From positions 1 to 39,858 of the forward strand of contig WELB01000158.1 of assembly GCA_009602725.1 (NCBI GenBank): a stretch of 39,858 nt of DNA, in the 5' to 3' direction. Origin of the DNA: Spirogloea muscicola. Lineage: Eukaryota; Streptophyta; Zygnematophyceae; Spirogloeales; Spirogloeaceae. Shown here piece after piece: positions 1 through 39,858 of the stretch (position 1 is its first letter; each line of letters starts with the position of its first letter). Made by a program: the position numbers and the translations under genes. The notes under the pieces are model-generated. The model made no database searches, was not told the origin of the DNA, and saw only the letters and a list, made by a program, of their open reading frames with translations.

Positions 1-62
1 CGCCGCCGCCGCCGTTGCCGCCGCCGCCGGTCACCGTGGCCAAGCCGCCTGCCGTCGCCAGA

Positions 63-1996
63 ATGGGCGGCGATGGCGACCGAGACGAGGCATCAGCAAC
101 CAGCATGGACATGCTCATGGCCCCGGCATTCATTAAAGCGGACCAATTGATTGGGGCCGCCACCACTGCCGTCGTCGGGAGCCCGCGTCTTAGCGACGGC
201 AGCCGTGGCGGCGGGGACCAAGGGCTCCTCACCTCGAAACGCCCGCCATTGCTGTAGCCCGAAGCACCGCAGACGCTGCCGGAGCTGCAGCGCCAGCAGC
301 ACGAGCAGCGCCGGCGGCTTCAGCCCCTTGAGGTACGAAAGCCAGGCATGACGGCGCTCGCAGACGATCGCAACACTTGGCCAGCTTCGCCAGAATTGGA
401 TGGTTAGGCCTTCGCCCGTCCAAGCACCGCTTGCTGAGGTTGGGGCGCTGACCATTGTGAGGGCTGTCCATCGTCTTGTGGCTGGCCGCAGCTGCTGCAG
501 ATGAGGTTTTTCGTGCAGAAGGCGGTGCAGCTGCAGGCTGAGGTGCACTGCAAGCACCTGCAGTACATGATCGACCAGCAACAGCCAGCTGCGAGCTCGG
601 CGCCCACCTCCAGCAGAGCTGCTGGTGGCCGCAACCCTCTGATGGTGGGGGGCGAGGCACAGGCAGACCTGCTGGATGGCCGTGGCAGAAGCAGCGGCGA
701 CGCCAGCAGCGCTGGCGGCGGCGTCAAGAGCAGGAAGGTAAGCACTGTGGAAACGGAACCACCTGGGGCCGCCGACACTGCTGCCAAGGCGAGCTCCTGT
801 AGCGGCGGCGGCGACGCTGGTGGCCATAGCGGCGGGCGCTACGGGGTGGCCACTGGAACAGGTCCACCATTGCCGCAGCCTTCACTGCAGCCACTGCCCT
901 TGGAGCTGAGCCAGGTGATGGAGCGACTGGCGCTTGTGTATGGGAACTCCTGGAGCTTCCGGGTGGTGCGTGAAGTCGTAAGGCCCCGTGCGGCAGCGGT
1001 GCTGGCAGAGGTCACTGTCGGTGCCGCGATCCGCCAGCAGTGGGGAGCTGCCGAAGCTGCGGCAGTGGCGGCAGGAGAGGGTGGCGACGACATCGGCATT
1101 GTGCTGCTGCCGGCTGCAACGGCACAGGCCTGGCGAACGCCGCGCTGCTGTTCCTCCCCTCTGCCGGCTTGGTGGCGCTTGAGGCTGTGCACCAGCCAGC
1201 TGCCGTCCCTCACAGCAGCGCAGTGCAGAAGAAAGCGACGGTGGAGGCGGCAGCGGCATTGCCGCCGGCGGCGGCAGCGGCGGTGGCAGAGGCGGTAGCC
1301 ATGGAGGACGTTGAAGAGCAAGCTTCGCCGACCTGCGTGGCTCCTTCCAGTTTGACAGACCCTTGGTCTTCGCCGACCCCCGCCATCCATGATGTCAACA
1401 GCATGACACAGCTCAATGGTCCGACTGCCAGGCTCAGTCCTCGTGATTCAACTGATGGGGCGGCAACGCACCTGGAGCATGCGGCATCGCTGCCAACGGC
1501 GGTGGCCAAGACGAGCTCTGGCGGCCAGCTTGCTGGCAGTGTTAGCTGGAGGTCTTCAGCAGCGGAAGCTCAAGCACAGGGGCCCATGCCCGCCTCAGCA
1601 GCAGACCCCTTGCTGGACACTCCGACGACGGCGGCTAGGCTGCCCTTGCAACCACCACTGCCACCAGGAAGCTCAAGCTCCGGAGGGTCCTCAGTGTTCG
1701 TCCCAGCGCCATGCCTGTCGCCATCATCTCAGTCAGTCCAGAGTCCCCAGCTCGTCTGCGAGCTGCCAAACGTTATATCTCTCCTGCCTACTGTTCCTCT
1801 CGCATCATTAAGGCATGCTCCCAACACCAACACATGGAGCAAGTTATCGACTAGCAGCTCATTGACCACGACACAGTCCCCTGCTTCAGGTCCTTCCAGT
1901 ACATGTGGACTGAAGGTAAGTCACCCCTCTTCGTTGCCCTCTGGATGTTGTCATGGGTTCGTATCTCCTCTAGCAAGCTTTGGCATGTCCGTATGA
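63..1996 (+). pseudogene. Regulator-like gene, copy 1, N-terminal half (frameshifted)
   Basis: Paralogue of 8227-10300. The start is the ATG in a MGGDGDRDEA context after a GCC-rich leader. Inferred exons are 63-170, 273-332 (donor GAG/GTACG) and 501-1915 (strong donor AAG/GTAAGT, phase 0). The end of the second exon (LQRQQHEQ) and the start of the third (QLQAEVHCKHLQ) resemble the glutamine-rich LHEQLE coiled coil of plant MYB-CC (PHR1-type) factors; no Myb domain is present. A conserved block around 910-1060 contains NSWSFRVVREVV. Compared with copy 2, one C is missing near 1130, which shifts the frame; reading resumes in frame +1 as LANAALLFLPSAG and runs to 1996. The rest is low-complexity Ala/Ser/Pro sequence. 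Function is unknown; a transcription or signalling regulator is an inference. The frameshift could also be an assembly error. Confidence 0.6.
171..272 (+). other. Candidate 102-nt intron present only in copy 1
   Basis: Copy 2 runs continuously through the equivalent position. The extra segment here begins GT and ends AG. Removing it joins ACTGCC to ACGCTGCCGGAG and restores a peptide matching copy 2 (TTA-x-L-x-E-LQRQQ). Retained, it would place an in-frame TAG at 255-257. This is seen by comparing the two copies; splicing itself is inferred. Confidence 0.5.
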
Positions 1997-2195
1997 TTAT
2001 TGTTCAGCGATCCTCAGTGAAATCAATGTTAAGTTCAGCCTAAGTTGTACAGAAGCGGCAGTCCTATGTGTTTCTAAGATATATCTTGCCTATGGCAAGG
2101 AGTCAAAATTTGACTGGTCACATAGGTAAATGTTGAGACTTGCATGATGAGGGCTTTGTACTTGACTCTGACTCTGAGTGACGCTGCTTGTGCAG

Positions 2196-3540
2196 GTTTT
2201 GATCGTTAGCAACGGACCTGACAAAGTCATGGATGTCTTGGATGCACTGGACAAGTACTGTCTTAACGCACCTCAACTTTGCCTTACACAGTGAGGATAA
2301 GCTGGATACATGATATCCAGCTTCTTCAAAGATATCCGGCCGCTGCAATGTGGTGTCAGGCTGCAACATCTTCGACTTGCAATTCTCAAAAGCGCAGTGC
2401 AATCCTCTTGAGTTTCGATGCCATCCCATTCCATTCCATGTCATTCCATTGGTTTGGTAACTACTTTAGATGTGTAACAAACACAATCTCTTATTGACTA
2501 CTGACATGTATTAGGCTATAAATTGGTGACAGTGTTGAGTACAAGGTGGTGGCATGGGCCGAGGTGAGAATTCTTATGGGAGTGAAGATTGACGCCCTTC
2601 TTCTTGATGAAAGGTGGAGTGATGATGAACTAACCGTAGGTTCATCTCTGCCACGCCTTATGCTGTCCATGTTACCTGGGCCGCACTTGAAGCCAGTGCA
2701 ATGATCATGTGACGTCGGCAACGTCAGCAACATCAGCTTCTGAACACAACATGGTAACTGTCTGCTTGCATCCTCATGTGAAGGTATAAAGTCACGAATA
2801 GCTTCCACACGTGCCAGCTGTTTCGGCAATTCGAAGTGGATCACAATCTCCCGCAGATGCCCATCATTGGCATCTCCGCAAAATTGAAGCGTGCAGACCT
2901 GGTAATATGATTATTTTAGTACCACAGGGGCCCTTCGTTTGGTTGGTGTCAGCATCTCCGTAAGCATGAGTTGTGGCGCCAAGACCTCTCATGTTTTCAT
3001 GAGCTTGTCACGTACTTGCAAGCTTGTTAGACTTCGGCACAACAAGGCCCTGCAAGCGGACTTCCATGCTGGAGTATTGTACTGACATGTGGACTGTCAC
3101 TTGCAGGAAAAGTACGCTATGGCAGATTATTCAGCTATCTGGGGAAATCCAATTAATGAGCGCACAGCTGGCAAGTGGATTTGCAACTTCTTGACAATAT
3201 ACAAACCGCCCTCAAATAAGAGACGAGCTCAACTGAAGCGAGGAGATATTGCAGAGGTCAAGACCCCGTTCACGGGCTTCATGGCATTTGTATAGCAAGG
3301 CGAGAAACTGCTTAGCTGTTGGCCATGTTCACTCCTGCAAATTTCAATGCAAAAAGCTCAGGTGTGCCTTTTGTTGTGTGATACTTGTTAGATGGAGAAA
3401 TGAGGCACGTCTTCCAGTGTCTCCTTGCACCCTTAGTAATAGCGTATACGAGTAACACTGACGTAACAGGGATGGTGCTTTGTACGCCCCTCATGTGTTC
3501 TGTGCAGTGTCTGGAGGATACGCTTTGACCATTGTCGTGC
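2196..3540 (+). pseudogene. Receiver-domain-like exons, copy 1
   Basis: After an intron (1916-2195) an exon starts in phase: VLIVSNGPDKVMDVLDALDK, a plausible receiver (REC) beta1-alpha1. Around 2528-2635 VVAWAEV is followed by IDALLLDERWSDDE, resembling alpha2-beta3 with the phospho-acceptor Asp. At about 2812-2900 NLPQMPIIGISA matches the REC alpha3-beta4 signature. At 3107-3295, after a CAG acceptor, DYSAIWGNPINERT resembles the beta5 region, where classical REC domains have K-P; here the Lys is replaced by Asn. The pieces are in order but in different frames with no fully resolved splice set, so I call a decayed or heavily split gene. Homologous to 11040-12740 (inverted) and 19141-19910. 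The REC assignment rests on motif pattern only. Confidence 0.5.
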
Positions 3541-3784
3541 CACACAGTGTCGACTGCCAGCTAAACGTCAATCGGACAAATCTATATCAAATTTAGGTGA
3601 CACGAGAGTCCACGTAGCCGGCAACGCAACACATTGTGAATGGAAGTGAGAAGCGAGGAATTTTGGTATTCCTTCGTTTGAATATAGTATCATGTACGAG
3701 TCGATAGCCTAGTAATGGCATGTTAAGATCACTAGAGCTTGTGATGGATGACCTTGATTAATGTTCATCTCCACCTTCGCCGCG

Positions 3785-4080
3785 GGCGTGGGAAACATTG
3801 CCGCACTCTCGCTAGGCGCCAACTACCTAACACTGGCCTCCGTGCCCCACACACTTCGTCAACTGCTACAAAAACGTCATTGCTGTTGAGTCGGGTCTAA
3901 AGAATTACTCATCACCCGCTGCAGACAATGTCGAAAAGATGCTGAAGGATCCTTCAGTGTTCATGGTTGCAGCGGCGTTGGCGGCCACCACTGAGGCTGC
4001 GCCAGCGGCAGGGAGGAGGCAAAGGAGGAGGAGGAGGAGGAGGAGTCGGATGATGAAATGGGCTTCAGTCTCTTTGATAG
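3785..4080 (+). pseudogene. RPLP0: Ribosomal protein P0 C-terminal pseudogene
   Basis: Three reading frames together spell the C-terminal third of the cytosolic ribosomal stalk protein P0 (uL10). First comes AAGVGNIAALSLGANYLTLA with SVPHT. A frameshift near 3857 follows, then VNCYKNVIAVESGLKNY and EKMLKDPSVFMVAAA. A second shift near 4010 leads to the acidic tail KEEEEEEESDDEMGFSLFD, the hallmark P0/P1/P2 ending. The stop codon itself is lost through a one-base deletion (GATAG). No introns are visible, as expected for a retroposed copy, but no poly(A) is left. It cannot encode a working protein. The identity is secure because the S-D-D-E-M-G-F-S-L-F-D tail is diagnostic. Confidence 0.88.
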
Positions 4081-4440
4081 GCAAGCACGTCTCTCTCATG
4101 TGTGCTTTCCCGCCTGATTTCACATTATCATAAGCACTAATTCTGGATGCTTTGTCCACAATTTGCCTCTGTTGGTAATTGTCGGGGCTTCCTATCTGCT
4201 TGCTTTCCAAAAGAAGGAGGATACATAAGTAGTTGTGTCAAGCAACTAAAAGGAATGGAGTGAACCAGATCTGAAGTTAGAATATGAGCACAACAAAGTC
4301 TTGTGCACCGTAAGCAAGTACTGCCCAATGCAGGCTCTTACTGCCCGATGATCAAGGTTCGCCAGTTAAGAATCACAGTGCCCGTTAAGCAAGGTTTGCC
4401 CAATGAAGGGTCTTAGTGACTTGGTAAATCAAATGACGCC
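4081..4440 (+). other. No gene recognised; short direct repeat
   Basis: No coding signal was seen. A 17-bp sequence (GCCCAATGAAGGGTCTT) occurs twice, at 4398-4414 and 4438-4454, with weaker relatives just upstream around 4325. Confidence 0.5.
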
Positions 4441-4454
4441 CAATGAAGGGTCTT

Positions 4455-5100
4455 TGTCAGGACGGTTGTTTGCAAGGATGCACACACTACAACCCCGCCC
4501 GCTCGCAAGTGCATGCAGGGCGGCGTACCTGGGCAGCTGGGTGCTGGTCGCTGCTCGATGTCCCAACGGCTCCTCGTACACGGACGACGCTCGCTGTAGC
4601 AGGTGCTGTTGGAACTGGGTACTGGTGCGATGCCATTCCGGTGTCGCTTCACTTGGCCCATCAGGAGATGCTGGCCGAGCACCCGGACCTGGCCGGAAAG
4701 GGGTCACACTCGAGAATCTCGCGCTCACCACCGACCCCCTTCAGACCTTGTCCGTTCCTTTGGGCTGGCCTTTCCCAGCCACCAGTCAATCTGGCCGCGC
4801 TTTCTTGTTCAAGGGCGAGCTGGCCAAGGCGGCCCGCGACTGCCCTGCATTAGATGTGCTTGCCTTCGTACTTGGCCACCGTGACCTTCGATTATTAAAG
4901 ATACACGAAATGTTTCTGCAGCTTATCCCGGAGCCCGATCTGAGAGGACGCGCTCCACGGCGGTCGGTCTCCTCACCTGGGGGGCGGCGGCGTGGCTGAT
5001 GGCCCTCACCCTCAGTGACGCGCTCCACTTTTTGGACGAGGCCTGCCGGATAGCCCTCCACTGGCCTACAGCCGTTCTGATATAGCGTTTTAGGCCTCTC
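4455..5100 (+). mobile_element. LINE fragment, post-RT region (broken)
   Basis: Parallels 12880-13460. Recognisable pieces are RPLASACRAAYLGSW (matching the conserved G-L-x-x-x-A-x-x-A-A-Y-L segment that follows the polymerase in plant LINE proteins), HLALTT-like sequence near 4720, KGELAKAARDCPA at about 4812, then LIPEPDLRGRA near 4922. The frame changes several times. An isolated hairpin tail (4732-4806) interrupts it, and a 67-base segment (4854-4920) matching an intron-like stretch in the sister copy separates the last two pieces. It is dead as a coding unit. Confidence 0.7.
4732..4806 (+). repeat. LINE 3' tail, type a, inside a LINE copy
   Basis: Contains CCTTCAGACCTTGTCC, then GGGCTGGCCTTTCCCAGCC (stem GGCTGG/CCAGCC), the second stem CCAG-TCAAT-CTGG, and the end CCGCGCTTTCTT. 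Relatives are at 6597-6655, 6985-7055, 7485-7580, 27190-27265, 32140-32205 and 32340-32416. It interrupts the LINE reading between HLALTT and the KGELAK segment. Confidence 0.75.
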
Positions 5101-5129
5101 CCTCACTTTGGCCTTGAAATTTCATCAAT

Positions 5130-5183
5130 TCTTTTCGGGCTGGCTTCACACAGCCCTTGGCCCATTGGGAGAGCCACTTCTCC
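5130..5183 (+). repeat. LINE 3' tail, type b
   Basis: Shows TTCGGGCTGGCTTCACACAG followed by CCATTGGGAGAGCCACTTCT. This is the type b hairpin tail also found at 7131-7260, 16138-16180, 29909-29955, 32225-32275 and 39328-39563. Confidence 0.75.
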
Positions 5184-5189
5184 ACCGGC

Positions 5190-5540
5190 TCGTTGGTCTG
5201 CCGCCGCCCTGCCTTCAGGGGGTGGTACATTGCGACTGTGGCGAGCTTGGAGCCGAGGCTCCTGAGCTGGCTGCGCATGTCCTCCAATGAGCGCACGGTG
5301 GCGAGCGGACGGCGGCTGACGACCTCCTTCGCGAAGTCATGCACGGCAATTGTTCTTGAGACGGGCTTCACGGTGGCCACGAGAACACGTCGGTCATGCT
5401 GCTCCACCAGAAGGGCGACGGGCTCCAAACTCGGCGAGTCGACCTGCTGGATACTCCACTGGCTGGTGCACCGCGCCTTACTGCGGACGTGGTGACGACT
5501 GACGGGTACGACCTGGCCAACCCGTATCGAAAGAGAGGGC
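5190..5540 (+). mobile_element. LINE fragment, Cys/His cluster and endonuclease-like region
   Basis: Translates, with stops, to LPPPCLQGVVHCDCGELG, then ELAAHVLQ (the last Cys of the C-x-C ... H-x3-C cluster is replaced), HGGERTAADDLLREVMHG, and TRRVDLLDTPLAGAPRL with TADVVTTDGYDLAN. This matches residues 53-157 of the better copy at 27414-28289. The R-x-D ... D-V-V pattern is what a PD-(D/E)XK-like endonuclease core would show. It contains stop codons (5286, about 5350) and is non-functional. Confidence 0.75.
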
Positions 5541-5790
5541 GCGCCCATTGAGGATGGGGGCTGGAGTAACCAGCCCAAAAAAATAATCTACAAAGGACGA
5601 GAAGGGGGCCAGGGGAAGCGCTAAGAAAAACAAGCACACAAAGAAACAAAACAGCTACGTATTACTTAGTGACCCCTGCTAAGCAGCCTCAGGTCAGAGA
5701 CGCTAGGCTCCTGAAAGTGGGTCCCCTGGCCAGAGCCAGAGACTGTATCTGCCTCCAAGGCAGGGCAAGCAGTCGCCAGTGCAGCTCGAG
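5541..5790 (-). mobile_element. LINE 3' end with type c tail
   Basis: On the minus strand the sequence reads a Gly-rich SGSGQGTHFQEP-like segment and SVSDLRLLSRGH with a TAA stop. A 3' UTR with GCGCTTCCCCTGGCCCCCTT follows, then GGGCTGGTTACTCCAGCCC and CTCAATGGGCGCGCC. It is nearly the same as the 3' end at 29080-29320 on the opposite strand. It lies tail-to-tail with the LINE fragment at 5190-5540. Confidence 0.8.
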
Positions 5791-5869
5791 GCTAGGAGGC
5801 AAAAGGTGCTAATCATAAGAATAGAGTGCTAGCCCACTGAGGATAGGGGCTGATTGTAAGCCAGAAACG

Positions 5870-6300
5870 TGTTCTTCCCCCTTGACATCGACGTCCACGG
5901 GGCGTTCGGCGCTCTGTGACTCGAGGTCCTGCACTCGCTAGAGCGCAGCGCTGTGTTATGACGTTACCACGGGGAGCAGGCCGAGCTCAACGCAGCAGGC
6001 CCAGGTCTATCGCATGCGTCTGTCTGTATTGCTGCAGCAGTCAATAGAACACGCGTTTGATCTGCGTGCTGGCCCCTTATTTATCAGCCTCTGGCATAGA
6101 CAGGGGACCCGCCACTCGGAAACTAATCTCTCTGACCTGCGGCTGCTCAACAGGGTAGATTGAGCACATAGTGGCCACTTGAGTCGCTGTGTGCTTTAGT
6201 GCTTTTCGGCCCCTAGACACTTTGTTCATTATGTATTCTGGGCTGGCCGATCACAGTGATTCGCCCAGAATAGTCTTTCTCCTTGAGATCTGCTCTACGT
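5870..6300 (+). mobile_element. LINE C-terminus and 3' UTR (decayed)
   Basis: Reads FPLDIDVHGAFGAL, then an equivalent of Q-V-Y-R-M-R-L, then SDLRLLNR-like sequence in shifted frames. The UTR carries GTGGCCACTTGAGTCGCTGT and a hairpin at about 6240 (GGGCTGGCCGATCACAG). Closely related to 14125-14580. With 4455-5540 it forms an approximately 1.85-kb LINE copy parallel to 12741-14580, but here the minus-strand copy 5541-5790 is wedged in. Confidence 0.75.
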
Positions 6301-6546
6301 AGCCCACATAAGGTCAGACGTCGGGCTCCGATGACAGGATGGACGCAATACCAAACGGTGGTACCAGTACGCCGTCCACCCCGTGGAGGATGAGTTCGTC
6401 CCGCTCGCCGTCGACGTACTCGGGGCTGTTGGGACTGGAGGGTTGACCTTCTCCAGCGCCTTGCGCGGCGTGCAGTGGCCCGCCGCCAAGGGCAGCAGAG
6501 AGAGCAGCCTGGCTTCAATGCCGTCGGATCCTTTGCTCCCTTGCTC

Positions 6547-6581
6547 CCAAGCGCATCCGAAACTCTTTCGGATGCGCTTGG
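6547..6581. repeat. Perfect 16-bp inverted repeat (hairpin)
   Basis: Left arm CCAAGCGCATCCGAAA (6547-6562), loop CTC, right arm TTTCGGATGCGCTTGG (6566-6581). The right arm codes the F-R-M-R-L-A segment of the LINE, so the left arm looks like a local inverted copy of it. Confidence 0.9.
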
Positions 6582-6596
6582 CCATTTCCTCTGCAG

Positions 6597-6655
6597 AGAG
6601 AAAGCGCGGCCAGATTGACTGGTGGCTGGGAAAGGCCAGCCCAAAGGAATGGACG
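6597..6655 (-). mobile_element. 59-bp tail-only insertion (type a) with target-site duplication
   Basis: Flanked by TTTCCTCTGCAG (6585-6596) and TTTCCCCTGCAG (6656-6667), 11 of 12 identical. The insert, on the minus strand, is only the type a tail: TTTGGGCTGGCC, CCAGCCACCAG, and the end GCCGCGCTTTCTCT. Removing it and one duplicate rejoins the host LINE reading between AISSAE and LQRSL. Confidence 0.8.
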
Positions 6656-6739
6656 TTTCCCCTGCAGCGGTCACTGGCCTTCGCTGTTCACTTGCGTGCG
6701 GGCGCCTTGGTTGCGGCCTCCAACTTCCGCTAGGGCGAC

Positions 6740-6870
6740 ATTTATCCCAGAAAGAAGGAACAAAGTTCAGAAGGGGCCAGGGGAAGCACCATAGATAAAA
6801 CAAGCACAAAAAGAAACGAAGCAGGTACGAAGCAGCTACGGGCGACGTCTATCCGCCACCTAGCTATTCC
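6740..6870 (-). repeat. LINE 3' UTR remnant
   Basis: On the minus strand this reads GTAGCTGCTTCGTACCTGC, TTTCTTTTTGTGCTTG, then GCTTCCCCTGGCCCCTTC and TGAACTTTG. It matches the UTRs after the stop codons at 28289 and 29176, without coding sequence. Confidence 0.6.
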
Positions 6871-6984
6871 AATTGAAGAAGAAAAAGAAAGAAGAAAAAT
6901 ATTCCAATTTGCATCTACTGACTAGAGATACTGAGAGCCCCCTTGATGCCGTCTTAGCTCTTTGGTACCTTGCTTTCTGCGCCA

Positions 6985-7055
6985 TCTGGCTCCTTCAGAC
7001 CTTTTCCAATTCCTTGGACTGGCCTTTCACAGCCACCAGTCAACTTGGAAAGCGC
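6985..7055 (+). repeat. LINE 3' tail, type a
   Basis: GGCTCCTTCAGACC leads to GGACTGGCCTTTCACAGCC and CCAGTCAACTTGG with the end AAAGCGC. The first stem has a base change (GGACTGG) relative to the type a consensus. Confidence 0.7.
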
Positions 7056-7345
7056 TGCACATAGTGTGGCCCAAGCTGCCCCCCCAACTTCGACGACGCG
7101 CGTCAACTAGTCGGGCCAGATGCTGGATGATTCTTTTCGGGCTGGCTTTTCACAGCCCTTGCCCCCCAATGGGAGTGCCACTTCTCTTCGAACTTTGGTC
7201 AATTCATTTCGGGCTGGCTTTTCACAGCCCTTGCCCCTATTGGGAGAGCCACTTCTTTTTCTGGATGACGGAGGACCATCCTCATGCCATAGCCACCGTA
7301 TCCATAGCGCCCGGATAAAGTGGTCCCATCGGGGGTGGGACCACT
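7056..7345 (-). mobile_element. LINE C-terminal fragment interrupted by a tail dimer
   Basis: On the minus strand LYPGAMDT and WSSVIQ-like segments match LYPCAIDIYGGYG and WSSLIQ of the copy at 34764-35337; the flank 7056-7130 matches 34955-35015 directly. The two halves are separated by 7131-7260. Confidence 0.65.
7131..7260 (+). mobile_element. Tandem pair of type b tails with target-site duplication
   Basis: Two type b hairpin tails (GGGCTGGCTTTTCACAGCCC twice) lie head-to-tail. The insert is flanked by CTGGATGA at 7123-7130 and 7261-7268 (one base further out also partly matches). The homologous LINE at about 35013 is uninterrupted there. Confidence 0.75.
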
Positions 7346-7480
7346 TTGAAGTTTTAGGGGAAGAGGAGGCCGGATTTGACGACCTCCTGCGAAACAGCGT
7401 ATCGGCGTGCCTTGGAGGCTGGCTACACCGTGGCCATGGAATACGCCTGTCATGCCCGTTCAGTACGTACTTGCTCATTG
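7346..7480 (+). mobile_element. Small LINE fragment (endonuclease-proximal part)
   Basis: DDLLRNSVSA in one frame and ALEAGYTVAMEYACHAR in the next match HDRLRDAMHSILVEAGFAVA of the copy at 27414-28289. Short and frameshifted. Confidence 0.55.
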
Positions 7481-7484
7481 CGCC

Positions 7485-7580
7485 ACTTGGGCTCCTTCAG
7501 AAGCGTCTTTCAGCCTTTCACCTTGTGCATGCCTTTGGGCTGGCCTCTCACAGCCACCAGTCAATCTGGAAGCGCAGTCG
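7485..7580 (+). repeat. LINE 3' tail, type a
   Basis: GGGCTCCTTCAGA, then TTTGGGCTGGCCTCTCACAG, CCAGTCAATCTGG and the end AAGCGC. Confidence 0.75.
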
Positions 7581-7639
7581 TTATATCGTGTGTTCGGCTT
7601 GAGGCTTGCGGTCTTATCCACGCTGACCCGTCGCCATCT

Positions 7640-8085
7640 AATTCGGATATGAAAGAATCGGCTGTGAAATGCCAGCCAGATGCATACAGGTGTTCATGAC
7701 GGAGCCAAAGGCTAGGCAGACAGGGCGCCCTCAATACCCCCGTGTCAGCAGTAGGAAGTCAGATGAGCTGAGGGGAGGAAGAGCAACCCCGCTGCGCAAG
7801 CCAGAGGCTGCTGCAAGGGCGCGACCAGCGCGGCGGTGCAAAGCAAGCGCTTGGGAGCGCTGCAGGGACATAGACAGTCGCATACGGTAGCAGGACACCA
7901 GACCCAAAGGCACCGAGCCACCGGGAAGGGCAGCACCCTGCTCCCGGCGCCGCTGGTCAGCTTGAGAGGCCAGCAGCGAAAGTAACGAGGACCACCGACC
8001 CCCGTAACACCCATGGATGTCCATGGCCAGGGGGTAAAAGGTATCACCCGCCGGGTGGTCCTTATTCGGAGGAGAGTCCCCGCAT
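7640..8085 (-). mobile_element. LINE 3' end with type d tail
   Basis: The minus strand reads DHPAGDTFYPLAMDIHGCYG, RWSSLLSLLASQAD, CYRMRLSMSLQRSQALALHR, AGRALAAASGL, SSSDFLLLTRGY, stop. The UTR GGGCGCCCTGTCTGCCTAGC follows, then ATGCATCTGGCTGGCATTTC with ACAGCCGATTCTTTCAT (type d hairpin). It is nearly identical to 21885-22400 on the same strand and to the short plus copy at 23240-23400. The 5' break is about 30 bp before the GCC-rich leader of the next gene. Confidence 0.85.
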
Positions 8086-8129
8086 GACGCGGACGTCGTT
8101 GTCAGCCGACTCCACCGCTTCCGCCAAGC

Positions 8130-8161
<32 letters not shown>

Positions 8162-8226
8162 CCCGCCGCCGCCGTAGCCGCCGCCGAGCCCGAGTTGCCA
8201 AGGCCAAGCCGGCTGCCGACGACAGA
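8086..8226 (+). repeat. GCC-rich leader module
   Basis: A GCC trinucleotide run (about 8133-8195) ends in an AGAATGGGCGG start context. Comparable leaders precede the ATGs at 63, 16618 and 31505, each followed by a related MG-x-x-x-RDEA start. It could be a 5' UTR or promoter-proximal region; that role is inferred. Confidence 0.55.
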
Positions 8227-10300
8227 ATGGGCGGCAGTGGCGACCGAGACGAGGCATCGGCCACCCGCATGGACATGGCCCCGGCGTTCGCCGCAGCGGA
8301 CCCGTTGATTGGGGCCGCCACCACTGCCGGGCTGGTGGAGCTCCAGCGCCAGCAGCACGAGCAGCGCCAGCGGCTTGAGCACCTTGAGGTACGACAGCCA
8401 GGCGTGTCTTAGGCAGTCAGTCAGTCTCCCATGCAGACTATCACAGTACTCGGCCAGCTTCGCCAGCCTTGGCTGGTCAGGTGTTTGCACCTTCAAGCAC
8501 CTGTTACTGAGGTTGGCCGGCTGACCACCGTGAGGGCTGTCCGTCTTCTCGTGGCTTGCCGTGGTGCTGCAGCTGCAGCTGCAGCTTCGTGAGCAGGTGA
8601 CGCTGCAGCTGCAAAAGGAGGCGCAACGCGATACATGCAACCTGCAGTACATGTTCGATCAGCAACAGCTGGCTGCGAGCTCTGCGCTCGCCTCCAGCAG
8701 AGCTGCTTGCGGCCGCAACACTCTGATATTGGGGGGCAAGGCGCAGGCAGACCTGCTGGATGGCCGTGGCAGAAGCAGCAGGGGCGCCAGCATCAGTGGC
8801 ACTGGCGGCGGCGTCAAGGGCAGGGAAGGAAGCACTGTTGTGGCCGCGGCACCAGCCGAAACGGAGATACCGGCGGCAGCCTCAGCAAGCAGCATGAGAG
8901 ACGTGCTACCAGCATTTGACAGGGCAGATGCACCACCTGGGGCTGCCGACACTGCGAGCTCGCATAGCGGCGGCGGCGGCGCTGGTGGCCATGGAGGCGG
9001 CCGCTACGGGGTAGCCACTGGAAGAGGTTCACCATTACTGCAGCCACTGCCCTCGGAGCTGAGCCAGGTAATGGAGCGGCTGGCCCTGGCGCATGGAGAC
9101 TCGTGGAGCTTCCAAGTAGTGCGTGAAGTCGTGAGGCCCGGCGCGGCAGCGGTGCTGGCAGAGGTCACCGTCGGTGCCGCGACCCGTCAGCAGTGGGGAG
9201 CTGCCGAGGCTGCGGCAGTGGCGGCAGGAGAGGGTGGCGACGACATCGGCATCGTGCTGCTGCCGGCCGCAACAGCACAGGCCCTGGCGAACGCCGCGCT
9301 GCTGTTCCTCCCCTCTGCTGGGCTGCCAGCGGTTGAGGCTGTGCACCAGCCAGCTGCCGCTCCTCTCAGCACCGCAGTCATGCAGAAGGAAGCAGTGGAA
9401 CGGACGGCAGCATTGCCCGCGGCGGTGGTGGCTGCAATGGCAGCCAATGGAGGACCGCAAATAGCAAGCTACGCCGACCAGCTTGGCTCCTTCCACTTTG
9501 ACGATGCCATTCCTCCCTGCAACACAGAGCAAATAATAGCGGCAGTGGAGGCGATGGCGGTGTTCAAGGCGGTGGCGGCGGAAAGGGCGGCAGCGGCGGT
9601 AGACATGCAGGACGGCAAAGAGCAAGCTTTGCCGACCTGCGTGGCTCCTTCCAATGTGACAATCCGTTCTTCTCCGCCGACGGTTGTTGTCCATGATGTC
9701 AACAGCATGGCACTGCTCAATGTATCAAGTGCCGGGCTCGTTCCTCACAACCCATTGGAGGGGACAACATGGCATGGCATGGCATGGGACCTGGCACCTG
9801 CTTCATCGCTGCCAACGGCGGTGGCCAAGACGAGCTCTGGCGGCCAGCTTACTGGCAGCATTGGCCTGGGATCGTCAGCAGCAGAAGCTCAAGCACAGGG
9901 GCCCATGCCCACCTCAGCAGACCCCTTGCTGGACACTTTGACGACGGCGGCTAGGCTGCCCTTGCAACCTCCACTGCCAAGCTTAAGCTTTGGAAGCTCA
10001 AGCTCCGGAGGGTCCTCAGGCCTCGTCCCAGCGCCGTGCCTGTTGCCATCATCTTTATCAGTCCAGGATAATTCCCAGCCCGAGCTGCTAAGCGATCTGT
10101 CTCTCCTGCCTACTGGTCCTCTTGCGTCGCCAACGCATGCTCCCAGTACCAACCCTGGGAGCAAGTTATCGCCTAGCAGCTCATTGACCACTGCACAGTC
10201 CCCTGCTTCAAGTCATTTCAGAATACGTAGACCGAAGGTTAGTCACCCGTCTTTCGTTGCCCTCTGGATGTTGTCGTCGCTTTATGGCATGTTAGTATAG
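8227..10300 (+). CDS. Regulator-like gene, copy 2 (coiled coil plus W-x-F-x-VV domain)
   Basis: Exon 1 is 8227-8388 (54 codons, MGGSGDRDEA to LEHLE; donor GAG/GTACG, phase 0). Exon 2 starts at 8573 or 8579 (both CAG acceptors keep frame) and is open to the donor AAG/GTTAGT at 10237, or unspliced to TAG at 10300. The splice joins ELQRQQHEQRQRLEHLE to LREQVTLQLQKEAQRD and LQYMFDQQQ, a pattern like the MYB-CC LHEQLE coiled coil. A conserved block, ELSQVMERLALAHGDSW with FQVVREVVRPG and LAEVTVGAATRQQWG, is shared with copy 1 and vaguely recalls Rad52-type annealing proteins; that similarity is weak. The rest is Ala/Ser/Pro-rich linker. A third exon (10508) would give ILVTSDAWARLVDLF then stop, so the receiver part is lost here; it lies inverted downstream. 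Probably nuclear; function unknown. Confidence 0.6.
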
Positions 10301-10507
10301 CTTAATTGTTCAGCGATCCTCAGTGACATCAATATCTAGTCTAGCTTAAGTTGTACAGAAGCCGCAGTTTTGTGTGTTTCTAAGACGTATCGTGCCTATG
10401 CCAAGGAGTCAAGAATGGGAAGCAACATTGTTTGGTCACGCAGGTGAAATTTGAGACTTGCCTGATGAAGGCTTTGTATTGTACGTGCTGTTTGAGAGCT
10501 TGTGCAG

Positions 10508-10925
10508 ATTTTGGTCACTAGCGACGCATGGGCTCGATTGGTCGACCTCTTTTAGCCGCTTGCATGACGGCTAAGGCAGCAGGTGAGCAGCCAGACATTT
10601 GTGCCGCGGTCTTGCAGGACCTGCATGCTTTCCCCGTGTCTGCATTGTTGCCAATCTTCGCCTATAATTTGCCTTGTAACTTTATGCCGGCGGTGCCTTG
10701 GTTGCCCCCTAGGACCGGTTGCCGGGGCAACAAGCCTCTTCTTTAGTCATGCCGACTTGCTGCTGTCGACACGGGGTTCCTGAGTGTACATGGAACGGTC
10801 GGACAATCTGCATAGCTACTTCTGTGTCGAGTGGTGCGCCTTTTCACGCTAGTGTCTCCTTGAGACCTTGCCTACTCCTTTTAGCTGGCTTTTTACAGCC
10901 GCCGCCTCCTCTTGTAAGAGCTTCA
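10508..10925 (+). other. Truncated exon 3, LINE end and tail
   Basis: 10508-10555 is the start of the receiver exon (ILVTSDA) followed by a stop. From about 10740 the sequence SHADLLLSTRGS-stop is a minimal LINE C-terminus. At about 10880 TAGCTGGCTTTTTACAGCC is a hairpin tail. The homology with copy 1 therefore ends near 10530, where a retroelement insertion replaces the rest of the gene. Confidence 0.55.
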
Positions 10926-11039
10926 TTCCTGTGAAATAAAGACCAGCAACTTGCTGGCAAACTCAGACTGAATTGAACCTCTACGTGGACATTCGGCCCG
11001 GCTTTGGTGCTCACACGTCAGCAAGGACAAGCCTTCTGT

Positions 11040-12740
11040 AGATCGAATGGCTTCAAGCTTGTCCAGTGAATGCTCTGTGGGAGCTGCTGAGGTAGGTGCG
11101 TCGAAGCTGACCCCACTGAACAAGCTTACGTACAGTGATAAGAGGAAGAGAAGACCTTCTATGCTTCACGATGATGTTGTCATGCTCAACTGCGACCAGG
11201 AGATGCCCCACAACAATATCATGACTTGCGTGACTTGTGTCGACAACAGTAACTCCAGGCATATCCCTTCGTTAAAGCTATAAGCCCTTTGTATAAAACA
11301 ACGCAATAGCCCCAAAGCTTGGTTTGGATGGTCAGAGCTTCTTCTCCATTCAAAGGCACAGAGTACACGAGGGGCGTAAAAACCACCATCCCTCTATTAC
11401 ATCAGTGTTACTCGCATACGCTATTACTAAGGGTGCAAGGAGACACCGGAAGAAGTGCCTCCTGGCGCCATCTGACATGTATCACACAGCACAAGACGCA
11501 CCTGAGCTTCGCAACTTTGCAGGACCATGGCCAACAGCTAAGCAGTATTTCGCCTTGCTATATGAATGCCATAAAGCCGTTGAATGGTCTAGTGAAGTCT
11601 GCAATGTCTCCTCGCTTCATTTCAGCTCGTCTTTTCCTTGAGGGCGGTTTGTATGTTGTCAAGTAGTTACAAATCTTGCCAGCTGTGTGCTCATTGATCG
11701 AATGTCCCCAGAAAGCTGAGTAACCTGATGTAGCGTACCTTTCCTGCAAGTGACAGCCCAGATGTCAGCACGAAACTCCAACACGGGAGTCCGCTTGCAG
11801 GGCCTTGTTGTGTCAAGTCTAACAAGCTTGCAAGTACATGACAGACTCAAGGAACTATTTGGCGCTATTTGGGCACCACGACTCATGCTCACGGAGATGC
11901 TGACACCAAGCAAACGCATGGCCCCCGTGGTGCTGAAACAGCCATCATTACCAGGTCAGCACGCTTCACAGTTGCGGAGATGCCAATAATGGGCTTCTGT
12001 GGGAGGTTGTGATTCGCTTCGTATTGTCTGACCAGCTGGCACGTGTAAAAGCCCGTCTTGACTTTAAGCCTTCACATGAGAATGCAAGCAGATAGTTACC
12101 ATCTGGCTATTCATGAAGCTATTGAATATTGATGTTGCTAACATTGACGACGAGTCACAAGATCATAGCACTGGCTTTGTATGCGGCCCAGGTAACACGG
12201 ACAGCATAAGGCGTAGCAGAGACGTAACTACGACTAGTTCATCATTACTATACCGTTCATCAAGAAGAAGGGCGTCAATTCTCTCTCCCCTCAGAATCTT
12301 GCAGATCACGTCTGCCCATGCCATGACCTCAAACTCAACTCTGTCACCAAAGTCAGACGACAGTCAGTCAGTCGAATACATGTCAGTTGTGAATTTGACA
12401 TACTGCATTTGTCACACGTATCTGAAGTAGTCACCAAAGAAATGAAACGACATGGAATGGAGTGGGATGCAATTAATACAAGAGGATTGCAGTGCAGATT
12501 TGAGAATTGCAAGTCGAATGCGTTGCAGACTGACACCACATGCAGCGGCCAGATATCTCTGAAAGTAGCAATTATCTGAAGCTGAATTTGATGTATCCAC
12601 TTCGTCCTCACTGCATTGCCCACTTGAGGTGCGTCAAGACAGTACTTGTCCAGTGCATGCTCGACATTCCTGACATTGTCAGGTTCCGCGAAAGTCTTCT
12701 GCTCGTGAACAGACTCAACCCCTGCAGACTGGTCGGCCAA
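11040..12740 (-). pseudogene. Receiver-domain-like exons, copy 2, inverted
   Basis: Reverse-oriented homologue of 2196-3540, extended at its 3' side. Reading the minus strand: EHALDKYCLDAPQ (about 12670-12620), DALLLDERYSNDEL (about 12280), NLPQKPIIGISATVKRADL (about 11990), GYSAFWGHSINEHTAGK with YLTTYKPPS and KRRAEMKRGDIA (11749-11558), then a further exon VVDTSHASHDIVVGHLLVAV with EHDNIIVKHR (about 11260-11165) that could be the start of a second receiver domain. Stops and frame changes lie between the pieces. The inverted block directly abuts the LINE at 12741. Receiver identity is inferred from motif order. Confidence 0.5.
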
Positions 12741-14580
12741 TGTGAGCACCTCAATCGGGGCAGCTTAGGCGACCGCATGCCTCACCTGCGACGCAGGTGT
12801 AGTGGCAAGCCTCGCGGCTCCTGTCCGCTACCAGGCTTCCTTCACCCGCCAGCTGCCTTGCATCAGGCGACGCTGTCCTTCCGCTACGGTGGCCTCCGCT
12901 TCCGCCCGCTCGCCCGCGCATGCATGGCGGCGTACCTGACCAGCAGTGCTGGTCGCCGCTTTGGAGTACCAGCGATTTCCCGTACACGGACGACGCTCGC
13001 TGGAGCAGGCGGTGGTTAAAAGAGTATTGGACGCGATGCCATTCCGGCGTCGCTCAGCTTGGCCTACCAGGAGATGCTGGCTGAGCACCCGGACCTCGCC
13101 GAAAAGGCGGTCACTTGTGAGCATCTCGCGCTCACCACCAATGTGCGCATTCAGGCGCGCTACAAGGCCGAGCTGGAGAAGGGGGCCTTCGCGGCCGCCG
13201 TGCATCAGGTGTGCTTGCCGTTGTAGTTGACCACTTTGCCTTCCATTATTACAAGTACACGATTGTTTTCTGCCCTGCAGCTCCTTCCGGAGCCCGACCT
13301 GCGAGGGCGCACTCTGCAGCCGTCAGCCTCCTCACCTGGGGCAGCACCGTGGCTGCTGGCCCATCCCCTCAACGACGAGCTCCGCATCCCGGCCGAGGCC
13401 TTGCGATTAACCGTCCACTGGCTCCTTGGTCCTTGCTGCATCTGGGTCTAGGCGGAGTGCCTCTTCCCCAGCTACGAGTTACTCGGACTTGCTGCTGCGC
13501 ACTCGTGGGTACTGATCTTCCAGCTGCGTCGTCTCGTGGTTAGGCTGTGTACTTTTTCATTTCGGCACCTTGTTGGCTCTTTGCATCTCGTCCATTCTTG
13601 TTGGGTGGCCTTTCCCAGCCCCTCTTATCTATGGGCGAGCAATACCTATCTTCTTGATCTGCCGCCCTGCCTTCAGGGTTGTTGCAGTGCAAATGTGGCG
13701 AGTAGAGGGCCGAGGCTGCTGAGCTAGCTGCGCACGTCCTCCGGTGTGCGCACGGTTGAGAGCGGACGGCAGCTCACGACCTCCTCCTCAACGTAATGCA
13801 CGGCATCTTTAGTTTGGGCTGGCTTCTCACAACCACTGCTGTAAATCTGGAAGCGTTCTTGTCCTTTGTGGAAAAGGGCTTCACGCTTGGCTCGAGTACA
13901 CATCGGTCATGCCAATCCAGCAGAAGGACAACGGCCTCCACGCCCGGCGATCGACCTGCTGGCCACTCCACTGGCTGGTGGACCGCACTTTATTGCGGAC
14001 GTGGTGACGACTTATGCGTTCGACCTGGCCAACCTTACTGTATCTGCCTCAAGGCAGGGCAAGTAGTTGTCAGTGGGCTGGAGGCTAGGAGGCAAAATGA
14101 GCTGATTATATGCCAGAGACGACTTATTCCCCCTTACCATCGACGTCCACGGGGCGTTCGGGGCTCTGTGGCTCGAGCTCCTACACGGGCTAGAGCGCAG
14201 CGCTGTGTTAGGACGTTACTACAGAGCAGGCCGACTTCCACGAAGCAGGCTCTTTCGCTCAGGTATATCGCATGCGCCTCTGTATCTCCGCAGCAGTCAA
14301 TGCACACGCGTTGCAACTGCGTGCTGGGCGCGCTGTGGCTGCAGCCTCTGTTTATAAACAGAAGACCCGCTACTGGGAGACTAGTTTCTCTGACCTGCGG
14401 CTGCTCAACAGGGAAAATTTTTAACACCCACTGGCCACTTGAGTCGCTGTGGGCTTTAGCTCTTTTCTGGCCCCTTCGAACATAGTTCAGCATATTTCTG
14501 GGCTGGCCAATCATAGCCAATCGCCACCTACTGGAATAGTCATTCATTTTTAGATCTGCTCAACGTAACCCACGTCCACA
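12741..14580 (+). mobile_element. LINE copy, long (about 1.84 kb), 5'-truncated and decayed
   Basis: Pieces in order: ATLSFRYGGLRFRPLAR with CMAAYLTS (segment following the polymerase), SLAYQEMLAEHPDLAEKAVT, EHLALTTNVRIQARYKAELE, an intron-like segment (13209-13280), LLPEPDLRGRTLQPSASSPG, AEALRLTVHWLLG, LPPCLQG (13660), an inserted hairpin tail (about 13808-13868), LATPLAGGPHFIADVVTT, FPLTIDVHGAFGALWLELL, AQVYRMRL-like and SDLRLLNRE, then a UTR with the hairpin GGGCTGGCCAATCATAGCC near 14490. It is the sister of 4455-6300. Frameshifts and stops make it non-coding. The protein clade is recognisable from the Cys/His plus R-x-D endonuclease layout. Confidence 0.82.
13209..13280 (+). other. Intron-like segment inside the LINE coding region
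   Basis: The 72 bases start GTGTGCTTGCC and end CCCTGCAG, between codons for AAAVHQ and LLPEPD. The LINE copy at 27333-28480 is continuous here (TTAVLQ-LPEADL). The 5' part resembles the type g tail (GATGTGCTTGCCTTTGTAC) seen at 14745-14805, 28598-28680 and 31985-32045. In the sister copy (4854-4920) the GT has become AT. Confidence 0.5.
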
Positions 14581-14739
14581 TTGTAAGGGCGAACGCCGCG
14601 CTTCGACCGAAATTTGGAGCGTACGCAACGGCCGTCTTCGTTTACTGGGGCCGCTCGCCTAAGGATCAATACCTGTTGGGCGGTGCCAGAAACGCGCGCC
14701 GAGGCGTTCCATATGCGCGCGGGGAGTTGGATAGAAATT
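14581..14739. other. No feature recognised
   Basis: Short GC-balanced spacer without coding or repeat signal that I can identify. Confidence 0.4.
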
Positions 14740-15770
14740 ACAGTGTATTAGAAAGAAATGTAGGCCAAATGGTCAAGTACAAAGGCAAGCACATCTAAAG
14801 ATCTACATAACCTACAGCAGAATGACCCGCTCAATAACCACGGGTCAAAACATAAAGGTCACTACTCGATGCATGAATACTAGATGCCAGAAACGGAGCC
14901 CTTCTGCCACCAACTAGAGCACGCCCAGCTTTTTGGTGCAAGGCACTAGCATGAGCATGCTGCAAACAGGCTGAAACTCGTCGTCGCAAGAGCGACAGAT
15001 ATGCAGCTGGCAAGCCCATCTCAGCTGGAAACATATCTGCACGTCGAGTGTAGCCTAGATTGGCAATGTTCTGAAGGAGAGTGTGGAAGCGAGGACCCAG
15101 ACAGCCAAAGATGTCGATTGCCGCTGGCAGGAGTGATCGCATTGGGGGTAATCGGAGTAATGCCGCAGTTTTCTTTGTTCTGCTCCGCCCACTGCGTGCC
15201 CAGCAATGTGTGTTGATGCTGGGCATTTATATGCCTCCGTAACAACAACATCGACCAGGGCCCGTGGTCCTCCACCAGGTTGAACGCCCACAATGTCAAG
15301 TGTGCGGTGATGATGACGTCCCTGGGCGTCCGTGGTGATAGGCATGATATTATTGACTCCCACGACCGCACGGAAGCCGGCGTCGCGCATCAAGCCCGCC
15401 AGGGTATCACGAAGGAGGTTGTGAATGCCTACCACTTCTGGTCCAGTGGGGCATCTCAGCATGTGAGTGGCGAGCACAGCACCCTCTGCACGGAAGCCGC
15501 ACTCGCATTGGCGCACCCCAATCAGGCAATTAGGTGGGAGGCCGAGGAAGAGTTGAAGCGATGTCCGAAAGGCCTCGGAGCTGATGCTGAAGGCGTTCAC
15601 GACGGGGGGAGAGGTGATCCAGTCAGTGGCACCAGGTGTGGCCAGAGAAGTAAGTCTTGCCAGGCTCCTTGGGTTGTTCTGAATCTCTGGCAGCCTCCTC
15701 AACCTTCTGCGTCGTTCGTCTTCCGTGGAGTTGGAGAGCCCGACGTGGGGGGCAGCCCCCAACGTCGGGC
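14740..15770 (-). mobile_element. LINE 3' copy, divergent subfamily with type g tail
   Basis: On the minus strand: RRLRRLPEIQNNPRSLARL, LPPNCLIGVRQCECGFR with LATHMLRC (intact C-x-C ... H-x3-C), LLRDTLAGLMRDAGFRAVV, HHRTLDIVGVQPGG, RALVDVVVTEAYKCP, EQRKLRHYSDYPQ, a frameshift near 15150, then AAIDIFGCLG and SSDLYVLTRGY with a stop at 14839. Behind the stop come TCATTCTGCTGTAGG and the type g tail (GATGTGCTTGCC ... GGCC-ATTT-GGCC, then TACATTTCTTTC). Apart from one frameshift this is among the better preserved copies. The subfamily differs clearly from the 27414 copy, showing several LINE lineages. Confidence 0.85.
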
Positions 15771-15771
15771 T
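15736..15771. repeat. Imperfect inverted repeat
   Basis: AGCCCGACGTGGGGG and CCCCCAACGTCGGGCT form a near-perfect stem with one bulged A. The right half (GGGGCAGCCCCCAAC) recurs at about 28507-28530. Confidence 0.7.
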
Positions 15772-15834
15772 TGCTGGCGGGGAGGAAGCTGTGTATTCTT
15801 TTGAAACACTTTCCCTCCACATTCCTGCCCTCAG

Positions 15835-15990
15835 AGCAAGAAGTGGCTATCCCAATGGGGGCAAGGGCTGTGAAGAAAGAAATGCTCGCTGTGAAAGAAG
15901 TGGCTCTCCTGATGGGGGCAAGAAATTGCACGCCCATGAAGAGAGGCTGGCAAAAGCCAGCCCAAGGAAAGAAAGTGCTCAACCATAGAA
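15835..15990 (-). repeat. Cluster of three hairpin tails (b, b, c-like)
   Basis: Two truncated type b ends (CAATGGGGGCAAGGGCTGTG at about 15853; GATGGGGGCAAG at about 15915) and one complete short hairpin GGCTGGCAAAAGCCAGCCC at about 15948-15966, all in minus orientation. Confidence 0.65.
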
Positions 15991-16051
15991 ACGACAGCCC
16001 TTGCTGTGAGGGGTTGTGTGAGCCAGCCCGAATTGTTAAAATTTTCCTGAA

Positions 16052-16131
16052 TTGACAAGCTTCTAAGGTGGCCAAATGACGGAGAGGGTAGCAGGCCCCT
16101 CCGTCATTTGGTCCCATTAGAAGCTTGTCAA
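16052..16131. repeat. 33-bp inverted repeat, 14-base loop
   Basis: Left arm 16052-16084 starts TTGACAAGCTTCTAA; right arm 16099-16131 ends TTAGAAGCTTGTCAA; 30 of 33 positions pair. Each arm continues outward into a type b-like hairpin tail (GAGCCAGCCC side at about 16019, GCTGGCTTTTCACAGCCC side at 16142), so this is a head-to-head pair of LINE tails. A single arm (CCGTTATTTGGCC) recurs near 29871. Confidence 0.85.
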
Positions 16132-16137
16132 CTTATT

Positions 16138-16440
16138 CACGCTGGCTTTTCACAGCCCTTGCCCCCATTGAGTAGCTATTTGAGTCGCTGTGTCCTTCAG
16201 CGCTCTTCTGGCTCCATTGGGAGTGCCACTTACTCTTTTCTGGCCCCTTTGAACTACATTGAGAAATCCACTTCTTTTTGGCTTTGGATATTGTCCATTC
16301 TTTTTGGGCTGGCTTGGCCCTGCCTCTCTTCTCTAAGGGCGCGCCATTGTCTCTCTGTCTCAGAGCAGCTATCCAGGAAATGCCGCTTGCTGATATCAAA
16401 AGAGCGGCTGTGATAGCCAGGCACATCCAGGGCAGCGTCA
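16138..16440 (+). repeat. Mixed LINE tails upstream of the 412-aa ORF
   Basis: Type b at 16138-16180, a c-like hairpin at about 16304-16350 (TTTTGGGCTGGC ... GGGCGCGCCATTG), and a minus-strand type d remnant at 16376-16415 (GCTGATATCAAAAGAGCGGC). Confidence 0.65.
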
Positions 16441-16479
16441 GACGTCGTCCCAATCCCGGAGGAGCCGATCATCCCTCCC

Positions 16480-16617
16480 TCCTCCCTGCATGCATGCCCC
16501 AGGGCCCCAGAGCTTGCCGACGGCGCCGCCGCCACCGCTAGCGCCGCCGCCGCCGCCGCGCCGTCGCCGCCGACGAGCCCAGCCAGCGCCGGTCGTCGAG
16601 CCTACACCTGCCCCGCC
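16480..16617 (+). promoter_or_regulatory. Repeated GC-rich 5' module
   Basis: CTGCATGCATGCCCCAGGGC, GAGCTTGCCGACG, GCC runs and GAGCCCAGCCAGCGCCG are shared, in the same order, with 31340-31504. Both run straight into an ATG with a MGD-x-x-RDEAAEV reading. It behaves as the 5' end of a repeated unit; promoter activity is inferred only. Confidence 0.5.
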
Positions 16618-17856
16618 ATGGGCGATGGCGATCGAGACGAGGCGGCGGAGGTCCAAAACCCGCTGCCTGACGCAGAAGGCGGCGGCGGCGGCGAGCCTCC
16701 GCCACCCGCGGGCGAGCCGCCGCTGAGCACAGCGGCGCATGCCTGGATGCAGCCCGCCTCCGTTGCGAGCAACGCCGCCGTTGCTGCCGTCGCCACCATC
16801 ATCGTCGCCGCTGAGCCGGAAGAGCAGCCGAAGCAGCCTGTCCCGCAACCTCTGCTGGCCCACGAGCCTCCCAAGGCCGAGGGGGAGGAAGTGGCCAAGA
16901 AACGGAAGAATGATGATGCACTGGCGGGTGCAGCGGAGCGTGTGAAGGACAAGGGGAAGGCCCCAGCGATAGATGGGTCAAGGAGGGATACGAATGCGCC
17001 ACTGAACGCCATCATCGCAGGCCAGAGAGAGAGCAGTGCGAGGCTGAGCGACGAGCAGGAGGCGAGGCTGGCGGAGGCACGGGTCCATTGCAGCAAGGAG
17101 TTGGAGACTTGCAACTCACGTCAGATGACGTCGATGCGGGGCAGTAAGTACTTGGGCAGCGATAGCGCGGGCAATCCGCAGGTCTTGCTTGAAGGTAGGC
17201 TGAACCTCGTGGGCCATGACAAGTACCAAGTCTGCCTGTCCGACCCCCCTCGCAAGATCGCTGTCGGTGACAGGGTCCTGGTCTTCAGGGACGTCGGAAT
17301 AAAGTACGAGGACGGGTCCGTCACCACGGAGATAGTCTGCGACGACGTCATCATCGAACCATTGGACTCAGTAGCCCTGGGCAAGATTGAGGAATTCAAG
17401 GGGGTCTTCGATAGGCAAACGGGGGCTGACTACTGCAGGTTGGGCTTCCCCGTCCAGGACTTCACCAAGATTTTAGACTCCATGGCCACGGTGAGGCCGA
17501 GCATGAAGGGCACACTGCAGGTGGCTGCCTGGCACTATTGGGCCGTCTCGAGCTGGGGTGTGAGCGGCTGCGACACCGGCGATTTCCTGTGGAGAAAGGG
17601 CGACAGCGCCATGTCCAGCAGCAACCAGCCCTTCATCCATTCGTCCATTTTCAAGGGCAGGTCACTGAGAGGCACAGCCACAATTGCCATCTCGATCCAC
17701 TCGCCGCTCTTGATCAAGGATAACATTGAGGACGAGGACTTAAATCATAGCAGGTTCGGATTTCAGCTGCTGCGCTTCACGCTCCGTGATGTGGCGGATG
17801 CGCCGTGGCGCGTCCAGACCCAGATCGCCGGCTCGGTAGTGGAGCAGCAGGGATAG
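16618..17856 (+). CDS. 412-aa protein of unknown family in a LINE-tailed unit
   Basis: An uninterrupted ORF from ATG to TAG. Residues 1-110 are acidic and Pro/Ala/Gly-rich (MGDGDRDEAAEVQNPLPD) with a basic patch KKRKNDDALAG that could be a nuclear signal. Residues 140-165 (SDEQEARLAEARVHCSKELE) could form a short helix. Residues 185-410 look globular: EGRLNLVGHDKYQVCLSD, VGDRVLVFRDVGIKYEDG, VAAWHYWAVSSWGVSGCDTG, RGTATIAISIHSPLLIKDN. I do not recognise the family. The N-terminal third recurs, broken, at 31505-31964. Downstream, 18087-18175 is a type d LINE tail, so the ORF may belong to a retroposed or non-autonomous element. The alternative is a host gene beside an unrelated tail. No introns are visible. 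Confidence 0.65.
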   Translation: MGDGDRDEAAEVQNPLPDAEGGGGGEPPPPAGEPPLSTAAHAWMQPASVASNAAVAAVATIIVAAEPEEQPKQPVPQPLLAHEPPKAEGEEVAKKRKNDDALAGAAERVKDKGKAPAIDGSRRDTNAPLNAIIAGQRESSARLSDEQEARLAEARVHCSKELETCNSRQMTSMRGSKYLGSDSAGNPQVLLEGRLNLVGHDKYQVCLSDPPRKIAVGDRVLVFRDVGIKYEDGSVTTEIVCDDVIIEPLDSVALGKIEEFKGVFDRQTGADYCRLGFPVQDFTKILDSMATVRPSMKGTLQVAAWHYWAVSSWGVSGCDTGDFLWRKGDSAMSSSNQPFIHSSIFKGRSLRGTATIAISIHSPLLIKDNIEDEDLNHSRFGFQLLRFTLRDVADAPWRVQTQIAGSVVEQQG

Positions 17857-18086
17857 GCTTCGTACAACAGGACTGCCAGGTACAAAAGAATTCGCCCCTG
17901 GTGCCGCATCTGGCACCCGAAGTTATGCCTTTCACAACTACAGAGGCGAGCACTGGCACCACCGACTTCCTATGACGCTCACGTTCTACCTGCCACGGTC
18001 CCACATGGCTTGGCAGGCCAAGGGCGCTGGCATCCACAATCCGAATCCTCAAAACATCCATCATCGCTGTGTAATAATCAAGAGTG

Positions 18087-18345
18087 CCTGTCTGCCTAGC
18101 CTGTGCTTCCGTCCTGAACACCCGTATGCATCTGGCTTGCTTTTACAGCCGCTCGTGTAATCTCGGCAGCGGCATTCTTTCCATTTCACGCGCAGTGCGC
18201 CCCTCCTCTCTCTCTTTGGGCTAACCTCTCGCAGCCATTGCCTTACATTGGAAGAGCTCTTTCTCTTTGCCAGCTTGCATTCACATCTTTGAGTCAACGA
18301 CAGAGTGAAAGACTCTTCCACTAGAGGGCGATTGCTGTAGCCAGC
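18087..18345 (+). repeat. LINE tails d and e after the 412-aa ORF
   Basis: GTGCCTGTCTGCCTAGCC and ATGCATCTGGCTTGC with TTTTACAGCCGC are the UTR and hairpin of the type d LINE. At about 18172-18290 a type e/f tail follows (CATTTCACGCGCAG; GGGCTAACCTCTCGCAGCC; ACATTGGAAGAGCTC). 18300-18345 is an inverted relative of the latter (AAGACTCTTCCAC). Confidence 0.65.
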
Positions 18346-18529
18346 CCAGGAAAGAGGATGAACAAGGTTCGGAAGGGGCCAGGAAAGTGCTAGAGCACAC
18401 AGCGACCAAAGTGGCCACTTGGATGCTCAATATCAGTAAAGGAAAAGCTCTTCTTAATTGACGGCTGTGAGAGGACAGCCCAGGAATTTGGACAAGGTTT
18501 GATGGCGCAAAAGCAGGATGCTAGTTGCT
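18346..18529 (-). repeat. LINE UTR remnants
   Basis: Minus-strand GGCCCCTTCCGAACCTTG and a GGGCTGTCCTCTCACAGCC hairpin (about 18465-18483). No coding sequence. Confidence 0.5.
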
Positions 18530-18880
18530 TAGACGTCAGCAAGTGGGCTCTCTGTAACTAGACAGTAAGTGCAAGTCAAGATTAGTAGAGGGCAAAAAAG
18601 CGTCGCCCTGACCTAAGCCGGAGGCAGCAGTGAAGGTGCAAGCAAGTGGACGGCAAACATCTGAGGACCTCTGCAGGGAGATCGCCAGGCACACCCTGTA
18701 CACTTGAGCAAGCGACGACCGGGCGGCATTGAAGCCCGGCTGCTCGCTCTGCTGAGATTGGCGGCGGGACACTGCACGCCTCGCAAGGCGCTGCAGGAGG
18801 TCGAGCCACCGAGTCCCAAACGCCGGACGTCGACGGCAAGCGGGACAAACTCGTCGACCGTGGGGTGATCGGCGCACTTC
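18530..18880 (-). mobile_element. LINE C-terminal copy (left arm of a head-to-head pair)
   Basis: Minus strand: ADHPTVDEFVPLAVDVRRLG, ALRGVQCPAANLSRASSRAS, LQRSSDVCRPLACTFTAASG in shifted frames. Pairs with the plus-strand copy starting at 18885. Both belong to the same subfamily as 6320-6735. Confidence 0.75.
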
Positions 18881-18884
18881 CTCT

Positions 18885-19140
18885 CCGTGGCGCCCGTGAG
18901 AAAGTACGCCAATCACCCCGCTGGCGACGAGGTTGTGCCGCTTGCCGTCGACGTCCCACGGGCCGTTTGGGACTGGATGGCTCGTCCTCCTCCACGACTT
19001 GCGAGGCGTGCAGTGCCCCGCCGCCAAGGTCAGCAGAGCGAGCAGCCGGGCTTCAATGCCGCCGCATCGCTAGCTCAAATGTACAGAATGGCAATCCTTC
19101 TGCAGAGGTCCTTAGCCTTTGCTGTGCACTTGCGTGCTGA
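18885..19140 (+). mobile_element. LINE C-terminal copy (right arm), joined to a receiver exon
   Basis: KYANHPAGDEVVPLAVDVPR, RQGQQSEQPGFNAA, SLAQMYRMAILLQRSLAFAV and HLRAD. At GTGCTGACAT the sequence passes without a break into the receiver gene fragment (ADIWAVTCRKN here, ADIWAVTCRKG in the copy ending near 11750). Confidence 0.75.
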
Positions 19141-19910
19141 CATTTGGGCTGTCACTTGCAGGAAGAATATGCTATGTCAGTTTTTTCAGCTACTCTGGAA
19201 AAGCCATCAGCTGCCAAGCAGCTGCGCGACTACATAACAACATAAAACCCGCCCTCACCTAAATGACGAGCTCAACTGAAGCGAGGAGACATTGAAGAGG
19301 TCAAGAAATCCCGTATCGGCCTTATGGAATTTGTACGCAAGGCGAGATACTGCTCAGCTGTTGGCCATCTTCACTATTGCAATTAATAAAAGCTCAGCTG
19401 TAAGTTGTGTGTTGTTTGGTGATGAACATTTTTGGAAGAGAAACGTCTCCAGTGTCTCCTTGCACCCTTAGTAACAGCGAATGTGAGTAACAGTACACCA
19501 TAGAGATGATGCTTTGTACGCTCATGTACTATGTGCACTGTATGGAAGACACGCTCTGACCATCCAAGACCAAGTTTGGGGTTTATTGGGTTGTGACTTC
19601 CGAAGAGCTTATAGCTTGACCTCATGGATGTGCCTGCGCTTACGGTCGTCATTACAAGTCATGATACTGTTGTGGGTAATCTCCTCGTCGCAGTTGACCA
19701 TGACAACATCATCGTGAAGCAAAAGTGTTTCTTCCTATTATCACGGTATGGTATGTTGTGTATGTGGGGTCAGCTTCGAAGCACCTACGTCAGCAGCTCC
19801 GACAGAGCACTCAACGGACAAGCTCAAGCAACTAGATCTACAGAAGGGTTGTCCTCGCTCCCAAATCCGGGAGGAAGGTGCAAGCACCTTATATATTGTC
19901 TACACTGTTG
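19141..19910 (+). pseudogene. Receiver-domain-like exons, copy 3
   Basis: Starts with a CAG acceptor and EEYAMSVFSATLEKPSAAKQ with LRDYITT then stop. Unlike copies 1 and 2 this one keeps Glu-Lys-Pro at the site where receiver domains have the conserved Lys-Pro, which supports the family guess. ATTGAAGAGGTCAAGA-type sequence follows, then at about 19623 VPALTVVITSHDTVVGNLLV with AVDHDNIIVKQK (possible start of a second receiver). Stops and missing upstream exons make it a fragment. Same order as the inverted copy 11750-11040. Confidence 0.5.
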
Positions 19911-20053
19911 TCTGATTGTATTTGATGATTAATTGTGAGGCACTGCTTCCAGTGTCTCCTTGCAACCTAACAACTAACTGGACACAATGTATAGTACAAT
20001 TCAGCGATGGGTTTGTTTTAGCCCATCCTCTAAGCCCGCATATCAGTGCACGA

Positions 20054-20420
20054 AGTGGGCGTTCTGACCATCCAAGCCGAAGCTCTAGGTGATATGGGCA
20101 TGTGATATAAGAAACGATTCACAGCTCCGAGATGCTTCAGCGCGTCTGCTGTACAATCAGCCCGATACTAGTGCATTATCCATTGTGCCTGCTGTTTCAG
20201 TCACTGATTTCGTCCTTGACACAAATCACTTCCTCGTTGTGGTTCAGCATGACGAAAACATCCTTGTGACTCATTATCTCATCAGCCCACTGCACGAGGT
20301 TGGTGGCTATTTAGCTTCGCCGCCTTGGGCAAGCTGACCCCATCGAAGACGTTATAACTTGTTCTTACTAGTGGCCGAGTACAGAAGCCAGGAGAAGGCT
20401 TTGCTTCAACTTTTCTCTTT
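20054..20420 (+). pseudogene. Receiver-related exon, copy 4 (divergent)
   Basis: TTCTGACCATCCAAGCCGAA is shared with about 19553-19572. The translated block VSVTDFVLDTNHFLVVVQHD is a diverged form of TVVITSHDTVVGNLLVAVDH in copy 3. It lies tandem to copy 3. Very decayed; low confidence in any function. Confidence 0.4.
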
Positions 20421-21010
20421 CTCAAGTCCAAGGTCTTATCGCGTTACTTTTATGCTGAGGTTGATCACTGACTTGCCAGTGATGTCCCACAAAATCACGG
20501 GAGGGAGTGCTACGGTGTCGTCTGAGTTGGATTTGCTACATTACTGTGTGCAAATTTATGCACACTCCCAAGCACGTCAGTGTTGTGCTGATAAGGACGG
20601 CGCTGCCATGATAGCAGCACCTAGCGGCGGCAATGACAAATGTGACTGAAGTAAGTGTGCCGGTGCTTGCGGCCGTCACGGCAGCAGTGGCAGCAGCAGC
20701 AGCGGCGGCAGCGCTTGAGGGTTGCGATCTGGACTGGGCGGGGTGCCACGGTGTTGGAGAAAGCCTATCTGCAGCCATGAACACCAGCGCCGTGCTAGTT
20801 GTTTTTCTCATGCGTTTGGACCTGCGCCTTGTTGCTGCGAGAGGGTGTGTGCCCCAGATTGTAAGACAGCATCTCCATGACGCGCATGTCGGAAAGAGGG
20901 TTCTTCGTAAACTCTTGACTGCTAGCTGCATATGGTCTAGGTCTAGCTGTGTTGTGTGGAGCTGCGCTGTGGCGTCTTGGAATGCTCATCACAGACAGCG
21001 GTAGACGAGG
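20421..21010. other. No recognised gene; GCA/GCG repeat
   Basis: A GCAGCAGCAG/GCGGCGGCA run lies at about 20683-20716. A minus-strand reading (FTKNPLSDMRVMEMLSYN, about 20850-20905) looks protein-like but I cannot place it in a family, and it has no clear exon borders. Confidence 0.35.
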
Positions 21011-21059
21011 TCTAGGGTTTTTGACCTAGGAGTGGGTGGATGGCGTGGGTCCCCTGGCG

Positions 21060-21210
21060 CTTCCCCTGGCCCCCTTTCTCGGGCTGGTTTTTCCAGCCCC
21101 TATTCTCAATGGGCGAGCACTTTCTCGTGTTCTGTTCATTCTTTTTTGGGCTGGCTTTCCAGCCCCTATTCTCAGTGGGCGAGCACTTTCTTCTCGTGGG
21201 TCCCACACGT
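21060..21210 (+). repeat. Two tandem type c LINE tails
   Basis: GGGCTGGTTTTTCCAGCCCC (21079-21098) and GGGCTGGCTTTCCAGCCCC (21149-21167), each followed by CTATTCTCA[AG]TGGGCGAGC and ACTTTCT. Confidence 0.8.
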
Positions 21211-21884
21211 CGAGCTGCCAGGTCACCGGCTTATCTGCCGGGCTGGCCGACCCAGCTCTCCCCATGAGGTTCCTGATCAGTTCGGGCGGGGGTCATAAGT
21301 CACTGGAGGGCAGGCAGCCCTGACTCTTCTCAACACTTTCGGGCCCTCCGAGTCCGGTCGCTCCCCAGTCGCCGCCGCCGCTGCCGCCGCCGCCGCTGTC
21401 GCAGCCGCCGCCGTCGCCAAGGCCATGGCGGGCGCGGCATTCCTACAGCACATTTTAGTGTTGGAATCAGGAAGAGCGAGAGCTGGCTTACATGCAGCAG
21501 CCGACGAATGCTGGTGGAGACATTGATCCTGGGCAACGTGCGGCACACTGGTGGAGCACCAAGGGTTTCTCCTCTTGTGCCCTCCAAACGAGTATCTGAC
21601 GTGCTTCACAAACGTGCTGGGAGGGGCCGCTTGGCGTTACTGGCTGGCTACGTGCTTTGGAGCGCCCTGCGAGGGTGGCCGCACTCAAGACCACATTCTC
21701 CTCAGGTGCGGAGGGGGACAAGTCCGGTGGCAACAGTTGCTTGTGCTGGGGGTGGGAGCTCCCGGAGCGCCTGCCTGGTCGCCATGTCGCGCAGGCGCGA
21801 GCGAGGAAGGCCTGCCCGGCCAGCGGAAGGTCGCTATCGACGCCGAAGCAATGGCAGGGCCGTTACAACCAGCCCTGCCATCTC
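21211..21884 (+). other. GC-rich region, no gene recognised
   Basis: A GCC run at about 21366-21420 precedes ATG at 21424 (MAGAAFLQHILVLESGRARA), which resembles the leader modules elsewhere but does not stay open. At about 21650-21715 CFGAPCEGGRTQDHILLRCG has the look of a C ... H-x-L-x-x-C cluster as in reverse-transcriptase-associated zinc fingers; too short to call. Confidence 0.35.
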
Positions 21885-22620
21885 AGAGAATGCGGCTGCT
21901 GACATTTAACTTTCGGCTGTAAACTGCCAGCATACAGGTGCTCATAACGGAGCCAAAGGCTAGGCAGACAGGGCGCCCTCAATAACCCGTGTCAGCAGTA
22001 GGAAGTCAGATGAGCTGAGGGGAGGAAGAGCAACCCCGTAGCGCAAACCAGAGGCTGCTGCAATGGCGCGACCAGCCCGGTGATGCAAAGCAATCGCCTG
22101 GGACCGCTGTAGGCACATGGATAATGGATAAGGCAGGATACAAGACCCCAAGGGACTGGGCCACCGGGAAGGGCTGCACCCTGTTCCCGGTGCTGCTGGT
22201 CAGCTTGAGAGGTCAGCAGCGAAAGTAATGAGGACCACCGACCCCCGTAACACCCATAGATGTCCATGGCCAGGGAGAAGGCGCGCGGGGCGCATGAAAT
22301 GGAATGGAGGCCAATTCAGGCCGACACATTGTTCAGGCAGAGTCCACGGCCAGGGGGTAAAAGGTATCACCCGCCGGGTAGTCCTTGTAATTGTGCAACT
22401 TCTTCTGTTCGGCCACCTTCTCGACAAAGCCGGTCTCAGAAGTAATGGGGCCTTTCGTCCGGAAGCTGTCGGTTAGGACGTCCGTGAGGAGCCGCTTGCC
22501 ACCTCCCAGGGGGACGCCAACCAGATCGACACGCCTCGTCCGAGGGACCCCGTCGCGAAGTTGGACGGGCATCACCATCATCTCAGAGGCCGGCAGAGCG
22601 ACGAGTGATAGACGGGTCGG
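21885..22620 (-). mobile_element. LINE copy with endonuclease-like region and type d tail
   Basis: Minus strand: MPVQLRDGVPRTRRVDLVGV, GGGKRLLTDVLTDSFRTKG, VEKVAEQKKLHNYKDYPAG, DTFYPLAVD, then a 67-bp insertion (22276-22342). DIYGCYGGRWSSLLSLLTSQ follows, then LCITGLVAPLQQ or equivalents in shifted frames. The C-terminus SSDFLLLTRV is damaged at the end (R-V instead of R-G-Y). The type d UTR and hairpin (GGCTGGCAGTTTACAGCCG type) lie at 21889-21935. Sister of 7640-8085, extending about 230 bp further upstream. Confidence 0.82.
22276..22342 (-). mobile_element. 67-bp tail-only insertion (type f) with target-site duplication
   Basis: Flanked by TCCATGGCCAGGG (22263-22275) and TCCACGGCCAGGG (22343-22355), 12 of 13 identical. 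The sister LINE at 8019-8045 has the uninterrupted site. On the minus strand the insert starts CTCTGCCTGAACAATG, has the stem GGCCTGAATTGGCC and ends GCGCGCCTTCT. Other copies: 30975-31045, 34632-34702, 31240-31300 and 26520-26570. Confidence 0.85.
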
Positions 22621-23090
22621 CCGCTGCCGCCATCGCAGCTGCCTTGTGCAGCGACAGCAGTTGCGGCTCTCGACCGGATGGGACACCGCAGATGGGCCTG
22701 GCGACGCTGCCGGCCCGCCGCAGCGCGGGGCGGAAGCGTGGAATGGCTGGGGCTGCGCCAGACGGAGGGCGCGTGCGCGAGAGCGGCAGCCCTGACGCCG
22801 CGCAGGCCATCGCACGGCGGCCCAGCACCGCGAGGGGCTCGGCCCTGCTCCACGCCGCCATGGCAGCCGCTCGCCCGGTGGGCCGTGAGGCTCGGCTGCG
22901 TCCACGAGGCCTCCAACCCGGCGCCGTTGGCCTCAACCGCGGCGGCGGCGATGGTGGCGGCGGTGGCGGTGGCGGTGGCGGTGGCGACGGCTGCGGCGCG
23001 GTGTGGAACGGCGTAGGAGCACCTCCCAGGGGGCCGGCTGGACCATGGATTCGCCAGGGGGGGCCCAGCAGGCTTCCCTGCCGGGTGACA
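22621..23090. other. GC-rich stretch with a GGC/GGT repeat
   Basis: A (GGCGGT)n-like run lies at about 22940-22995. Long readings exist on both strands, but they are Pro/Arg/Gly-rich compositional ORFs without recognisable motifs. Confidence 0.4.
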
Positions 23091-23160
23091 AGAAGAAATG
23101 CGGCTGCTGATATCAAAGAATCGGCTGTAAAGTGCCAGCCAGCTGCATATGAGAGCGAAG
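23090..23160 (-). repeat. LINE 3' tail, type d
   Basis: On the minus strand GCAGCTGGCTGGCACTTTAC, AGCCGATTCTTTGATATC and AGCAGCCGCATTTC. Confidence 0.75.
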
Positions 23161-23239
23161 AGAAGGCTCTGCGGCCCGCAGGGTGAGCCGCCGACGACAC
23201 CCTTCTCCGGGAGAGGAAGACGTTCCAGGAGAAGGCAGT

Positions 23240-23470
23240 GAGCTGGGCTGGGCCCCTCCGGTCCCTATCCTCTGACTTCCTACTGCTGACACGGGGGTAT
23301 TGAGGGCGCCCCGTCTGCCTGGCCCTTGGCTCCGTCATGAGCACCTGCATGCATCTGGCTGGCAATTTACAGCCGATTGTAATATCAGCAGCCACAAAAT
23401 AATCCTCAATGGGCGAGCCCTACTTCCTTTCCCAGCTACCAGTCAATCTGGCCGCGCTTCTTCTACTTCC
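23240..23470 (+). mobile_element. Short LINE 3' end (type d) followed by tail pieces
   Basis: SDFLLLTRGY-stop at 23272-23304, then GGGCGCCCCGTCTGCCTGGC, the hairpin GGCTGGCAATTTACAGCCG, then a c-type end (CTCAATGGGCGAGCCC) fused to an a-type end (CCAGTCAATCTGGCCGCGC). Confidence 0.8.
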
Positions 23471-23600
23471 GCAGCCCTCGGAGGCCGGAACCCTCCGCCC
23501 TTGGTTCAATCTTGTTTCGGGGCTGGCCTCTCTCCCGGCCACCTGCCCTCTCCCGAAAGCGTCCTTCTCCTTCCTCCACCCGCCCACGAGGCCCGCCGCC

Positions 23601-25623
23601 ATGGACGACTTGCCGGATGAGTGCCTCTCCGCGGTGCTGGAGCGCGCCGCCGCCAGGCCAGAGGCCCCGCCAGCTTGGGCCGCCATCGCAGGAGTGTGCC
23701 GCGGTGGCGCCGCCTTGCCCGAGCCGCCATCACGGAGGTCTCTCTGCGGGTCCCGGGTGTTTAAACCAACTACCCCCGGCGGCGGCGGGAGCCGGCGGTG
23801 GTGGGCCCTGCGCTAGTCGCCACCTTCCCCTCTCTGACGCGCCTCAGTCTTGCCTTCAGCTTCGTGCGAGGCCGCTGCCACGCCACCGAACTCAGCCTCC
23901 TGTCGACTATCACGACGCTCACCGACTTGCGAGTCAGGCTGGCAGCGCCTCCTTTTCCTAAAGACGAGTTCGACGCTGAAGACCTGCAGCGCACCATTGG
24001 GGCCATAAGCATGCTCAGCAACATTGTGCGAGCGCTCACATCACATGACACGGATCTTCATTTGTCCCTGGCTGACATTGCCGGCTTCATGGCACTTGAG
24101 AGCCTCGCTTTGGAATGCTCGCGAGCTGCTGGTAATTTCCTCATGCTATTGGGTATCGCCCAATGTCTTGCTGCATGCTTCTACTTGCTCCACGCACAAA
24201 TATTGTCTATAAGCGACAACTCCCTTTCTCATGCAGTTGCAGATACTCCAGTGCTGACTTTGATATCCTCTCATCTCAAGCAGATGCAGACATACACATC
24301 ATTGCTGCTGCTTGCCGGTGCCTGACAGGATTTGAGCTGTGGCTCTCTCCTGACACCCTGGGGACACACTCGTATACTCGCATCACTGACATTGGCGCGG
24401 AATATTGGATTTCAATCTCTAAGCATATGCCCTAGCTTTGCAAACTCCACATCCGAGGCTGCCGCAGCATTACGGACAATGGGATTAGGCAGTTGGCCGA
24501 GGGTTGCCCACTGCTGCAAGATTTTCGCGTGCAAGACTGCCCCAATCTCTGGACTGGACAATGTGATTATGAGATCCTGGCGACGTGCCCTGAGATGAGG
24601 AGGCTGCGTTGTCAACAAAGCTGGAGCTGCTATTGGCTGCAGTCCCTGCAGACTGCAATTATATCAAGGCTGGAAGTACTGGAGCTTTACGTGCCCAATG
24701 AAGAGGGTGTCGCCTCTACTGCCATGGCTATCCTGGCTTCATGCTGCATACGATTGCGTGAACTACAATTGCACACATCACATAAAGATGTCATCAGGCC
24801 CGACCCCTTTGAGAACTGCCCACCCATGCCAGCGCTTGTGAGACTGTCAATGAGGAAGATTGTAGCGAGGAATACATCCTTCATGGCGTTCATACGCAAT
24901 GCCCCCCAACTGGAGAGACTGAGCTTAGAGGCTTGCAAGTTGGTTGGTACAACACAGGCGCCACCCGAGCAGGCGCTACCAGTCACGACTTCTCTCCGCT
25001 TCCTTGAGTGTGACAAGATGTACATTGGGACATCAGTTGACTTCTGGAAATTTGGTGGATGGTGCCCCAACCTGCACTCCTTGGTGACGAGCACGCCAAT
25101 TTTTGGACGCGAGATTTTGGCTACATCATTTGCGGGATGCAGCAGGTTGGTGACTCTCACAGTCATGGTCTGGTCTGGTCCGACCAGACCCGGACTGGAG
25201 AATATGGATCGTCAAGAGCTACTCGTCTGGACCTGTCCTCCACTGGGGGCCCTGAGAACTCTCATCTGCACGAGTGTGCATTGGCAAGACTTGGCTGCAA
25301 TAGCAAAGGCGTCCCCGCATCTGCGAGAAGTGCACTTAAGAGCCTGCATGACTGCACGGATGGAGTCAGTCCTTGACCTTCTCTCTTCGTGCCCCGAACT
25401 CAATTACATCAGATTCCGGGAAGCGTATGCTTCGAACTCGCCGGCTCGCTTAGCAAAGGAATGGCATGTTCTCCGAGGGCATGTATGTGAAATAGTGCAC
25501 TTAGGAATTGTAGATGGAGACTGGGGACTCGATTGGGGTGATTGTGATCCAGATCGCTTTGAGACGGTCCATATTACATATCGTGTCCATCGATGTGGAC
25601 AATGCTTCAGCCACTCTCATTGA
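23601..25623 (+). pseudogene. F-box/leucine-rich-repeat protein gene, disrupted
   Basis: The start MDDLPDECLSAVLERAA, then WAAIAGVCR, is a typical F-box; the expected continuation WRRLARAAITEVSLRV is in the +2 frame, so an indel lies near 23703. FPSLTRLSLAF and ALESLALECSRAA follow. A GT-AG intron fits 24132-24236, but the next exon is in the wrong frame. From 24238 a single frame runs to TGA at 25623 with one in-frame TAG at 24433, between ISKHMP and LCKLHIRGC. The repeats ITDNGIRQLAEGCPLLQDF, LERLSLEACKLVG and LREVHLRACMTARMES are AMN1/FBXL-type. Such proteins are substrate receptors of SCF ubiquitin ligases. Three separate defects suggest a recent pseudogene, or sequencing errors in a real gene. 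Confidence 0.75.
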
Positions 25624-25779
25624 GATGGAAGTGAGGCTTAAGCAAAGGTGCTGGATTTTTCCAATGTGGGGTGCATGGAAGTAGCGATACTTGCATCGAT
25701 TAGATGCCACCTTGTGCTGTTCACTGTGGCATGCAGATGGGCTCGCCTAGAGGCATTGTCTAGTCTAAGGACCTTGATG

Positions 25780-26090
25780 AAGAGGAAAGTGCTCGCCTCT
25801 AGAGAAGAGGGGCTGGCAAAGCCAGCTCAAAAAGAATGGACAATATCCAAAGCCAGAAAGAGGTGCCGAAATAGGACTACACTACAAAACACGAGACGAT
25901 GCAGAGGGAAGCTCAGTACCCGCGAGTGAGCAACATCAAGTCAGAGTAGCTCGCTGCAGGGAAAGAGGCACTCCGCCGAGACTCGGAGGGAGCAGCCATA
26001 GCACGGCCTGCTCGCCAGCGGACAGCGTAGGCAAGGGAGCATTGATGCAGATCCTGGGAGCCATCAAACAGAGTGAGGACACTGCAGGCT
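25780..26090 (-). mobile_element. LINE 3' end with c-like tail
   Basis: Minus strand: LHQCSLAYAVRWRAGRAMAA, SASFPAASYSDLMLLTRGY, stop at 25913. The 3' UTR leads to GAGCTGGCTTTGCCAGCCCC (about 25810-25829) and GAGGCGAGCACTTTC. Confidence 0.8.
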
Positions 26091-26510
26091 AGCATCATTG
26101 CACAAATTTTTGTGTTGCAAGTACACAGATACCTCTTGGTACGAAGCATAATTTCGCCTGAGAACGGGTGAGCCCAAACGATGTGAATAGCTGGCAAGAT
26201 GGCAGGGGAACTACTCTCTCTGCAGCTCCTGCACCAGGTTGAGCCATAATCGGCTGCATAATCTCAAGGGCCCACTGACAACATAGGGCAAAGAGGGCTC
26301 GTGTATGAGGAACTGGCTGTGAGAGCAGGTCAAGAGCGATGGCGTTCACAACTCCAACCCTCAAAAGCTCCTTAATTGCTGTCCATCATTGTCCAGCTTC
26401 GTGATCGCAAGGGAATCACGCATGCAGCGAGAAGCACGCACGGTGCATTGGTGCAACCAATCAGGACGCTGGCCAGCTTGCCAGCTGCCAGCTCGCTGGG
26501 CGGCCAGCTT
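26091..26510. other. No gene recognised
   Basis: No coding or repeat signal identified, apart from a local GCCAGCTTGCCAGCTGCCAG duplication near 26470-26515. Confidence 0.4.
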
Positions 26511-26519
26511 GCTTGTCTT

Positions 26520-26665
26520 CACATGCATTGGCCACCCTTCATTTCATGCGCACGGCGCGCCTTCTCTCTCTTTGGCTGACCTCTCGCAGCCATTGCCTTA
26601 CATTGGTAGAGTTCCTTTTCTTTGCCAGCTTGCATTCACATTCCTGAGTGGAACGAGAGAGAGAA
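26520..26665 (+). repeat. LINE tails f and e
   Basis: TTCATTTCATGCGCACGGC (type f end) followed by TGGCTGACCTCTCGCAGCC and TTACATTGGTAGAGTTCC (type e), nearly identical to 18172-18290. Confidence 0.7.
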
Positions 26666-27105
26666 ATATGGAACTCTTCCGGGAGAGGGCGATGTCTGTA
26701 ATCGGCCAGCCCAGGAAGAAGAATGAACAAAGTTCGAAGGGCCCAGAAGAGGCGAGACGCTTCCAGAAGAGGGCAGTGGCTGTGCTAGCCCACAAAAACA
26801 ATTACCGTATTTCCCCTGTCGAGCAGCCGCAGGTCGGAGGAGCTAGTCTCCGGGTGGCGGGTTCCCTGTCTGCAGTAAGAGGCTGCAGTCAAAGCACGAC
26901 CAGCACGCAAATGAAGCGCATGTGCCATTGACGGCTGCAGGAGTACTGACAGGCGCATGCGATACACCTGGGCGAGTGTGCCCGCCGCGTTGCAATTGGC
27001 CTGCGGCCTGCTCATCTTGAGACCGTCGGGAGACTGCGTTGCGCGCGATGCTGGGAGTTCGAGCCACCGAGCGCCGAACGCCCCGTGGACGCCCCGTACT
27101 CTTTT
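26666..27105 (-). mobile_element. LINE 3' end, minus strand
   Basis: VHGAFGARWLELPASRATQS, GTLAQVYRMRLSVLLQPSMA, HALHLRAGRALTAAS, SSSDLRLLDRGN; the terminal Gly-Tyr-stop is altered and the frame stays open for a few codons. UTR and hairpin GGGCTGGCCGATTACAG lie at about 26697-26715. Confidence 0.8.
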
Positions 27106-27265
27106 CATTCTTTTCTTGGCCGGCTTTACCAGCCCGTATTCTCAATAGGGAGCACTTTCATTGACTGCAGCCTCTGGCTGTAGACAAAAGAAAGCGCGGC
27201 CAGATTGACTGGTGGCTGGGAAAGGCCAGCCCTAAGGAATGGACAAGGTCTGAAGGAGCCGGAGA
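27105..27265. repeat. LINE tails c (plus) and a (minus)
   Basis: Plus: GGCCGGCTTTACCAGCCCG with TATTCTCAATAGGGAGCAC at about 27118-27155. Minus: GGGCTGGCCTTTCCCAGCC with CCAGTCAATCTGGCC at 27194-27232, followed on the minus strand by GCGCTTTCTTTTG. Confidence 0.75.
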
Positions 27266-27284
27266 CAGACGAACCGTCTCAAAC

Positions 27285-27332
27285 ACTAGTCTCTCTGACC
27301 TTCGGCTGCTCAACAGGGCAATTTGACCCTTT
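27285..27332 (+). mobile_element. Terminal codons of another LINE copy
   Basis: TSLSDLRLLNRAI at 27290-27325 is the end of a decayed LINE C-terminus, joined directly to the start of the next copy. Confidence 0.6.
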
Positions 27333-28480
27333 CCGCACCTTGCGCACACCGCTAACCTGCGCGTCCAAGCGCGCTTCGCGGCCGTCGTCGACAAGGCCGC
27401 CTACACCACCGCCGTGCTGCAGCTTCCTGAGGCTGACCTGCGCGGGCGCGCGAGACTACATTCGGCCTCCTCCCCGGGGGCAGCGGCGTGGCTCCAGGCA
27501 CTCCCCATCACTGACGCCCTGACCCTCCCAGATGAGGTGTTTCGCACTGCCGTCCACCGGCTCCTGGGGCTGCCGCCTCCATGCCTCCAGGGCGTGCGTC
27601 AATGCCAGTGTGGCGAGCGAGGGGCCAAGCCTGGCGAGCTGGCTGCTCACGTCCTGCGCTGTTCCCATGGCGGCGAGAGGACGGCGGCCCACGACCGCCT
27701 CCGGGACGCGATGCACAGCATCCTGGTGGAGGCTGGCTTCGCGGTGGCAGCGGAGCACTCCGGCGTCATGCCGCTCCAGGCCAGGGCCGACGGTCTCCAC
27801 GCTCGTCGCGTCGACCTGGTGGCCACCCCACAGGCCGGCGGGCCACGTCTGCTTCTGGATGTGGTGACTACCGACGCATTTGACCGCTCCCACCCAGCCC
27901 AGTCTGCCACCAAGGCTGGGTATGCGGTCGCCTGCGCCGCTCGGGCAAAAGAGATCAAGTACGCCGACCATCCACCGGAAGACGAGTTCTTCCCGTTGGC
28001 AATTGACATCCATGGGGCACTGGGCGCTCGGTGGCTTGAGCTACTTAACCAGCTCGCCCGCCACGCAATCGCCCGTCGCTTCCATGGTGAACCGGTAGAC
28101 TTTCCTGCAGCCGGGTCGCTGGCGCAAGTGTATCGCATGCGCTTGGCCGTCTCGCTGCAGAGGTCCATGGCCCGTGCGCTGCACCTTCGTGCCGGGAGAG
28201 CCCTCGCTGCTGCCTCTGGCTCTGTCCAGGGGACCCACTTCCAGGACCCTAGCCTCTCTGATTTGCGGCTGCTTAGCAGGGGTTACTGAGTAATTTGTAG
28301 CTGCTTTCTTTCTTTGTGTGCTTTGGTTTCTTAGCGCTTCCTCTGGCTTCCTCTGGCCCCCTTCTCGTTCTTTGTTCATTCTTTTTTGGGCTGAATTTGA
28401 GCACCAAGTGGCCGCTTGAGTCGGTGTGTGCTTTAGCGGTTCTCTGGGCTGGGCTATCACAGGTAGTCGCCCTATATATA
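27333..28480 (+). mobile_element. Best-preserved LINE C-terminal segment, with open frame 27414-28289
   Basis: 5'-truncated non-LTR retrotransposon. The open frame (291 residues from 27414, extending in frame upstream to HTANLRVQARF) ends at TGA 28287-28289. Residues 64-83 hold a Cys/His cluster (C64-x-C66, H79, C83), as in the zinc knuckle ahead of restriction-like endonucleases in R2/NeSL-type LINEs. Residues 131-150 (RRVDLVATP ... LLLDVVTTD) fit the R-x-D ... D pattern of a PD-(D/E)XK nuclease, with Lys179/182 as possible catalytic lysines. Residues 186-206 (HPPEDEFFPLAIDIHGALGA) and 236-291 (SLAQVYRMRLAVSLQRSMAR to SDLRLLSRGY) are the segments repeated across the window. The endonuclease would nick the target for target-primed reverse transcription. 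The polymerase part is missing. The clade assignment is inferred; no search was run. Confidence 0.85.
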
Positions 28481-28690
28481 GTCGCCCTATATATGCGCGC
28501 GAGGAGTGGGGCAGCCCCCAACATCGGGCTTGCCGGTGGCTTGCTGGCGCGGAGTTGGCGGTCCCCTCCCCTCACGTCTTTGCTCACCTACGTCGTTGAA
28601 TGCGCTTGCCTTTTGTACTCGGCCATTTTGGCCTGGTTTTCAAGAATTACCGCTTTTAATATTAGAACGCACAACACGCTTCTTCCAATG
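28465..28690 (+). repeat. Short tandem repeat and type g tail remnants
   Basis: TAGTCGCCCTATATA is repeated twice at about 28467-28496. GGGGCAGCCCCCAACATCGG repeats the right half of the 15736-15771 inverted repeat. TGCGCTTGCCTTTTGTACTC at 28600 and GGCCATTTTGGCC at about 28621-28633 are a type g tail. Confidence 0.6.
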
Positions 28691-28859
28691 TAAGGCAGTG
28701 TAAGGCGGCGGGCGGAGGCCCGGGGCCTTAGGACGCGGAGCTGGACTGCAAGCGAGGATCAAGAGACTGGAAGCACGATGCACAAGGCGTCTTGGATTAC
28801 TGGAGGGGCAAGAGTACAGAGTGCTCGAGAGGTGAGCAGGCAGGATACAGATTGCTGGA
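28691..28859. other. No feature recognised
   Basis: GC-rich spacer between two LINE copies with no recognisable coding or repeat content. Confidence 0.4.
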
Positions 28860-29320
28860 GATGGGGGCCCAAGTTCTTCCCGTTGGCCATCGACACACAT
28901 GGGGCGCTGGGCGCTCGGTGGCTCGAGCTGCTCACCCAGCTCGCCCGCCACACCATCGCCCGGCGCTTCCACGGGGAGCCGGTTGACTTCCCTGCAGCCG
29001 GATCGCTGGCGCAAGTGTATCGAATGCGCCTGGCCGTCTCGCTGCAGAGGTCCATGGCCCGGGCGCTGCACCTTCGTGCCGGCAGAGCCCTCGCTGCTGC
29101 CTCTGGCTCTGGCCAGGGGACCCACTTCCAGGAGCCCAGCATCTCTGATCTGCGGCTGCTTAGCAGGGGTTACTGAGTGTCTCGTAGCAGCTTTGTTTCT
29201 GTTACTTAGCGCTTCCCCTGGCCCCCTTCTCGTACTCTGTTCATTCTTTTTCGGGCTGGTTGTTCCAGCCCCTATTCTCAATGGGCGAGCACTTTCTTCC
29301 AAGAGGGGCCCCCCTCCTTA
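28860..29320 (+). mobile_element. LINE 3' end with complete type c tail
   Basis: KFFPLAIDTHGALGARWLEL to SISDLRLLSRGY-stop (29176), over 90 percent like the end of the 27414 copy by eye. The UTR (CTTAGCGCTTCCCCTGGCCC) and hairpin GGGCTGGTTGTTCCAGCCCC with CTATTCTCAATGGGCGAGCA show the full order: stop codon, UTR, hairpin, second stem, end. It is the reference copy for tail c. Confidence 0.88.
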
Positions 29321-29574
29321 TATAGACTAGCCTCACTAGGGCCTCTGTAAAGATCTAGAAGTTGCAGGAGGACGTTCCCATGCCCGGGGTCCCTCGGGAA
29401 CCCTCTAGAGGAGCCCAGATTAGGGTTAGGGCTGACTAGGCTGGATTTAGGCTTAGGGCGCGGGGCGCCGGCTCGAGCTCGGGCTAGGGCGCGATTCATG
29501 ACAGGCAGGGGCTGTAGATAGCCAGCCCAGTAAGAATGGGCAAGGCACAAAGGGCCGAAACCACACAGCTATGC
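29321..29574. other. Spacer with one minus-strand tail
   Basis: 29321-29495 has no recognised content apart from TTAGGGTTAGGG at about 29420. 29500-29570 reads, on the minus strand, TTTGTGCCTTGCCCATTC, TTACTGGGCTGGC and AGCCCCTGCCTG, a decayed hairpin tail. Confidence 0.45.
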
Positions 29575-29960
29575 ATTCCAGTGGCTCGACCTGCTAGCCA
29601 GGCTTGCGCGGCGCGCTGTGTCCCGCAGGCGAGGTGAGCCGGCTGACTTCAAAGCCGCTGGCCCAGGTCTATCGCATGCGTCTGTCAATCTCCCTCCAGC
29701 GGTCCATGGCCCACGCCTTGCATCCGCGTGCTGGCCGTGCTCTCGCTGCAGCCTCTGGCTTTCGTCAGGTGGAAAGTTTTCCGGCAGCCAGTCTGTCGGG
29801 ATTGAGGCTCCTCACTCGTAGCTACTGAGAGGTCCATCCTACACCCATTCTGACAGCATTTTAAGGCCCCTCCGTTATTTGGCCACTTCGAAGCTTTTGT
29901 CAATGTCGTTCGGTCTGGCTTTTCACAGCCCTTGTCCCCACTGGGAGAGCCACTTCTTCT
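29575..29960 (+). mobile_element. LINE 3' end with type b tail
   Basis: A-Q-V-Y-R-M-R-L-S-I-S-L-Q-R-S-M context, HALHPRAGRALAAASGF, then SLSGLRLLTRSY-stop at 29828. The UTR CGTTATTTGGCCACTTCG leads to TCTGGCTTTTCACAGCCC and GGGAGAGCCACTTCTTCTT at 29909-29958. Reference copy linking tail b to a LINE coding end. Confidence 0.85.
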
Positions 29961-30172
29961 TATGCAAGAGACTACAGCGGTTGGGAACTTAGCAACCCCG
30001 CGTTAGCTGCAGTTAGCAGCAGCAAGTCGGAGTAACTTGCAGCTGGAAAAAGAAGAAAGTGCGCGCTCATAAAGAAGACAATGGACAAAATCCAAAGAGC
30101 CAAAGAAGATGCCGGAAAGAAACACGCAGCTAGACACAAGACGATGCAACCGGAAAATCAGCAATCCCTGCT
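29961..30172. other. No gene recognised
   Basis: Contains LINE-UTR-like words in minus sense (CTTTGGCTCTTTGGATTTTG, TTGTCCATTGTCTTC), but nothing complete. Confidence 0.35.
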
Positions 30173-30720
30173 AAGCAGCCGCAGGTCGGAGAAATTGGGC
30201 TCCTGGTTGAAATATTTCTTGCTCCGCCTGCCCTTGTCTTCCACGTTCTACAACCTGTACTTGCTGTTCACGTTCTGCAAAATGTACCTGTCCTTCATGT
30301 CCTACAGCCATCACTTCCTGTCTTGATGTGGGAGGACCAGCAGGCCGTCCCCGTCTTGGCGCAAATGCAGACGCAGACGCAGATATGGTCACAAAGAATT
30401 CAGAATGAGACAAAGGCTTGCCTGATTACACGCAGAGCCGGCGAGCACTCAGCTCCACCTGGCCGCACACAGGGCTGTCGCGCACACTGCGCCGCCTTGC
30501 CGCACACAGCACTGTCTTGCACACAGCGCCGCCTCGCCGCACACAGAGCCGCCGCGCACAGCGCCGGCTAGCCGCACACAGAGCCGCGAGATTGTTCGGG
30601 CCAATAATGCAATCTGCCGGGGCCTCCCTCATCTAGGGACTCTCAATTGCCTCGCAGAATGGGCGGAATGGGTGATTTTACCGACCCACTGATTCACCAT
30701 ATTTTGAAATTCAGCACTGG
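30173..30720 (-). mobile_element. Copia LTR with start of gag (minus)
   Basis: Matches 36363-36925 in reverse orientation. Minus strand from 30720: ATGGTGAATCAGTGGGTCGG, the GCC/CAC-rich internal repeats, CGTGTAATCAGGCAAGCC, then MAVGHEGQVHFAEREQQVQV with VERGRQGQAEQE of gag. The reading begins after the LTR as in the other two copies. Gag is cut off after about 60 codons. Confidence 0.75.
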
Positions 30721-30974
30721 TGACGGGTCCCAGGCCAGAGCCAGAGCGGCACCGAGGGCACGACCGGCACACAGACACACGAGAATTTCCTTGCTACGCC
30801 TTCAGGGCAGCTCACAGGCGTTGGGATGTACCTCGACTGCTGGGAAAAGTGGGCAAGGGCCAAGAGTGGCAAGGGCTGTGAAAATTGGGAGGAGGGGCGT
30901 TCGGCCTCTCGCCAAAATGTAACGCACCTTCTCGCCTGGTCGGCCGAGCGGGGGGAAGAGAGAGAGGAAAGGAC

Positions 30975-31200
30975 GCTACCCTTGCCTGAACAATGTATCA
31001 GCTTAATTGGCCCCCATTTCACTTCATGCGCCTCGCGCGCCTTCTCTCCTCTTCGGCGCTCGGGTCTACAGCGCTCCCAAGCACTCGCATTACACCAGCG
31101 TGCTGGGTGTGCATTACGGCAGGCTAATGGCTTCCGTGGTGGTGGTCTGGCTCCTCAGCTTAGCTTGTCAGATATGCATGTGCTCACTCGCGGTAGTGTC
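30975..31200 (+). mobile_element. Type f tail followed by a short LINE C-terminus
   Basis: CTTGCCTGAACAATGTATC, ATTGGCCCCCATTTCAC and CGCGCGCCTTCTCT (tail f, 30978-31045), then SGLQRSQALALHQRAGCALR with LSDMHVLTRGS (the stop is replaced by read-on codons). Confidence 0.7.
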
Positions 31201-31239
31201 CCCCTTAGCAGCCCATTATCTCGTTAACAGGACTTTTGG

Positions 31240-31315
31240 AGGGCTAGAATTAGCCTTCCTTTCAATTTTATGCGCACCGCGCGCGCCTTCTTCTTCTTCC
31301 TCTTCCCGGAACTCT
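31240..31315 (+). repeat. Type f tail
   Basis: GGCTAGAATTAGCC stem, TTTCAATTTTATGCGCACC, GCGCGCGCCTTCTTC. The stem differs from GGCCTGAATTGGCC at paired positions, keeping the hairpin. Confidence 0.65.
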
Positions 31316-31329
31316 GAACAAGAGCAGCC

Positions 31330-31964
31330 GCATTCTCTTCCTGCATGCATGCCCCAGGGCCCCCGAGCTTGCCGACGCTGCCGCCGCCGCCGCCAGCGAC
31401 GCCGCCGCCGCCGCCGCCAACGACGACGACGCGGTCGCTGGCGAGCCCAGCCAGCGCCGATTGCTGAGCCCAGCGCTGGTCGCCGAGCCGGGACCCGCCC
31501 CGCAATGGGCGATAGTGAGCGAGACGAGGCGGCGGAGGTCCACAAGCCGCTGCCTGACACAGAGGGCGGCGGCGGCTGCGGCGAGCATTTTCCGCCCGCA
31601 GGCGGACCGCGGCTGAGCGAAGTGTTGAATGCCTGCATACAGGTCGCGTCCGCTGCGGGCGCCGCCGAAGAGGCCATCATCGCTGTCGTGGCCGACAATG
31701 ACCGCGAGGGAGAGTGGGTGGGGGGACATCGGGCGTGGGAAGCGAAAAGCGGAAGAGCAGCCGACGCAGCATGCCCCGCAACCGCCGCTGGCCAAAGAGC
31801 CTCCCATGGCCGAGAGGGAGGAAGTGGCCAAGAACCGGGAGGAAGATGATGCGCAGGCGGGTGCAGCGGAGGGTGTGAAGGACACGGGGAAGGCCCCAGC
31901 GACAGATGAGTCAAGGAGGGATACGAACGCGCCACCGAACGCCGTCATCACAGGCCAAGGAGAG
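31330..31964 (+). pseudogene. Second copy of the 412-aa ORF unit, truncated
   Basis: The 5' module (CTGCATGCATGCCCCAGGGC and GAGCTTGCCGACG) leads to ATG 31505: MGDSERDEAAEVHKPLPDTE, like 16618. A frameshift lies near 31715; the next frame continues GRGKRKAEEQPTQHAPQPPL, EREEVAKNREEDDAQAGAAE, DESRRDTNAPPNAVITGQGE. It stops at the unresolved base 31965, where similarity to 16618-17856 ends (residue about 137). Confidence 0.75.
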
Positions 31965-32050
31965 NAATCTGCTGTAGGTTATGTAGATTTTTAGATGTGC
32001 TTGCCTTTGTACCTGGCCATTTGGCCTACATTTCTTTCTAATACACGATC
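31965..32050 (+). repeat. Unresolved base and type g tail
   Basis: One N (31965), then TCTGCTGTAGGTTATGTAG, GATGTGCTTGCCTTTGTACC, GGCCATTTGGCC, TACATTTCTTTC, as behind the LINE stop at 14839. The truncated unit thus ends in a LINE tail, although the N leaves the join uncertain. Confidence 0.65.
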
Positions 32051-32139
32051 TCTTCTCTTTACCTTGGTGGGGAAAGAAAGATAAAAAGAAAAGTGGCTCG
32101 TCCAAAAGGGCGTCATCCTTCCTTCGTTTGGACTAAGAG

Positions 32140-32205
32140 GGCAAACTGGTGGCTGGGAGGGGCCAGCCCAAAGGAATGGACAAGGTCTGAAGGAGCCGGG
32201 GTTCG
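32140..32205 (-). repeat. LINE 3' tail, type a
   Basis: On the minus strand CTCCTTCAGACCTTGTCC, TTTGGGCTGGCCCCTCCC, AGCCACCAG. Confidence 0.7.
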
Positions 32206-32224
32206 TTTAGCGAAGCCCAAGCAC

Positions 32225-32416
32225 TCTTTTCAGGCTGGCTTATAACAGCCCTTGCCCCCATTGGGAGTGTAGAACAGACTTGCATCTCCTGACTAGAGGT
32301 TACTTCGCGTTCCCTGGCTGATGTCTTAGTCCTAGTCCTTCGCACTCCGGCTCCTTCAGACCTTGTCCATTCCTTTGGGCTGGCCTTCTCAGCCACCGGT
32401 CAATCTGGCCGCGCTT
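32225..32416 (+). repeat. LINE tails b and a
   Basis: 32231-32270: AGGCTGGCTTATAACAGCCC with CCCCATTGGGAG. 32346-32414: CTCCTTCAGACCTTGTCC, GGGCTGGCCTTCTCAGCC, CCGGTCAATCTGG, CCGCGCTTCCTTTTC. With 32140-32205 the type a tails face each other. Confidence 0.72.
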
Positions 32417-32429
32417 CCTTTTCTCAGAA

Positions 32430-32828
32430 CCCAATGCAATTCGTAGGTTGTGTCGGCCCACCTTAAAAGAGAATCAGGCAGCATCAGCAATTTTGATGGC
32501 AAACATATCTGATGGAGAGTTGATAGATCTAGTCACTAAGCCATTAGCCAGTCAGATATGGGATCACATGAAGTTCAAGTCCGAGAATAGAGGCACTGAT
32601 AAAAGCATATTACCTTAGTATGCGTCTCAGAGAGTGTGCAAAGGAAGAGGATGAAGGCATACAGGAGTTCGTTAATAGAGTGGAGGTCTTGGCACTGCAG
32701 CTACATGACATTGGAGCAGAAGTGCCAGTTCAGCATCAGGTTCTTGCCAGTACGATGGGACTGCCACCGGAGTATGCCGCTGTAAGGGATACCATCCAGA
32801 TGGCCACCAGGGATAATTTGACTGTGGA
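32430..32828 (+). mobile_element. Copia gag fragment (plus)
   Basis: ENQAASAILMANISDGELID, KPLASQIWDHMKF, a one-base insertion near 32605, then MRLRECAKEEDEGIQEFVNR, VEVLALQLHDIGAEVPVQHQ, VLASTMGLPPEYAAVRDTIQ. This is the UBN2/retrotran-gag domain of Ty1/copia elements. It ends where it meets a TCTGTTTCTG simple repeat that belongs to the opposite-strand element. Confidence 0.85.
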
Positions 32829-32830
32829 GT

Positions 32831-34334
32831 CTGTTATTGTCCCTGCATCTGTTTCTGTCCCTGCATCTGTTTCTGTTTCTGTACCTGTTTATTCAAATTG
32901 AAGAAATCTTTTCTCTCCTACCTGTTAGAGTAGCTCCATCTTTCTCGATCGCAGAAATCATCTTCAAAAGTAACCCGATACCACTTTTGAGCAGCTGGGG
33001 ACAGACAACAAGTTTGCTGCCAGGGCAGGTACATGCAACACATCTTTCAATAGCTGCTCATTGATGCCATTCAAACTAGGCACCTGCACACGAACTTGAC
33101 CCACTCCAACAGCAGGTTGTGTACTATCATCTCCCAAGAAAACCCTGAGAGGAGCAATGCGTTCATACTTCTCAAGCCAATAATGTCAATGCGTAAAGTG
33201 ATGCGTGGCGCCACTGTCAATCAGCCAACTGTTTTTAGATGACTTGACCTGTCCTCCACATAGATGGGCTTGACCCACAGTTTATCTCTTGCTACCTCAA
33301 CCTCTGTAGTCATCACTCAGAACCTGCCGTTTGGAAAATTGTTGACCATGTGACCAGGTTGGCAACAATAATAACATATTCTGTCATCTGGCTGATGTCG
33401 CTTGCCATCATCCCTACTTAGGTCGATCCAGAGGGTCCCTAAATATACCCTGTCATCTGTCTGATGTCGCCTGCCATCACTCCACTTGGTTTTATCCAGA
33501 TGATCCCAAAGATCTGGCTCCATAATCCGTGTGACCATCAGTGCTGCATTCATTCCCTGCATAGCACGTTTCTGCTCTTCCATCTCCCTCTCCTTATAAA
33601 GAAGACAGGTCAGAACAAACTCCACACTTGAATCATTCATGGTGGCCATCAGGATTGCATCCCTTACAGCGCCATACTCTGGTGGCAGTCCCATCGTACT
33701 GGCAAGAACCTGATGCTGAACTGCCACTTCTGCTCCATGTCATGTAGCTGCAGTGCCAAGACCTCCACTCTATTCACAAACTCCTGTATGCCTTCATCCT
33801 CTTCCTTATCACACTCTCTGAGACACATACGAAGGTTATATGCTCTATCAGTGCCTCTATTCTCGAACTTGAACCTCAAGAGATCCCATATCTGACTGGC
33901 TAATGAATTAGTGACTAGACCAATCAACTCTTCATCAGATATGTTTGCCATTAAAATTGCTGATGCTGCCTGATTCTGTCTTGAGGTGGTCCGACACGAC
34001 CCACGAGCTGAAATGGGTTCTACAGCATCCCAGACTTCTTGGTATTGAAGTAGTCTTGTCATCTTCCACTTCCATACTGTCCAGTTTGTCTCTCGAGATA
34101 ATTTGGGGCTAAGAACAGGACGTGAGCCGCCCAGTGGGCCCATAACCTGAAGGTTTTCTTGCTCTGCCTGCCCTTGTCTTCTACGTTCAACAACCTGTAC
34201 TTGCTGTTCACGTTCTACAGTTTGTACCTGTCCTTCATGTTGTACAGCCATCACTTCCTGTCTTGATGTGGGAGGACCGGCAGACCGTCCTCGTCCTGGC
34301 GCGCAGATGCTGGCGCAGACGCAGATGCACTCAT
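32831..34334 (-). mobile_element. Copia gag and protease region (minus, frameshifted)
   Basis: Start at 34334 (MSASASAPAS); early frameshift, then MAVQHEGQVQTVEREQQVQV, WTVWKWKMTRLLQYQEVWDA, ASAILMANISDEELIG. A one-base deletion near 33725 moves gag to the frame of HQVLASTMGLPPEYG through MNAALMVTRIMEPDLWDHL to the zinc knuckle CYYCCQPGHMVNNF, whose last Cys is Phe. After a stop (33317), LIDSGATHHFT at about 33220 is the aspartic protease active site; LLKDVLHVPALAANLLSVPS follows. It ends in a Gln-codon-rich simple repeat at 32832-32890. Non-functional. Confidence 0.88.
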
Positions 34335-34605
34335 GATCACAAAGGATTCAGAGTAATACAAAGACTTGCCTGATTACATTACAGAGCCGATGAGCACTCA
34401 GCTCCACTGGCCGCACACAGAGATGGCAAGCACACAGCGCCGCCTCGTCACACACAGAGCCGCCGCGCACACAGCGCCCCCTCGCCGCAGACAGAGCCAC
34501 CGCGCACACAGCGCCGACTCGCCGCACACAGAGCCGCCGCGCACACAGCGCCGCCTAGCCGCCCTCAGAGCCACGAGATCGTTCGGGCCAATAATGCGGT
34601 CTGCC
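34335..34605 (-). repeat. Copia LTR, partial (minus), with internal repeats
   Basis: Homologous to 36480-36740. Contains several approximately 36-bp units alternating CACACAGCGCCGCC and CACACAGAGCCGCC. Truncated at about 34604 (GCCAATAATGC) by a c/f tail. Confidence 0.75.
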
Positions 34606-34763
34606 AAGAAGGTGCTCGCCCATTGAGAAGAGAGAGAAGGCGCGCGGGGCGCATGAATTGAAAGGGAGGCCAATTCAAGCCAATACATTGTTCAGGCAGA
34701 GTCGAGTGCAGACTAAACAATGCTACATAATACGGAGACCTAATCTAAGGTACCTAAGATGAC
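34605..34763 (-). repeat. Tails c and f, minus strand
   Basis: TTCTCAATGGGCGAGCACC (c-type end) and the f-type tail CTCTGCCTGAACAATGTATT with GGCTTGAATTGGCC and GCGCCCCGCGCGCCTTCTC. Confidence 0.7.
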
Positions 34764-35337
34764 ATTAGTACCCACGGGTGAGCACAAACGAATCTGACAA
34801 GCTAACTTGGGGAGCTGGAGCGCCGCCACGAAACCCGGAGGCCTGACTTAAAGCGCGCCCTGCACGTTGATGAAGAGCCAATGCTTGCGAGCGCTGCAAA
34901 CTAAGTGAGAGCCGCATTCTGTGACATGCAACTAAGGCCTGCGGAATGCTGGAGTGGCCCAAGCTGCCCCCCCGACTTCGACGACGCGCATCAACCAGCC
35001 GGGCCAGATGCTGGATCAGGGAGGACCACTTTACGCCGTAGCCTCCGTAGATATCTATGGCACACGGATAAAGATGGTCCCTCGGGGATGGTCCTGGTAG
35101 TGCCGCTCCTTCTTGCGCTCCGCGCTGGACGTGGCCCAGCCAGACACGGTTGACGTGGGTGCGCCAGCCCTGTACGCGTCGATCAGTACCACGTCCAGGA
35201 GCAGACGAGGCCCACCGCCCCGGGGGTGGCGACCACGTCCAGACGACGCACGTATGGCTAGCCACGCCTTGAGGAGATTGGCATGACGTCGGACACCTCC
35301 ATCGCCGGCTAATAGCCCGCCTCTCGCACAATTCCAA
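34764..35337 (-). mobile_element. LINE 3' copy, minus strand
   Basis: RRLDVVATPGG-like sequence in a shifted frame (GVASHTCVVWTWSPPPGRW), then RDHLYPCAIDIYGGYGVKWS, SLIQHLARLVDARRRSRGG, ACHRMRLSLSLQRSQALALH, QRAGRALSQASGFRGG, SDSFVLTRGY-stop (34766). 5'-truncated near 35337; one frameshift near 35140. Confidence 0.85.
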
Positions 35338-35374
35338 ACATAGTCCCTGAGGAGAAAAAGATCACTTCATTTTG

Positions 35375-36335
35375 AATAAACAGGTACAGAAACAGAAACA
35401 GATGCAGGGACAGAAACAGATGCAGAAACAGGGACAGGAAGAGGAGACAGGAACAGGTGCAGGGCCAAGCATATCAGACTGTGATATCGCAAGCAAAGCA
35501 ATGGCATGCACGATTGGGACATCCTAATATCCAGAGCATGCAACAAACACAAAGCTTGGTGCGTGGATTGGATGTTGTTCCTACTGAACCTGATTTTAGT
35601 TCAGCTTGTGTGCGAGGTAAACTTCATCTTCAACCTCCAGTTGCTAGCGGACGTTGGAGGGCTTCTGATTTGTCAGATCTGGAAAATTCTGGTGTTTGTG
35701 GACCTATGCAAACATCATCTTAAGGAGGGAGTAGATACATTCTCTCACTCATCGATGATGCCAGCAGGTGGAGTAGAGTATGTTCTCAATAGAACAAAAG
35801 TGAAGTGTTTGACAAGTTTAAAGTTTTCAAAGCTGCAGTTGCAAGCAGGGCGAAAAGTCATTCTCTTCGAAATCAACAACGGTGGAAAGTATTTATCTAA
35901 AGAGTTTGAAAGCTTTTGTCAGCAACAGGGAATACGCAGGCAGTTGACTGCAGCGTCGTCCGCAACCAAACGGAGTCGCAGAGAGATGGAACAGAAGTGT
36001 GATGGAGACTGCCAGGTGCTTATTGTATCTTTACTCTATGCCACCTACGTTTTGGGCTTAAGCACGGCAGTATATCTCAAGAGTAGGTTACGCACTCGTG
36101 CCATGAAAATATGACACCATATCAATTCTGGACAGGGAAGAAGCCTACAGTGGCTCATCTCAGGGTGTTTGGTTGTGCAGCGTGGATGCACATCCCAACT
36201 GAAACACGACACAAGCTGCAACCAAACGCTCGTCAGTGTGTCATGGTAGGTTTTGGTGATCAATTGAAAGGGTGGAAATTATTCGATCTTGAGAAACGGA
36301 GGATGGTATTTAGCAGAGATGTAGAAGTCTACTAG
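35375..36335 (+). mobile_element. Copia pre-integrase and integrase fragment
   Basis: Begins in the Gln-rich simple repeat (CAGAAACAGATGCAGGGAC), then AKQWHARLGHPNIQSMQQTQ (pre-integrase; His of the H-x3-H-type zinc site visible in WHARLGH), ACVRGKLHLQPP, VCGPMQTSS, ILSLIDDASRW in another frame, KEFESFCQQQGIRRQLTA (integrase core end). A 60-80 codon gap follows where the expected N-G-x-A-E-R-x-N-R-T motif is destroyed, then TPYQFWTGKKPTVAHLRVFG, CAAWMHIPTETRHKLQPNAR and WKLFDLEKRRMVFSRDVEVY, stop 36335. Reverse transcriptase and RNase H are absent. Confidence 0.88.
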
Positions 36336-36362
36336 GTCTGGCTGATTCACATATTCAGTGGG

Positions 36363-36743
36363 AGTGTTGAACATAGCGATATGGTAAACCAGTGGGTCGG
36401 TAGGATCACCCATTCCGCCCCTTCTGCTAGGCCGATGAGAGTCTCCTAGATTAGGGAGGCCCTGGCAGACTGCATTATTGGCCCGAACGATCTCGTGGCT
36501 CTAAGTGCGGCTAGGCGGCGTTGTGTGCGCGGCAGCTCTGAGAGCGGTGCGAGGCGGCGCTGTGTGCGCGGCGGCTCTGTGTATGGCGAGGCGGCGCTGT
36601 CTGTGTGCGCGGCGTCTCTGTGTGTGACAAGGCGGCGATGTGTGCTTGCCAACTGTGTGTGCAGCCAGGTGGAGCTGAGTTCCCATCGGCACTCTGTGTG
36701 TAATCAGGCAAGTCTTTGTGTTACTTTGAATCCTATGTGATCA
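36363..36743 (+). repeat. Copia LTR (plus)
   Basis: Starts near AGTGTTGAACATAGCGATA; TG start typical of LTRs. Includes GTGGGTCGGTAGGATCACCC, a tandem array of GGCGGCGCTGTGTGCGCGGC-like units (about 36510-36650), and TGTGTAATCAGGCAAGTC. Exact ends and the primer-binding site are not resolved. Confidence 0.7.
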
Positions 36744-36925
36744 TGAGTGCATCTGCGTCTGCGTCCGCATCTGCGCCAAGACGAGGACGGTCTGCCGGTC
36801 CTCCCACATTGAGACAGGAATTGATGGCTGTAGGACATGAAGGATAGGTACAAATTGCAGAACGTGAACAGCAGGTACAGGTTGTTGAACGTGGAAGACA
36901 AGGGCAGGCAGAGCAAGAAAACTTT
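36744..36925 (+). mobile_element. Copia gag N-terminus (plus)
   Basis: MSASASASASAPRRGRSAGP then PTLRQELMAVGHEG and TAG, continuing as VQIAEREQQVQVVERGRQGQ to AEQEN. Follows the LTR at 36363-36743 in the normal order (LTR then gag), so a second element begins here and is cut off. Confidence 0.8.
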
Positions 36926-37281
36926 CGGGGAGAGCCACTTTCTCCCAAGCTCTGGCTAGTCATCAGCGTGCTGGGGCGCAGCTCCATGTCAGCCACTGGC
37001 TTCGGTGGCGGTGCTCCGGCTCCCCAAATTAGGCTGTCGGTTTCGTACGTGCTTAGTCATCAATTGACATCCCTTTCTCAGCCTGCGTTCACACTGTTAC
37101 CTAAGGCCCCCATTGCAGAGGGCTTCATGTAGCCCCACTAATTACTATGTGAATAGTCCTTCCTCGTCGATTCGCAATACTGCACAAGTCGATGAGCATA
37201 CATCGCAGTCAAGAGACCTAAGTTGTGGACCAATGGTGTAGGCCCAGCACGAAGTCCACACTCATTTAAACAAATCGCATA
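36926..37281. other. Intergenic, 3' flank of tryptophan synthase alpha
   Basis: No coding signal. It lies downstream of the tryptophan synthase alpha stop codon and probably contains its 3' UTR; no confident polyadenylation signal was seen. Confidence 0.45.
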
Positions 37282-39155
37282 TCAACTTTTGACAGAACGA
37301 TGTTTTGACACTGCTTGCTTCAGCTCATGGATGAGAGCTGCAATAGCATCAACCCCTGCTTCAGGTGTCTCTGCACTATGCAGCAATTGCACCATCTTGC
37401 TGCCCACAATGACCCCGTCTGCACCCCACATTGCCACCTGACACAGAGTGATAGATAATAATTAGACAATGTAGGTGCTTTCTGACAAGTGCAATGTGCC
37501 TTCCTGGATAAAGTCAAAGCATGGTCCAGTTCTTCTCACTTGGGCTGCGTGTTCTGCTGTAGATATGCCGAAGCCCACAGCTACTGGCTTATCTGTCTTC
37601 TGCATGTACAAGCTCAAGCAGAAGCCAAATGATCAGAGTGTCATCTGGTGCAACAAGCTGCCAAAACAATATGGGGAACGTCTGCATTTTGAGAAGTTTT
37701 TTGTTGCAGTACTACTTAAGAGTTCTAGCACCTACTTCTTTGATGTCTTTCAGCAGCTTTTCAACACGCGATTCAACAGACTTCCGAGTTCCAGTGACGC
37801 CGGTCAAGCTGACCTACAAGGCCATAGTCATCAAAAAGCTTCAGCGAGAACTTGGATATTCAGCAGCCGCAGATTGTGCTCCTTGCTTGTCAAGTGCCAC
37901 TGGCCACGTGGACTGTTGCAGCACGACCTTGTCTTTATGAAGGTTAACCAGAAGACTTCAGGACGACCAAGGGCCTGTGCAAGCCGGAGGTCGTCATTAT
38001 GAAGGATAGACAGGATGCATACATAAACAAGTAGACCATAATCTGGGCCACACAGGGACTGAGGTCTTACTAGGTACAGAAAGCCCTGAGTGGCCTCTGC
38101 AATCTGTGCCATGCGGTCAGTTGGAGTTGTTGGGGTTGTCAAAAGAACCTGACGGCAAGGTGGATGTCAGAGGGATCAACCTGGCCTGCATCAGATGACT
38201 GTAAGCCTGTGTATCTCTGAGCTAAATGGACTAACGACAAGTACAGACCCAGCCTGTAGCAAGGGCACGGTGCGAAATCTGCAGCCATACCAGCTCAAGG
38301 CCATGAGCAGATGCAAGTTCGCGCAGAGGCTGAGTCTCCTCCAAGGGGATGTCCGGAACCACCAGCCCTGCTCTTCGCAACGGCGGAACCAATGCAGTCT
38401 CAAGCAGGTCCGCCGAGGCAGGGTGGTCAACGAGCCTAAGCATGCTGCTCTTTGATACACGTCCTGCATCTCTGGAGTTGGCTGCGGGCATTGAGGTGGA
38501 GGAGTTGTCTACCAGAAACGCCAGCATCTCTGAGGGCCCGCATGAAGGCCTCAGGACCCTTCTTCATGATGGGGTTGTAGTACGTGAACAGGATGAGCGG
38601 CGCCGACAAGCTGGGAGACAGCTGCGGGCTTATGGAGGCCGAGCCACCCGCGAAAGAGCACGGCAATGATGAGCAAAGCGGCTCAGGATGCAGGTGCTAA
38701 GCTTGCTCGGCAGTGTGGCGCGGCCGTCGCGGGCCTGTAGGGTTGGGCGGCGGCAGAGGCGCAGGTGAAGTGGAGGAGCCTGTGCGCAACATGGGGCCCA
38801 CCTCGGCGACCATGTCGAGCACGGCGGCCAGGCTGGTGTTGGCAGCGAGAGCCCTGGTGGCGGCTGCCTGGATGACGGGGCCGTCAGCGAGGGGGTCGGA
38901 GTAGGGGACGCCGAGCTCGATGGCGTCGGCGCCGGCGGCGTCGAGGGCGCGCAGCGCGGCCGCTGTGGTGGGCAGCGCGGGGTCGCCGGCCATGATGAAG
39001 GGGATGACGGCCACGCGGCCGGCGCGCTTGAGCGCGGCCAGCGTGGTGGAGACGGCCGGGGGGGTGTGGGGGGAGGCGCAGCAGCGGACGAGGGCGAGGC
39101 GGCGAAGGGGGCGCCCCACAAGGGGCGGCGACGTGGGCGGCGCCGCCATGGCCAT
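37282..39155 (-). CDS. TSA1: Tryptophan synthase alpha subunit, plastid-targeted, seven exons
   Basis: Cleaves indole-3-glycerol phosphate to indole and glyceraldehyde 3-phosphate, next to last step of tryptophan synthesis; in plants and algae it works in the plastid with the beta subunit. Exons (minus): 39155-38802, 38621-38513, 38367-38291, 38148-38071, 37813-37736, 37599-37540, 37437-37282; all joins are GT-AG and keep frame, giving 303 aa. Residues 1-40 are Ala/Pro/Arg-rich, a probable transit peptide. Landmarks: [24 protein letters not shown] (catalytic Glu80 and Asp91, equal to E. coli Glu49 and Asp60), [63 protein letters not shown]. No defects seen. Length fits the family plus transit peptide. 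The start could also be the second Met (39149). Confidence 0.97.
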
Positions 39156-39327
39156 GACGGATCGGCGCGCGCCAAGAACCACTCGTAGCAATAGGGTCGC
39201 GTTTCCGGACGGGGGCCACGGCCACGGCAACGGCCACGCCTCTGGGCTGGTCCTGTCGCAGGGTTTTCGGGGGGTTTCTCTTCTTTTCGGGCCGACTGTT
39301 AACAGTGAGTGATTCATCCTTTCCGTA
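39156..39327 (-). promoter_or_regulatory. 5' flank of tryptophan synthase alpha
   Basis: About 170 bp of GC-rich sequence between the start codon and a block of LINE tails. No TATA box seen. Promoter location is inferred from position only. Confidence 0.35.
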
Positions 39328-39563
39328 GTTTTTCTCACAGCCCTTGCCCCCATTGGGAGAGCCACTTCTTCTTCTAGTTCAGAGCTAGCGCCTCTGGCCC
39401 CTTGGTAGTTTGGCCCCTTCGAACCTTGTCGATTCTTTTCGGGCTGGCTTCTCACAGCCCTTGCCCCCATTGGGAGAGCCACTTCTCCTGTGAACAGCCA
39501 AAGCCCACCTTGTAGGCGAGCCAGTTTCGTCTCACAGCCCTCGCCACCCTTGGGAAAGCCACT
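39328..39563 (+). repeat. Three type b LINE tails upstream of tryptophan synthase alpha
   Basis: CTCACAGCCCTTGCCCCCAT with TGGGAGAGCCACTTCTTCTT at 39331-39375; GGGCTGGCTTCTCACAGCCC with the same end at 39440-39486; CTCACAGCCCTCGCCACCCT with GGGAAAGCCACTT at 39531-39564. Orientation is opposite to the gene. Confidence 0.8.
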
Positions 39564-39600
39564 TTGGCGCAGCCACTGTGTTCGTCTTGACGTTGGACGG

Positions 39601-39858
<258 letters not shown>

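What the first reader, a model, noticed from the sequence alone, without database searches (positions are those of the whole stretch)
22263..22355. 67-bp tail-only insertion with a 13-bp target-site duplication
The insert 22276-22342 lies in a LINE copy whose sister at 7640-8085 has the empty site. The duplication TCCATGGCCAGGG/TCCACGGCCAGGG brackets an insert that is nothing but a type f tail with no poly(A). It defines the exact element 3' end (GCGCGCCTTCT) and shows that tails alone are mobilised, either as extreme 5' truncations or as a minimal SINE-like parasite.
Basis: seen in the sequence. Interest (0 to 1): 0.8.

Follow-up and report, generated by a model that had tools for sequence, protein, structure and literature searches.

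The report
Extremely truncated R2-like LINE insertion
The 67-base insert is the far end of an R2-like jumping element that copied only its last bases into a related element; it is one of a continuous range of such fragments and not a tiny independent parasite.

Summary
A 67-bp insert (22276-22342, element on the minus strand) lies in a LINE ORF between copies of a 13-14 bp target duplication with one mismatch; 30 listed genomic places show the empty site. Of the two readings offered, 5' truncation holds and the SINE fails. The insert is the 3' half of a 130-nt LINE 3'UTR; the family has RT, C2H2 and RLE-type motifs. In 86 copies chosen only by an exact 21-nt 3' end, lengths run from 23 to 1222 bp, median 116; 10 of 86 fall at 60-75 bp, against 6, 7 and 9 in neighbouring 16-bp bins. 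Duplications scoring 6 or more occur in 38 of 78 copies, against 11% with swapped flanks. The 3' end is not exact: a short CT repeat of variable length follows CTTCT. Unexpectedly, other insertions of different length and tail type use the same or nearly the same nick in other host copies, with duplications of 5-14 bp, one insert being only 17-19 nt. A control for that hot site did not complete. A new member of a known kind.

The parts
22276..22342 (-). tail-only insert: last 66-69 nt of the 3'UTR of an RLE LINE (type f tail), 5'-truncated
22263..22275 (.). target-site duplication, copy next to the element 3' end
22343..22355 (.). target-site duplication, copy next to the element 5' end (one mismatch)
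21913..22275 (-). host LINE, 3' part: ORF end and following sequence
22343..22932 (-). host LINE, 5' part: open frame with RLE-like VDLVGVPLGGGKRLLTDV, cut by the insert after FYPLAVD
7654..8085 (-). sister host LINE copy with the empty site; its ORF ends at 7731
34630..35351 (-). longer copy (about 720 bp) of the same tail family: ORF end, stop at 34765, 130-nt 3'UTR, tail 34635-34701
30983..31045 (+). another short copy of the family, about 63 bp
31247..31291 (+). tail of a type g copy: its shorter, different 3'UTR shares the last ~45 nt; the copy itself goes on upstream
26524..26565 (+). short tail copy, about 42 bp
18171..18207 (+). diverged tail, about 37 bp, weak match
   Evidence: E 0.021
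27327..28289 (+). open C-terminal ORF of a related LINE: CCHC-like knuckle, RLE core, KEIKY (KX2KY), GARW

Best explanation
The insert is an extremely 5'-truncated copy of a non-LTR retrotransposon of the restriction-like-endonuclease (R2-like) type, made by target-primed reverse transcription. The endonuclease nicked the purine strand of a pyrimidine-rich site (CCCC|CTGG) in a related LINE. The CT-rich 3' end of the element RNA was used as template from that nick, and reverse transcription ended after about 67 nt. The second strand was cut 13-14 bp away and filled in, giving the duplication. Shown by sequence: insert, duplication, empty sites, identity with the LINE 3'UTR, continuous length range, recurrent junction. 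Inferred: the biochemical steps, early stop of the RT, and base-pairing of the CT end with the target.
For: 30 listed empty sites, 29 with a 14-bp and one with a 16-bp overlap. In 68 of 77 de-duplicated copies that hold the start of the insert sequence, the median homologous reach exceeds 75 nt, and the longest shared run is about 1370 bp. The tail ends 130 nt after a LINE stop codon. Among 150 matches to the family's ORF end, a few lie in frames of about 1300 aa; 2361 bases fetched from one are open throughout, with a C2H2-like finger and RT (PF00078 E 9.4e-16). RLE-type motifs: CCHC-like knuckle, D-x14-D core, KX2(K/H)Y, GX2W (definitions from passages of PMC5678591). Best PDB matches of the RT are R2 proteins. 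86 copies: lengths 23-1222, no discrete peak. Duplications scoring 6 or more in 38 of 78 vs 11% null, 7 or more in 30 of 78 vs 4.3%. Bases between CTTCT and the duplication are none, C, CT, CTC or CTCT in 29 of 30.
Against: 40 of 78 copies have no duplication scoring 6 or more. Pfam found nothing in three C-terminal parts and four sub-threshold, unrelated hits in a fourth; PDB searches with that part gave nothing usable; the predicted fold was too poor to use (pLDDT 41.8). So the endonuclease rests on motifs. The 60-70 bp bin holds 9 of 86 copies against 2-6 in each other 10-bp bin from 50 to 150: too few to call a peak, but not nothing.
Confidence: 0.93

Rival explanations
1. A discrete minimal SINE of about 67 nt that borrows the LINE tail and is transcribed and mobilised on its own.
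For: Two window copies are of about this length (22276-22342 and 30983-31045); 10 of 86 copies are 60-75 bp long and the 60-70 bin is the fullest 10-bp bin.
Against: Continuous lengths 23-1222 bp with 6, 7 and 9 copies in neighbouring 16-bp bins; in 68 of 77 copies the median homology goes on upstream of the insert's start; the third window copy, 34635-34701, only seems to start there because the query does: it goes on for about 720 bp; no A- or B-box match.
Confidence: 0.03
2. Non-retrotranspositional origin: the insert arrived by gene conversion, filler DNA at a double-strand break or template switching during repair, and the flanking repeat is a repair by-product.
For: About half of the copies lack clear duplications; at the hot site L003, L004 and L007 have left flanks that are not host LINE.
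Against: Common 3' end, CT-repeat junctions, and duplications far above the swapped-flank control; recurrent 3' junction with variable duplication length.
Confidence: 0.03
3. The shared host position is not a preferred cleavage site but one old insertion inherited by many host copies.
For: All lie in copies of one host LINE family.
Against: The inserts differ in length (17-19, 67, about 90, about 335 and about 665 bp between the flanks), in tail type (f and g) and in duplication length (5-14 bp), and 30 listed places are empty. No host phylogeny was made.
Confidence: 0.04

Closest known systems
R2 and other restriction-like-endonuclease LINEs (CRE, R2, R4, NeSL, HERO, Utopia clades)
   Same: Long ORF with N-terminal C2H2 fingers, RT, C-terminal knuckle and KX2KY-type RLE; no poly(A) after the tail; recurrent 3' junction with varied 5' side and duplication length, as PMC4640811 reports for Utopia (no duplication in arthropods, 20 bp in reptiles; passages).
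   Different: Not confined to one rDNA, snRNA or leader gene: inserts into many pyrimidine-rich places, also into related LINEs; knuckle spacing is CX1CX11-12HX3C, not the CX2-3CX7-8HX4C given in PMC5678591.
HERO-clade RLE LINEs
   Same: PMC4640811 says this clade contains many non-specific elements and some with microsatellite targets (passage).
   Different: Clade membership untested: no reference RT sequences of the clades were fetched for a tree.
SINEs that share a LINE 3' tail
   Same: A short sequence ends in the same 3' tail as a LINE (general knowledge, recalled).
   Different: No independent 5' head seen, no promoter-box match, no fixed length.

Membership tests
RLE (R2-like) LINE | Long ORF with reverse transcriptase | tested here: met
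   L097: uninterrupted stop-to-stop frame of 1338 aa, PF00078 8.5e-16; same-family L138: 787 aa open stretch, PF00078 9.4e-16
RLE (R2-like) LINE | A single ORF in the element | not tested
   5' ends of full-length elements were not determined
RLE (R2-like) LINE | N-terminal C2H2 zinc fingers | tested here: met
   by motif: two in L097, one in L138; Pfam scores below the curated cut-off, none reported for L138
[quoted passage not shown]
   a CCHC-like motif is there but with other spacing, e.g. CQCGERGAKPGELAAHVLRC (definition)
RLE (R2-like) LINE | PD-(D/E)XK variant core with KX2KY and GXW downstream | tested here: inconclusive
   motifs present: VDLVATPQAGGPRLLLDV, KEIKY, GARW; in the f family LDVVATPRGGGPRLLLDV, KERHY, GLKW. 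GX2W rather than GXW, H for the second K in the f family; fold model unusable
RLE (R2-like) LINE | RT closest to R2 among solved structures | tested here: met
   9nl3, 9nl2, 9dou E about 1e-6 for L097; 9nl2 E 0.0043 for L138, ahead of retron/group II RTs at 0.07 and above
RLE (R2-like) LINE | Placement in a named clade by RT tree | not tested
   no clade reference sequences fetched
SINE | Discrete length with a common 5' end | tested here: not met
SINE | Internal RNA polymerase III promoter boxes | tested here: not met
   no A- or B-box pattern match in the 67 nt (patterns recalled)
Product of target-primed reverse transcription | Target-site duplications above chance with a common 3' end | tested here: met
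   about half of the copies lack one scoring 6 or more

The most novel reading that the evidence does not exclude
An RLE LINE group that has lost single-gene targeting and cuts pyrimidine tracts chosen by pairing with its CT-repeat 3' end, with one bond in the ORF of sister LINEs as a favoured target, so that the elements keep disabling one another; at that bond the first-strand nick is fixed while product length (17 nt to about 665 bp) and second-strand cut (5-14 bp) vary, a natural series for TPRT.
Probability: 0.3. Interest if true: 0.5.

Novelty: new member of a known kind. Interest (0 to 1): 0.36.

Why it matters
The insert itself is an ordinary retrotransposition product. The useful part is the set: more than a thousand exact copies of an RLE LINE tail with no poly(A), mostly short where sampled, and several insertions at or beside one phosphodiester bond that differ in cDNA length and second-strand cut. 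That lets first-strand and second-strand steps of TPRT be read apart in natural data. It also shows an insert of only 17-19 nt, of a size that repeat annotation would easily miss.

Tried and rejected
Discrete SINE: rejected on the length table. An early sample of 46 copies suggested a lack of copies under 60 bp (3, against 15 at 60-99); with 86 copies it vanished (13, 21 and 18 in successive 40-bp bins, p 0.23 for the first two).

RNA structure of the tail: two short stems (GGCY/RGCC and GCGC/GCGC) pair in 94% of cells of an alignment of 29 hand-picked tails, against 19-68% when slid, but no pair has a compensatory change and shuffles do as well (94.1%); single fold z -1.5. Not evidence of structure.

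TGG after the pyrimidine run: 20% of 132 vs 10% background, but 16 of 117 (14%, p 0.12) after dropping the loci fetched through the hot site. Dropped.

Fold of the RLE part: five-sequence alignment, pLDDT 41.8, so no fold search was made. Rfam: no match in the window at the gathering threshold.

Hot-site control: I wanted to count tail junctions at three other stretches of the same host LINE. These pattern searches did not complete, so the hot site is judged only against random expectation: 6 exact junctions among 333 exact sites against 0.28 expected even for 20,000 tails (20,000 is my extrapolation from five good tails in the 40-kb window). Insertions elsewhere in host copies do occur (for instance in L080 and L024).

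Papers: PMC5678591, PMC4640811 and PMC5348765 were seen as passages only. Searches for RLE LINEs with algae, pyrimidine targets and truncation listed no paper whose title or abstract start describes this family; two searches showed 15 of 463 and 12 of 13 papers, and I did not read the listed papers beyond the three named.

Full report
WHAT IS THERE. The window is a stretch of contig C158 of an unnamed 153-Mb assembly in 471 contigs; I take it for a eukaryote from size and LINE content. On the minus strand the insert 22276-22342 reads CTCTGCCTGAACAATG...GCGCGCCTTCT and is followed at once by CCCTGGCCATGGA, which also stands before it as CCCTGGCCGTGGA. The sister copy 7640-8085 and 30 places in the table (40 candidates scored of 1564) have the flanks abutting, 29 with an overlap of 14 bp and one with 16. 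The focal duplication is 14 bp with one mismatch, score 11; 156 combinations of focal and foreign flanks reach at most 7.

WHAT THE INSERT IS. The exact last 21 nt occur 617+664 times, control 0, and a 16-nt marker from the 5' part of the family 1075+1113 times with up to one mismatch, control 0+1. Of 77 de-duplicated copies that hold the start of the insert sequence (fetched as best matches or by the marker), 68 have a median homologous reach above 75 nt, with very different extents; the longest shared run is about 1370 bp. A few of the 77 have another body upstream (for instance L049, L056). In longer copies a LINE ORF end (..SLSDLFVLTRGY stop) lies 130 nt before the end of the tail, so the insert is the 3' half of a 3'UTR. 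Among 150 matches to this ORF end, a few lie in frames of about 1300 aa, such as C12 (1316 aa) and C105 (1292 aa). The 2361 bases fetched from the C12 copy are open throughout, with a C2H2-like finger and a reverse transcriptase. A related LINE, L097, has an uninterrupted 1338-aa frame: two C2H2-like fingers, RT, CCHC-like knuckle, RLE-type core with KELKY. Its best PDB matches are R2 proteins. KX2KY as the catalytic lysine motif of LINE endonucleases is taken from passages of PMC5678591.

Lengths: 23 to 1222 bp, median 116, five cut off by the fetched stretch. 13 are under 60 bp; 6 at 44-59, 10 at 60-75, 7 at 76-91, 9 at 92-107. The 60-70 bin is the fullest (9), but nothing like a discrete element stands out. 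Lengths of 23-27 are hardly longer than the anchor and are approximate; the exact anchor also favours well-kept copies. Duplications: 78 of 86 usable (dropped: five cut off, three with too little or masked flank); 38 of 78 score 6 or more against 11.2% with swapped flanks, 30 score 7 or more against 4.3%, 10 score 9 or more against 0.5%; the longest are 13 bp. So duplications are real but short and not detectable in about half of the copies. The focal one is at the long end.

THE 3' END AND THE TARGET. In the 30 copies with a duplication scoring 7 or more, the bases between CTTCT and the duplication are none (14), C (5), CT (4), CTC (4), CTCT (2) and once CTTCTC: the element ends in CTTCT plus a variable CT repeat. 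The 12 bases upstream of the 5' junction are 73% pyrimidine against 58% at -25 to -40 (44 copies). That the CT end pairs with the target is an inference. Tails with different bodies and 3'UTR lengths (about 92-95 and 130 nt) share the last 45-66 nt, which fits a 3' end kept by the enzyme. Folding did not support a structure.

THE HOT SITE. The host is itself the ORF end of a related LINE (FYPLAMDIHGCYGGRW). In other copies of it, other tails join at the same base or close by. On the empty-site query the 3' junction is at 546 in the window (duplication 13-14 bp), at 547 in L002 (7 bp), L005 (6), L006 (6), L009 (10, type g tail) and L003 (left flank not host); L004 and L007 join at 544, in a run of C, with left flanks that are not host, and L008 at 538 (6 bp). 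L139 has the same junction as the window with only 17-19 nt of tail and a duplication of about 5 bp. The inserts differ in length and type, so I take them as independent; a host tree was not made. Exact counts: 333 copies of CCTGGCCATGGACAT, 6 of them within 12 bp of a tail end. Random expectation is 0.28 for 20,000 tails of all types, an upper guess. The control that would set this site against other pyrimidine tracts of the host did not complete, and insertions elsewhere in host copies exist (L080, L024), so how special the site is stays open. L002-L009 were fetched with a query that holds this junction, and their number is therefore no frequency.

MECHANISM AND STATUS. A recurrent first-strand nick, template read from the CT end of the RNA, early stop, and a second-strand cut 5-14 bp away explain all parts. 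This is target-primed reverse transcription of the R2 kind; in PMC4640811 (passages) Utopia elements likewise have precise 3' and varied 5' boundaries and duplications from none to 20 bp. Shown here: anatomy, lengths, duplications, recurrence. Inferred: enzyme steps. The clade was not determined. I rate it a new member of a known kind.

Noticed in passing
window 39601-39858: A 69-bp unit repeated twice (98%) followed by 122 A's up to the end of the window.
   Followed up: no
L139, minus strand, about 222-264 of the 501 bases: An f-type tail that stops inside GGCCTCCCTTCTTT and lacks the last ~25 nt, inserted in the same host LINE: possibly internal priming at an upstream CTTCT.
   Followed up: partly
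L076 8380-8471; L006 1443-1547; L041 1453-1586: Tails lying directly behind tails, one of them only about 25 nt, as if one tail end were the target of the next insertion.
   Followed up: no
window 30209-30702, 34146-34606, 36379-36929: Three copies, two orientations, of a stretch with a 37-bp GC-rich tandem repeat.
   Followed up: no
G000 matches: A run of places with the same score (548.6 bits, 96%) to the ORF end but different open-frame lengths, as if one recent source had spawned many truncated copies.
   Followed up: no
window 24436-25623: Open frame that looks like an LRR/F-box protein (impression from the letters, not searched).
   Followed up: no
window 33664-34347 and 35485-36114: Frames resembling Ty1/copia gag and integrase pieces (impression, not searched).
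   Followed up: no
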